A stretch of 43,653 nt of DNA from Agrococcus casei LMG 22410. GTDB taxonomy: Bacteria > Actinomycetota > Actinomycetes > Actinomycetales > Microbacteriaceae. Under the pieces are notes generated by a model, which was not told the origin of the DNA, did no database searches, and saw only the letters and a program-made list of their open reading frames with translations. Location: assembly GCF_900163565.1 (NCBI RefSeq), contig NZ_FUHU01000021.1, positions 1 through 43,653 on the forward strand. The letters run 5' to 3'. How positions within the stretch are numbered: the stretch's first letter is position 1; every line of letters starts with the position of its first letter. The position numbers and the translations under genes are program-made. Positions 1-43,653 of the stretch are shown here, piece by piece.

Positions 1-32
1 CAAGACCGACCCGAAAACCGGCGAGATCATGA

Positions 33-290
33 GTTGACAACTATAGGAGCATCAATGCCCTCGCCGAGAGCGTCGTCGGCCTCTACAAGACCGAGTGCGT
101 GAAGATCGACGGCCCGTTCCGCAGCGCCGACGACCTGGAACTGGCCACCTTGTCCTGGGTGCACTGGTTCAACGAGAACCGGCTGCACTCCTCGATCGGA
201 TACCTCACACCCACCGAGAAAGAGAACGAGTACTACCGTGAGATCAACTCCCAGCGCCAGTCGGCAGTGGGAGAACTCGCCCTCCACTAA
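33..290 (+). pseudogene. IS3-family transposase, C-terminal fragment
   Basis: The frame encodes the last ~80 residues of an IS3-type OrfB integrase-core transposase. It reads NALAES, GLYKTEC, FRSADDLELATLSWVHWFN, then RLHSSIGYLTP, which is the usual C-terminal signature of this family. The glutamate in AES is the expected third residue of the DDE triad; both upstream aspartates are missing, so the product cannot be active. The frame is blocked by a stop at 30-32, and the residues just before NALAES do not fit the family, so the left break lies near base 45. The first ~37 bases read KTDPKTGEIMS-stop in another frame and may be the end of a different gene. Confidence 0.8.
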
Positions 291-308
291 ACCCGGGGCG
301 ATTCAACC

Positions 309-833
309 CGTGACCGTCTCACCCGCGAGCAAGACAAGCTGCTCGAACTGCACTTCGCCGACGCCATCGACATGAACCAGTTCATCCGCCAGCAGGACCG
401 CATCCGCGATGAACTCGAAGTGGTTCGCCAGCTGATCACGGAACGGCACTCCGAGTACCAAGACACCAAGGAATATCTCGCGGACACCGTCGACTTTCTC
501 GAGAACTGCCATGCCCTATACAGCCTCAGCGACGACGTCGGCAAACGCCTGTGCAATCAGGCACTGTTCCGCAAGATCTACATAGACAACGACGACGAAA
601 TCCGTAGCGACCTCGCCCGTCCTTTCGAGACGCTCGTCGACGTGGCAAAGGGGATCGAACCCAGCCGCCCCACCCCGACACCGGAGCGACTGCAGAGCCC
701 ATCCAACCCCTGGCAGCACCCAACCAAGACCAAGGAGGACCCGAGTTCCATCCTTGATCGTAAGGTCGTGGGTTTCAGCCTTATCAATTTGGTAGCGGGA
801 GCGGGGCTTGAACCCGCGACCTCACGATTATGA
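309..833 (+). pseudogene. Large serine recombinase, C-terminal fragment
   Basis: Starting immediately after the transposase stop and in the same frame, the sequence encodes the coiled-coil tail of a large serine recombinase (LLELHFADAIDMNQFIRQQD, then DTVDFLENCHALY and NQALFRKIYID). The catalytic serine domain, recombinase domain and zinc ribbon are all absent. The frame has no upstream start of its own and runs antisense into the tRNA-Met gene before stopping, so the true end was probably near base 700-790. It looks like the remnant of an older integrated element, unrelated to the intact integrase at 12.3-13.8 kb. Confidence 0.75.
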
Positions 834-866
834 GTCGTGCGCTCTCACCAACTGAGCTACCCCGCC
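790..866 (-). tRNA. tRNA-Met (CAT)
   Basis: Read on the minus strand, the gene starts GGCGGGGTAGCTCAGTTGG, has an anticodon stem-loop with CAT in loop CTCATAA, a T-arm with GGTTCAAGCC, and encodes its own CCA end (790-792). The 7-bp acceptor stem includes two G-U pairs. The D-arm and 1-72 pairing fit elongator tRNA-Met better than an initiator, though a lysidine-modified Ile tRNA with CAT cannot be excluded from sequence alone. Confidence 0.93.
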
Positions 867-870
867 GCAG

Positions 871-942
<72 letters not shown>

Positions 943-1017
943 GTATGCCAAGAAGGCAACCGGATTATTGTAACACCAGAATGCACCTGAGTTGCAACAC
1001 GAGCCGACGCCGCGAGA

Positions 1018-2013
1018 TCAGCCCTGCCGAACCTCTTGCCAGATCGACTGCAGCGCCCCCGAAAGCGTCGGATGCGCGAACTCGAATCCCGTGTCGGCAA
1101 GCACCTGCGAGCGCACCCAGCGGCTCTTGAGCACGAGCTCTGATTCGGTGCGCAGCGCCCACATCGCGGGCTCGAGCATCCACCGGAACGCCGGCATCCC
1201 GACGGGGGCTCCGACGGTCTCGCGAAGCACCCGCATGAAGTCGGCATTCGGATGCGCGTCATCGGTTGCGAGGTTCACCGGCCCGTCGATCTCGTCATGG
1301 GCGCGGATGTGCTCCATCGCCCGCACGATGTCGTCGACGTGCATCCAGCTGAATCGCTGCTGGCCGCCCGTGGGACGCGCGCCGCTCGGTGCCACCGCAT
1401 CCGCCGTGCCCTTGCGGCTTCCGAGGCTGCGATACCGCGAATGCGGCAGCCAGGGGCCGTCGAACTGCGTGCCGCCGATGCCGAGCCTCGCCAGTGTGAA
1501 CAGCAGATTCGTGGCGTCGCCCTCAGATCCGAGCACGATCGTCATGCGCAGCGGAATCCGCCTGGTGCCGGGCAGGTCGCCGTGCATGAGTGCGGCCTCC
1601 CAGGCCCTCGCGACGTCTTCGCTGAAGCCCTTCTGCCCTGCCGGGTCAGCCTCGGTGTGGGCCTGCTCGGTGGTGTGCGAGTAGGTCGTGGCAGTCGAGG
1701 CGTTCAGCCACACGGGAGGCGGGTCGGATGCGCGAGCGACGGCCGTGCGCAGCGCACTGGTCGTGCGGATGCGCGAGTTCAGGATCTCGGCGCGATTGCG
1801 GTCGTTGTAGCGGCAGTTGACCGAGCGGCCCGCGAGGTTGACAAGCATCGCACTGCCGCTGACTGCGCGACGGATGCCGTCTGCGTCGCCCCACCGCACA
1901 TCCGCCCCGCTGCGCCCGATGGTGACGACCTCGTCGCCGCGGGCGCGCCAGGCACGCTGCACCGCCTTGCCAATGAAGCCGCTGGCTCCGGCGACGACGA
2001 CGCGGTCAGCCAC
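1018..2013 (-). CDS. NAD-dependent epimerase, TIGR01777 (SDR39U1/YfcH-like) family
   Basis: This 331-residue protein has an N-terminal Rossmann nucleotide-binding motif (VVVAGASGFIGKAV), the SDR segment LVNLAGRSVNCRY at residues ~57-70, and WLNASTATTYSH in place of a classical active-site stretch. FSWMHVDDIVRA at residues ~220 and a C-terminal DUF1731-like helix region complete the TIGR01777 architecture. The family's substrate is unknown, so only a cytoplasmic NAD(P)-linked oxidoreductase or epimerase role is inferred. The GTG start (2011-2013) overlaps the stop of the upstream transporter subunit by one base, which suggests translational coupling with metPS. Length is close to the ~300-residue norm. 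Confidence 0.88.
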   Translation of the reverse strand: MADRVVVAGASGFIGKAVQRAWRARGDEVVTIGRSGADVRWGDADGIRRAVSGSAMLVNLAGRSVNCRYNDRNRAEILNSRIRTTSALRTAVARASDPPPVWLNASTATTYSHTTEQAHTEADPAGQKGFSEDVARAWEAALMHGDLPGTRRIPLRMTIVLGSEGDATNLLFTLARLGIGGTQFDGPWLPHSRYRSLGSRKGTADAVAPSGARPTGGQQRFSWMHVDDIVRAMEHIRAHDEIDGPVNLATDDAHPNADFMRVLRETVGAPVGMPAFRWMLEPAMWALRTESELVLKSRWVRSQVLADTGFEFAHPTLSGALQSIWQEVRQG

Positions 2014-2126
2014 TACTCGGACTCATGCTCTTCTGGCGAGCGCGAGAGGTTGATGATCGCGGCGATCAGGCCGCCCCAGATCACGACCGCGGAGGCCGCG
2101 AGCATGACGATTGCTTCGATGTTCAT
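2013..2126 (-). CDS. metS: Methionine/alanine importer small subunit, MetS-like
   Basis: This 37-residue ORF reads MNIEAIVMLAASAVVIWGG, then LIAAIINLSRSPEE. It is a single transmembrane helix with a short charged tail, exactly the architecture of MetS, the partner required by MetP in Corynebacterium glutamicum. It begins on an ATGA overlap with the stop of the transporter gene (2123-2126) and ends one base into the epimerase start, so the three genes form a coupled operon. The protein is inferred to sit in the cytoplasmic membrane with MetP. It is easily missed because of its size. Confidence 0.85.
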   Translation of the reverse strand: MNIEAIVMLAASAVVIWGGLIAAIINLSRSPEEHESE

Positions 2127-3700
2127 GACTGCTCCTGCTTCGTCTCGCGCAGCGTGCGGTTCGCTGCTGTGTGTGCGGGCTCGGGCAGCTCGAGCGAGAC
2201 CGCCTTGTTCCAGGGCATGAGGCTGAGCAGGAAGCCCAGCACGATCGCCCCGGCGGCGACGCCCCAGCCGAAGATGTTGATGAGCCATTGCGGGTAGCCC
2301 GCGTACGGCGCTGAGATCTCGATCAGGAAGCTCTGCAGCAGCAGCGCGATGAGAGCGATGGGCAGCACGAATGCGACGATCGCCACCCACACCCTGCCGA
2401 GCTTGAACGAGCCGTACTGCGAGAGGTGCTTCGCGAACATCGGCAGCTTGCGGCCGAACCAGCCGAGGGCGATGATGCTCACGACTGCCGCCAGCACGAT
2501 GCCGTACTGGTTGATGAACCTGTCGGCGATGTCGAGCACGTTGAGGCCGCTCGTCGTCGACAGCAGGATGATGCTGACGAGAGCGATCGGGATCGTCACC
2601 AGCAGCGTGGCCTGCACGCGTCCGAGCTCGAACTTGTCGCGGAAGGCCGAGATGACGACCTCGACGATCGAGATGAGCGACGTGACTCCGGCGATGAACA
2701 GCGACCCGAAGAACAGCACGCCGAGCAGCTCGCCCATGGGCGCCTCGTTGAGGATGGTCGGGAAGGCCACGAAGGCGAGCACCAGGCCGCTGGTGGCGAC
2801 GTCGCCGACAGCCACGTTCTGTGCCGTCGCGAGGAATCCGAGGGCTGCGAACACGCCGATTCCGGCGAGCAGCTCGAAGCCCGAGTTGGCGAAGCCGACG
2901 ACGAGGCCCGAGCCGGTCATGTCGGTCTTGCGCTTCACGTACGAGGCGTAGGTGATCATGATCGCGAAGCCGACCGAGAGCGAGAAGAATATCTGCCCGA
3001 CCGCGGCCGTCCAGACCGTTGGATCAGCCAGCTTGCTCCACTCTGGCGTGAACAGCGCGTTGATGCCGTCGACGGCACCCGGCAGGAAGAGCGACTGGAT
3101 GACGAGCCACACGAAGGCCACGACCAGCAGCGGGATGAAGATGACAGCGGTTGCTCCGATGCCTTTCTGCACGCCGAGCGTCATGACGACGATCACGGCG
3201 AGCCACACGAGCACCATGGGGATCAGCACTGCCGGCACGAACTCGAACGTGACGCCTGCGTTCGCATCGGCGGTCTTGAGGAACTCGCCGAACATGAAGG
3301 CTTCGGGATCGTCTCCCCACTTCTTCGTGAAGGAGAAGATCGTGAACTGTGCCGCCCACGCGAGGATCGCCGCGTAGTAGACGGCGATCACGAAGCAGAT
3401 GATGACGTGCCACCAGCCGATGAACTCGTTGCGCTTGCCGAGCCGGCGCATTGCCAGCGGCGACGAGCCGCGCGTGATGTGGCCGATCGCGTAGTCAAAG
3501 AACAGGAACGGGATGCCCGCCACGAGCAGCGCCGTGAGGTACGGGATCATGAACGATCCGCCGCCGTTCTCGTACGCGACGTACGGGAACCGCCAGATGT
3601 TGCCGAGACCGACCGCCGAGCCGATCGCGGCGAAGACGAATATCTTGCGGGACGAGAATCCGCCCCTGCGCTTCTCTGCGCTTGCAACCTGTTGCGACAT
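2123..3700 (-). CDS. metP: Sodium-dependent transporter, NSS family (MetP-like)
   Basis: This 525-residue membrane protein has ~11-12 hydrophobic segments. The first carries the neurotransmitter:sodium symporter signature (IGSAVGLGNIWRFPYVAYEN, residues ~31-50), whose unwound helix coordinates sodium and substrate. Homology and the directly following metS gene point to Na+-coupled uptake of methionine and possibly alanine; the exact substrate is inferred from the MetPS precedent. Start ATG at 3700 is followed by a basic N-terminus. The gene is divergent from the alpha-glucosidase with only 38 bases between the two starts, so their promoters must overlap. Confidence 0.9.
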   Translation of the reverse strand: MSQQVASAEKRRGGFSSRKIFVFAAIGSAVGLGNIWRFPYVAYENGGGSFMIPYLTALLVAGIPFLFFDYAIGHITRGSSPLAMRRLGKRNEFIGWWHVIICFVIAVYYAAILAWAAQFTIFSFTKKWGDDPEAFMFGEFLKTADANAGVTFEFVPAVLIPMVLVWLAVIVVMTLGVQKGIGATAVIFIPLLVVAFVWLVIQSLFLPGAVDGINALFTPEWSKLADPTVWTAAVGQIFFSLSVGFAIMITYASYVKRKTDMTGSGLVVGFANSGFELLAGIGVFAALGFLATAQNVAVGDVATSGLVLAFVAFPTILNEAPMGELLGVLFFGSLFIAGVTSLISIVEVVISAFRDKFELGRVQATLLVTIPIALVSIILLSTTSGLNVLDIADRFINQYGIVLAAVVSIIALGWFGRKLPMFAKHLSQYGSFKLGRVWVAIVAFVLPIALIALLLQSFLIEISAPYAGYPQWLINIFGWGVAAGAIVLGFLLSLMPWNKAVSLELPEPAHTAANRTLRETKQEQS

Positions 3701-3738
3701 GCCTCACATCCTACGCACAACACCAATAGGCTGAAACC

Positions 3739-5373
3739 GTGACGAACACCATCGCAGTCGAGTCCGGTCAGCAGCCCTGGTGGCGCGACGCAGTCATCTA
3801 TCAGATCTACCCTCGCAGCTTCGCGGACTCGACCGGTTCGGGTGTCGGAGACCTGCGCGGCATCACCGATCGGCTCGATCACATCGCGGCGCTCGGCGTC
3901 GATGCGGTGTGGCTGAGCCCCTTCTACAAGTCGCCGCAGAACGACGCCGGCTACGACGTCTCCGACTACACCGACGTCGACCCGCTGTTCGGCACACTGG
4001 CCGACTTCGACGCGATGCTCGAGAAGGCGCATGCCCTCGGCCTGCGCGTGATCATCGACACCGTGCCGAACCACTCCTCAGACCAGCACGAGTGGTTCCA
4101 GGCTGCGCTCGCAGCGGCTCCCGGCAGCCCCGAGCGCGACCGCTACATGTTCCGCGACGGCAAGGGCGCCGACGGCTCCGAGCCGCCGAACAACTGGCCG
4201 AGCATCTTCGGCGGCCCGGCATGGACGCGCGTCGACGACGGCCAGTGGTACCTGCACATCTTCGACACGTCGCAACCCGACTTCAACTGGCGAAACCCTG
4301 CCGTCGGCGACATGTTCGAAGACGTGCTGCGATTCTGGCTCGACCGCGGCGTCGACGGCTTCAGAGTCGACGTCGCCCACGGCTGCATCAAGCCCGAGGG
4401 GCTACCCGATATGGAGACACACGATCTGCACGTCGGCGAAATGGATCCGCCCTACTTCGGACACGACGAAACCCACGAGATCTACCGACGCTGGCGCCGG
4501 ATCTTCGACTCGTACGAGGGCGACCGCGTGCTGTGCGCTGAGGCGTGGGTGCACCCGATCGAGAACATCGCCAAGTACGTGCGACCCGATGAGATGCACC
4601 AGGCGTTCAACTTCGGCTACCTCGAGCAGGAGTGGGATGCGCGGGGCCTGCGCGCTGCGATCGAAGAGTCGCTGCAGGCATTCGGCAATGTCGGTGCGCC
4701 AGCCACGTGGGTGCTGTCGAACCACGACACGATTCGCCACCGCACGCGTCTCTCGCTCGAGCCGAAGCCGCCCCACGGACGCGGCCTTGGCCCCGACTCC
4801 CCAGAGCATGCAGATCCGAAGCGCTCGCGCATCCGTGCACGTGCCGCGACGATGCTGATGCTCGCGCTGCCCGGTGGGGCATACATCTACCAAGGCGAAG
4901 AGCTCGGGCTGACCGAGGTTCGAGACATTCCCGACGACGCACGTGAGGATCCGACGTTCGCGAGAACGCAGGGAGAGCAGTACGGGCGCGACGGATGCCG
5001 TGTTCCGATTCCGTGGGAGGCTGACGCGCCTGCCTACGGCTTCAACAACTCAGGTCGCTCGTGGCTGCCGCAGCCTGCTGAGTGGGCAGAATTCGCTCGT
5101 GATCGCCAGATCGGCGACGACGGTTCGATGCTCGAGCTCTACCGCGAAGCCATTCGCCTGCGCAGTGTGCTCGGGCTCGGCTCAGGAGCCATCGAGTGGG
5201 TCGACTTCGGGCCCTCTGCAGTCGCGTTCCGAAACGGTCAGACGACGGTGATCACGAACTTCGGTGCTGAACCGATCGAGGTTCCTGCAGGGCTGACGAT
5301 TCAGTTGGCATCGGGGCACGTCGAGTCGACCATCACGGCCGATCAGACGGTGTGGCTGACAGCCACAGAGTGA
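3739..5373 (+). CDS. Alpha-glucosidase, GH13 family
   Basis: This 544-residue cytoplasmic glycoside hydrolase starts at GTG 3739. It shows the four conserved GH13 regions: DTVPNH (~108-112), GFRVDVAHG with the nucleophile D211, the acid/base E268 in CAEAW, and SNHD with D330. The N-terminal WWRDAVIYQIYPRSF and GDLRGITDRLDHI are typical of the oligo-1,6-glucosidase/alpha-glucosidase subfamily. The expected reaction is hydrolysis of alpha-glucosidic bonds in maltose- or isomaltose-type oligosaccharides; linkage preference cannot be fixed here. No signal peptide is visible. It converges with the M23 peptidase gene, leaving ten bases between stops. Confidence 0.92.
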   Translation: MTNTIAVESGQQPWWRDAVIYQIYPRSFADSTGSGVGDLRGITDRLDHIAALGVDAVWLSPFYKSPQNDAGYDVSDYTDVDPLFGTLADFDAMLEKAHALGLRVIIDTVPNHSSDQHEWFQAALAAAPGSPERDRYMFRDGKGADGSEPPNNWPSIFGGPAWTRVDDGQWYLHIFDTSQPDFNWRNPAVGDMFEDVLRFWLDRGVDGFRVDVAHGCIKPEGLPDMETHDLHVGEMDPPYFGHDETHEIYRRWRRIFDSYEGDRVLCAEAWVHPIENIAKYVRPDEMHQAFNFGYLEQEWDARGLRAAIEESLQAFGNVGAPATWVLSNHDTIRHRTRLSLEPKPPHGRGLGPDSPEHADPKRSRIRARAATMLMLALPGGAYIYQGEELGLTEVRDIPDDAREDPTFARTQGEQYGRDGCRVPIPWEADAPAYGFNNSGRSWLPQPAEWAEFARDRQIGDDGSMLELYREAIRLRSVLGLGSGAIEWVDFGPSAVAFRNGQTTVITNFGAEPIEVPAGLTIQLASGHVESTITADQTVWLTATE

Positions 5374-5383
5374 GCCGGGGGGC

Positions 5384-6826
5384 TTACTGGACGTCGATCG
5401 ACGTCCAGTTGGCCTGCGAGACCTCTGAGCGGTCGTGCAGCCAGCGGTACGGGTCGATGAGCACGACTTCGGCCGTGCGGACCTCGAGGTGCAGGTGGGG
5501 TCCGGTCGAGAAGCCGGTCGAGCCGACGTTGCCGAGCACGGTGTCGATCGTGACGACCTGGCCCTCGCGAACGTCGATCGAGCCAGCCTGCATGTGTGCG
5601 TAGCCGGTCTGGACGCGCTTGCCGTCGATGATGTGGTCGACGGTCACCATGTAGCCGCCAGCGCCGACGCCCTGCATGACGTGCGAGACGATGCCGTTTG
5701 CGACGGGCCGGATCTCGGTGCCGGCACCGGGACCGAAGTCGAGGCCCTCGTGGAAGGTGCCCCAGCGAGCCTCGAACGGGCTCGTGATCGGCACGTTCTC
5801 CATGTGCGGGAACGGCGACTGCACGTAGCTGGTGTTCATAAGCTCGAGCGCCTGCTCGTAGCCACTGACCGAAGTCCAGTAGGTGCCTGCGACAGCGTCG
5901 GTGTCAGCGATGGCCTGCACCTGGGCGATGTCGGCTTCGCTCATGCGCGCCGATGCGAGGGCGTCGTTGATGCCCAGTGCGCCGTCCTGCACGAGTCCGG
6001 CCTGCACTGCGCTGGCTGAGACCGTGAGGCTCTGCGAGTCGGCAACGGCGAGGGGGCCGGTGCCGCCCTGGTTCTGCGTGGCCTGCGTGACAGGCACTGT
6101 GGTCGCCACGACGAATGCGCTTGCGACCAGCAGGATGCCGCCGGCTGCGACCTTGCGCAGCACTGCGCCGGAGCGGCGGCCGCGACGGCGCGAGTGGTCG
6201 GGAGTCGGCTCGGGCTCGACGACGGGGCGTCGGCCGCGAAGCGTGTGCGCGCGAGCCTTGCGCAGAACCTCAGGGTCGGAGTGGAGCTTCGGCTTGGGCG
6301 CTGCGCCTTCGATGCGCGGCTGCGGGCCAGTCTCGTTGAAGCCAGTCTCCGCAGATTCTGCGCCGTTCGGCTCTGTGAGCGGCTTCGCCACCTTGCTGAA
6401 GTCGACATCGAAGAGCGATTCGGCCGAGAGCACGCGAGCGATGTTGCCGCGGACTGCCGAGACCTGCTTCGGAGCTCCGACGGGAGCCTGGAGGCCGGAT
6501 GCGGGAATGCTGTTGGTCGCGCGCTGCTGGTACGAGACGTGGTTGCGGATCGAGACCGAAGGAGCCTGCTCAGCCGCGATGTTGGCTGCAGCGGGAGCTG
6601 CGGGAGTTGCCTCAACAGGAGCTTCGACCACAGAAACCGGCTTGGTGCCGAATGCGTTCTCAAGCCGCTGCTTGCGCTCGATCTCTCGAACCTGTCGGCG
6701 AGTGAGCTTCTGCGGTGCTTCGACAGCGGGCGCTGCCTCAGCCGCTTCGCGCTGTGCTCTCAATGAACGGCGGGTCGGATGCGACGCCTCTGATACCCCT
6801 TCGGGATCAAGATTTGCGTCGTGCAC
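5384..6826 (-). CDS. M23 family metallopeptidase, membrane-anchored
   Basis: The C-terminal ~120 residues form a LytM/peptidase M23 domain with the zinc ligands HEGLD (~359-363, counted from the GTG start) and HLH (~444-446). Such domains cleave peptidoglycan cross-bridges or act as amidase activators. A basic, Ala/Pro-rich N-terminal ~220 residues, presumably cytoplasmic, precedes a single transmembrane helix (GGILLVASAFVVA), so the catalytic domain is outside. I chose GTG 6826 because GAAGG lies nine bases upstream; a TTG at 6865 would add 13 residues. The extreme 3' end contains a perfect 22-bp palindrome. Confidence 0.85.
   Translation of the reverse strand: MHDANLDPEGVSEASHPTRRSLRAQREAAEAAPAVEAPQKLTRRQVREIERKQRLENAFGTKPVSVVEAPVEATPAAPAAANIAAEQAPSVSIRNHVSYQQRATNSIPASGLQAPVGAPKQVSAVRGNIARVLSAESLFDVDFSKVAKPLTEPNGAESAETGFNETGPQPRIEGAAPKPKLHSDPEVLRKARAHTLRGRRPVVEPEPTPDHSRRRGRRSGAVLRKVAAGGILLVASAFVVATTVPVTQATQNQGGTGPLAVADSQSLTVSASAVQAGLVQDGALGINDALASARMSEADIAQVQAIADTDAVAGTYWTSVSGYEQALELMNTSYVQSPFPHMENVPITSPFEARWGTFHEGLDFGPGAGTEIRPVANGIVSHVMQGVGAGGYMVTVDHIIDGKRVQTGYAHMQAGSIDVREGQVVTIDTVLGNVGSTGFSTGPHLHLEVRTAEVVLIDPYRWLHDRSEVSQANWTSIDVQ
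5387..5408. repeat. Perfect 22-bp palindrome at convergent gene ends
   Basis: The arms CTGGACGTCGA and TCGACGTCCAG are exact reverse complements with no spacer. The element lies inside the last codons of the M23 gene and 14 bases past the alpha-glucosidase stop. It could fold into a hairpin ending both transcripts, but there is no T-tract on either side; a protein-binding site is the alternative. Confidence 0.5.
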
Positions 6827-6911
6827 AGCACCAGGCCTTCCATCAGAACAACGAGAACCATCCAATCAGCTGTCGGCATGAATTGCCAACGGCACGCTGA
6901 CCGAAGTGTCT

Positions 6912-6940
6912 AAAGTAACAGTTCGGTAACAAGCGCGCAA
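6912..6940 (-). promoter_or_regulatory. Possible promoter of the M23 peptidase gene
   Basis: On the minus strand TTGCGC (6935-6940) and TACTTT (6912-6917) are separated by 17 bases in the short gap between the phosphatase stop and the peptidase start. The match to sigma-70-type consensus is weak and rests on spacing and location only. Confidence 0.25.
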
Positions 6941-6948
6941 GACTTGGG

Positions 6949-7761
6949 CTATGATTCGTCAGCCCTGAGCTCGCGCAGCATCGCCAGGAAGTCCTCCGCG
7001 ATGCTCGGTGGCGCCATCGCTACGAATAAGTCTGTGGCGTCGGTGCTGACGAACGTCGTGCAGCCAGCTTCTTCGGCAATGAGCAGACCTGCCGCGACAT
7101 CCCATGGGCGCACACCGCGCTCGTAGTAAGCGTCGACCTGACCCGCAGCGCACGAGGCGATGTCGATGGCGGCCGCGCCCATCCGCCGCACGTCGCGAAC
7201 TCTCGGCAACAGCTTCGCCACGACCTCGCCCTGCTTACGGCGACGCTGGTCGTCATAGCCGAAACCAGTCGCGACGAGCGCCTCCTCCAGCGAAGCCGGC
7301 GCGCTTGGAGCCAACCCTGAACCGTTGACAGTGGCTCCAGCGCCTCTCGCTGCCTCGAATACGCGGCCGCTGACCGGGGCGGCGATGACGCCTGCCAGGC
7401 CCGTCCAGTTCGAAGGACGCAGCTCGCTGAGCGACGTCGGGCCTTCGACCGCGGCGATCGACACCGCGTACTCCCCCACCCCGTAGAGGTAGTTGACGGT
7501 TCCGTCGATCGGGTCGACCACCCAGGTGACGCCGCTGGTGCCCTCAATAGATGTTCCCTCCTCGCCGAGGATCCCGTCATCGGGCCGGGTAGCACGGATG
7601 CGCTCGAGCACAAGCTGTTCAACCTCGCGGTCGGCGGCAGTCACGACATCGGTGATCGACGACTTGCGGTCTGCAATCTCGACACCTTCTGCGCGGCGGG
7701 TTCTGGCCAGATCAGATGCTTCGACAGCGGTCGTTCGAGCGAGTTCGAGAAGGTCATGCAT
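6949..7761 (-). CDS. Inositol monophosphatase family protein
   Basis: This 270-residue protein has the metal-binding signatures of the IMPase superfamily: GEEG (residues ~67-70), WVVDPIDGTVNY (~80-91) and RPWDVAAGLLIAEEAG near the C-terminus. Family members hydrolyse myo-inositol-1-phosphate, histidinol phosphate or related sugar phosphates using Mg2+; the actual substrate cannot be decided here. In actinobacteria inositol feeds phosphatidylinositol and mycothiol synthesis. It lies upstream of, and on the same strand as, the M23 gene but with a 120-base gap, so co-transcription is uncertain. Confidence 0.88.
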   Translation of the reverse strand: MHDLLELARTTAVEASDLARTRRAEGVEIADRKSSITDVVTAADREVEQLVLERIRATRPDDGILGEEGTSIEGTSGVTWVVDPIDGTVNYLYGVGEYAVSIAAVEGPTSLSELRPSNWTGLAGVIAAPVSGRVFEAARGAGATVNGSGLAPSAPASLEEALVATGFGYDDQRRRKQGEVVAKLLPRVRDVRRMGAAAIDIASCAAGQVDAYYERGVRPWDVAAGLLIAEEAGCTTFVSTDATDLFVAMAPPSIAEDFLAMLRELRADES

Positions 7762-7835
7762 GGCTCAACGCTATCGCCGGTTTCCCGACCATGCCGTTGA
7801 GCGTGTATTCTGGCTTCTGCTGTCTTTCAGCAAAT

Positions 7836-7920
7836 GGCGAGTTACCCAAGCGGCCAAAGGGATCTGACTGTAAATCAGACTGCTCAGCATTCGGGGGTTC
7901 GAATCCCTCACTCGCCACCA
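7836..7920 (+). tRNA. tRNA-Tyr (GTA)
   Basis: The gene starts GGCGAGTTACCCAAGCGG, has anticodon stem-loop CTGACTGTAAATCAG with GTA, the long variable arm of a class II tRNA, a T-arm with GGTTCGAATCCC, and an encoded CCA end. It is divergent from the phosphatase gene and followed immediately by a strong terminator, so it is a single-gene transcript. Confidence 0.97.
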
Positions 7921-7922
7921 AT

Positions 7923-7962
7923 GGATCTGCCGCTCCGCTACTGCGGGGCGGCAGATCCTTTT
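7923..7962 (+). terminator. Intrinsic terminator of tRNA-Tyr
   Basis: Two bases after the tRNA, arms GGATCTGCCGCTCCGC and GCGGGGCGGCAGATCC form a 16-bp stem (one G-U pair) with a four-base loop, followed by TTTT. This is a textbook intrinsic terminator. Confidence 0.93.
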
Positions 7963-8049
7963 CTGGTTACAGGGGGATTCGAACCCCTCCGTGGGCGTTG
8001 GCGGCACAGCGGACGCACAGCGTTCGCCCGCCAACGGTCCGAGCAGATC

Positions 8050-8140
8050 CGCTGATTGAGGAGGCGCGCAGTGCCGTCTCGAAATCAGAACCGCTCACGG
8101 TCTCGAGATGCGGCACAGCGGTTCCTCGACCAACGGGGGC
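8050..8140. repeat. REP-like imperfect inverted repeat
   Basis: One unit (8050-8088, beginning CGCTGATTGAGGAGGCGCGC and ending GTCTCGAAATCAG) is followed by a second in inverted orientation (8099-8140, with GGTCTCGAGATGCGGCAC and CCTCGACCAACGG). The units match imperfectly as inverted copies. From memory this resembles intergenic REP/BIME-type repeats common in Microbacteriaceae. It sits downstream of the YibE/F gene where a transcript end would be expected. Otherwise 7963-8151 is empty. Confidence 0.55.
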
Positions 8141-8151
8141 GGACTCCTCGA

Positions 8152-9396
8152 TCAGAAGTCGTCGTCAAAGGCAGACGGAAGTCTCGCGCCTCGAGGCTGT
8201 TCGTCTACGTCATCCGATTTGCGCGGCATGACCAACACAGTCGCGAGCAGCGTTGTGACCGGTATCGCAACAATGAGCCCGATGGAAGCGACGACGGTTC
8301 GCACGATCTCCGATGCAAGCTCGCTCGACATCAGCGTCTCCAGCGGCCCCCTGTCGAGCGTCATCAGCACCACGAGGGTCGCGAGCGCAGTGCCGGCGTA
8401 GGCAAACGCAAGTGTGTAGACGGTCGAGGCGATGTGGTCAGCGCCGATCCGCATCGCCCTGCGAAACAGCTGCGTTCTGGTCATCGAAGGATCGGTGGCG
8501 TGCAGTTCCCAGACCGCAGACGCCTGCGTGATCGTGACGTCATTCAGCGCCCCGAGACCGGCGATCACGATGCCGCACACGAGCAGCGACTGCAGGCTGA
8601 CGTCCGGCAGCATGGTGAGAATCGTTGCCTCGGCTTCGTCACCAGAAGTGCTCAATCCCGTCGACCGAACCTGCCACATCGCAATCACGATGGCGAGCGC
8701 AACACCGCCGAACGTGCCTAGCAGGGCGGTGGTCGTTCGGATAGAGATGCCGTGCGCCAGGTACACCGAGAAGAACAGCATGGCGCTGACTCCCACGAGG
8801 GTGACCAGCATCGGCGGCTGCCCAGACATGAGTGCAGGGATCACCCACACGATCAGCGTGCCGACTGACGCTGACAGGCCGAGGATCGCGCCGAGGCCGC
8901 GCCAGCGAGCAACTGCAAGCACAAGCAGCCCGTAGATGCCCAGGAGCCAGAACATTGGCGTCGTACGTTCGATGTCGACGAACACGAACCGCACATCCCC
9001 AGAGTCCTGCTGCTCGTGGCGAACCGCCTGCAACGCGGTGCCGTCTTCGACTGCTTCAAGGAACTGCGCGGGCACCACCATCGGCACTGTTTGACCGACA
9101 TCAATGCCCTCGGTGACTTCGACGCACATCTGCTGCCCTGAGCCTGGCGTGGGGTCTGCTGGGACTTCCACGCCGCATCCGGCTCCGTCGACGGACACGA
9201 CCTCAACGGTCGCCATCGTCGCCCCGGTCGTGTAATAGGCCCGCGAGTTGATCGGCGCTTCCTGGGGCCAGAGCAGGCCGATGCCGATCGCTGTGAGCAC
9301 CGCGAGCGGCACCGTTATGAACAACAGGATCCTGCGAATGCGTCCTGCGCGGAGCGGTTCCGCACTCGGCTCGTCATGACTGTGCCCGGCTGCCAT
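8152..9396 (-). CDS. YibE/F-like multi-pass membrane protein
   Basis: This 414-residue protein has one N-terminal membrane helix, an extracytoplasmic region of about 100 residues (roughly residues 45-145) and then ~7 helices. Segments GIYGLLVLAVARWRG, GLGALNDVTITQASAVWEL and FRRAMRIGADHIASTVYTLA are characteristic of YibE/F family membrane proteins. The biochemical role of the family is unsettled; transport has been suggested. The start ATG at 9396 precedes a His/Glu-rich cytoplasmic leader. It appears monocistronic, 67 bases from the acetyltransferase stop. Confidence 0.82.
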   Translation of the reverse strand: MAAGHSHDEPSAEPLRAGRIRRILLFITVPLAVLTAIGIGLLWPQEAPINSRAYYTTGATMATVEVVSVDGAGCGVEVPADPTPGSGQQMCVEVTEGIDVGQTVPMVVPAQFLEAVEDGTALQAVRHEQQDSGDVRFVFVDIERTTPMFWLLGIYGLLVLAVARWRGLGAILGLSASVGTLIVWVIPALMSGQPPMLVTLVGVSAMLFFSVYLAHGISIRTTTALLGTFGGVALAIVIAMWQVRSTGLSTSGDEAEATILTMLPDVSLQSLLVCGIVIAGLGALNDVTITQASAVWELHATDPSMTRTQLFRRAMRIGADHIASTVYTLAFAYAGTALATLVVLMTLDRGPLETLMSSELASEIVRTVVASIGLIVAIPVTTLLATVLVMPRKSDDVDEQPRGARLPSAFDDDF

Positions 9397-9463
9397 GCGG
9401 CAACGCTATGACACTGCCCACTGAGCTGGCCGGTGCCGTGCCGACCGGCGCGAGCTTTGGTGC

Positions 9464-10057
9464 TCAGCCGCCGATGCCGAGCCGATGCTCGAGGCCGAGC
9501 TGCACGGTCGGCCACTCAGCGGCGATGATCGAGTAGACCACGGTGTCACGCAGCTGCCCGCCGGCCATCAGCTGGTTGCTGCGCAGCACGCCGTCGAGCT
9601 TCGCGCCGAGCTTCTCGATCGCTGCACGCGAGCGGCGGTTGTGCCAGTGCGTCCTGAACTCGACCGCGATGCAGTCCAGTTCATCGAACGCACGAGCCAG
9701 CATCAGCAGCTTCATCGCTGGGTTGATCAGCGTCCCCTGCACCCCCGCTGCGAGCCACGTCGAGCCGATCTCGACGTGCCGATTCGGTGCGTCGATGTTC
9801 ATGAACGTCGTCATGCCCACGATCCGGTCGTCGGATGGGTCGACCACCGTCCACGGAGACATCGACCCAGCCCGCTGCAGGGCGAGCCTGCGCTCAATCT
9901 CTGCGCGAACTGCATCGGGCTTGGGCGCGAAGGTGAACCACGCGTTCCACAGCTCGCCGTCCTTCACGGCTTCACATAGGCCGTCGTGGTGGGCTTCTGC
10001 AAGCGGCTCGAGTCTGACGAAGTCGTTCTCGAGCACAGGGTTCTCATGCAGCTTCAT
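9464..10057 (-). CDS. GNAT family N-acetyltransferase
   Basis: From ATG 10057 the product is 197 residues, opening MKLHENPVLENDFVRLEPL, typical of RimJ/RimL-type GNAT proteins (Acetyltransf_3). Later segments (VGMTTFMNIDAPNRHVEIGSTWL and ALMKLLMLARAFDE-like region, then HWHNRRSRAAIEKLGAKLDG) match the acetyl-CoA-binding core and the closing beta strands, where R-S-R-A-A-I-E-K-LG is the usual family signature. It presumably transfers an acetyl group to an amine on a protein N-terminus or small molecule; the target is unknown. An upstream in-frame extension of 40 codons lacks family similarity and was rejected. Confidence 0.85.
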   Translation of the reverse strand: MKLHENPVLENDFVRLEPLAEAHHDGLCEAVKDGELWNAWFTFAPKPDAVRAEIERRLALQRAGSMSPWTVVDPSDDRIVGMTTFMNIDAPNRHVEIGSTWLAAGVQGTLINPAMKLLMLARAFDELDCIAVEFRTHWHNRRSRAAIEKLGAKLDGVLRSNQLMAGGQLRDTVVYSIIAAEWPTVQLGLEHRLGIGG

Positions 10058-10108
10058 GGCGCAATCGTATTGCAGGCTCGTGTCAGCGGTCTGCTCGACG
10101 ATCGAGAC

Positions 10109-10504
10109 ATGGCCAAAGTGCGACAGATCTACGAGTACCGGTACCGCGACGGCGTACTCTCGCGCTCCATTGTGCACTCATGGCGTCCAGCCAAGTGGCA
10201 CCTGGGGGCAGGATCCGCCGCCTACGTTGCGAACGGCCCTGCGCGAGTCCTGCTGCTGCCGTCGGTGTACCTCACAATCATCACTCCTCAGGGCGAGGCG
10301 CTCATCTTCGAAGCAATCAGGCCAAACGACGTCGCTCGCGCCCACCAGCTGGCGGCTGAGATCAACCGAGATGCCATGCTCCAAGCAAGACCGTCCTACT
10401 ATGGGGGCCATGGGCCTGACACGTCGCGCGTACCTCATGCTTCTTGGAATGGGAGCGCTGACGCTCACGGCGTGCACACGCGACGAGCCAGCACCGGCGC
10501 CTAG
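10109..10504 (+). CDS. Hypothetical protein
   Basis: This 131-residue ORF starts at ATG 10109 (MAKVRQIYEYRYRDGVLSRS). It is mostly beta-like, with VLLLPSVYLTIITPQGEALIF followed by a helix EAIRPNDVARAHQLAAEIN. I recognise no family. The pattern of strands then one long helix resembles small PH-like or bPH domains, but this is only an impression. Its last ~100 bases overlap the LCP gene in another frame, so the true stop may be questioned; residues after RPSYYGG look like frame run-on. Confidence 0.5.
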   Translation: MAKVRQIYEYRYRDGVLSRSIVHSWRPAKWHLGAGSAAYVANGPARVLLLPSVYLTIITPQGEALIFEAIRPNDVARAHQLAAEINRDAMLQARPSYYGGHGPDTSRVPHASWNGSADAHGVHTRRASTGA

Positions 10505-11402
10505 CCCCAGCGCTCCGACACCGAGCCCTACGCCGTCGCCGACTCCAAGCCCCTCGCCGTCACCGACAGGGCCCGAGGATCCTCTCCCGGAGGGCATTGT
10601 CAACGCACTGCTCTACGGCACCGACTCTCGCGAAGACTCGGATTACGGCGGCAACACCGACGCCATCGTGTTCGCGCAGATTTCTGCGGATCGCGAGCGC
10701 GTCACGTTTGTGTCCATCGCTCGCGACACGCTCCTGCCCGTCGGCAACAGCAAAGCGAAGATCAACTCGGCGTATCCGATCGGCGGCCGCGACCTGCTCG
10801 TCTCGTCGGTTTCCAAGGCTCTGGGCGGCATCCCCATCGATGTGACGCTGCACACGAACTTCGCTGGGTTCATCGCGATCACCAGGTTCTTGGAGGGCAT
10901 CCGTGTGCTCAACAAGCACGCCTCATCGGTCACCGTGTCTTCGACCGGCCGCTTCCTAGACTTCCCAGAGGGCGAGCTGCTGCTTGAGAACACCGACGCA
11001 CTCATCTACGCCCGTCAGCGCTACGGTCTGCCGCAGGGTGACCTCGACAGGGCCGAGCGTCACCGCGCATTGCTCACGGGCATCATCAAGGGCATGCAGT
11101 TCGTGCAGGAGAAGACTCCTCGCGTCATGAACAAGCTCGTGAAGAACCTTGCCGGACGCTGCCAGATGAACGGAATCGAAAAGGATGCGGTGACCGACCT
11201 CGTCACGCCTCTCATGCAGGTCGATCCAGAGCAGGTCACCTCGCTCATGCTGCCGCTCGCCGGCTTCGGCAGTCACGGCGGCCAGTCGGTCAACATTCCG
11301 AACGAAAGCCGACTCCGTGAGCTCGGAGAAGCACTCGCCGCTGGCGACATCTCGTCGTACGTTGACGCGTACGGGCTGGACTACACCCCCACCGAACGCT
11401 GA
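10401..11402 (+). CDS. LCP (LytR-CpsA-Psr) family cell-wall polymer ligase, lipoprotein
   Basis: The protein begins with a twin-arginine-like, hydrophobic signal ending in a lipobox (LTAC, Cys ~23), then a Pro/Ser linker rich in TPSPSP. The LCP domain follows: LLYGTDSRE, VSIARDTLLPV, KINSAYPIGG, and NTDALIYARQRYGLPQGDLDR-containing conserved Arg/Asp residues that bind pyrophosphate lipid substrates. LCP enzymes transfer wall glycopolymers from lipid carriers to peptidoglycan. Most actinobacterial LCP proteins use a transmembrane anchor, so a predicted lipoprotein anchor is slightly unusual. Start is ATG 10401 or 10410; both give the same signal. Confidence 0.87.
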   Translation: MGAMGLTRRAYLMLLGMGALTLTACTRDEPAPAPSPSAPTPSPTPSPTPSPSPSPTGPEDPLPEGIVNALLYGTDSREDSDYGGNTDAIVFAQISADRERVTFVSIARDTLLPVGNSKAKINSAYPIGGRDLLVSSVSKALGGIPIDVTLHTNFAGFIAITRFLEGIRVLNKHASSVTVSSTGRFLDFPEGELLLENTDALIYARQRYGLPQGDLDRAERHRALLTGIIKGMQFVQEKTPRVMNKLVKNLAGRCQMNGIEKDAVTDLVTPLMQVDPEQVTSLMLPLAGFGSHGGQSVNIPNESRLRELGEALAAGDISSYVDAYGLDYTPTER

Positions 11403-11486
11403 CGAGCTCACCCGAGCTGATTCGAACGGAATCGCGAGAGGCTGTCCCTCGCAGTGCTATTCGGCTACGCGTACTACCTTTGAGGC

Positions 11487-12285
11487 ATGGACGGCAGCCT
11501 GACCATGATCATTCCCGTGCGCGACAGCCGTGGGGTCTCACAGTGGGATTCAGCGATGCGACTGCTCGATGTCACGGTGGCTCGAGCGCTGCGCCAGCAC
11601 GGGCCCACTCCGCATGTGGTGCTGGTCATGACCCGAGGAGACCGTCCGCCCGAGTCAGCATCGTGGCCCGGTGTCACTCTGGTTGAGGTCGAGTTGCCGT
11701 ACTCAGAGCTGTCAGAAGGCCAGGGGAAGCGGCGCTGGATCGAGATCCGTCGCGACAAGGGCGCACGTGTCGCCGCCGGCGTTCTGGCAGCTGCACCAGG
11801 TGGCCACATCATGGTCGCTGACTGGGATGACCTCGTCTCGCCGCGGATCTCGCAGCTCGTTGCTGACAATCCCGAGGCTCCCGGCTGGCGGGCCGAGTCT
11901 GGCTTCATCCTTCGACACCGGCCGCATCGTCTACGCCATCGAACAGGCTATGCACACCGCCAACGGCTCAACTCTGGTGATTCGCAGCGATCTCGCTGGT
12001 TGGCAACCTGGCATGACTGAGTTCGACCCAAACTGGGCCGAGAATATGTTCGGATCCCACCACAAACCCAAAGAGATTCTGGCGAAACAGGGCATCGAGC
12101 TCGCGCCCATGCCGTTCCGCGGAGTCGCCTACCGCGTCGGAACGGGCCTCAATGTGTCGGAGCAGCACGAGGCCGTGTACCGTGCGCGAAAGATGACGGA
12201 TGGGCGGTGGCAGCTGTTGCGCGCCATGCGACCCCGCATCGCGATGCGTGAGTTCACTCAGGGACTTGACCGCCCGATCTGGTGA
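11487..12285 (+). pseudogene. Glycosyltransferase-like protein, frameshifted
   Basis: The first frame (11487 to ~11908) encodes MDGSLTMIIPVRDSRGVSQW, a beta-alpha start, then GGHIMVADWDDLVSPRISQL, whose DWDD resembles the metal-binding DxD of glycosyltransferases. Sense then moves to another frame, FDTGRIVYAIEQAMHTANG continuing to the stop at 12285. Removing one base in the run ATCCTTC at 11906-11912 restores a continuous protein of ~265 residues. It resembles putative glycosyltransferases of the rhamnosyltransferase-like group. Whether this is decay or a sequencing error cannot be told here. It is the last host gene before the prophage. Confidence 0.6.
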
Positions 12286-12303
12286 CCCGGCTAGACTGCA
12301 CGC

Positions 12304-12339
12304 ATGGCTGATTCCTCCTTTGATAAAGCGGTGAATTAA
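12304..12339 (+). pseudogene. yajQ: 5' stub of yajQ at the left prophage junction (attL side)
   Basis: ATG 12304 opens a frame MADSSFDKAVN then stop. MADSSFD is the conserved start of YajQ/UPF0234 nucleotide-binding proteins, which normally continue IVSKVDRQE; the match stops after codon 7. The integrase stop codon (12336-12338) lies inside the stub, as expected where a serine-integrase phage has joined host DNA. A -10-like TAGACT (12292-12297) sits six bases before the ATG, suggesting a leaderless host transcript. The crossover is inferred to lie around 12318-12326. Confidence 0.6.
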
Positions 12340-13823
12340 CTGCCAACCTCCCACGAGGGCACGACTCGAAACCTGTCGGCGACGTCGCCTCGGTATCTGG
12401 CGGGGTCGACAACTACGTGGTCGACCAGCGGCCGCAGCAGGAGCGCGCGGTGCTCGGTGCTGATGTCTGGCCACAGGGCTGCGAGGTCGCGAGGCGGTGT
12501 CACGGCCTGTTCCTCGACGGGGTTCGGTGCCGCCTGTTGCAGTACTTCCTCGGCCGACGCTCGGTCGGCCCGGATCGCTTCGGCGGCGATCTTGTAGGCG
12601 TCGTCGCTGATCGTCCCGTCGACGAGCTTGATCGTCAGCGACGAGAGCCGCTCGTCGGCCTTCGCGAGGCGGGCGTGTGCGCGGCGGGTGATGAACTCGC
12701 TGTCGCGTCTGCGCGCGGTGCCTCGGGCTCGGGCAGCGATCTGGGCGTCGGCGTCGGCGGAGTAACTGAACAGCCATTGCTCGACGTACTGGTCGACGCG
12801 CCATGCGACGACTGAGACCTTGCGGACCCCGGTGGTTGTGGATGCGGTCGAGCAGGTGTAGGTGGCGCGGCCGTCAGTGAACTTGCCGTGCATGCGACCA
12901 CCGCAGTCACCGCACCGCAGTAGACCGGTCAGCAGGTACGGGCTGCGTGCTCGGGTGCGTCGGCCGCTGCTGGCTTTGCGACGGGCAACGTATGCCCGCC
13001 AGGTGTCGTGGTCGATCACGGGCTCGTGAATGCCGGGCTCATAGGAGCGTTCCCATGGTGGCGGGATGCGTCGCTTGCCTGCCCGCACTTCGGTGCGTCC
13101 GAGTAGCCCAGCACCAAACCCGGCGTCAAGCATGCGGCCGACGCCTTGGAAGGTCCAGCGCTCGCGGTCGCCGAGGATGCCACGGTCGTTCAGCCAACGG
13201 GTGAGCTGCGCGGTTCCCATGCCGCCGAGGTAGAGCCGGTAAAGGCTGGCGAGGACGGGGCCGGTGTCTGGGTCCGGCGTGTAGGTGCCGTCGTCGGCCC
13301 GGGTGTAGCCGAAGCGGGGGCCGCCGGTCGGCGGGAGTCCTGCGCGGATGCGGCGGGCGTGGGCCTCTCGCCAGGTCTCTCCGATCAGCTCGGCTTGGTA
13401 TGCGTTCATCTCACCGAGCATGCCGCGTGCGAAGCGGCCGGACGCGGTGGCTGATTCGATCGGTTCGGTTGCGGCAACGATCTGTCCGCCGAGGGTATCG
13501 ACTCGGTCGAGGGCGATCGCCCACTTGAGGCGGGCGCGGCCGATGCGGCTGAACTTCCACACGAGGATGGTGTCGACGTCGCCTTGCTCCATGCGGCCGA
13601 TGGACTGGTCGAGCCGCGGCCACCATGCACTGTTGCGGCTCGATCCCGATTCGTCGATGCCCTCTACCCAGTCGACGATCTCGATGCCCCGGTCGGCGGC
13701 GCACTGTTCGATCGCGTGCCGTTGCACGTCGGGCGATGTGAGGCCGTCGCGATCCTTCGATACGCGGATCAGCCCGAGGCCCCGGCGTGCTGGTCGGGCA
13801 CTGGTGATCGGACGGACGCTCAT
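12336..13823 (-). CDS. Large serine integrase
   Basis: This 495-residue site-specific recombinase has the resolvase fold at its N-terminus (GLIRVSKDR, catalytic Ser22; DTILVWKFSRIGR at ~83-95). A recombinase domain (GPRFGYTRAD) follows at ~residues 165-290, then a zinc ribbon (CGDCGGRMHGK with a later YTCS) and a coiled-coil tail. Large serine integrases recombine attP and attB through a double-strand break with a 2-bp core and need no host factor; excision needs a directionality factor. The gene abuts the inferred att site, and its start overlaps the ImmA stop by ATGA, so it belongs to the leftward lysogeny operon. Confidence 0.95.
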   Translation of the reverse strand: MSVRPITSARPARRGLGLIRVSKDRDGLTSPDVQRHAIEQCAADRGIEIVDWVEGIDESGSSRNSAWWPRLDQSIGRMEQGDVDTILVWKFSRIGRARLKWAIALDRVDTLGGQIVAATEPIESATASGRFARGMLGEMNAYQAELIGETWREAHARRIRAGLPPTGGPRFGYTRADDGTYTPDPDTGPVLASLYRLYLGGMGTAQLTRWLNDRGILGDRERWTFQGVGRMLDAGFGAGLLGRTEVRAGKRRIPPPWERSYEPGIHEPVIDHDTWRAYVARRKASSGRRTRARSPYLLTGLLRCGDCGGRMHGKFTDGRATYTCSTASTTTGVRKVSVVAWRVDQYVEQWLFSYSADADAQIAARARGTARRRDSEFITRRAHARLAKADERLSSLTIKLVDGTISDDAYKIAAEAIRADRASAEEVLQQAAPNPVEEQAVTPPRDLAALWPDISTEHRALLLRPLVDHVVVDPARYRGDVADRFRVVPSWEVGS

Positions 13824-14314
13824 AGCCGGGCCTCGTGCAGGGCTCGGGCTAGTGCGTTGCTGAACTTCCCGCGGCCTCGTCGAGGGTAGACGATGCTGCC
13901 GAGGCGCTGCATGTGGTGCTCGCGGTAGGTGGTGAGGACGTCTGTGGTCACGTCCAGTTCGATTGCTATGTCGTGATCGTGGAGGCCGAGCTGGTCTAGG
14001 TTCTCAAGCTCCGAGGCATCGATCAGCACGTCGGCCGCGTAAATGTCTGCCTCGCGCTCGGCTCGGGGCGTTGAGCAGTCGTGGCCGTACAAGGCGTGGC
14101 CGAGTTCGTGCGCTGTGATGCAGCGCTGTTCGATGGGGGTTAGGCCGAAGTCGATGTGTATCTCTCGGGTGCGGGAGTCGTAAAGGCCGAGGCAGTCCAC
14201 CAGGTGGGAGATGTGCACCGTCACGCCGATCTCCAGCGCCGAAGCCAGGAGGTCACTCAGCGTGTGGTTCGTCGGCCTTGCGTCGGCCCTTCTTTGCGGC
14301 GAGCTTGTCGGCAC
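13820..14314 (-). CDS. ImmA/IrrE family metallopeptidase
   Basis: This 164-residue protein carries the zinc peptidase motif HELGH (residues 69-73) and a downstream READ with the likely third ligand Glu88, the hallmark of the ImmA/IrrE family. In ICEBs1 and related elements ImmA cleaves the XRE repressor to trigger induction. Here it lies directly between an XRE repressor and the integrase on one strand, fitting such an anti-repressor role. Its start as given overlaps the repressor gene by 62 bases; no better in-frame start is visible. Confidence 0.9.
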   Translation of the reverse strand: MPTSSPQRRADARPTNHTLSDLLASALEIGVTVHISHLVDCLGLYDSRTREIHIDFGLTPIEQRCITAHELGHALYGHDCSTPRAEREADIYAADVLIDASELENLDQLGLHDHDIAIELDVTTDVLTTYREHHMQRLGSIVYPRRGRGKFSNALARALHEARL

Positions 14315-14639
14315 TTCTGACTCCTTCCGTGTGGATAGTCACAGCTGCATGATCCTCAAGACGTGTGACATTGGCCATGGGCGGCGTCGCCTCGCCGACG
14401 GCCGCGTCGACGTAGGCGGCCGCGCTCATGTCGAATGCGGCCGCAATTCGTTCGACGTCGGTAGTCGTGAAGGGCAGCTCAAAGCGCAGCCGCTTGGCGA
14501 CGTAGGTGTGCGACATGTCGATCTGGGAGGCGAGCCAGCGGCCGCTGGCATCGCGCCCGGCTTCTGAAAGCCGGTCGAGGGTGTGGCCGATGATCTGACG
14601 CGAGAAGCGTCCGAGCGGCGGTGCAGGTGTACGTGCCAT
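14253..14639 (-). CDS. XRE-type phage repressor
   Basis: From ATG 14639 the product is 128 residues: a basic N-terminus, then an HTH_XRE-like domain (GRWLASQIDMSHTYVAKRLRF followed by TTTDVERIAAAFDMSAAAYV), and a ~45-residue tail ending KKGRRKADEPHAE. There is no C-terminal peptidase domain as in lambda CI, so inactivation by the adjacent ImmA is plausible. A -10-like TACACT (14646-14651, minus strand) lies six bases before the ATG, suggesting a leaderless message, and a palindromic operator overlaps the promoter spacer. An ATG nine codons upstream was rejected because it would sit inside that operator. Confidence 0.82.
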   Translation of the reverse strand: MARTPAPPLGRFSRQIIGHTLDRLSEAGRDASGRWLASQIDMSHTYVAKRLRFELPFTTTDVERIAAAFDMSAAAYVDAAVGEATPPMANVTRLEDHAAVTIHTEGVRSADKLAAKKGRRKADEPHAE

Positions 14640-14646
14640 AGGGACA

Positions 14647-14666
14647 GTGTACCTGTTTAGGGACAC
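14647..14666. promoter_or_regulatory. Operator-like inverted repeat in the repressor promoter
   Basis: Arms GTGTACC (14647-14653) and GGGACAC (14660-14666) are inverted with one mismatch around TGTTTA. The element overlaps the -10 and spacer of the leftward promoter (TACACT at 14646-14651, TTGCTT at 14671-14676, 19-base spacing), so binding there would block repressor transcription. Confidence 0.5.
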
Positions 14667-14680
14667 GCCGAAGCAAGAAC

Positions 14681-14716
14681 TTGCATATGTGTCTATTCGG
14701 GTACAAGATGAACGTC
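14681..14716 (+). promoter_or_regulatory. Rightward early promoter
   Basis: TTGCAT (14681-14686) and CAAGAT (14704-14709) are separated by 17 bases, with seven bases from the -10 box to the ATG of the Cro-like gene. The -10 match is weak, but spacing and position fit a leaderless phage early transcript. The spacer is occupied by one arm of the 16-bp inverted repeat. Confidence 0.45.
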
Positions 14717-14734
14717 ATGTACCCGAATAGACAC
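14689..14734. repeat. Perfect 16-bp inverted repeat over the early promoter and start codon
   Basis: GTGTCTATTCGGGTAC (14689-14704) is repeated exactly in inverted orientation at 14719-14734, with a 14-base spacer. The left arm fills the gap between -35 and -10; the right arm encodes the second to sixth codons of the Cro-like gene. Arm centres are 30 bases apart, about three helical turns, as for cooperative dimers. As RNA the right arm alone remains in a leaderless transcript, so a DNA operator is more likely than an RNA hairpin. Confidence 0.75.
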
Positions 14735-14962
14735 GAACCACGACCGGCTCGCCTCCGCCCCGGTTCCGTCGCTGCAAACGTCGCCGCCGAACTCGCTCGC
14801 AAGGGAAAGACCAAGGCTGACCTCGTGCCGGTGCTCGGGCATGCGCGCAACACCGTCTACAGCCGGTTCACCGACACCCCGTTCGACACGGACGAGCTTG
14901 AAGCGATTGCCACATTCCTCGACGTGCCGGTGACGACCTTCTGGCACAAGGAAGCGGCATGA
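14717..14962 (+). CDS. Cro-like XRE DNA-binding protein
   Basis: This 81-residue protein consists of a basic N-terminus and an HTH domain (AANVAAELARKGKTKADLV, GHARNTVYSRFTD, DELEAIATFLDVPVTTF). It is divergent from the repressor and first gene of the rightward early operon, the standard Cro position. ATG 14717 was chosen because it lies seven bases after the -10 box; an ATG at 14708 is possible. Its stop overlaps the next start by ATGA. Confidence 0.8.
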   Translation: MYPNRHEPRPARLRPGSVAANVAAELARKGKTKADLVPVLGHARNTVYSRFTDTPFDTDELEAIATFLDVPVTTFWHKEAA

Positions 14963-15051
14963 CGACCCGCGAGGAGTGCTTCGACCTCTTCGGCGAAGTC
15001 GTCGAGCAAGTGCTTAACGAGACCTACTACTCACAGCCCGCGGCCGCATAG
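14959..15051 (+). CDS. Small hypothetical protein, 30 residues
   Basis: ATG 14959 overlaps the stop of the Cro-like gene (ATGA), and the frame MTTREECFDLFGEVVEQVLN continues to a TAG at 15049. The acidic, amphipathic helix and the coupled start favour a real gene. It follows the Cro-like gene where excision or directionality factors are often encoded, but no similarity supports that role. Confidence 0.5.
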   Translation: MTTREECFDLFGEVVEQVLNETYYSQPAAA

Positions 15052-15087
15052 CGCCGCACTCCGCAACCACAACTAAGGAGTTTGAAC

Positions 15088-15423
15088 ATGAACACACAGA
15101 ACCTCGCTCGAGCGACTGATCCGCACACGAGCCACGATGCCGTGCCTCCCCGTGAGCGCCGAGAACTGCAGAAGAGCGCGATCCTCTGGCTGCTCCGCAC
15201 CGTCGGCCCAATGACGGACCACGAACTGACCTGGCAGTACGACCGAAACAGGTTGCGGCATGGCTGGCCCGCGACGCAGCGCGACTCCGTCCGCAAGCGC
15301 CGCGCCGAGCTGAAGAACGACGGCCGGGTCGTCAACACCGGAGAAGTCTCTGGCTTCCCCGGCCTGCCCGCTTCCACCGTGTGGGCCGCTGCAGCGGAAG
15401 GAGCGACCGATGTTCAGTCGTAA
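15088..15423 (+). CDS. Hypothetical winged-helix-like phage protein
   Basis: ATG 15088 has TAAGGAG seven bases upstream. The 111-residue product has AILWLLRTVGPMTDHELTWQY, then QRDSVRKRRAELKNDGRVVNTGE, the layout of a winged helix (helix, turn, recognition helix, wing). Similar proteins occur in actinophage early regions. A DNA-binding or regulatory role is inferred. The gene overlaps the next by 14 bases. Confidence 0.7.
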   Translation: MNTQNLARATDPHTSHDAVPPRERRELQKSAILWLLRTVGPMTDHELTWQYDRNRLRHGWPATQRDSVRKRRAELKNDGRVVNTGEVSGFPGLPASTVWAAAAEGATDVQS

Positions 15424-15691
15424 CCGTGCTCGTGCAGCCGAGCGTGAAGCCGCCGACGCGGCGAAGCTGCAGGAGCTGCAGGTCAAGTTGGATGCCGCGA
15501 ACCGTCTTGCCGACCGTCGGCACAAGGAGTCGGCCACCTGGCATCGGTACTTCATCGCCGCGCGTGACCACTCGGTCGAACTCATTGGCCGCATCGACGA
15601 ACAGAGCGAGTTGATCGAGCGAATGAATCGCAACTACGACCGGGCGCTCCGCCTCGGATGGCAGGCCCCAACCGAGGAGGACGACCAATGA
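15410..15691 (+). CDS. Coiled-coil hypothetical protein
   Basis: This 93-residue, highly charged protein is nearly all helix (AEREAADAAKLQELQVKLDA and SVELIGRIDEQSELIERMNR) and probably forms a coiled coil. No family is recognised. It shares a four-base overlap with the following gene. Confidence 0.65.
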   Translation: MFSRNRARAAEREAADAAKLQELQVKLDAANRLADRRHKESATWHRYFIAARDHSVELIGRIDEQSELIERMNRNYDRALRLGWQAPTEEDDQ

Positions 15692-16104
15692 TGGTCGCCG
15701 ACTACGAGCGTCGCCTGGCGGCGGCCGAGACCGAGCTTGAGAACTGGAATCGAAGAAAGTTCCCGGGCACCAAGCTCGACCACGGCACCCTCAACTTGCC
15801 GCTGGCGCAGCGCGGCATCACGGACGCCGACCTGAACACCTACCGTCGCCTCACCGATGCAGTCCGCTACTGGCGTCACAAGCTGGCCCGCGCTCGCTGG
15901 CTCACCGAAGCGCCAGCGCGCCGAGAGGCGAAGGTCGCCGCCCATGACGCGGCCGACTTGAAGGCCCGCTATGGCGAGTGCGGCGAGGTCCTTTGGGTGT
16001 TGAGCGGTCGCTGGCACCCGGTCGAACGCTGGAACCGAAAGAGCGTGAAAGTCGCGGGGCTCGACGAAACGATCCCCCACACGCAGGTTGCAGGTGCCCG
16101 ATGA
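15688..16104 (+). CDS. Hypothetical phage protein
   Basis: ATG 15688 overlaps the preceding stop (ATGA) and gives 138 residues: a helical N-terminus (YERRLAAAETELENWNRRKF) and a basic middle with paired helices (RRLTDAVRYWRHKLARARW). The tail CGEVLWVLSGRWHPVERWNR may be a small beta domain. Function unknown; basic charge and neighbours suggest nucleic-acid metabolism. Confidence 0.65.
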   Translation: MMVADYERRLAAAETELENWNRRKFPGTKLDHGTLNLPLAQRGITDADLNTYRRLTDAVRYWRHKLARARWLTEAPARREAKVAAHDAADLKARYGECGEVLWVLSGRWHPVERWNRKSVKVAGLDETIPHTQVAGAR

Positions 16105-16232
16105 AACTTCGCATCACCGATCGCGGCTGGATCGCGATCTTCATCTTCGCCTTCGTGGCTGCTCTGCTCGCGACGGGCATGTGGGAGGCACACCTTATGG
16201 ATATCGACGGCACCCGGGGAGGGACCAAATGA
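16101..16232 (+). CDS. Small single-pass membrane protein
   Basis: This 43-residue ORF overlaps both neighbours by four bases. MKLRITDRGW is a positively charged start, followed by one transmembrane helix (IAIFIFAFVAALLATGMW) and a short polar tail, giving N-in topology. Phage early regions often encode such peptides for inhibition or exclusion, but nothing here identifies the role. Confidence 0.65.
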   Translation: MKLRITDRGWIAIFIFAFVAALLATGMWEAHLMDIDGTRGGTK

Positions 16233-17188
16233 GCACCTTTGAATTGATCGACGACGGCACCGACCGCAAGGAGTGGCTGGCTGCACGAGCGGGTGTCGGC
16301 CGCGTCAGCGCGACCGATGCGGCCCGCATCATGACCGGCGGTGCAGGCACTTGGGCCTCGCTGCGCAAGGAGAAGCTGACCGGCAAGGGCAGTTTCGGCG
16401 GCAACAAGTTCACGCGCCACGGCAACGAGCGCGAAGCCGTGATCGCCGCTTACGGTCGCGACCGGTTCGGCCTGTCTCCGTCGGCAGCGCTGATCGGCCG
16501 CACCGACTGCCCTGCGCACGCCCTCGACCTGGCAACGCCCGACGCGCTCTCGCGGATCGACACTGCGTGGCTGCCGACGGCGGCACCGGTCTCGGCAATG
16601 GCGAAGGGGGTCGAGTACACCGTCGACGAGTTCGGCGAATACAAGACCACGGTCAAAGACTGGGCCAGCTGGGAGGACGTGCCGAAGTCGTACTACTGGC
16701 AGGTCGTGTGGCAGTTCCACGTCACTGGCGCTCGCCGCTGCCGCTTCATCTTCGAGGCGCACGAGAACTTCGTCCCCGTGCACATGGAGCCGCGGGTGTT
16801 CACGATCGAGCGCGCCGACGTCGCCGACGACATTCAGGTCGCAATCGACCAGGTCAACGCCTGGCGCACCGCCGACACCGAAGAGCTGCCCGAGGCGCTG
16901 CTGCCCCTCGACGATCTCCTGTCGGCAAGGCAGCGCGCGAAGGAAGCCGCCGACGCCGCGGCCGCCGCGCACAAGGAGGCAGAGGCGAAGGTCCGTGACC
17001 TGCTCGTCGAGCACGGTCAGCCGGTGAAGTTCGAGGGGTCGGACGCGAACCTCTCGTGGACTGGCAAGCCCTCGACCCGCACATCGTTCGACTCGGCCGC
17101 GTTCAAAGCGGCCGAACCCGACACCTACAAGAAGTTCACCAAGACGTCTGAGTCGCAGCCGCGCCTCTCCATCACCGCTAGGAGCTGA
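16229..17188 (+). CDS. YqaJ-like viral recombinase/exonuclease
   Basis: From ATG 16229 the 319-residue product begins with the YqaJ signature: RKEWLAARAGVGRVSATDAA (residues ~12-31), HGNEREAVIAAY (~67-78), then a nuclease core with DTAWLP, ECKTT-like EYKTTVKDW (~137-145) and YYWQVVWQFHVTG (~156-168). The Asp and Glu-x-Lys of the PD-(D/E)XK fold are present. It should resect dsDNA 5' to 3' and hand ssDNA to the annealing protein encoded two bases downstream, as in lambda exo/bet. The C-terminal third is a helical Ala-rich linker. Confidence 0.87.
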   Translation: MSTFELIDDGTDRKEWLAARAGVGRVSATDAARIMTGGAGTWASLRKEKLTGKGSFGGNKFTRHGNEREAVIAAYGRDRFGLSPSAALIGRTDCPAHALDLATPDALSRIDTAWLPTAAPVSAMAKGVEYTVDEFGEYKTTVKDWASWEDVPKSYYWQVVWQFHVTGARRCRFIFEAHENFVPVHMEPRVFTIERADVADDIQVAIDQVNAWRTADTEELPEALLPLDDLLSARQRAKEAADAAAAAHKEAEAKVRDLLVEHGQPVKFEGSDANLSWTGKPSTRTSFDSAAFKAAEPDTYKKFTKTSESQPRLSITARS

Positions 17189-17190
17189 TC

Positions 17191-17850
17191 ATGAACACCC
17201 GAGCCACTAAGACCGCCCCGTCGGGCAAGGTCGAGCACGAGAACCTTGTCGAGGCCATGGCTGCATTCCAGGCCGAACTTCCCGAAATTGGGAAAGCGAA
17301 CGAGGCCGCTGTCGAAGAGCAGGACGGCACCGTGCGCACCTACCGGTACGCAGGGCTGCCTGATATCAGCGCCGCAGTGCTACCTGCCCTTGGCCGCCAC
17401 GGACTCATGTTCATCACCCGCCCGGGGATGCATGACGAACACGGCTTCTCGCTGAACTACGAACTGCAGCACGAGAAGGGCGGCATCCGCGCCGGGAGAT
17501 TCCCGCTGCCCGACCCGATGACCACCCCGGCCGACGAGTTCGGGTACCAGGTCGCTCGCGCTCGCCGCATCGCTCTGTGCGCGATCACGGGTGTAGCGCC
17601 GGGCGGGTCGGACGAGGCCGCACGGCAGGCTGCTCCCGAACCGCAAGCGCCGCCCGCCCCTGCTCGAGACTGGATCGCTGAGGCCGGGCAGATTGACGAC
17701 CCCGAGCAGATCAAGTCGATGTGGCATGAGCTGCGCGACGAGGTCAAGGCTGGGCGTGCCGAGCAGGCCACCCTCGACGCCGTCGCAGAACTCGCCCGCC
17801 AGGCCGCACGCCGCCTGGCAGAGGCGGCTGTCTCCGAGGGCACATCATGA
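17191..17850 (+). CDS. ERF family single-strand annealing protein
   Basis: This 219-residue protein has the ERF core: HENLVEAMAAFQAELPEIGK, then TYRYAGLPDISAAVLPALGRHGLMF, YELQHEKGG, and GYQVARARRIALCAITGVAP, the usual ending of the Erf/RecT-like domain. A Pro/Ala linker and a helical tail (PEQIKSMWHELRDEVKAG) follow. It pairs with the upstream YqaJ nuclease to form a phage recombination system. The stop overlaps the clamp start by ATGA. Confidence 0.87.
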   Translation: MNTRATKTAPSGKVEHENLVEAMAAFQAELPEIGKANEAAVEEQDGTVRTYRYAGLPDISAAVLPALGRHGLMFITRPGMHDEHGFSLNYELQHEKGGIRAGRFPLPDPMTTPADEFGYQVARARRIALCAITGVAPGGSDEAARQAAPEPQAPPAPARDWIAEAGQIDDPEQIKSMWHELRDEVKAGRAEQATLDAVAELARQAARRLAEAAVSEGTS

Positions 17851-18554
17851 GCGGCACGATCCGTCTTGCCCGAGCCGAGGCCGAGTGGCTGTTCCGCGGC
17901 GCGCTCGCGGCCACATCGGACCAGGACGTGACGCCGATCATCTGCGCGGTGAAACTCACCGTGAAGAACGACCGCGTGACGGCGATAGCGACCGACCGTT
18001 ACAGGGTCCATCAACTGTTTGTGCCGGTCGCGCCGGGAGCGCCGGACGGCGAGTTCGTCATGAGCCGCCGCCAGGTGCAGCGACTGTTGAAGTCGTGGCA
18101 CGGGTCCCGCAGCCTGTTCCCCGACCAGGTCGTCGACATTGCGTGGGAGGACCGCGATCCGAATGCCACGACCAAAGTCGGCATGCCGGTCACGCCGAAG
18201 CACACCGGCTGGGTCGAGTTCACCGTCTTGTCCGACTTGACGGACGCCGCCGAGCTGATCAGCCACGGTGCGCCCCAGGTTCGCGGCCCCTACCCGCCGG
18301 TCGAGCGGTTGTTCCCCGACGACCCCTCCGACCAGAGCACCGAGCCGGTGTCGCAGATGTTCCTCGACCCGGCGTTCCTCGCCGACACCCGTTACCTGCG
18401 CAGCGGGCAAGGGTCGCTCCGGTTCGTGGTCCCGAGGGCGGGCGCAAAGGGTTCGCATCAGGCGTTCCTCGTCGTGAACACCGAGGGCACCGCCCGCGCG
18501 CTGATCCAGCCGCAGCGACCCGCCCGCGACTGGGAGGTGTACGGCGATGCCTGA
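17847..18554 (+). CDS. DNA polymerase III sliding-clamp-like protein
   Basis: The N-terminal half carries the beta-clamp signature ATDRYRVHQL at residues ~48-57, in the context VKNDRVTAIATDRYR found in bacterial DnaN, and FVMSRRQVQRLLKSW matches the following strand-helix. At 235 residues it can hold only about two of DnaN's three domains, so a ring would need three rather than two subunits if it encircles DNA. Homologues occur in actinophages. It may recruit host polymerase or other clamp-binding proteins to phage DNA. Confidence 0.78.
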   Translation: MSGTIRLARAEAEWLFRGALAATSDQDVTPIICAVKLTVKNDRVTAIATDRYRVHQLFVPVAPGAPDGEFVMSRRQVQRLLKSWHGSRSLFPDQVVDIAWEDRDPNATTKVGMPVTPKHTGWVEFTVLSDLTDAAELISHGAPQVRGPYPPVERLFPDDPSDQSTEPVSQMFLDPAFLADTRYLRSGQGSLRFVVPRAGAKGSHQAFLVVNTEGTARALIQPQRPARDWEVYGDA

Positions 18555-18984
18555 AACGACCACGACCGAGCCAACCACGCAGGCTGAATGGGAGCTGCTC
18601 ACGAAACGCGCCGAGGCCGTCGTCGAGCAGGAGGCCGGAGACCCCGGCATGTTCCAGCCGCTCATGCACGAGTGCCATGTGCTGCTGCTCGATATCGGCC
18701 TGCTGCTCGCTCGCTTGAACGATGAACGGTACGCCGCCGAGCGCGAGTGGACTCGGGTCCGCAACGTGACCATGGTCCGCTACATCGAGCACGGTGCCAC
18801 GTTCGCCCGGGCTCAGGGCGACGTCGCCGCCCTCGACGAGCGCAAGAAAGCCGACGACCTCAAGGTGATCTTCCACCACGCCGAGGACACCCAGAAGGCG
18901 CTCCAGGCCAAGCACTACTCGCTGATGAACGTGAACCGCGGGCTGCAGTCCGCGATGTACGAGGGAGGGCGACGCAATGCCTGA
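18547..18984 (+). CDS. Hypothetical phage protein
   Basis: This 145-residue, mostly helical protein starts eight bases before the clamp stop. Helices include QAEWELLTKRAEAVVEQEAG, MHECHVLLLDIGLLLARLN and DERKKADDLKVIFHHAEDTQ. No recognised domain. It overlaps the next gene by eight bases. Confidence 0.68.
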   Translation: MPETTTTEPTTQAEWELLTKRAEAVVEQEAGDPGMFQPLMHECHVLLLDIGLLLARLNDERYAAEREWTRVRNVTMVRYIEHGATFARAQGDVAALDERKKADDLKVIFHHAEDTQKALQAKHYSLMNVNRGLQSAMYEGGRRNA

Positions 18985-19273
18985 GAAGTTCACCAATTAC
19001 CGCGACAATCCCGCGTGGATCGAGGCCCGCGCCGACTACCTCAACATGGGGCGGACGGCAGAGCAGCGCATGGGTGCCTTTGAGCGGATGCTGCGCATCG
19101 AGTCCGACCACATGGGGCGACAGGCCCGTCCCCACCACAAGGCGCGTGCCGAGGCGTTGCTCGCCACGATCCGCGCGGGCGGCAAGACGTCGGAGCAGAA
19201 GACCGCGCTCGCGGCCGAGGCGCAGGTGCACGCGACCCTCGCCCTCGCCGAGGCGGTGAACCGCCGTGGCTAA
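18977..19273 (+). CDS. Hypothetical helical phage protein
   Basis: This 98-residue protein reads MPEKFTNYRDNPAWIEARAD and then alternates helices (EQRMGAFERMLRIESDHMGR, KARAEALLATIRAG). No family recognised. Coupled by eight-base overlaps on both sides, so part of the early operon. Confidence 0.68.
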   Translation: MPEKFTNYRDNPAWIEARADYLNMGRTAEQRMGAFERMLRIESDHMGRQARPHHKARAEALLATIRAGGKTSEQKTALAAEAQVHATLALAEAVNRRG

Positions 19274-19562
19274 GGGCTTGACGCCAGAGGGCATGTCGAA
19301 CGCGACCGCCTCGCTCGCCGCTGGCCTGAACTCGTTTGCGGCACGGGGCGTCACGCACGCCGCGGATCGGGAGCAGGCGATCAACCGGATCATTGCCGTG
19401 GCACCGGACCCGAAGGTCTTGCAGCGACTTGGCCGGATCGCCGCCGCGGCCGATGCCCGCATGCTCGACGCCTTCACTCACCTTGCCGAGTCCGGCATCA
19501 CCGCCGAGCAGGTCGAGGTCATAGCCGCCGTCATGAAAACAGGAGGAACAGACCATGGCTGA
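19266..19562 (+). CDS. Hypothetical helical phage protein
   Basis: From GTG 19266 the 98-residue product is Ala-rich and helical (MSNATASLAAGLNSFAARG, PKVLQRLGRIAAAADARML, LAESGITAEQVEVIAAVM). It has no recognised domain. AGGAGG near its 3' end (19541-19546) is the ribosome site of the HNH gene that begins inside it. Confidence 0.66.
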   Translation: MAKGLTPEGMSNATASLAAGLNSFAARGVTHAADREQAINRIIAVAPDPKVLQRLGRIAAAADARMLDAFTHLAESGITAEQVEVIAAVMKTGGTDHG

Positions 19563-19962
19563 TCCGACAGACAAGGTGCGCCGCGGCGTGCGTGAGCGCG
19601 ACGGCGAGCGCTGCGTGGCATGCGGCACCATGTGGGCGATCACGTTCCAGCACCGTCGTGCGGTCGGCATGGGGGGCTCGAAGGAGCGCCCCGGCTACGC
19701 CGACGGCCTCGCCGCCTGCGCCGACTGCAACGCTCGGTTCGAGGGCAACATGCAGACCCTCGCGCTGCTCAACGGGTGGAAGGTTCGCCGCTGGGTGCAG
19801 GACCCCTCTCGGGTGCCGTACTTCCATGTCGCGACCGGCCGCTGGTATGCGCTCGCGGCTGATGGACCGTGGCGTCGCGAGATCAGCCGGGCCGAGGCCG
19901 TGCGCATGATGAACGACGTTTACGCGCCCGACCCCCGTGGCCCCGAGGCGGTCGCAGCATGA
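19555..19962 (+). CDS. HNH-type endonuclease-like protein
   Basis: This 135-residue protein has paired cysteines CVAC (20, 23), FQHRRAVGMGGS with His33, and ACADCNARFEGN (Cys55, Cys58, Asn59), the order of a zinc-braced HNH fold. The central His is followed by RR rather than the usual HI or LVP context, so catalysis is less certain than fold. Roles for phage HNH proteins include recombination, packaging and homing; its early position argues against packaging. AGGAGG is nine bases upstream of the ATG. Confidence 0.75.
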   Translation: MADPTDKVRRGVRERDGERCVACGTMWAITFQHRRAVGMGGSKERPGYADGLAACADCNARFEGNMQTLALLNGWKVRRWVQDPSRVPYFHVATGRWYALAADGPWRREISRAEAVRMMNDVYAPDPRGPEAVAA

Positions 19963-20123
19963 CTATGAACCGCCTCTACTGCCTCGGCTGCGGCCGCCCG
20001 CTGCCCTGCAGCAAGAAGGTGCACAACCAGGACGAGCAGGCCCGCCTCGACGCTGCCGCCGAACGGGATCGGCGCGAGTGGGAGCGACGCGACTTCGACC
20101 GGCGTATCGGGGGTCGACGGTGA
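19959..20123 (+). CDS. Small zinc-finger-like protein
   Basis: This 54-residue protein has CLGCGRPLPCSKK near its start, giving three closely spaced cysteines, then a very charged helix (DEQARLDAAAERDRREWERR). It begins by ATGA overlap with the HNH stop and ends by GTGA overlap with the next gene. Possibly a nucleic-acid-binding peptide; unrecognised. Confidence 0.65.
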   Translation: MTMNRLYCLGCGRPLPCSKKVHNQDEQARLDAAAERDRREWERRDFDRRIGGRR

Positions 20124-20470
20124 GCCCGATGCCGAAGTACGCCATGACCTATGTCGTGGCCTGGCCGGACGCGCTCGGCCCCGACCGTCACGTCGTGAAG
20201 ATCGGCCGCGCCTGGAAGTTCCACCGGGTGCAGCTCATGGTCCGCTCGGGCGCACAGGTGTTGATCCTCGCCCGAAATACCGACGCGACCTGGGAACGGG
20301 AAGCGCTGCGGGTCATGGCTCACCACTTCCCCAAGGCGTTCAAGCGCTCGTGGGAGTCCGAGGGGCTGCTGTTCATGGGCCGCGGCTGGACCGAGTGCTT
20401 TGCCGTCGACCACGACGACCTGCAGTTCGCGGTCGACTGCATCTTCCATGGCTTTGCGAAAGGGAATGAC
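20120..20470 (+). CDS. GIY-YIG/T5orf172-like protein, 3' end unclear
   Basis: GTG 20120 overlaps the previous stop. About 115 residues are convincing: YAMTYVVAWPDALGPDRHVVKIGRAWKF-type start, then WEREALRVMAHHFPKAFKRSWES and GLLFMGRGWTECFAV, which resemble the compact T5orf172/GIY-YIG-like fold (aromatic strand, KIG turn, E-x-x-x-x helix, W near the end). The frame has no stop at the expected place and remains open to 21211, through the whole replication gene in another frame, so the end given here is only where sense fades. A frameshift mutation or error near 20440-20465 would restore the usual ATGA junction. Confidence 0.5.
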
Positions 20471-21176
20471 CAAGGTGTCAACGAAACAACGAACGATCAG
20501 TGCAGCCGACCTCCGCTCGCCGGAGTTCATGAGGGTGCCCGACGAGGCGAAGCTGACGGCGATGGGCCTGTGGGTGCACACGGACGTGTTCGGGCGGCGG
20601 AGGCTGATCCCGGAGCTGATCGCGGCCGACCTGTACCCGGGCCGGGCGATGACCGACTCGGTGACCGATCACCTGCTGATGCTCGACGAGGCCGGGTTCC
20701 TGACGATCTACCGAGTCGAGGGGATCGAGTGCATTCAGCTGGCTCGGCCGCTGAAAGCGGATCGGCGCGGTGCGACAACCGACTGCCCGGAGCCGCCACA
20801 GGGACTTCCATGGACTTCCATGGCTGTGGGGGGCGCGGGTGCGAGCGGGCGTGCGAGTGCGCGGGAGCGGGCGCGGGCGCAGATGGGCGAGCAGGCGCGT
20901 GTGCGGGCGGACGAGTGGGCGGCGTGGGAGGGCCAGCAGGAGCGGGGGCGTTCCCAGGAACCGCCCCGTCGGCCGCTGCTGGCAGATGCTCCGCCGATCG
21001 GCTGCCCCGAGCATCCGCATGGCACGTTTCAGAACTGTGGCCCTTGCGGTACTGGCAGGCGTCGTCACGATCGTTGGGTGTCCGAGGCCCGGTACGAGGA
21101 TGCACTGACGGGGCACTACGCGGCCGACGACGAGGACCCGTTCGAGGGCTACTGCGCCAGCAACCCGGGCGGGTGA
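20466..21176 (+). CDS. Winged-helix phage replication protein
   Basis: This 236-residue protein starts MTKVSTKQRTISAADLRSPE and contains DEAKLTAMGLWVHTDVFGRR, LIPELIAADLYPG, DHLLMLDEAGFLTIYRVEGI, the arrangement of DnaD/replisome-organiser-like N-terminal winged helices in actinophages. A low-complexity Ala/Arg helix links to a C-terminal patch CPEHPHGTFQNCGPCGTGRR with four potential zinc ligands. It probably binds the phage origin or loads a helicase. ATG 20466 is chosen; an ATG at 20448 is possible. Confidence 0.75.
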   Translation: MTKVSTKQRTISAADLRSPEFMRVPDEAKLTAMGLWVHTDVFGRRRLIPELIAADLYPGRAMTDSVTDHLLMLDEAGFLTIYRVEGIECIQLARPLKADRRGATTDCPEPPQGLPWTSMAVGGAGASGRASARERARAQMGEQARVRADEWAAWEGQQERGRSQEPPRRPLLADAPPIGCPEHPHGTFQNCGPCGTGRRRHDRWVSEARYEDALTGHYAADDEDPFEGYCASNPGG

Positions 21177-21334
21177 TGCGCCGAACCCCTGAGCGGGCGG
21201 GCGCGCCATGACGGTGCTGCCGTCGGACATAGCGCTGGCGAACTTCATCGCCCGCATGCACAACACCCCCATCGAGCGGCTCTTACCTGAGTCGCAATTT
21301 TTCAACCATCCCACCGCTATCGAGAGGACAAATC

Positions 21335-21802
21335 ATGAGCGGCGAAACGACTTTGACCATTGTTGGCAACCTGACGAGCGACCCGGAGCTGCGATACACG
21401 CAAGGGGGCTTGGCGGTCTCGAAATTCACGATCGCGTCGACCCCGAGGGTGTTCGACCGGAAATCGAACGAGTGGAAGGACGGCGACGCCCTGTTCATCC
21501 GCGCGTCCGTGTGGCGGGACTTCGCCGAGCAGGTCGCGAACAGTCTGCAGAAGGGCATGCGGGTGATCGTCCAGGGCAGGCTCAAGCAGCGGGATTACGA
21601 AACGAAGGAGGGCGATCGGCGGACTGTGATCGAGCTGGAGGTCGAAGAGATCGGACCGTCGCTTCGGTTCGCTACCGCTCAGGTGACTCGAGCTCGGGGC
21701 AACCAGCGACCCCAGCAGACCCAGCAGGCCCAGCAGGGTTCGTCACCGGCTCCGCAGGACGCATGGGCCGCTGGCCCCTACGGCGACGAAACGCCCTTCT
21801 AG
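21335..21802 (+). CDS. ssb: Single-stranded DNA-binding protein
   Basis: This 155-residue protein has the OB-fold ([60 protein letters not shown]) over residues 1-110, a Gln-rich linker, and the acidic tip GDETPF that recruits replication and repair partners. GAGAGGAC precedes ATG 21335. It protects ssDNA during phage replication and YqaJ/ERF recombination. Bases 21177-21334 ahead of it hold an open frame from ATG 21208 ([19 protein letters not shown]) without its own stop; I do not call it. Confidence 0.95.
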
Positions 21803-21804
21803 GC

Positions 21805-21942
21805 ATGTTCACGAACCGCGGCGCTGTCCCGCCGACCCGCCCTCACGATCGCCCGGACACGGCCGCCTGCACGAGGGCCTGCTGTTGGACACCGTTCAAG
21901 TGCGCTCGCGATCTCGCGTGCGCTTGCCACAAGGAGGATTGA
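21805..21942 (+). CDS. Cysteine-rich small protein
   Basis: Three bases after the ssb stop, ATG 21805 opens a 45-residue frame ending CTRACCWTPFKCARDLACACHKED. Six cysteines and one histidine in ~22 residues suggest a structural zinc-binding knot. Similar Cys/His tails occur in small actinophage proteins of unknown role. AAGGAGG within its last codons serves the following gene. Confidence 0.65.
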   Translation: MFTNRGAVPPTRPHDRPDTAACTRACCWTPFKCARDLACACHKED

Positions 21943-21943
21943 C

Positions 21944-22726
21944 ATGTTGCCTTGCGTCACGACGTGGGTGGGCCGCGGCGGGTGCCGAGTGCACGGCGAA
22001 CACCTGTCGAGCTGCCTCGGGATCGAACTACGCGACGGGCGCAGCGTCGGCGAGTGCCGCGGATGCTTGCCTCAGCCTGCAACGCATGGTGTGTTGTGCG
22101 AGTCGTGCTTCGATCGGTTCGAGGCCGCCCTGGGGCTCGCTGTCGACCTGGTCACGCACATGCGGTCGATCGAGCGTGCAGCGGTGCCGGAGGGGCCTCG
22201 GTCGCCGACGAAGCCGGGCAGCCAGGTCATTATCCCGGCGTCGTGGCTGGAGGCCGACCGCACCTGGTCGGAGCTGCACGAGCTGGCGCTGTGGTGTGAC
22301 CCGTTGGAGTTCCTGCAGGTCGATCGCCGGGGCACGCGACCGGGCGGCTTCGGCAGCCGCGACACGATCGAGCATGTGCGGGGTCGCGTCGCGCTCGCGG
22401 TCGACCTCGCCACGCACGCGGACGTCACTAATGCGCACACGGCGCGTCTGGTGGTCCGGTTCTATCGGGCTGTGCAGCGGGCGTTGCACATGTTCCCGAT
22501 CGAGGAGTACTCGCGCCCTCTCCCTTACGCCAGGTGCCGCAATTGCGGGCATCTGACCTTGGAGCGGCGCGCCCCGCTGGAATACCTCGACGCGATCACG
22601 GTGCTGTGCATCAACCCGGACTGCCAGTGGGAATGGGACCCGTTCATGGTCGAGGTCGACTTGACCGAGTACCGCAAGCAAGTAGAGGCCGAACAGGCCG
22701 CAGAAAGTGAAGGGGAAGCAGCATGA
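21944..22726 (+). CDS. Hypothetical zinc-ribbon phage protein
   Basis: This 260-residue protein has an N-terminal cysteine/histidine cluster (CRVHGEHLSSCLG, CRGC, CESCFDRFEAAL), a helical middle (DLVTHMRSIERAAVPEG, WSELHELALWC) and a C-terminal zinc ribbon (CRNCGHLTLERRAP with a later CINPDCQWEWDP). Two metal-binding ends around a helical body are seen in proteins next to replication genes of actinophages. Function unknown; a DNA-metabolism role is inferred from position. Confidence 0.75.
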   Translation: MLPCVTTWVGRGGCRVHGEHLSSCLGIELRDGRSVGECRGCLPQPATHGVLCESCFDRFEAALGLAVDLVTHMRSIERAAVPEGPRSPTKPGSQVIIPASWLEADRTWSELHELALWCDPLEFLQVDRRGTRPGGFGSRDTIEHVRGRVALAVDLATHADVTNAHTARLVVRFYRAVQRALHMFPIEEYSRPLPYARCRNCGHLTLERRAPLEYLDAITVLCINPDCQWEWDPFMVEVDLTEYRKQVEAEQAAESEGEAA

Positions 22727-22941
22727 CCAATCGAACCCAGACCTATGTCGTCGAGGCTGCCTCGGGCGTGCGGGTCCTGCCCACGCTCGGCGGCGATCCA
22801 TTGCTGGTCAATGAGTGGGTCGCGCATTTGGCCTGCGATGCTGACCTGCGCCGACGAGTGCCGGAGTATGCGCTGATCGCGCAGATGTTGGTCGTGACTC
22901 CAGCCCCGCAGCACGAGTTCAGCGACGGGGAGATGAAGTAA
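22723..22941 (+). CDS. Hypothetical phage protein, 72 residues
   Basis: ATGA overlap with the preceding gene. The product TYVVEAASGVRVLPTLGGDP then LLVNEWVAHLACDADLRRRV is beta-then-helix and acidic at the end. No family recognised. Confidence 0.62.
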   Translation: MTNRTQTYVVEAASGVRVLPTLGGDPLLVNEWVAHLACDADLRRRVPEYALIAQMLVVTPAPQHEFSDGEMK

Positions 22942-22943
22942 CG

Positions 22944-23387
22944 GTGGGGTACTACGACCGAGAAATCGCCGAGTTGCGTGAGAGCCTGACTGAGTCCCTC
23001 CAGACCGCGAACTACCGCGCCCTGCTTGAGGTCCGACTCACGCTGTCACGGCTGGAAGAGATGGAGAACCCGTCGACGCCAGAGGCACCGAAGCTGTCAC
23101 TGTCTCCGGCCCCGACGCGGAACGTTGTCTACTACCTGCGATGGGCCGATCGGGTGAAGATCGGAACGACCAAGAACCTGCGCAACCGCACGCGCGACAT
23201 CTACTTCGACGAGGTCCTCGCGGCCGAGCCCGGCGGCCGGGTGCTGGAAGCGCAGATGCATCGGAAGTTCGCATCACTCAAGATTCCCGAGTACCGCGAA
23301 TGGTTCCAGGCCGGGCCCGAGCTAGTGAATCACGCGGCGGAGGTTAGGTCGAAGCATGGCGCGCCGTTCAAAGTAGGCAAGCTATGA
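22944..23387 (+). CDS. GIY-YIG/T5orf172-type nuclease-like protein
   Basis: GTG 22944 begins a 147-residue protein with an N-terminal helical segment, then NVVYYLRWADRVKIGTTKNL (strand, KIG turn), RNRTRDIYFDEVLA, and LEAQMHRKFASLKIPEYREW with the helix and aromatic end typical of T5orf172/Mug113 GIY-YIG relatives. Glu in LEAQMH is the likely metal ligand. It is the second protein of this type in the operon; the partial one at 20120 has the same layout. Possible roles include DNA nicking in recombination or interference with other phages. Confidence 0.75.
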   Translation: MGYYDREIAELRESLTESLQTANYRALLEVRLTLSRLEEMENPSTPEAPKLSLSPAPTRNVVYYLRWADRVKIGTTKNLRNRTRDIYFDEVLAAEPGGRVLEAQMHRKFASLKIPEYREWFQAGPELVNHAAEVRSKHGAPFKVGKL

Positions 23388-23620
23388 AGCTCATGACGGT
23401 CAGGCAGTGCGCAGAACTGATTGGCAAGTCGGAGCGCAGTGTGTGGCGATACATCGAACTTATCGAGGCCAAGGGCGGCCTGGTTGTGTACCGGATGCCT
23501 GGGGTTGCTAAGACGCTCGTGGACCATGACCAGGTGTCGAAGGTTGCACTGACCCGCCGTCGAGGGAACCCGCGCCACAGGGAGCAAGCCCGCGACACGA
23601 AGCGCGGAATCGCCGGGTGA
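23384..23620 (+). CDS. HTH excisionase/MerR-like protein
   Basis: This 78-residue basic protein is a winged HTH: MTVRQCAELIGKSERSVWRY, then IEAKGGLVVYRMPGVAKTLV, where the second part is the wing. Such proteins act as excisionases or regulators. As the phage integrase is a serine type, a directionality factor of this size would be conceivable, but sequence alone cannot show it. It closes the early operon by ATGA coupling. Confidence 0.72.
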   Translation: MKLMTVRQCAELIGKSERSVWRYIELIEAKGGLVVYRMPGVAKTLVDHDQVSKVALTRRRGNPRHREQARDTKRGIAG

Positions 23621-23791
23621 TGTTGGCAAGTATCTGTCGTATGTGACATGATCTGTTTATTGGATGGTGTTTGCTGTCCCGATCCGCCCTTCACGTCTAG
23701 CTCGTGTGGGGCGTTTCGCTTGCTCGGCGGGTTGAGGGTTGTGGCCTCCCCTCCGAGCATCTTCTCTGCCGTTCTCGGGAGGCGCTGCGCT

Positions 23792-24073
23792 ATGGCTCTT
23801 GATTCGCCTGCCTATCGCGCGTTGCGTGCTGAGCTGCGTGACGTGTGGACGGCTCAGCAGGCCCCGTGCTGGGTGTGCGCGCAGCCGATCGACTACCTGG
23901 CCCCAGCCCATGACCCGGAGGCGCTGGACGTCGACCACGTGAAGCCACGCTCGACGCACCCCCACTTGGAGCTAGATCGCAACAACTGCCGACCGTCGCA
24001 TGTGCGCTGCAACCGGTCGAGGGGCAACCGGCCGCCTCGGCCCGCGATCGGAACTGTTACCGAACAGTGGTGA
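23792..24073 (+). CDS. HNH endonuclease
   Basis: From ATG 23792 (GGGAGG eight bases upstream) the 93-residue product is nearly only the HNH module: PCWVC (Cys26, Cys29), DVDHVKPRS with His49, NNCRPSHVRCN with Asn65 and Cys66/Cys73, then SRGNR. All catalytic and zinc residues are present. Gap 23621-23791 before it has no gene. Small HNH proteins of this kind often assist terminase, but here terminase lies ~7 kb downstream, so another role is possible. Confidence 0.85.
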   Translation: MALDSPAYRALRAELRDVWTAQQAPCWVCAQPIDYLAPAHDPEALDVDHVKPRSTHPHLELDRNNCRPSHVRCNRSRGNRPPRPAIGTVTEQW

Positions 24074-24116
24074 TCTGGGCCTGGTCTTTCGGCTCGACGG
24101 ATGCGAACATCGAAGC

Positions 24117-24611
24117 ATGATGAAGCACCATCGACTGCCCGCGCTCGCGGTCCTCGCCGCGGCCGCCCTCGCCGTAACCGGGTGCACGACAGGACCAGAA
24201 CCGGCGCAATCGAGTGCGTTCGGGGAGCCCGCCGAAACAACCACACCCCCGGCAACGTCGAATGCCGCCGAGGAATACAGGGAGACCGTCGAGAACTTCC
24301 CCTATAACCTCGCCCCAAACTTTCAGTTCCCGACCGAAATGCCTACTCCGGCTGCCCCGAGCATCACCGACATTGACGCGCCGGGCTCCGAGATCGCTTT
24401 CGCGCTATGGCGCTGCGGACTCGTTGCCGCAGCATGGGAGGCCGAGAAGATCGGCGACGAAGAAACTACCCACGAGCTAATCGAGCAGGCCGCCCAGGCT
24501 ACCGACAATGAGTTGCCCGGAAACAGCGCATGGAGCGACCAGGCCCGCCAGCGCGTTCTAGATCACCAGATCGAAGCCGAGGCAGCAATCTGCGAAGGCT
24601 GGATCGGCTAA
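24117..24611 (+). CDS. Prophage lipoprotein (paralogue of the 24683 gene)
   Basis: This 164-residue protein starts MMKHHRLPALAVLAAAALAV and has a lipobox VTGC (Cys ~23), then a Thr/Pro linker, so it should be anchored on the outer face of the membrane. The mature domain opens EEYRETVENFPYNLAPNFQF, then helices AFALWRCGLVAAAWEAEKIG and EETTHELIEQAAQA. The same pattern recurs in the next gene. Its isolated position, own terminator and surface location suggest lysogenic cargo such as exclusion; this is inference. Not recognised as a named family. Confidence 0.75.
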   Translation: MMKHHRLPALAVLAAAALAVTGCTTGPEPAQSSAFGEPAETTTPPATSNAAEEYRETVENFPYNLAPNFQFPTEMPTPAAPSITDIDAPGSEIAFALWRCGLVAAAWEAEKIGDEETTHELIEQAAQATDNELPGNSAWSDQARQRVLDHQIEAEAAICEGWIG

Positions 24612-24625
24612 GAACCTACACACCT

Positions 24626-24655
24626 AGACCCCGTTCTGTCAGAACGGGGTCTTTT
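24626..24655 (+). terminator. Intrinsic terminator after the lipoprotein gene
   Basis: AGACCCCGTTCT and AGAACGGGGTCT form a perfect 12-bp stem with loop GTC, followed by TTTT overlapping the stem end. It separates the lipoprotein from its paralogue, so the two are likely transcribed separately or at different levels. Confidence 0.93.
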
Positions 24656-24682
24656 GCTTGCGCACAACCGAATGGACGTGAA

Positions 24683-25117
24683 ATGGCCGACGACTTCTAC
24701 GACTACGCGGGTATGGACGAGGAATACCAAAGGACCGTCCGCCACTTCCCATTGCGACTCGCCCCCGGCTTCGAGTTCCCCGAACGAGCCCCTGGACACG
24801 CTCAAGACGGTGTCGAGTACGCCCCAGGTTGCGGGACGGTCGCCGCATACTTTGCCTGGATCGACGCGGTCGAGAAGGAGGCGATTCGAGCCCATGATGC
24901 AGGGAGGCACGACGAGGCCCACCGGCTTCTACTTCTCGCGGCCTCATGGCCCGAAACGGACGTGTACCTCGCCTACAACGTGCCGGGCGACTTTGACTGG
25001 CTAGATGGCCTGATAATCCCGGCGCTCCAAGGCGAATTCGGTCCCCTGCGGGACTGGGTTGGCCAGACCAACATTGCAACAGAGCAAAGGAGACAGCATG
25101 ACGATTCATCCAATTGA
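24683..25117 (+). CDS. Cytoplasmic paralogue of the prophage lipoprotein
   Basis: This 144-residue protein has no signal peptide. Its start DEEYQRTVRHFPLRLAPGFE aligns with the lipoprotein's EEYRETVENFPYNLAPNFQF, and YFAWIDAVEKEAIRAHDAGR with its A-W-x-AEKIGDEET region, so the whole domain is shared. It ends in a longer acidic/aromatic tail (PGDFDWLDGLIIPALQGEFG). One copy outside and one inside the membrane is unusual. The family is not recognised. Its 3' end contains the AAGGAG ribosome site of the next gene. Confidence 0.7.
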   Translation: MADDFYDYAGMDEEYQRTVRHFPLRLAPGFEFPERAPGHAQDGVEYAPGCGTVAAYFAWIDAVEKEAIRAHDAGRHDEAHRLLLLAASWPETDVYLAYNVPGDFDWLDGLIIPALQGEFGPLRDWVGQTNIATEQRRQHDDSSN

Positions 25118-25472
25118 GGGCGACCTGCCAATCAGTGGCGGTGTGCGTTCGTATCCCACCTTCCGTAACCACGCCGGGGGAACATCAACCATTGCCGTGA
25201 CAAACGTCAACAAGATGGGAGCCGGAGCCCCGACCGCTGCCGCCTCGGCAAACAGGTATATCCGATTCGGGCTCCGAAACACCGGCGGATCACAGATCGC
25301 ATCGGTCCAGATCAACCCCGGACAGTGGGGGCACAACATGATCTTCCGCCGTAGCAACAACTCCGCCAATATCCCCAGCGGTCGCTACGCACTCAACGGC
25401 CGCAGCGAGAAGTTCTCGGGAACATACCTGCACCCCCACCGCTACTTCAAGGGCAGTCTCAAGCTGACATAG
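25098..25472 (+). CDS. Hypothetical beta-rich protein
   Basis: ATG 25098 with AAGGAG eight bases upstream gives 124 residues, overlapping the previous gene by 20 bases. The protein is Gly/Asn/Ser-rich and strand-like (NRYIRFGLRNTGGSQIASVQ, SGRYALNGRSEKFSGTYLHP) with no signal peptide or membrane helix and no cysteines. It looks like a compact secreted- or antifungal-type beta fold but I recognise no family. Codon usage is less GC-extreme than that of the structural genes. Confidence 0.65.
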   Translation: MTIHPIEGDLPISGGVRSYPTFRNHAGGTSTIAVTNVNKMGAGAPTAAASANRYIRFGLRNTGGSQIASVQINPGQWGHNMIFRRSNNSANIPSGRYALNGRSEKFSGTYLHPHRYFKGSLKLT

Positions 25473-25546
25473 CCCACGTCGTGCCGCAGTCGGGCGGCCT
25501 CGCGCATCGAGCCCGTCCGACTGCCGCTCACAGTAAGGAACAGAAA

Positions 25547-25735
25547 ATGCCTCGCAAGATCACCGCCAAGGGCGGCCCGCTGCACGGTAAGAAGTTCACC
25601 GTGCCCGAGAACATGACCTCATTCGAGCCGCCTGTCGGCTATGTGGCTGGCAAGTATCGGGTGACCGAGAAGCAGGCTGTCTGGGAGCCAGAGCGCTCGC
25701 GGCAGTCCGCTGAGCCTGCTGACAAGGTCGACTGA
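25547..25735 (+). CDS. Hypothetical phage protein, 62 residues
   Basis: TAAGGA precedes ATG 25547. ITAKGGPLHGKKFTVPENMT followed by YVAGKYRVTEKQAVWEPE is a short beta protein of a type frequent in actinophages (a GGPLHGK-type motif). Function unknown. The stop shares one base with the next start. Confidence 0.65.
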   Translation: MPRKITAKGGPLHGKKFTVPENMTSFEPPVGYVAGKYRVTEKQAVWEPERSRQSAEPADKVD

Positions 25736-25950
25736 TGGCTGTCGCCAACATGCCGATGCGACTGCTGCTGCAGGTCGCCGACAATGACCCGGTGCTGGTC
25801 GCTGAGTTCGAGGCCCCGGTGCAGCTGACCCGCGCTGGCGGTGATGCTTCGTCAGCCACGTACACGGTCGATGGACCCGCCTTCGCGGAGGGTCTGCGCC
25901 TGGCTGTCACGGCCGCCGCTGAGGCGCTGCAGGCGAAGTTGACCCCGTGA
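25735..25950 (+). CDS. Hypothetical phage protein, 71 residues
   Basis: The product MRLLLQVADNDPVLVAEFEA then DGPAFAEGLRLAVTAAAEAL is strand-strand-helix. No family recognised. It starts on the last base of the previous stop and overlaps the following GTG start. Confidence 0.62.
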   Translation: MAVANMPMRLLLQVADNDPVLVAEFEAPVQLTRAGGDASSATYTVDGPAFAEGLRLAVTAAAEALQAKLTP

Positions 25951-26303
25951 CGCCGAACGCACGGGGCCTGCCCGGAGGCCGACGCCAGCTGATCGAGCAG
26001 ATCGAGCTGCAGGTCGGCATCACCATGCACCAGCACCCTCGACTGCCTCACACGGTTGTCGTGTCAGACTCTGACTGCAAGCGGCTTTACGCCGCGAGCG
26101 CGGCGATTCACCGCACGGTTGCACATCGCATGGTCCGCGTGGGCTTGCTCGTCGATGACCTGACCGTGATGACCGCACCGGACTGGGCGTGCGACCCGGT
26201 GCAGGTGGCATGGTTGCGCCTTCGCGTGAGCCTGCTCGATATCCCGTTGCGCCCCGTCATGCGCGCACTGAATGGCCTTCTCACGAAGGGACGCCCGGCA
26301 TGA
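25947..26303 (+). CDS. Hypothetical phage protein, 118 residues
   Basis: GTG 25947 overlaps the preceding stop. The protein has an initial basic stretch, RRQLIEQIELQVGITMHQHP, a strand, a helix with KRLYAASAAIHRTVAHRMVR and a hydrophobic C-terminal half (QVAWLRLRVSLLDIPLRPVM). It could be membrane-associated, though no clean transmembrane helix is present. Unrecognised. Confidence 0.62.
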   Translation: MTPNARGLPGGRRQLIEQIELQVGITMHQHPRLPHTVVVSDSDCKRLYAASAAIHRTVAHRMVRVGLLVDDLTVMTAPDWACDPVQVAWLRLRVSLLDIPLRPVMRALNGLLTKGRPA

Positions 26304-26632
26304 ACAAGTACACGGCTCACGGGCTGGCTGAGGCTGCTCGGTCTGGTCGACGCATTCTGGTGCTCACTGACCGGCCTGCCGAAGCGCTGGACCAGTTCAG
26401 GGACCTTGTGCCCGACGCCACGGTCCGCCGCACGAACGGTGACCAGCGCATCGGCTTCTCGCAGCTGGGCGTGATCTACTTCGCTTCCGCGCGATCGAAC
26501 CGGCATCGGGGTCGAACGGTCGACACGCTCTACATCGACGACCCCCAGCTCGACTGGTCCTGGCACACGATGCGTCACCAGTACGAGCCCTGTATGTCGA
26601 GCAGCCCTGACGGTGAAGTGGTCCGCCCGTGA
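26300..26632 (+). CDS. Hypothetical protein resembling part of a helicase/terminase fold
   Basis: From ATG 26300 the 110-residue product has GLAEAARSGRRILVLTDRPA, NGDQRIGFSQLGVIYFASAR and GRTVDTLYIDDPQLDW. The last segment looks like a Walker B strand (LYIDD) following a SARS-RG turn, as in P-loop ATPases of the terminase/helicase type. No Walker A loop (GxxxxGK) is present, so it should not hydrolyse ATP. It may be a domain relic or a small DNA-binding partner. Confidence 0.6.
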   Translation: MNKYTAHGLAEAARSGRRILVLTDRPAEALDQFRDLVPDATVRRTNGDQRIGFSQLGVIYFASARSNRHRGRTVDTLYIDDPQLDWSWHTMRHQYEPCMSSSPDGEVVRP

Positions 26633-26793
26633 CCCCCGCCGACATGGCGCTCGCGAAGGAGCGCTACGAGCAGGCTGCCAAGCACTACCAGGTGGCTGCG
26701 GTTCGCATGCGCCGTGCCCGACTCATGTATGTCGCTGGTGCCGTGTGCTGGACCTTGGGTGTGCTCGTGCCGCTGCTCGTCCTGATCACATGA
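26629..26793 (+). CDS. Small single-pass membrane protein
   Basis: GTG 26629 overlaps the previous stop. The 54-residue protein is a basic helix (ADMALAKERYEQAAKHYQVA, then RMRRARL) followed by one hydrophobic helix (MYVAGAVCWTLGVLVPLLVL) reaching the C-terminus, i.e. tail-anchored with a cytoplasmic N-terminus. Early position argues against a holin. Unknown function. Confidence 0.62.
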   Translation: MTPADMALAKERYEQAAKHYQVAAVRMRRARLMYVAGAVCWTLGVLVPLLVLIT

Positions 26794-27116
26794 CCATCTG
26801 AGCCCGCGGGCAAGGCCCCTGCTGGCGGCTGGCTCGACCGCATAGCGGGTGCCCGAGGCACGCCGCCGCGCACGCCGCCCCCACGCTCGCCTAACTCGCG
26901 CCGCTCGGCCCGCTACCTCGCTGAGGCCGTGACAGGCGCACACGCGGCCGCACCGCCCCGCCCTGGGCCTGCCCCGAGGGGAGGGGGGTCGAGATCGCGG
27001 CGACCGGCTCACGGAATCGGTCGTCCGGCAATGATCTATCCCCCTCCGCGATGGGTACCCCTTCGCGCACGCGCGCACGCGCGAGCGGCACTCGTACCCC
27101 CGATAAGGAGTTCCCC
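26794..27116. other. Intergenic region before metK
   Basis: This 323-base stretch has no convincing gene. The frame that continues from the preceding gene stays open but is Pro/Arg/Ala-rich and has no ribosome site. Near its end lie a palindrome GGGTACCC (27053-27060), an alternating CGCGCA tract (27065-27085) and a further GTACCC (27094-27099). GGGTAC is also the inner end of the immunity-region repeat arms, so a repressor site is conceivable. No clear promoter is seen. Confidence 0.5.
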
Positions 27117-28289
27117 ATGATTGCTGGCCTGTTTTCATCCGAGTCTGTCTCTGCTGGCCACCCTGACAAGCTGTGCGATCGAATCTCTGACGCTGTGCTC
27201 GACGCCCATCTCGCGCTCGACCCTGAGTCGCGGGTCGCGTGCGAGACCGCTGCCGGTCCCGGCTGGGTTCGTGTGTTCGGCGAGGTCCGCTCGACCGCGG
27301 TTGTCAATGTTGACGCTGTGGTGCGTGGCGCGATTCTGCGTGCTGGCTTCATCTCGGAGGCCGATGGTCTCGACCCGTCGTCGTGTGATGTGCAGGTTGC
27401 TCTTGTGCAGCAGTCGCCGGAGATCGCGGCGGGCGTCGATTTGTCGCTCGAGGCGCGCTCCGGCGGTGCCGTCGACGCGGTCGACGTGCTCGGCGCTGGC
27501 GACCAGGGGTTGATGTTCGGCTATGCCTGTTCTGAGACTGCTGAGCTGATGCCGTTGTCGCTGGTGCTGTCGCACCGGTTGACGGGGCTTCTGCCGGTGC
27601 TGTCGGGGGCTGGCCCCGACGCGAAGGCTCAAGTGACGGTTGAGTACTCGCCTGGCTTCGATGTTCCGACGGTGCGCTCGGTGCTCTGTTCTGTGCAGCA
27701 TGCGGCCGACGTCGACCGGGTGCTCTTCCAGGACAACGTCGAGCGGCTCGTGGCATCGGTGCTGCGTGACTTTGACCAGTCGCCCGTCGGTGTCCGCGTG
27801 CTAGTTAACCCTTCGGGTTCGTTTGTGCTCGGAGGCCCGGCCGCCGACGCTGGGCTCACGGGACGCAAGATCATTGTCGACACCTACGGCGGCGCTGCTC
27901 GTCACGGCGGCGGAGCGTTCTCTGGCAAGGACTCGACGAAGGTCGATCGGTCTGCGGCGTATGCGCTGCGGCACGTCGCCTCGACGATCGTGCTGGCGGG
28001 TCTCGCCGAGCGTGTCGAAGTGCAAGCGTCGTACGCGATCGGCGTGGTCGAGCCGGTCGGCATCGCGCTCGACACGTTCGGTACCGGCCGCGTGTCTAAC
28101 GAGGCGCTCGTGCGAGCGGTGCGTGCTGTGTTCGACCTTCGACCCGGCGCGATCATTGAGCGTTTCGGATTGCGTCGCCCGATCTTCGAGGCGACCGCCT
28201 CGGGCGGACACTTCGGCCGTTCCGAGTTCCCTTGGGAGCGGGACCACCCCGTTGACGCTCTGCGGGCGGCGCTCGGTCCGCTCGGCTAG
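27117..28289 (+). CDS. metK: Phage-encoded S-adenosylmethionine synthetase
   Basis: AAGGAG lies six bases before ATG 27117; the product is 390 residues, the normal MetK length. It should make S-adenosylmethionine from methionine and ATP. Key motifs are intact: GHPDK (14-18), GAGDQG (126-131), PDAKAQ with Lys170, LTGRKIIVDTYGG (247-259) and HGGGAFSGKD (263-272) followed by STKVDRSAAY. SEGHPDK, the usual form, reads SAGHPDK here, and several otherwise conserved surface segments diverge, so it is not a recent copy of a housekeeping gene. Codons ending in T are more common than in neighbouring genes. It precedes a DNA methyltransferase gene by ~640 bases and its stop overlaps that of the opposing HTH gene. 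Confidence 0.93.
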   Translation: MIAGLFSSESVSAGHPDKLCDRISDAVLDAHLALDPESRVACETAAGPGWVRVFGEVRSTAVVNVDAVVRGAILRAGFISEADGLDPSSCDVQVALVQQSPEIAAGVDLSLEARSGGAVDAVDVLGAGDQGLMFGYACSETAELMPLSLVLSHRLTGLLPVLSGAGPDAKAQVTVEYSPGFDVPTVRSVLCSVQHAADVDRVLFQDNVERLVASVLRDFDQSPVGVRVLVNPSGSFVLGGPAADAGLTGRKIIVDTYGGAARHGGGAFSGKDSTKVDRSAAYALRHVASTIVLAGLAERVEVQASYAIGVVEPVGIALDTFGTGRVSNEALVRAVRAVFDLRPGAIIERFGLRRPIFEATASGGHFGRSEFPWERDHPVDALRAALGPLG

Positions 28290-28489
28290 CTGCCGTCGAT
28301 GCGCTTGTAGGCGAGGGCGAGGCTGCGGTCGGCCATGCCAGTGGCTCGCTTGATCTGAGTCCAGCTGACGCCGCTGTCGCGGGCTTGCTTGATTAGGTCG
28401 TCCCGGTAGCGCTGCTGATCTTTTCGGCGCTGGTCGAGGTCATTGAGTCGCTTGCTTGCTTGCTCCAGGTCGGTCAGAACGTTCGCCAT
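28286..28489 (-). CDS. Small HTH protein, leftward regulator
   Basis: This 67-residue protein (ATG 28489; an ATG three codons upstream overlaps the -10 region) has an N-terminal coiled-coil helix (LEQASKRLNDLDQRRKDQQR) and a C-terminal HTH (LIKQARDSGVSWTQIKRATG, then ADRSLALAYKRI). It is the only leftward gene in the prophage outside the integrase operon. Its stop overlaps the metK stop tail to tail in CTAG. It shares a bidirectional promoter with the gene at 28542 and probably regulates both directions. Confidence 0.75.
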   Translation of the reverse strand: MANVLTDLEQASKRLNDLDQRRKDQQRYRDDLIKQARDSGVSWTQIKRATGMADRSLALAYKRIDGS

Positions 28490-28495
28490 GTTTTT

Positions 28496-28514
28496 CACTA
28501 TACCGGTTGTAGTG
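28496..28514. promoter_or_regulatory. Imperfect inverted repeat, left operator
   Basis: CACTATACC and GGTTGTAGTG form an imperfect inverted repeat that covers the leftward -10 box (TATAGT, 28502 to 28497) and the rightward -35 box (TTGTAG, 28507-28512). One bound protein would therefore block both promoters. Confidence 0.55.
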
Positions 28515-28535
28515 AGTCACTATAACTGTTATAGT
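28497..28535. promoter_or_regulatory. Bidirectional leaderless promoter pair
   Basis: Rightward: TTGTAG (28507-28512), 17 bases, TATAGT (28530-28535), then six bases to ATG 28542. Leftward: TTATAG (28525 to 28520), 17 bases, TATAGT (28502 to 28497), then seven bases to ATG 28489. Both have good -10 boxes, exact spacing and no room for a ribosome site, so both messages should be leaderless. The promoters face each other and share the same ~39 bases, an AT-rich island in GC-rich DNA. Confidence 0.75.
28519..28535. promoter_or_regulatory. Perfect inverted repeat, right operator
   Basis: ACTATAAC and GTTATAGT are exact inverted copies around a central T. The element covers the rightward -10 box and the leftward -35 box and lies 22 bases, about two helical turns, from the left operator measured start to start. 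Confidence 0.7.
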
Positions 28536-28541
28536 AGAGGC

Positions 28542-28841
28542 ATGGACAACAACACGGCAAACGCATTCGGCACTCCCGCTCTTCACTTCGACTACACGGC
28601 CCAGGGCCTCGCGACGATTCGCGCAGCGTTCCAGGTCGCAGGCGTCGAGACCCACGTCACCCGCTATGGCTTCATCCAGGCCAAGGTCGGCGACCAGGTG
28701 GTCCGAGTCGCTCAGGACGACACCACCTTCTCAGTGACCTCCTACACCGGAAACATGCAGCTCGCGGGCGAGGTCCGCCTCGCTGGCTCGTTTGTTGACT
28801 CGGCCGTCCTGGCCGGTCTGATCCAGGCGGCGCTCGCCTGA
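28542..28841 (+). CDS. Hypothetical protein under the divergent switch
   Basis: This 99-residue protein starts MDNNTANAFGTPALHFDYTA and continues with a helix (QGLATIRAAFQVAGVETHVT), strands (GFIQAKVGDQVVRVAQDDTT, FSVTSYTGNMQLAGEVRLAG) and a final helix. No family recognised. Being the sole gene between a switch promoter and a hairpin, it may be a regulator or effector expressed when the HTH protein is absent. Confidence 0.68.
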   Translation: MDNNTANAFGTPALHFDYTAQGLATIRAAFQVAGVETHVTRYGFIQAKVGDQVVRVAQDDTTFSVTSYTGNMQLAGEVRLAGSFVDSAVLAGLIQAALA

Positions 28842-28866
28842 GTCGAAACACCTTGCACACGAGTTG

Positions 28867-28892
28867 ACGCCCGGGCCTGACGGCTCGGGCGT
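28867..28892 (+). terminator. GC-rich hairpin after the switch gene
   Basis: ACGCCCGGGCC and GGCTCGGGCGT pair (one G-T) around loop TGAC. Only two T residues follow, so it is a weak intrinsic terminator or an attenuator that partly insulates the methyltransferase gene. Confidence 0.5.
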
Positions 28893-28926
28893 TGCTCATG
28901 GTTCCCTCTCAAGAAAGAAGTGACTC

Positions 28927-30201
28927 ATGGCTCTCGAAGTTACCGTGCGGCCGCTGTCCGAGCTGAAGCCCTACCACCAGAACCCCCGTCGAGGGAACAC
29001 TGCAGCGATCGCTGACTCGCTCGCGAAGCGCGGCCAGTACAAGCCGATCGTCGTGAACCTCGGCACGCACACCGGCCGCCCGATGGAGATTCTTGCGGGC
29101 AACCACACTTTCCTCGCCGCGCACTCGCTGGACTGGCCGACGATCCAGGTGGTCACGGTCGACGTCAACGATGCCGAGGCAGCGCAGATCGTGCTTGCCG
29201 ATAACAAGCTCGCCGATCTGGGCGGGTATGACGATGTCGACCTGCTGGCAACGCTGCAGGAGGCGGGGTCGCTCGACGCTACCGGCTACACCGACCAGGA
29301 CCTTACCGAGCTGCTGCGTGCGCTCGACGAGCCCGTCGGCCTCACCGATCCCGACGATGTGCCCGCGCTCACCGACACCACCATCACTGCCGAGGGCGAT
29401 GTGTGGCGGCTTGGACCCCATGTGCTCTACGTCGGCTCGTCGGGCAACGTCGAGGCCGTCGCCGACGCCGCCCAGGGCACCGTGGATGCGGTCTGGACGG
29501 ACCCGCCCTACGGGGTCTCCTACGTCGGCGGCACCGGCATGACCATCAAGAACGACGGGGCTGACGAGGCCGTTCAGACATTCGCTGATGCTGTTGGCAC
29601 CATCCTCGCTGTCGCTCGACCTGGTGCACCTGTCTATGTCGCGCACGCTGATCTGATGCGCGGCGAGTTCCAGCGGGTCATGAGTGAAGCGGGCATCCTG
29701 TACCGGCAGACGCTGATCTGGGTGAAGAACGCTCTCGTGATGGGGCGGGCCGATTACCACTGGAAGCACGAACCGATCCTCGAGGCCGAACTGCCCGAGG
29801 CGGGGATCGTCGACGAGTCCTTCGATCCCGTCGCTTACGGCTTCACCCCTGGCGGTGAGGGCAGGCTGGGCCGGGGCGGCAAGCGCTGGTACGGCGACAA
29901 CAAGTCGTCGACCGTGTTCCAGGTCCCGAAGCCCAAAGCGAACAGCGAGCACCCGACGATGAAGCCTGTTGAGCTGATCGAGCGCATGCTGCGCAATTCG
30001 GTACAGACGGGGGGGCTCGTGTTTGACCCCTTCGGCGGCTCGGGCTCAACGCTCATTGCCGCGCACCGGCTCGGCGCTCGCGCGCTGCTGTGCGAGCTTG
30101 ACCCCCAGTACGCGGACGTGATCTGTCGCCGTTGGGAGGAACACACAGGCGTCACCCCGATTCGCGACGGCGAACCTGTCACCTTCACCGATGCGCCATG
30201 A
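28927..30201 (+). CDS. ParB-DNA methyltransferase fusion
   Basis: This 424-residue protein joins an N-terminal ParB/sulfiredoxin-like domain (VTVRPLSELKPYHQNPRRGN, ILAGNHTFLAAHSL, VTVDVNDAEAAQIVLADNK; residues ~1-100) to an amino-methyltransferase. DPPYG (192-196, motif IV) precedes FDPFGGSGST (366-375, motif I), with HPTMKPVEL between them, which is class beta order for N6-adenine or N4-cytosine methylation using SAM. No restriction partner is adjacent, so it is an orphan enzyme, perhaps protecting phage DNA or regulating packaging or expression. AAGAAAGAAG precedes ATG 28927. The upstream metK could supply its cofactor. Confidence 0.92.
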   Translation: MALEVTVRPLSELKPYHQNPRRGNTAAIADSLAKRGQYKPIVVNLGTHTGRPMEILAGNHTFLAAHSLDWPTIQVVTVDVNDAEAAQIVLADNKLADLGGYDDVDLLATLQEAGSLDATGYTDQDLTELLRALDEPVGLTDPDDVPALTDTTITAEGDVWRLGPHVLYVGSSGNVEAVADAAQGTVDAVWTDPPYGVSYVGGTGMTIKNDGADEAVQTFADAVGTILAVARPGAPVYVAHADLMRGEFQRVMSEAGILYRQTLIWVKNALVMGRADYHWKHEPILEAELPEAGIVDESFDPVAYGFTPGGEGRLGRGGKRWYGDNKSSTVFQVPKPKANSEHPTMKPVELIERMLRNSVQTGGLVFDPFGGSGSTLIAAHRLGARALLCELDPQYADVICRRWEEHTGVTPIRDGEPVTFTDAP

Positions 30202-30812
30202 AGGCCACCGACCGCGCTAAGCGTGACGCCCAGGCACTCGACCTGCGACGCGCTGGCCTGGCTCTGCCGCGTATCGCCGAGCAGCTTGGCTTCTCGACCA
30301 CGGCGGCTGCCCAGGCGAGCATCAATCGTGCCATGCAGGCACAGGGCACCGAGTTCGATCCCGCCGACGTACGCGCGATGGAACTCGACCGGCTCGACCG
30401 ACTGCAGCAGGCGGTGTGGGTAAAAGCAATCAAGGGCGATCTGAAAGCTGTGGAAACAGCGCAGAAGCTCACCGAGGCTCGGGTCCGGCTGGCGGGGATC
30501 GCCGCCCGTGGCGAGTCGATCATGACCGAGTCATTCGACCAGACGATCGAGGCGCTCGCTACCGAGCCGGAGGATGCATCAATCGTCGCGTCTGGTCGTC
30601 GCATTGCGGAGCGCATCGACACTGCTGCGGCGTCTGGTGACGCTACCGCCGAAACGAAGGCGCTCTATTTGATGCCACACCTGATGAACATTCTGCGAGA
30701 GCTGGGGGCTACCCCAGCTGCTCGGGCTGCATTGAAGGCGAAGGCATCGAGTGGAGACCAAACGAAACGCGCAAAGCTACAAGCGCTCCGCGGAGGGGCA
30801 TCAGCGGCGTAG
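30198..30812 (+). CDS. Terminase small subunit-like protein
   Basis: From ATG 30198 (ATGA overlap) the 204-residue product has an HTH (RRAGLALPRIAEQLGFSTTA), a helical oligomerisation region (ELDRLDRLQQAVWVKAIKGD) and a basic C-terminal tail (KAKASSGDQTKRAKLQALRG). This layout and its place directly upstream of the large subunit identify it as the DNA-recognition subunit of the packaging motor. It overlaps the large subunit gene by 62 bases. Confidence 0.8.
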   Translation: MKATDRAKRDAQALDLRRAGLALPRIAEQLGFSTTAAAQASINRAMQAQGTEFDPADVRAMELDRLDRLQQAVWVKAIKGDLKAVETAQKLTEARVRLAGIAARGESIMTESFDQTIEALATEPEDASIVASGRRIAERIDTAAASGDATAETKALYLMPHLMNILRELGATPAARAALKAKASSGDQTKRAKLQALRGGASAA

Positions 30813-32421
30813 CGGTACTCGTGGCCCGGGCTCGACTTACGCGGCCGCGGTCGGTGGCCCCACAAGGGGCCAGTCCTTCAAGCGCAAGGTCGGTTGCACC
30901 GAGCCGCGCATTTCGACTGCCCCGCTGCGCGAGCTGACGCGGGAAACATCGCGCGGCTACGAGTGCATCGAGTTCGCTGAATCGATCCTCGACGTCACTC
31001 TCTTGCCTTGGCAGAAAGCGCTGCTGATCCGGGCGCTTGAGCTCAACCCCGACGGCACGTACCGGTTCAAGACCGTTGTCCTGCTGGTCGCGCGCCAGAA
31101 CGGTAAGTCGCTCCTGATGCAGGTGCTGTCGCTCTGGCGAATGTACGTCGACGGCGCACCGCTTGTGATCGGCACGGCACAGTCCCTCGACATCGCCGAA
31201 GAGCAGTGGATGGGGGCGGTCGAAACCGCCGAGGCAATCCCCGAGCTTGCCGAGATGATCGAGCACGTCGACCGCACGAACGGCAAGAAGGCACTGCGCC
31301 TGAGCACTGGCGAGCGGTACAAAGTCGCTGCTGCATCGCGCCGCGGTGGCCGTGGCCTCTCAGGTGATCTCGTGCTGCTCGACGAGCTGCGCGAACACCA
31401 GAACTGGCAAGCGTGGGGCGCTGTCACCAAGACGACGATGGCCCGTCGGCACGCCCAGATATGGGCGGCATCGAACGCGGGTGACCTCGCGTCGGTCGTG
31501 CTTCGTCACTTGCGCTCGCTGGCTCACCGTGAACTCGGCTGGCCGGACGGTAAGGACGGCATGGTCGACCTGCCGGACGCGATCGAGCCCGACAGTTCGC
31601 TCGGCATCTTCGAGTGGTCTGCAGCGCCCGACCGGGACGTGTGGGATCGGGACGGCTGGTGCGAGGCGAACCCTTCACTGGGCTACACGATCGAAGAACG
31701 CGCCATTGCGGCCGCTGCTGCGACTGACCCCGAGTGGGTGTTCCGAACCGAGGTCATGTGCCAGTTCGTGAACATGGCCGGGCTCGGTCCGTTCCCCGCG
31801 AAGTCGTGGGCGACGTCACTCGATCGCCTGGAGGATCGCCGCGCTCGCGGCGTGACCCGCGACTCGAACCGGCCCGCCTGCTATGGCATCGATATGTCGC
31901 ACAACCGCGAATGGGTGTACGTCGCGATCGCCTATTGGGACACCGAGGGGCGGGCGCGCGTTGACATTGCCGCGCAGCGCCCCGGCCCTGACTGGCTGAT
32001 CGGTTGGCTGCTGTCGCCGGATCGGCGTGTGAAGCCGGAGCACCTGGCGCTGCAGCGGCGCGGTGCACCGATCTCGTCTATGTGGGACGCGCTCGAAGAG
32101 GCGGGCCTGGAACCGCACCCGTGGGAAGGTCCACAGCTTGCGGGCTGGCACGGCATCTTCTTCGACTTGTTGCGCTCCGCCGTTGCAGAGAAGGACCCCG
32201 TGGTGCGGCTCACGCACAACGGTCAACCGGCATTGGACGTGCCCGCGAACTCGGCGGATATTCGAGCGCTCGGCGACGGCTGGGTGATCGACCGCAAGGG
32301 GTCCCCGACCGACCCGGCGGCGCTCGTCGCCGCGATCGCAGCCGTCGGGCTGCTCATGACCAACCCAGAGCCGACTCACGAGTCGGCGTATGAAAGCGAG
32401 GGCCTCATGGTTCTCGAATAG
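30751..32421 (+). CDS. Terminase large subunit
   Basis: GTG 30751 starts a 556-residue protein. The ATPase domain has Walker A VARQNGKS (113-120) preceded by KTVVLL, and Walker B LVLLDE (207-212), with SRRGGRGLSGD between. The nuclease domain follows, with CYGIDMSHNREW carrying the first acidic residue. It powers DNA entry into the prohead and cuts concatemers. The first ~45 residues, overlapping the small subunit gene, are low-complexity, so the real N-terminus could be shorter, but no alternative start is obvious. Confidence 0.95.
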   Translation: METKRNAQSYKRSAEGHQRRSGTRGPGSTYAAAVGGPTRGQSFKRKVGCTEPRISTAPLRELTRETSRGYECIEFAESILDVTLLPWQKALLIRALELNPDGTYRFKTVVLLVARQNGKSLLMQVLSLWRMYVDGAPLVIGTAQSLDIAEEQWMGAVETAEAIPELAEMIEHVDRTNGKKALRLSTGERYKVAAASRRGGRGLSGDLVLLDELREHQNWQAWGAVTKTTMARRHAQIWAASNAGDLASVVLRHLRSLAHRELGWPDGKDGMVDLPDAIEPDSSLGIFEWSAAPDRDVWDRDGWCEANPSLGYTIEERAIAAAAATDPEWVFRTEVMCQFVNMAGLGPFPAKSWATSLDRLEDRRARGVTRDSNRPACYGIDMSHNREWVYVAIAYWDTEGRARVDIAAQRPGPDWLIGWLLSPDRRVKPEHLALQRRGAPISSMWDALEEAGLEPHPWEGPQLAGWHGIFFDLLRSAVAEKDPVVRLTHNGQPALDVPANSADIRALGDGWVIDRKGSPTDPAALVAAIAAVGLLMTNPEPTHESAYESEGLMVLE

Positions 32422-32435
32422 CCGAAGGAGTCAGC

Positions 32436-34430
32436 GTGGGAATTCGTGACGCCATAGGTGCCCTGTTCGGCGGTGCTGACGAAAATCAGCACATCGAATA
32501 CCTCGGACCGACGTTTCGGAAGATGATCCTCGGGCTGACGCCCGAAGAGCTGTACCGGACGCAGCCGCAGCTTCGCATCGTCATGTCGTTCGTCGCGCGC
32601 AACGTCGCCCACCTGGGTTTGAAAGCGTACGCGCGCACATCTGACACAGATCGCCAGCGGCTGCAGGACGACCCGCTGGCAGTGCTGCTGAAGCGACCGA
32701 ACCCGTCTATGACGACGTTCGAGCTGCTGCAGGGTCTCGCCTCCGATATTGGTCTCTACGACGCTGCCTATTGGTTCGTCGGCCTGGACAACGAGGCACC
32801 GTCGGGCTGGCGCATCCAGCCGATCCCCCCGGCGTGGGTCGTTGAGCAGCGCGGCGGCACGTTCTACCAGGCGGGCCGCTTCGTCATTCAGAACCCTGAC
32901 GGCACACGCTCTGAGATTCCGGCCGAGGACATGCTTGTGTTCCACGGCTGGAACCCAGGCCGACCGAAGTACGGCACATCACCGGTCGAGACTCTGAAGC
33001 AGGTGCTCGCCGAGCAAGTGCAGGCGTGGTCCTACCGCGAACAGGTCTGGCAGCGCGGCGGCCGCGTCGGCGCGTACCTCACGCGGCCGAAGGACGCGAA
33101 GTGGTCCGACGCTGCACGGGAGCGGTTCGCCCGCGACTGGAAGGACCGATGGACCGGCAAGGACGGCAAGAAGGCTGGCGGCACCCCAATTCTTGAGGAC
33201 GGGATGGAGCTGAAGCGCATTGGCTTCAACGCCCGCGAAGAAGAGTGGTCTGAGGTCGCGAAGCTCGCCCTCTCGACCGTCGCCGCCGTCTACCACGTCA
33301 ACCCAGTAATGGTCGGCATTCTCGACAACGCGAACTTCTCGAACACCAAGGAGTTCCGCAAGATGCTGTACACGGAAACTCTCGGGCCGATGCTCGCGAT
33401 GATCGAGGACCGCATCAACACATTTCTGGTACCTCGCGTATCGAACAACGATCGCGCCTACGTCGAGTTCAATATCGAGGAGAAGCTGCAGGGCGACTTC
33501 GAGTCGCAGGCGGCTGCGCTGCAGGCCGCTATCGGCCGCCCCTGGATGACACCCGACGAGGGCCGCGGGCTGCGAAACATGCCCGCCCTCGGAGGCGATG
33601 CGGCGCAGATCGCGACCCCTCTGAACGTGCTGATCGGTGGCCAGGCGTCACCGCTGGACTCAGCACCGAAGCACGTCGGCGACGCCGTGTTCAGTCGGAC
33701 TACGACTCCCGCTGCGCGGATGCTCGAAGAGCTGGCGAAATCGCACCCCGACTTGGCCGCCGAGATCGCTGGTCGCAAGTCGCAAGTGCCGGACTCTCAC
33801 CGAGCCAAGGCAGAGGAAGTGATCGCCGCATTCTTTGACCGGCAGGCGAAGTCGGTGTTGTCGCGCCTCGGGACGAAAGACCCCGACTGGTGGGACGGCG
33901 CACGGTGGGACCGTGAACTCGCGGCCGACCTGCTGGCGCTGGCGCTGAACACCACCCGGGAAGTGGCGACCGCGGCGCTCGACGCTGTCGGCTTCGCCGA
34001 CGGTGACTACGACGTGTCTAGAACCGAAGCGTTCCTAGCCGAGGTCGCGAAGTCCCGCGCCGGAGCGATCAACGCGACAACCAGGGACCAGGTGGCGGCG
34101 ATCCTTGCAGGCACTGGACCCGATGGGGTCAGTGATCCTGCGCATGCCTTCGAGAACGCGAAGGACGGCCGACTCGGCACGATCGTCGCGACTCTGCTCA
34201 CGACCCTGGCGGCATTCGCTGTGGTCGAGGCGGGCAAGCAGACCGGGGCTAAGTCCAAGACCTGGCTGGTCACGTCAACGAGCCCGCGGCCTGCGCACGC
34301 AGCGGTGAACGGCGAAACGGTCGGCATCGACGAGAAGTTCTCCAACGGTGCGAACTGGCCGGGCGACCCCGCGCTCGGTGCCGCCGGAGTATCGGGCTGC
34401 GAATGCCAGGTGCGCGTCAACTACGCCTGA
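32436..34430 (+). CDS. Portal protein fused to MuF-like domain
   Basis: GTG 32436 with GAAGGAG upstream gives 664 residues. Residues ~1-400 are an HK97-type portal (PQLRIVMSFVARNVAHLGLK, DPLAVLLKRPNPSMTTFELL, ILDNANFSNTKEFRKMLYTE). Residues ~430-664 form a Mu gpF-like minor head domain ending PRPAHAAVNGETVGIDEKF, WPGDP, GCECQV. The two are usually separate genes; here a single polypeptide would place one MuF domain on each of 12 portal subunits. The portal forms the DNA entry vertex. Confidence 0.92.
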   Translation: MGIRDAIGALFGGADENQHIEYLGPTFRKMILGLTPEELYRTQPQLRIVMSFVARNVAHLGLKAYARTSDTDRQRLQDDPLAVLLKRPNPSMTTFELLQGLASDIGLYDAAYWFVGLDNEAPSGWRIQPIPPAWVVEQRGGTFYQAGRFVIQNPDGTRSEIPAEDMLVFHGWNPGRPKYGTSPVETLKQVLAEQVQAWSYREQVWQRGGRVGAYLTRPKDAKWSDAARERFARDWKDRWTGKDGKKAGGTPILEDGMELKRIGFNAREEEWSEVAKLALSTVAAVYHVNPVMVGILDNANFSNTKEFRKMLYTETLGPMLAMIEDRINTFLVPRVSNNDRAYVEFNIEEKLQGDFESQAAALQAAIGRPWMTPDEGRGLRNMPALGGDAAQIATPLNVLIGGQASPLDSAPKHVGDAVFSRTTTPAARMLEELAKSHPDLAAEIAGRKSQVPDSHRAKAEEVIAAFFDRQAKSVLSRLGTKDPDWWDGARWDRELAADLLALALNTTREVATAALDAVGFADGDYDVSRTEAFLAEVAKSRAGAINATTRDQVAAILAGTGPDGVSDPAHAFENAKDGRLGTIVATLLTTLAAFAVVEAGKQTGAKSKTWLVTSTSPRPAHAAVNGETVGIDEKFSNGANWPGDPALGAAGVSGCECQVRVNYA

Positions 34431-34440
34431 TGGAGGTCAA

Positions 34441-35628
34441 GTGATCCACATCGTGATTGGTCCGCCGTGCGCGGGCAAGTCCACCTACTGCGCTGAGAAC
34501 GCGAGTGAAGGTGCCGTGGTTGTCGACTTCGACAAGCTCGCCCAGGCACTCGGCTCGTCCGTGTCGCATGCGGCGGAGGGTGCGGTGGCGCAGGCAGCGT
34601 TCCTCGCCCGTTCCGCCGTGATCGACGCCCTGCTCGACGACCCAGAACCGGAGGCGTGGATTATCCACACTTCTCCGAAACAGGAGCAACTCCACCGGTA
34701 CCGCGAAGCGGACGCGCAGCTGATCTTGCTCGACCCCGGCATCGACACCTGCCTCGACCGAGCCAAGGAACGACCCGACGGAACCGCCGACGTGATCCGC
34801 GCCTGGTACGAGAACCCTCCGCAAATCGACGTGCCGACGAACGGCACCCTACGCCCCAAGGGAGGGCACATGAAGTTCAAGAATCTGCCCGTGAAGTTCA
34901 AGACCGAAGGTCTCAATGAAGGCGAGTTCCTCGTCTACCCGTCGACGTTCACCCGCACACCAGACTCCTACGGCGACGTCGTCGCCAAGGGCGCATTCGC
35001 CCGCGGCATCGTCCAGCGCAAGGAGCTTGGCGCGGTCCTGCCTGGCCTGTTCGGACACCGCATGGACGACCCGCACATGTGGATCGCGTCCGCGATCGAC
35101 GAGGGCGAGGACGAGCACGGCTGGTGGGTCAAGGGCGTATTCGACCTGGAGGACGCGACCGCCGCGAAGGTCTACCGCCTCGTCAAGTCCGGCCGTCTGC
35201 GCGAACTTTCGTTTGCCTACGACGTGCTCGACGGCGGCCTCGTGAAACTCGAGGACGGTACCGACGCATACGAGCTGCGCGACCTCGACGTGTTCGAGTT
35301 CAGTTTCGTGCCCGTCGGCGCGAACCGAGACACATCGGTTGTCGCCGTCAAGTCGGCTGCGGATGCACTCGCGGCCGCGGTGAAGGGCGGGCAGCTGCTC
35401 GGCACCGACCACACCGAGATTCTGCGCGACGCGCTCGGCACTCTCGCCGACGCCGTCGACGCAATCAAGAACGTACTGCCCCAGCCGGGGCAGGCGAACG
35501 ACCAGGCAACGTCCGGCGGTCAAGCCGATGCCAAGGACGAGGGCGCTGATCGCGTCAAGTCCGAGGGCCTCGGCGTCAACCCGACCCGTCGTGCCCGGGC
35601 GAACTACCTCATATCACTGACCCTCTGA
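34441..35628 (+). CDS. P-loop kinase-prohead protease fusion
   Basis: GTG 34441, preceded by GGAGG, starts a 395-residue protein. Residues 1-~135 are a zeta-toxin/polynucleotide-kinase-like P-loop domain (HIVIGPPCAGKSTYC, VVVDFDKLAQAL, LILLDPGIDTCLDRAKERPD). From Met144 (34870) comes an HK97-family prohead protease (KFKTEGLNEGEFLVYPSTFT, LPGLFGHRMDDP, SGRLRELSFAYDV) with the catalytic His in GH and Ser in ELSF. The linker ends with AAGGGAGGG just before ATG 34870, so a protease-only product of 252 residues is likely made too. The protease cleaves the capsid N-terminal delta domain; the kinase part's role is unknown. Confidence 0.87.
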   Translation: MIHIVIGPPCAGKSTYCAENASEGAVVVDFDKLAQALGSSVSHAAEGAVAQAAFLARSAVIDALLDDPEPEAWIIHTSPKQEQLHRYREADAQLILLDPGIDTCLDRAKERPDGTADVIRAWYENPPQIDVPTNGTLRPKGGHMKFKNLPVKFKTEGLNEGEFLVYPSTFTRTPDSYGDVVAKGAFARGIVQRKELGAVLPGLFGHRMDDPHMWIASAIDEGEDEHGWWVKGVFDLEDATAAKVYRLVKSGRLRELSFAYDVLDGGLVKLEDGTDAYELRDLDVFEFSFVPVGANRDTSVVAVKSAADALAAAVKGGQLLGTDHTEILRDALGTLADAVDAIKNVLPQPGQANDQATSGGQADAKDEGADRVKSEGLGVNPTRRARANYLISLTL

Positions 35629-35650
35629 CGAGGGAGAAAGGGGCTTCATC

Positions 35651-36865
35651 ATGAACCCCAAGGAGAAGCTCGCCGCGCTGCAGAAGGCGATGCGGGCAAT
35701 CGTGGACGGCGCGAAGGCGTCAAGCCGCGACCTGACCGAAACGGAAATGACCGACCTCGAAACGAAGTCGACCGAGGCCATGGAGCTGAAGGAGCAGATC
35801 GAGCGCGGCGAGAAGTCGATGGCGCTCATGGATCGCATCAGCAACATGAAGTCGGACACTGACCCGACCCCCAAGGGCCCTGACAACACCCCGGCGAAGT
35901 CGCTCGGCGCGCACTTCATCAAGCACCTGGGCCAGCGCAGCCTCAAGGAGCGCGGCACAATCACCGCACCCGAGTTCAAGGCCGCAACCGACACACAGGC
36001 TGTCGGCGGCCACGAGGGAGCATACGGCCCGCTCGTCACCGACATTGACCGTTCGTTCGTGCTCCCGAAGCGCGAGCGTCTGGTCGTCGAGGACCTGCTC
36101 GGCTCCGGCACCGTCAGCGGCACGGCGATCACCTACCCGGTGTTCGGTGCGATCGAGGGCGGCACCGGCATGGTTGCGGAGGGCGGCCAGAAGCCGCAGC
36201 TGCACGTCGCCGACCCGACCTGGCGCACCGACGCTCTGTCGGAGGTCGCTGGCTGGTTCAAGATGACCGACGACATGGCTGAGGACCTCGACTATGTCGT
36301 GTCCGAGATCAACTCGACGGCTCTCTACGACCTGGCCAACCGGTCGGAGGTACAGATCCTTTCGGGTGACGGCACCGGCCAGAACCTGCTCGGCATCCGC
36401 AACCGCTCGGGCGTGCAGACGCACGAGCGCGGCGAGGACACCGTGGCCGACGCGCTGTTCAAGGCGATTCAGAAGGTGCAGACCGCGACGCAGTTCTCGG
36501 CTGACGGCCTGATGATTCACCCGCTCGACTACGAGGAACTGCGCCTCGGCAAGGACGGCAACGGCCAGTACTTCGGCGGCGGCTACTTCGCCGGTCAGTA
36601 CGGCCAGGGCGGCATCCTCGAAAACCCCCCGGTGTGGGGACTGCGCACGATCGTCACCCTCGCTGCTCCGCAGGGCGAGCCCCTGGTCGGCGCGTTCGCG
36701 TCGGCAAAGGTGTTCAACAAGGGTGGCGTCCGCGTCGAGTCGACGAACTCGCACCAGGACGACTTCACCAACGACAAGATCACGGTGCGCGTCCGTCGCC
36801 GCCTGGGTCTGCAGGTCAAGTACCCGTCGGCCTTCGTGAAGGTCAACATCACCGAGGGCCTCTAG
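35651..36865 (+). CDS. Major capsid protein, HK97 family
   Basis: This 404-residue protein has an N-terminal coiled-coil delta domain (residues ~1-75, e.g. LTETEMTDLETKSTEAMELK) expected to be removed by the upstream protease, followed by the HK97 fold (GPLVTDIDRSFVLPKRERLV, TYPVFGAIEGGTGMVAEGGQ, NRSEVQILSGDGTGQNLLGI). It builds the icosahedral head. GAGGGAGAAAGG lies upstream of ATG 35651. Confidence 0.95.
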   Translation: MNPKEKLAALQKAMRAIVDGAKASSRDLTETEMTDLETKSTEAMELKEQIERGEKSMALMDRISNMKSDTDPTPKGPDNTPAKSLGAHFIKHLGQRSLKERGTITAPEFKAATDTQAVGGHEGAYGPLVTDIDRSFVLPKRERLVVEDLLGSGTVSGTAITYPVFGAIEGGTGMVAEGGQKPQLHVADPTWRTDALSEVAGWFKMTDDMAEDLDYVVSEINSTALYDLANRSEVQILSGDGTGQNLLGIRNRSGVQTHERGEDTVADALFKAIQKVQTATQFSADGLMIHPLDYEELRLGKDGNGQYFGGGYFAGQYGQGGILENPPVWGLRTIVTLAAPQGEPLVGAFASAKVFNKGGVRVESTNSHQDDFTNDKITVRVRRRLGLQVKYPSAFVKVNITEGL

Positions 36866-36871
36866 CCCAAC

Positions 36872-36901
36872 GCTCGGCCTCGGGTTCGCCCGGGGCCGAG
36901 C
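36872..36901 (+). terminator. UUCG-capped hairpin after the capsid gene
   Basis: GCTCGGCCTCGGG and CCCGGGGCCGAGC form a 13-bp stem (one G-T) closed by TTCG, one of the most stable RNA tetraloops. There is no T-tract, so it may stabilise the capsid mRNA 3' end or attenuate transcription rather than stop it fully. Confidence 0.65.
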
Positions 36902-36930
36902 ACTCGGCCACACACGAAAGGAAGTGACCC

Positions 36931-37215
36931 GTGGCTCACAAGACCTACACCGTCAACATCGGCGGGATCGATCACACGATGGAACTGAACGAGGCCGACG
37001 CCAAGCGCTACGGCAAGGCAGCCGTTCTCAAGCCGGGGCGTGCGAAGGCCGAACCGAACTCCAAGGCGGAGGATGCGCCGAAGAACAAGGCGCGGACACC
37101 CGCTGCAAACAAGAAGGCGTCGGCCTCCGACACGGCGGACGAATCGACTGCCGAAGCGGCCGCTGAGGCAACTGCCGACACAGCGGACGAATCAGCAGCC
37201 GAAACGGACTGGTAA
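36931..37215 (+). CDS. Hypothetical head-region protein
   Basis: AAGGAAG precedes GTG 36931. The 94-residue protein has a beta start (KTYTVNIGGIDHTMELNEAD, AKRYG), then a low-complexity Ala/Asp/Glu/Thr tail in which ADTADESAAE-type units repeat. It occupies the position of small head-decoration or scaffold-like proteins after the capsid gene, but similarity does not decide. Confidence 0.65.
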   Translation: MAHKTYTVNIGGIDHTMELNEADAKRYGKAAVLKPGRAKAEPNSKAEDAPKNKARTPAANKKASASDTADESTAEAAAEATADTADESAAETDW

Positions 37216-37217
37216 CC

Positions 37218-37775
37218 GTGGCCGCCCCGGAGCCGTTCGCCTCGGCGCAGCTCATGGAGGACCGGTCCCAGGGCGCGATCACAACCGAGACTCACCCGTA
37301 CCTGGAGCAGGAGCTGGCGGCCGCGTCGCGGATAATCCGCGACTACTGCCGCTGGCACGTTGCCCCGGTCATGCCGGTGCAGCACGTTCGCCGTGGTCAT
37401 GGCCGCGAGTCTGTGTGGCTGCGCGCCATGCAGATCAAGTCGGTGGACTCGGTCACCGTCGACGGCACCGATTGGGATGCCGAGTTGCTCGACCGTGTCC
37501 GCGTCGACCCCGACGTGGGATGGACGAACATCGAAGGCCGCGACGTCAACGTGACTTTCACCGCCGGGTACGACCCGGTGCCCGAGTCGATTGTGTCGCT
37601 GACCCTGCAGGTCGCGGCTCGCGCGCTCGGGTCCCCCCTCGGGTTCGTCCGCGAGCAGGCCGGTGGCGTCGCCGTCACTCACACGCAGATCGGCTTCAAC
37701 CAGGCCGGTGGCGTCCTGCTGCTGCCCGCGGAGGAGTCGGTGCTGGACGAGTACCGGATAGGGCGGCTCCCGTGA
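37218..37775 (+). CDS. Head-tail connector protein (gp6/adaptor type)
   Basis: GTG 37218 gives 185 residues: EQELAAASRIIRDYCRWHVA, a strand pair SVTVDGTDWD, VNVTFTAGYDPVPESIVSLT, LQVAARALGSPLGF and EYRIGRLP at the end. This order of helices and the TAGYDPVP turn is typical of siphovirus Ad1/gp6-like connectors that ring the portal. Confidence 0.82.
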   Translation: MAAPEPFASAQLMEDRSQGAITTETHPYLEQELAAASRIIRDYCRWHVAPVMPVQHVRRGHGRESVWLRAMQIKSVDSVTVDGTDWDAELLDRVRVDPDVGWTNIEGRDVNVTFTAGYDPVPESIVSLTLQVAARALGSPLGFVREQAGGVAVTHTQIGFNQAGGVLLLPAEESVLDEYRIGRLP

Positions 37776-38113
37776 TCGCGGGGGCCGTCGCCCGGCACAC
37801 CATCACGATCGTGCGCGCCCCGCTCGTCGACGACGGAAGGGGCAACCGTACTCGTGACTGGGCGACCGCGGCCGAGCTCGAATCGACGGGCTGGGCGATC
37901 GACGCGGGCTCGACCTCCGAGGACGAGGCCAACCGCGACGGGTCGTCGACCGCGTACACGCTGCGTGGTCCCCTCGTCGCTGACGTGACCGCCACCGACC
38001 GTGTGCGGCTGTTCGGCGAACTGTTCGTGATCGACGGCGGCGTACTGCGCCAGCCAGGACCGACGCCGCTGACAAGTCATTCGATCATTCGTCTAGAGCG
38101 CTGGGAGGGCTAA
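37772..38113 (+). CDS. Head-tail stopper-like protein
   Basis: GTG 37772 overlaps the connector stop. The 113-residue, beta-rich product (HTITIVRAPLVDDGRGNRTR, DRVRLFGELFVIDGGVLRQP, HSIIRLERWEG) has the pattern of gp7/SPP1-gp16-like stoppers, which close the channel after packaging. The assignment depends mainly on position and fold pattern. Confidence 0.72.
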   Translation: MIAGAVARHTITIVRAPLVDDGRGNRTRDWATAAELESTGWAIDAGSTSEDEANRDGSSTAYTLRGPLVADVTATDRVRLFGELFVIDGGVLRQPGPTPLTSHSIIRLERWEG

Positions 38114-38364
38114 TGGCTATCAAGGACGTTCGTATCAAGCTGAACTCAACGGGCATTGTGCGGCTGTTGCAATCGCCCGAGGTCGCCCGCGAGCTGGAAT
38201 CACGAGGCAAGCGAATTGCCGCAGCGGCGGGCAACAAGCACGACGTCAACGCGACTGTGAACCGCGACCGTGCTGTCGTGTTCGTGACCACCAAGGACAC
38301 GGCCGCACGGAAAGCGGAAGCGGAACAGCGCCGCCTCAGTAAAGCGATCGACGCGGGACGGTGA
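38113..38364 (+). CDS. Head-tail joining protein, small
   Basis: This 83-residue protein (IKLNSTGIVRLLQSPEVARE, ESRGKRIAAAAG, AVVFVTTKDTAARKAEAEQR) resembles the HK97 gp10-like neck proteins, with an N-terminal helix that begins at the LLxSPEV element. The gene shares one base with the previous stop and overlaps the next by GTGA. Confidence 0.72.
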   Translation: MAIKDVRIKLNSTGIVRLLQSPEVARELESRGKRIAAAAGNKHDVNATVNRDRAVVFVTTKDTAARKAEAEQRRLSKAIDAGR

Positions 38365-38759
38365 CCATGGCGGAACTACTCATACCGACCGACGACGAAG
38401 CTGTGGCCGTCGCCGAGCTGAACGACCGCATGGACGTGCACATCGGCACCCGAGTGCCGAACCCTCTGCTGGAGGAGTTCGGCCGCATCGTCAGCACTGG
38501 CGGTACCAGTCGCGACCTGGTCACCGACTCAGCGACGCTCGCCCTCGAAGGGTTCGCGACGACCGAGGGCCGGGCTCGCCGAATCAGCGCAGAGATGATC
38601 GCGCACCTGCAAGCCGCAGGTCGCGCGGGATCGCTCGGCGGCGTCCCTTGCTACGGCGTCCGCGTCGTCGCGCTCCCTGCAAATCTTCCTATGCCGTCTG
38701 TGCCGACCAGGTACCGGTTCACCGCAACGGTGACCGCTGACCTGCGGCGCACGACGTAG
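38361..38759 (+). CDS. Tail terminator-like protein
   Basis: From GTG 38361 the 132-residue product (DDEAVAVAELNDRMDVHIGT, FGRIVSTGGTSRDLVTDSAT, YRFTATVTADLR) has the alternating strand/helix order of tail terminators, which cap the tail tube at its head-proximal end. It is the last gene before the tube protein, as expected. An ATG two codons later is possible. Confidence 0.7.
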   Translation: MTMAELLIPTDDEAVAVAELNDRMDVHIGTRVPNPLLEEFGRIVSTGGTSRDLVTDSATLALEGFATTEGRARRISAEMIAHLQAAGRAGSLGGVPCYGVRVVALPANLPMPSVPTRYRFTATVTADLRRTT

Positions 38760-38820
38760 TTCCCCATCATGCGCGGCCCGACCGGGTCGTGCTTCATCCA
38801 CGCCTGAAAGGGGCAGACGC

Positions 38821-39402
38821 ATGAGCGTCAATAGCAAAGCGGTGTTCATCGGAGCACCCGACCAGGCCACGACCGGCGCGATCCTGTCTGGCCCTGAAAC
38901 CGACGTCATTCCCGACACCATCGACGATGCAGTCCTGACCGCTCTCGAAGATTCGGGATACGTCAACGAGGACGGCGTGACGATCACGCCGTCGGAGTCG
39001 ACCGAAACGATCAAGGACTGGGCGCTGCAGACGATCCGTCGCGTGCTGGCCGAGTTCGACGGCACGATCGCCTGGACGCACCTGGAGCTGTCTGTCGGCG
39101 CGCTCAAGAACTACATGGGCGACGACAACGTCGAGGTCACGGAGGCGACCGCCGAGCATGGCACGCAGGTGCGTGCGGCGATCGGTGCCAGTGTTCGCCC
39201 GATCAAGGCTTGGTACTTCAAGCTCAAGGACGGCGAGCGCCGCGCACTGGTCATGGTGCCGCACGGTCAGATCACTGAGCGCGGCGAGATTCCTCTTACC
39301 GCGTCCGCGGCCGTCACCCTCCCGGTGACGCTCTCCACCTACCCGGATGCGGTCGGCAACTCGATCTACATCTTCACCGACGACGGCGTGGTCAGCGCCT
39401 AG
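38821..39402 (+). CDS. Major tail (tube) protein
   Basis: This 193-residue protein (TIDDAVLTALEDSGYVNEDG, SESTETIKDWALQTIRRVLA, HGTQVRAAIGASVRPIKAWY, then PLTASAAVTLPVTLSTYPDA) fits actinophage major tail subunits, including the conserved G-Y-(V/I)-x-E-D-G element. It polymerises as hexamers around the tape measure. It lies directly upstream of the chaperone genes. Confidence 0.86.
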   Translation: MSVNSKAVFIGAPDQATTGAILSGPETDVIPDTIDDAVLTALEDSGYVNEDGVTITPSESTETIKDWALQTIRRVLAEFDGTIAWTHLELSVGALKNYMGDDNVEVTEATAEHGTQVRAAIGASVRPIKAWYFKLKDGERRALVMVPHGQITERGEIPLTASAAVTLPVTLSTYPDAVGNSIYIFTDDGVVSA

Positions 39403-39414
39403 TCGAACCTAACC

Positions 39415-39450
39415 AGAGCGCTCGGCCGCGGGGAACCGGCCGGGCGCTCT
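39415..39450 (+). terminator. GC-rich hairpin after the major tail gene
   Basis: AGAGCGCTCGGCC and GGCCGGGCGCTCT form a 13-bp stem (one G-T) with a ten-base loop, followed by GCTGTTCC. It probably reduces read-through after the highly expressed tail gene, similar to the hairpin after the capsid gene. Confidence 0.65.
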
Positions 39451-39491
39451 GCTGTTCCCCCGTTCCCCAAAAACCATTCACGGAGGTTCCC

Positions 39492-39788
39492 ATGGGCTAC
39501 AAGGTGCCCGACTGGAAAAAGTCAATCAAGCAGGACAAGTTCGAGATCGAAACGGCAGACGGCAAGTTCAGCCTGCCGAAGGCCGAGTACATGACCGGCG
39601 CGCAGGCGCAGGCGTTCGCGGAGGCTGACGAGAACGAAGGCGGCGTCTACGCCGTGCTCGACGAAATCGCTCCCGGCCTCGGCACGGCACTGCTGCCTGT
39701 GCCGGTCAAGTACCTGAAGGAGATGCTCGAGGCGTGGCAGGCCGATAGCGGCATCACCCTGGGGGAATCTTCGCTCTCGTCGAGCTGA
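39492..39788 (+). CDS. Tail assembly chaperone, G-like
   Basis: ACGGAGG precedes ATG 39492. This 98-residue protein (VPDWKKSIKQDKFEIETADG, KAEYMTGAQAQAFAEADENE, PVKYLKEMLEAWQADSGITL) matches gpG-type chaperones, which coat the tape measure during tail assembly. It ends with an unstructured ESSLSSS tail right after a slippery run, so part of the ribosomes should shift into the T frame. Confidence 0.85.
   Translation: MGYKVPDWKKSIKQDKFEIETADGKFSLPKAEYMTGAQAQAFAEADENEGGVYAVLDEIAPGLGTALLPVPVKYLKEMLEAWQADSGITLGESSLSSS
39761..39767 (+). promoter_or_regulatory. Programmed -1 frameshift site
   Basis: GGGGGAA, read G-GGG-GAA in the first frame, allows the P-site tRNA to re-pair perfectly after slipping one base back. 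The -1 frame is open from here to 40156, while the zero frame stops at 39788. Position, just before the end of the G gene, is where siphoviruses place this shift. Confidence 0.75.
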
Positions 39789-40156
39789 TCGACGAACACT
39801 ACGAGCACGTAGAGGCCGACCTTCTCGACCGCAGCTGGCGGTTGGCGGAGGTCGGCCTCACGTTCTCCTGGCGTGACCTGTTGGTCATGGTCCGCCGACT
39901 ACAGGCGAACCCTGAAACAGCGACGTCGAGAGCTATCCACGGCGAGCAGTGGTCGGTGCGTGACCAGATTCTGGCAGGCATCTTCGACCTGCTCGCACAC
40001 GCAAATTGGCAGCGGGCGGGCAAGAGGCACGCGCCGCGGCCGAAGCCGCTGCAGCGGCCTTGGGAGAAGCGCCGCGGCCGTCAGATCGGCAGTAAGCCGA
40101 TCCCGATTCGCCAGTTCAACGACTGGTGGGAATCGAAGCGCAAAGAGCGGAGGTGA
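39764..40156 (+). CDS. Tail assembly chaperone, T extension of G-T
   Basis: In the -1 frame the fusion reads on as GIFALVELIDEHYEHVEADL, LDRSWRLAEVG, SWRDLLVMVRRLQANPETAT, AIHGEQW and NWQRAGKRHAPRPKPLQRPW, the characteristic T domain of actinophages. It lacks a plausible start of its own, so expression should be as a G-T fusion (39492-40156) of ~221 residues made at a minority of passages. The T domain links tail-tube subunits to the tape measure. Confidence 0.83.
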   Translation, partial: GIFALVELIDEHYEHVEADLLDRSWRLAEVGLTFSWRDLLVMVRRLQANPETATSRAIHGEQWSVRDQILAGIFDLLAHANWQRAGKRHAPRPKPLQRPWEKRRGRQIGSKPIPIRQFNDWWESKRKERR

Positions 40157-40159
40157 CCG

Positions 40160-42955
40160 ATGGCTAAGGGTGTAGAACTTGCAACCGCCTGGGTGCGCCT
40201 GGTGCCCTCGTTCGAGGGTGTCCAGGGGCAGATCGCGAAAGAGCTTGGCGGTGTCGACACCCGTAAAGTCGGGCGCGGCCTCGGTGGCCAGTTCGCCTCG
40301 AACATCGGTGCCGGTATCAAGGCGGCCGCGACCGGCACAGTCGCGGTCGCCGCCGGTCTGCTCGGCACGGCCCTGGTCAAGGGCCTGGGTCGACTGAACG
40401 CGCTCGACCAGGCGACGCAGAAGCTGAACGGTCTTGGCCACTCGGCCGACTCGGTCGACGCGATCATGAAGAACGCGCTCGCGTCCGTGAAGGGCACAGC
40501 GTTCGGCATGGACGCCGCCGCCACGGTGGCCGCGTCGTCGGTCGCTGCTGGCATCAAGCCGGGCAAGGACCTGGAGCGGACTCTGTCGCTTGTCGCTGAC
40601 GCTGCGACGATCGCCGGGACCGACATGGGTTCTATGGGCGCGATCTTCAACAAGGTTGCCGCCTCCAACAAAGTGCAGATGGACGTCATTAACCAGTTGC
40701 ACGACGCGGGTGTGCCCGCGCTCGCATCTCTCGCGGACTACATGGGTGTCACCGCGGAGGAAGCCTCCAAAATGGCATCGCGTGGCGAGATCGACTTCGA
40801 GACCTTCCAGGCCGCGATGGAGACCAGCCTTGGCGGTGCTGCCGCATCCAGCGGCGACACCTTCTCGGGCGCTATGGCGAACGTGCTCGCCGCGATCGGT
40901 CGCGTCGGCTCGGGCATCCTCGGCGGCATCTTCCCGAAGCTTGCGCCACTGTTCCAGGGACTCACCACCGCGCTCGGGCCACTCGAAGATAAGGCCGCGG
41001 ACATTGGCGCGGTGATCGGCGACAAGCTCGCCCCGGTGCTCGACTGGCTTACCGAAGCGCTCCAGGGCGGACTCGGCGAGTTCAAGGTCGCGCCGCAGAT
41101 CATCGCCCCGCTGACCGGAGCGTTCATCGCGCTCGGGTCCAGCGGCCTCGGCCCGCTGCTGCGCATGGTTCCCGGGCTCGGCGGGTTCGCTTCCAAGCTC
41201 GGCATTCTCGGTGGGCCGGTCGGTCTCGCGATCGCTGCGTTCGTCGGCCTGGTCGCTGTGACCCCTGAGCTGCAGGCGGCTCTCGGTGACCTGTTCGCCG
41301 CCGTGCTCGATGCCGGGACGGCCGCCGCACCCGCACTGTCGGAGATCGCGGGTGTCGTCGGCGGTGTGCTCGTGCAGGCGCTGCAGATCGCGACCCCGAT
41401 TATTGTCGGCGCGATCACTGCCCTGTCTGGCTTCATCACATGGGTGGCTGAGACACCGGGTGTGCTGCAGGGCCTCGCGATCGCAGTGGGTGCAGCTGCC
41501 ACCGCCTGGGTCGGCTACAAGGCCGTCACCGGGGCTATGAACTTCGTGGGCATGATCACTGGCCTCTACAAGAAGGCCGCCGCGTTCACGGCCTCGACGG
41601 TCGCGAAGGGCAAGGACCTGGTCGTCACGACGCAATTGCGCGCCATGTACGCGCGTGACTTCGTCGTCGCGATCGGTCGGCAGATCGCGGCGGTTGCCGC
41701 GTCGACCGGTGCGTGGGTCAAGAACACCGCGGTCATGGTTGCGCAGCGTGCAGCGCTGGTAGCCGCTGCGGTTGCCTCCCGTGCTGTGACCGCAGCGCAG
41801 TGGCTGATGAATGCCGCGATGTCGGCGAACCCGATCGGCCTCATAATTACGGCGATCGTCGCTCTCGTCGCTGGCCTGATCTGGTTCTTCACGCAGACCG
41901 AGCTTGGCCAAGAAATCTGGCAGGGCTTCGTCGACTGGCTCGTCGCCGCCTGGGAATGGGTGAAGGAGACAGCGATCGCGATCTGGGAGGCCGTGTCGGC
42001 GTTCTTCGTCGCCCTGTGGCAGGGCATCGTCGACGTCGCGACGTCCGCCTGGCAGGGGTTCACCGACTGGATTCAGTCGGTGACGAATGGGATCGCTACC
42101 TGGTGGAACGACCTGTGGTCAGGTGTCGGCTCGTTCTTCACGAATTTGTGGGACTCGATCGTGCAGCTCGTCGTCAGTTACCTGACTTGGTACGTCGCCA
42201 CGGTGCGCTCGATCGTATCTGCCGTCGTCGCCTGGTGGAACAACATATGGTCGTCGGTCGGTTCGTTCTTCTCGAACCTGTGGCGGTCGATCGTCGACGC
42301 AGCCTCGAACGCGATTCGGGGCGTGCAGAGCACGATCCAGTCTGTGGTCGGCAGCATCGTGTCCTGGTGGCGCTCCACCTGGTCGTCGGTCGGTTCGTTC
42401 TTCTCGAACCTGTGGGACGGGATCGTGAGCGCGGTCCGCAACGCCGGTCGCGCATTCGGCAACGTCTTTCAGGGCATCCGTGACGCCGTGTCCAACGCCT
42501 TCTCGGGCATCGTGAACATCGTTCGCGGCCCCGTGAACGGCATTATCAGCCTGGTCAACTCCGCGATCAGCGGACTGAACGGGCTGTCTGTATCGATCCC
42601 TGATTGGGTGCCGGGTGTCGGTGGCGGCACTTTCGGTCTGAACATTCCGTCTATCCCGATGCTCGCCGATGGTGCGACTGTGCTGCCGCGTCGTGGTGGC
42701 ACGCTGGCGATCCTCGCTGAGGCGGGGCGGCCCGAGTCGGTTGTCGACACGGGGCTCGTGAACCGGGCATTGGAAGAGGGCCTGTCGGGTAACGGCTCGG
42801 CTGGTACCACCGTGAATGGTCCGCTCGTGAACGTCGAGCAGCTCGTCGTCGACAGCGAGCGCCGTGTCGACGAACTGTCGAAGGCGCTTTACGAGCGCGC
42901 TGAGCGTGCCGCACGCGCTGGCGGAAAAATCAACCTCGGAGGAGCAACGGTATGA
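40160..42955 (+). CDS. Tail tape measure protein
   Basis: At 931 residues this is the longest gene. It has the TMP-type N-terminal region (VRLVPSFEGVQGQIAKELGG, AGIKAAATGTVAVAAGLLG, MDVINQLHDAGVPALASLAD), several hydrophobic helices in the middle (GLIITAIVALVAGLIWFF), and Trp-rich repeats near residues 650-755. If the usual ~1.5 angstrom per residue holds, the tail is about 140 nm; this is an estimate. It sets tail length and may help DNA cross the membrane. AGCGGAGG precedes ATG 40160. Confidence 0.95.
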   Translation: MAKGVELATAWVRLVPSFEGVQGQIAKELGGVDTRKVGRGLGGQFASNIGAGIKAAATGTVAVAAGLLGTALVKGLGRLNALDQATQKLNGLGHSADSVDAIMKNALASVKGTAFGMDAAATVAASSVAAGIKPGKDLERTLSLVADAATIAGTDMGSMGAIFNKVAASNKVQMDVINQLHDAGVPALASLADYMGVTAEEASKMASRGEIDFETFQAAMETSLGGAAASSGDTFSGAMANVLAAIGRVGSGILGGIFPKLAPLFQGLTTALGPLEDKAADIGAVIGDKLAPVLDWLTEALQGGLGEFKVAPQIIAPLTGAFIALGSSGLGPLLRMVPGLGGFASKLGILGGPVGLAIAAFVGLVAVTPELQAALGDLFAAVLDAGTAAAPALSEIAGVVGGVLVQALQIATPIIVGAITALSGFITWVAETPGVLQGLAIAVGAAATAWVGYKAVTGAMNFVGMITGLYKKAAAFTASTVAKGKDLVVTTQLRAMYARDFVVAIGRQIAAVAASTGAWVKNTAVMVAQRAALVAAAVASRAVTAAQWLMNAAMSANPIGLIITAIVALVAGLIWFFTQTELGQEIWQGFVDWLVAAWEWVKETAIAIWEAVSAFFVALWQGIVDVATSAWQGFTDWIQSVTNGIATWWNDLWSGVGSFFTNLWDSIVQLVVSYLTWYVATVRSIVSAVVAWWNNIWSSVGSFFSNLWRSIVDAASNAIRGVQSTIQSVVGSIVSWWRSTWSSVGSFFSNLWDGIVSAVRNAGRAFGNVFQGIRDAVSNAFSGIVNIVRGPVNGIISLVNSAISGLNGLSVSIPDWVPGVGGGTFGLNIPSIPMLADGATVLPRRGGTLAILAEAGRPESVVDTGLVNRALEEGLSGNGSAGTTVNGPLVNVEQLVVDSERRVDELSKALYERAERAARAGGKINLGGATV
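42116..42415 (+). repeat. Three 132-bp-spaced repeats in the tape measure gene
   Basis: A 36-base unit at 42248-42283 is repeated exactly at 42380-42415, 132 bases (44 codons) later, and a diverged copy begins 132 bases earlier at 42116. The protein unit is W(S/A)xVGSFFxNLWxSIV. Spacing is constant, so these are tandem 44-residue modules. Confidence 0.88.
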
Positions 42956-43653
42956 GCTTCACCTTCGGTCCGTTCGATTCGGACTCGCTGTGCGTCATTG
43001 CGACGCTGCGTGAGTTGCCTTCGCTCGCGGGTCTCCAGCTCGAAACGCTGGAGGCCCCGGGCACCGATGGTGTGATGCTCGGTGGCACCACTCGCACTTC
43101 GGCGCGGTTCACGTTCGACGTGATCGTGCAGGGGAACAGTCCCGACGATGCCCGCGAGATCAGCGAAGCGTTCGTGCTCGCGGTCGATCCGGCGCGCGGT
43201 GAACAGGACCTGACCATCGACGCCGTACCTGGCTGGAAGTGGCAGGCGATCGTTGCCGCCCCCATCGTGTGGGAGCGGCTCACCTGGGACACCGGCACGG
43301 GCTTTCAGCTTCGTTCCGAGGTCGCGTTCGACGCGCTCGAAGCGTACGGCAGGCCGGTTGAGGACGAGAGCTGGGACGGGACCCCGACTCCATTCATCGG
43401 AACTATTACGAGGTCGCTCGGCAATGCTCGGAGCTTCCCAACGGTCGAAATCGAGGGCCGCCTGACCGCCCAGCAGACGGTGCAAGTGACTATCGGTGCT
43501 GTCTCTCTGACTGTCACGGGGCCGCTCCTGAGTGGCGAAGTGCTGCGGTTGGACTGGGACCGTTTCGAGTTCGCCCGTTGGCTCGGCAATACGAAGGTGG
43601 GTCTGCTGAGGGTTTGGTTGAGTCGGGGGGTTTATGCCGCCAGTGTGACGGCT
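42952..43653 (+). CDS. Distal tail-like protein, 3' end outside window
   Basis: ATG 42952 overlaps the tape measure stop, and the frame is open to the window edge (234 codons). MSFTFGPFDSDSLCVIATLR, LQLETLEAPGTDGVMLGGTT and FTFDVIVQGNSPDDAREISE correspond to the N-terminal domain of Dit-like tail proteins, including the APGxDG loop. It should form the hub between tube and tail tip. Partial because the window ends. Confidence 0.83.
   Translation, partial: MSFTFGPFDSDSLCVIATLRELPSLAGLQLETLEAPGTDGVMLGGTTRTSARFTFDVIVQGNSPDDAREISEAFVLAVDPARGEQDLTIDAVPGWKWQAIVAAPIVWERLTWDTGTGFQLRSEVAFDALEAYGRPVEDESWDGTPTPFIGTITRSLGNARSFPTVEIEGRLTAQQTVQVTIGAVSLTVTGPLLSGEVLRLDWDRFEFARWLGNTKVGLLRVWLSRGVYAASVTA

Follow-up and report, generated by a model that had tools for sequence, protein, structure and literature searches.

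The window, i.e. the whole analysed stretch of 43,653 nucleotides of Agrococcus casei DNA, contains a prophage recognisable in Pfam and PHROG by its serine recombinase, YqaJ, ERF, TerS, TerL, portal, head protease, capsid and tape measure genes. The region of interest has the gene order metK - two small ORFs - methyltransferase - TerS - TerL. The features discussed here are:

12336..13823, minus strand: large serine recombinase, the prophage integrase (Pfam Resolvase, Recombinase and Zn_ribbon_recom)
23648..24073, plus strand: HNH endonuclease (Pfam HNH, E 4e-7; phrog_338)
27117..28289, plus strand: metK, complete, S-adenosylmethionine (SAM) synthetase of 390 aa (TIGR01034, Pfam N, M and C domains, invariant motifs)
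28286..28498, minus strand: small antisense ORF of 70 codons, HTH-like (phrog_686 only, E 5.8e-4; in-frame ATG at 28489)
28495..28535, no strand: two 19-nt direct repeats 22 nt apart, resembling an operator (repeat search and sequence)
28542..28841, plus strand: 99-aa ORF just upstream of the methyltransferase (ORF only)
28927..30201, plus strand: DNA methyltransferase of 424 aa, ParB_N + N6_N4_Mtase (Pfam, PHROG and PADLOC matches)
30198..30812, plus strand: terminase small subunit, TerS (Pfam Terminase_6, E 8e-15; phrog_19969)
30751..32421, plus strand: terminase large subunit, TerL (phrog_9, E 5e-80)

The window metK starts with ATG, preceded by an AAGGAG ribosome site. Its product reaches 421 bits with NCBIfam TIGR01034, for which the curated equivalog cut-off is 309.4, and possesses all three Pfam MAT domains. 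In an alignment with 82 cellular MetK representatives it keeps 98 of the 102 near-invariant columns (at least 97.5% one residue across those 82) and differs at four. All 15 checked putative contact positions, which we take to be substrate, metal or phosphate contacts, are identical in every cellular (82) and viral (20) representative, the window MetK included. The first-pass annotation of a full-length MetK with its motifs inside a prophage is thus borne out. The motif SAGHPDK, with Ala in place of Glu before GHPDK, is confirmed; this Glu is absent in 16 of the 20 viral representatives (window included) vs 5 of the 82 cellular ones. Its loss in phage MetK is notable, not unique, since it is one of four columns, among 146 conserved, that are lost in at least four of seven viral lineages.

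The methyltransferase matches Pfam N6_N4_Mtase (E 3e-22, 80 bits vs a cut-off of 26.7), phrog_498 (E 5e-113) and the PADLOC Type II methyltransferase (E 2e-78). Its N-terminus reaches 23.1 bits with Pfam ParB_N (E 8e-5), below the cut-off of 26.3, and residues 2-150 match the ParB-like phrog_723 (E 1e-47). Both a DPPY and an FxGxG motif can be read, DPPY first, which we take to be the beta-class order; the enzyme is probably an adenine-N6 methyltransferase. No restriction-enzyme model was matched in a PADLOC scan of ten genes between 23.6 and 30.8 kb, a subset of the genes, nor in the Pfam and PHROG scans; an HNH gene is present some 5 kb before the methyltransferase.

The two genes had been described as neighbours. 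Their order, methyltransferase downstream of metK, stands, but they are not adjacent: 637 nt with two ORFs lie between them. The 99-aa ORF has no match in PHROG, Pfam, NCBIfam or PADLOC, and the antisense ORF none in Pfam or NCBIfam; the latter shows a weak PADLOC match to DpdH (E 4e-4). Within the second 19-nt repeat, in the interval that separates these divergent small genes, sits a perfect 8+1+8 palindrome (28519-28535). Because a divergent, operator-bearing gene pair separates them, metK and the methyltransferase of the window may be separately expressed. Neither a SAM riboswitch nor any other Rfam RNA family was found at the metK locus, and a sigma-70 promoter scan of the locus, with a model uninformative in actinobacteria, gave 0 matches.

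Relationships of the window MetK

With cellular MetK (MAT, TIGR01034) the window protein has its full-length domain structure and motifs in common; it differs in being phage-borne, in the Ala for Glu before GHPDK and in its own long branch. The host, A. casei, carries its own metK, 51% identical to the prophage MetK. In the tree the window MetK does not group tightly with that host copy; it shares a long branch of its own with a single phage relative, 78% identical (support 100/100). Recent capture from the host, already doubted in the first-pass annotation for the divergent SAGHPDK, is rejected by the 51% identity and the separate branch.

The full tree leaves the window MetK on the backbone, and a rooted placement was not achieved. 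Dropping eight long or divergent rows and adding L011 gave a reduced 33-row tree, which places the window MetK among Actinobacteria (97/100). AU tests rejected neither its grouping with phages of Firmicutes (p 0.561 and 0.375) nor one with the family of the host (p 0.30 and 0.351); nor did they reject Actinobacteria as a whole (p 0.206) or a grouping with L010 (p 0.517). Only L010 with Firmicutes phages was rejected (p 0.019), as one of seven finished tests and for a group chosen after tree inspection. The tree is compatible both with an old origin from a host relative and with a shared origin with Firmicutes phage MetK.

Phage MetK and its methyltransferase neighbours

MetK matches occur in 136 of 50,697 phage records and in 430 IMG/VR stretches. 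Phage MetK had been taken to be carried by few phages; it is uncommon, not exceptional. Five of the 136 records are Helicobacter and probably represent flanking DNA of the host: prophages of H. pylori are often inserted next to metK (PMC11321410). The methyltransferase family phrog_498 matches 1,026 of the 50,697 records, with Mycobacterium and Gordonia phages as the largest groups, both absent from the ten groups named for the phage MetK matches (5 records ungrouped). These actinophage ParB_N-methyltransferases are of the same family as that of the window and likewise lie beside terminase genes.

Of 79 IMG/VR MetK loci (the best 80 of 430, own phage left out), 64 have a related methyltransferase on the same strand, no more than 3 kb downstream, which upholds the proposed link in related phages. 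In 62 of these 64 it lies within 100 nt, compared with 637 nt in the window. Loci taken as cellular possess no such downstream methyltransferase (0/128, of which 67 have the full 3 kb right flank). In L010, metK overlaps the start of the methyltransferase, and TerS, TerL and portal then follow. L009 has a 78% identical MetK upstream of a ParB_N protein in which the motifs of the methyltransferase domain come in the opposite order; metK is therefore shared while the partner methyltransferase differs.

No downstream partner was found in 7 of 18 MetK clusters (80% identity), among which L014, L020 and L029 are only putatively phage. Of these seven, L019 has its partner about 2 kb upstream and a right flank of only 123 nt, and L020 possesses a C5-methyltransferase-like ORF (motif reading) about 3.8 kb downstream. 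The stretches fetched for L220, L221 and L226 contain methyltransferases 58-63% identical to that of the window and no metK; going upstream from the methyltransferase, the first gene with a counterpart in the window is an HNH homologue. The short stretches of L200-L218 (19 loci out of 380/398 genomes matching a family-wide DNA search) gave no methyltransferase or TerL match. The metK-methyltransferase pair recurs and is not unusual.

The pairing is also already known, and a joint role has been in print since 2014, when the SAM synthetase of a streptococcal prophage was suggested, in the passage concerned, to act for the C5 methylase Orf33 as methyl donor (PMC4260502). The streptococcal prophages Phi1207.3, phi-m46.1, Javan55 and Javan630 possess metK followed by an N6_N4-type methyltransferase on the same strand, as in the window. 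A ParB-like domain is mentioned for the methyltransferase of Phi1207.3, and in Phi1207.3 and Javan630 terminase genes follow, as they do here. Compared with phi-m46.1, Javan55 and Javan630, MetK is 44-48% and the methyltransferase 29-31% identical. The streptococcal modules contain only same-strand ORFs or none between the two genes, whereas the window has an antisense ORF, and in Javan55 and phi-m46.1 a C5 methylase follows, unlike in the window. Tn6164 of Clostridium difficile 078 has a SAM synthetase and then a DNA methylase N-4/N-6, like the window, but TerS precedes the synthetase instead of following the methyltransferase, as far as the description in PMC3485107 goes. Erysipelothrix phage phi1605 has a window-like order of metK, one ORF and an adenine methyltransferase. 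Tn6164 and phi1605 belong to Firmicutes hosts, whereas the window host is actinobacterial.

The helicase backbone and a compact MetK

Raw co-occurrence overstates the link, because the methyltransferase is present with or without metK (L220, L221 and L226 lack metK). Within one phage backbone, the helicase backbone, it occurs in 24 of 26 cases without metK vs 17 of 18 with metK (Fisher p 1.0, with compact MetK scored as no metK). Since the methyltransferase belongs to the core of this backbone, finding it together with metK says little by itself.

In 45 helicase-backbone loci, with three more outside this count, the slot just ahead of the methyltransferase could be measured. It holds a full-length metK in 21, a compact MetK of 260 aa in 15 and nothing in 9. 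The TerS-like gene and the methyltransferase are 1051-1185 nt apart in loci with full-length metK and 769-895 nt apart in those with the compact form; where both are absent, the interval is -12 to 160 nt. Clustering by methyltransferase at 90% leaves 9 full, 9 compact and 8 neither. This slot exclusivity, together with the compact MetK, is better evidence for a link than co-occurrence.

Compact MetK has a methyltransferase downstream in 74 of 80 IMG/VR loci (the best 80), 73 of them within 25 nt, and the two genes overlap in 46 of the 74. In five of the six loci lacking one, the flank extends over no more than 1,139 nt. Of 24 phage records, 22 call the protein 'hypothetical'. With 44-50 bits (three scanned) against the cut-off of 309.4, it does not count as a TIGR01034 equivalog. 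Pfam S-AdoMet_synt_N is above its cut-off in 6/6 and S-AdoMet_synt_C only below. Phrog_1569, which carries no function in PHROGs, matches full-length MetK as well as the compact form (3/3). The compact profile matches the MetK profile (E 3.5e-13), with the MetK catalytic motifs kept, and the predicted model matches MAT structures, residues 166-190 being of unsure shape; judged by domains, motifs and model, the protein is a MAT-fold relative. A first fold from 14 sequences was too poor (pLDDT 59.9) and was replaced by the later model. Foldseek of the model against BFVD gave no match at E <= 0.001. Among the top-ranked matches in the open-licence literature, no description of a compact phage MetK was found. 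If active, it would be much smaller than its PDB counterparts, the matched MAT chains having 377-430 aa.

Proposed role of the phage SAM synthetase

We consider it rather probable that metK is an accessory phage gene supplying SAM for the phage's own DNA methyltransferase. The phage MetK would make SAM, which would be used to methylate phage DNA, and the extra supply would matter when replication multiplies target sites or when SAM of the host runs short. Since the methyltransferase occurs in many phages that lack metK, the latter would be a booster, not a necessity.

Lysogenic conversion, in which a prophage metK acts on the physiology of its host (polyamines, AI-2, cell surface, aggregation), its position by the methyltransferase being incidental, appears unlikely. 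It would suit the lineages whose MetK has no detected downstream methyltransferase, but leaves the gene overlap and the slot exclusivity beside the methyltransferase unexplained. In the lysogenic-conversion study, moreover, deletion of a neighbouring toxin-antitoxin pair or endonuclease gave the same phenotypes, and the complemented strains failing to restore them had, per the authors, secondary mutations.

Slightly less likely still is that the methyltransferase is core beside the terminase and metK a passing cargo in a tolerant spot, the two lacking any joint function. The near-constancy of the methyltransferase in one backbone, regardless of metK, points this way, as does the HNH-methyltransferase interval, short in actinobacterial relatives without metK and holding metK plus several other genes in the window and L009. 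Against it, the genes found in the helicase-backbone slot all encode SAM synthetases, which come in two widely differing sizes (21 and 15 of 45). A counter-measure keeping SAM up against a SAM-degrading enzyme of a host defence or competing phage is very improbable, although it fits a second enzyme so diverged from the host's (51%) and phages attacking SAM exist, as the solved complex of T3 SAM lyase with SAM synthase (entry 8bb1, by title) indicates; the 'heavy' methylation and the outlasting of host SAM depletion proposed in the first-pass annotation are unsupported in this analysis.

Returning to SAM supply for the phage's own methyltransferase, a more specific version is offered tentatively, as one we would not yet bet on. 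The pair could be a phage methylation unit with its own cofactor supply, whose supplier shrank from about 380 to 260 residues in one large group, SAM possibly being handed over in a complex; the window pair would be an actinobacterial branch in which metK is shared and the partner methyltransferase varies. To our knowledge, limitation of DNA-methylating phages by host SAM has never been tested. Phages with full-length, compact or no MetK before the same methyltransferase constitute natural test sets for it.

The prophage and its gene pair

The genome carrying the window comprises 2.79 Mb on 48 contigs. From a serine recombinase gene onward to the tape measure gene the window reads as a prophage, the recombinase being followed by YqaJ- and ERF-type recombination genes, TerS, TerL, portal, head protease and capsid. 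The first-pass annotation had described a full-length MetK inside the prophage and, downstream, a ParB-fused DNA methyltransferase, and both descriptions hold: MetK is complete and scores above the curated metK cut-off, and the methyltransferase possesses an N6_N4_Mtase domain behind its ParB-like N-terminus.

Features of the window prophage
12336-13823 (-), serine recombinase
27117-28289, MetK, 390 aa, complete
28495-28535, operator-like pair of 19-nt direct repeats; a perfect palindrome whose ends are TATAGT-like lies within the second
28927-30201, methyltransferase, ParB-like N-terminus and N6_N4_Mtase domain, DPPY ahead of FxGxG

Two ORFs separate metK from the methyltransferase gene, one antisense and HTH-like, the other of 99 aa; they begin on opposite sides of the repeats, which probably form a self-regulated divergent promoter. 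Since the divergent ORFs start on either side of these repeats, the methyltransferase may be under its own control, separate from metK. A small ORF at 26189-26632 matches phrog_6910 (E 2e-11), which also matches part of the window TerL; it is possibly a terminase-like fragment or a nucleotide-binding relative.

The window MetK is 51% identical to that of the host (located at C24) and 78% to its nearest relative found, the MetK of IMG/VR phage L009, which is related to the window prophage (TerL 73%, portal 70%). These identities rule out a recent copy of the host gene and bear out the earlier view that MetK was not recently captured. Its deeper placement changes when long branches are dropped from the tree, and AU tests do not settle the matter. 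Of 82 cellular representatives, 77 have Glu before GHPDK (MetK residue 13, window 27153-27155); 16 of the 20 viral representatives have Ala, Lys, Met, Val, Ile or Gly there instead.

The gene after metK in L009 (L009:7413-8987) encodes a ParB_N methyltransferase. Its ParB-like portion is retained (62% over 136 residues), and its N6_N4 motif I region lies ahead of a CPPY-type motif (CPPY read by eye), the reverse of the window order. Judged by sequence, the two phages have MetK in common (78%) and differ in the catalytic domain of its partner. In phage locus L010 (MetK 52%) metK overlaps the methyltransferase start, followed by TerS, TerL and portal.

Pairing of metK and methyltransferase in other phages

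The best 80 of 430 IMG/VR stretches matching MetK leave 79 loci after removal of the window's own phage. A methyltransferase resembling that of the window (query P0002) or of L009 lies on the same strand within 3 kb downstream in 64 of these 79, and in 62 of them the distance is no more than 100 nt. Of the 15 unpaired loci, four have less than 1.2 kb of flank. When MetK is clustered at 80% identity, pairing is seen in at least one member of 11 of the 18 clusters. Among 128 loci treated as cellular there is no pair, a full 3 kb right flank being available in 67 and at most ~1.5 kb in the 48 from the genome search. In annotated phage records fetched, the methyltransferase follows metK within 1.6 kb in four of five (exception FP_Brigit). 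Five loci (L013, L015, L016, L017, L036) contain a 406-aa MetK ORF with no methyltransferase found nearby; their neighbours, ORFs read by eye, suggest phage replication genes. MetK matches also occur in the Helicobacter prophage records PQ159895 and PQ159896; these are probably host flank, because PMC11321410 describes the metK-lpxD interval as a frequent insertion site of H. pylori prophages.

As a control without metK in the query, the best 80 IMG/VR loci were retrieved with the SNF2-type helicase found upstream of metK in Firmicutes phages. In 44 of them the sequence runs on for 5.5 kb or more beyond the helicase; here a methyltransferase (>60 bits) occurs in 17 of 18 loci with canonical metK, the ordinary long form, and in 24 of the 26 lacking it (Fisher p 1.0). 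On a methyltransferase tree of 44 loci, canonical metK switches between present and absent at least five times. In this helicase backbone, therefore, the methyltransferase is a core gene and metK an optional one, which largely accounts for the raw 64/79. The proposed link between metK and methyltransferase in related phages stands as a pairing, but in the helicase backbone the methyltransferase is equally common without metK. The actinobacterial relatives L220, L221 and L226 (methyltransferase 58-63% identical) have no MetK match in the fetched stretches.

The slot before the methyltransferase and compact MetK

At the metK position, 16 helicase loci scored as metK-less encode a ~260-aa protein with an HPDK motif, here compact MetK. 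The compact protein is seen at L243:11107-11889, L253:11088-11870, L280:6556-7338 and L309-L388. With this form recognised, loci of at least 3 kb and the methyltransferase limit raised to 90 bits (dropping that of L281), 52 helicase loci comprise 22 with full metK, 16 with compact and 14 with neither (methyltransferase-bearing: 21, 15 and 12). The slot runs from the TerS-like gene, for which two annotated records give the label terminase or terminase small subunit, to the methyltransferase. Of the 48 loci that carry the methyltransferase, 45 allow it to be measured (full 21, compact 15, neither 9; clustered by methyltransferase at 90% identity, 9, 9 and 8). It measures -12 to 160 nt in the nine loci with neither form, and no other occupant was found in the 45 slots.

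A direct scan (best 80 of at least 583 compact MetK loci; 30 clusters at 80% identity, some on contigs already seen) places a methyltransferase downstream in 74, in 73 within 25 nt, and none of the 80 contains canonical metK. In five of the six remaining loci the flank is no longer than 1,139 nt; in L374 it is 4,000. The two genes overlap in 46 of the 74 (start codons chosen by rule), and the methyltransferase comes next in all four phage records fetched.

Pfam S-AdoMet_synt_N is above cut-off in six of six compact proteins scanned, S-AdoMet_synt_C only below it, and TIGR01034 reaches 44-50 bits, far under its cut-off. Phrog_1569, which the window MetK also matches, spans the compact form end to end in three of three. 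When the profile of the compact form is compared with that of full-length phage MetK, 224 columns align (probability 97.9, E 3.5e-13), and HPDK, GD(N/Q)G, D.K, T.RK and GGG..GKD..K.D.S fall in register. An AlphaFold2 model from 52 compact sequences alone (pLDDT 81, pTM 0.81) is unsure at residues 166-190, a stretch that takes in some of the putative active site; all 50 listed among its 155 PDB matches (E <= 0.001) are MAT enzymes, the top one with E 6.4e-12, TM 0.66 by query length and rmsd 7.1. Compact MetK is modelled as a MAT fold with motifs kept, and it mostly sits just ahead of a ParB-type DNA methyltransferase. It occurs in 24 of 50,697 phage records, 22 labelled hypothetical, one unannotated and one, Gardnerella phage vB_Gva_AB1, SAM synthetase; among the matches listed, no description was found in the open-licence literature.

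Proposed SAM supply and prior cases

The most economical reading is that phage metK is a SAM-supply gene: MetK would make SAM, and the phage methyltransferase would use it and be boosted. What is observed is the order of the genes, the exclusivity of the slot and the families to which the proteins belong; catalysis and use of the product we infer. The main rival is lysogenic conversion, for which PMC8223999 reports experimental support in a streptococcal prophage. A Tn6164 table in PMC3485107 already places TerS, SAM synthetase and DNA methylase together, and given such prior cases the pair in the window is not a first: it is an actinobacterial newcomer to an already known pairing.
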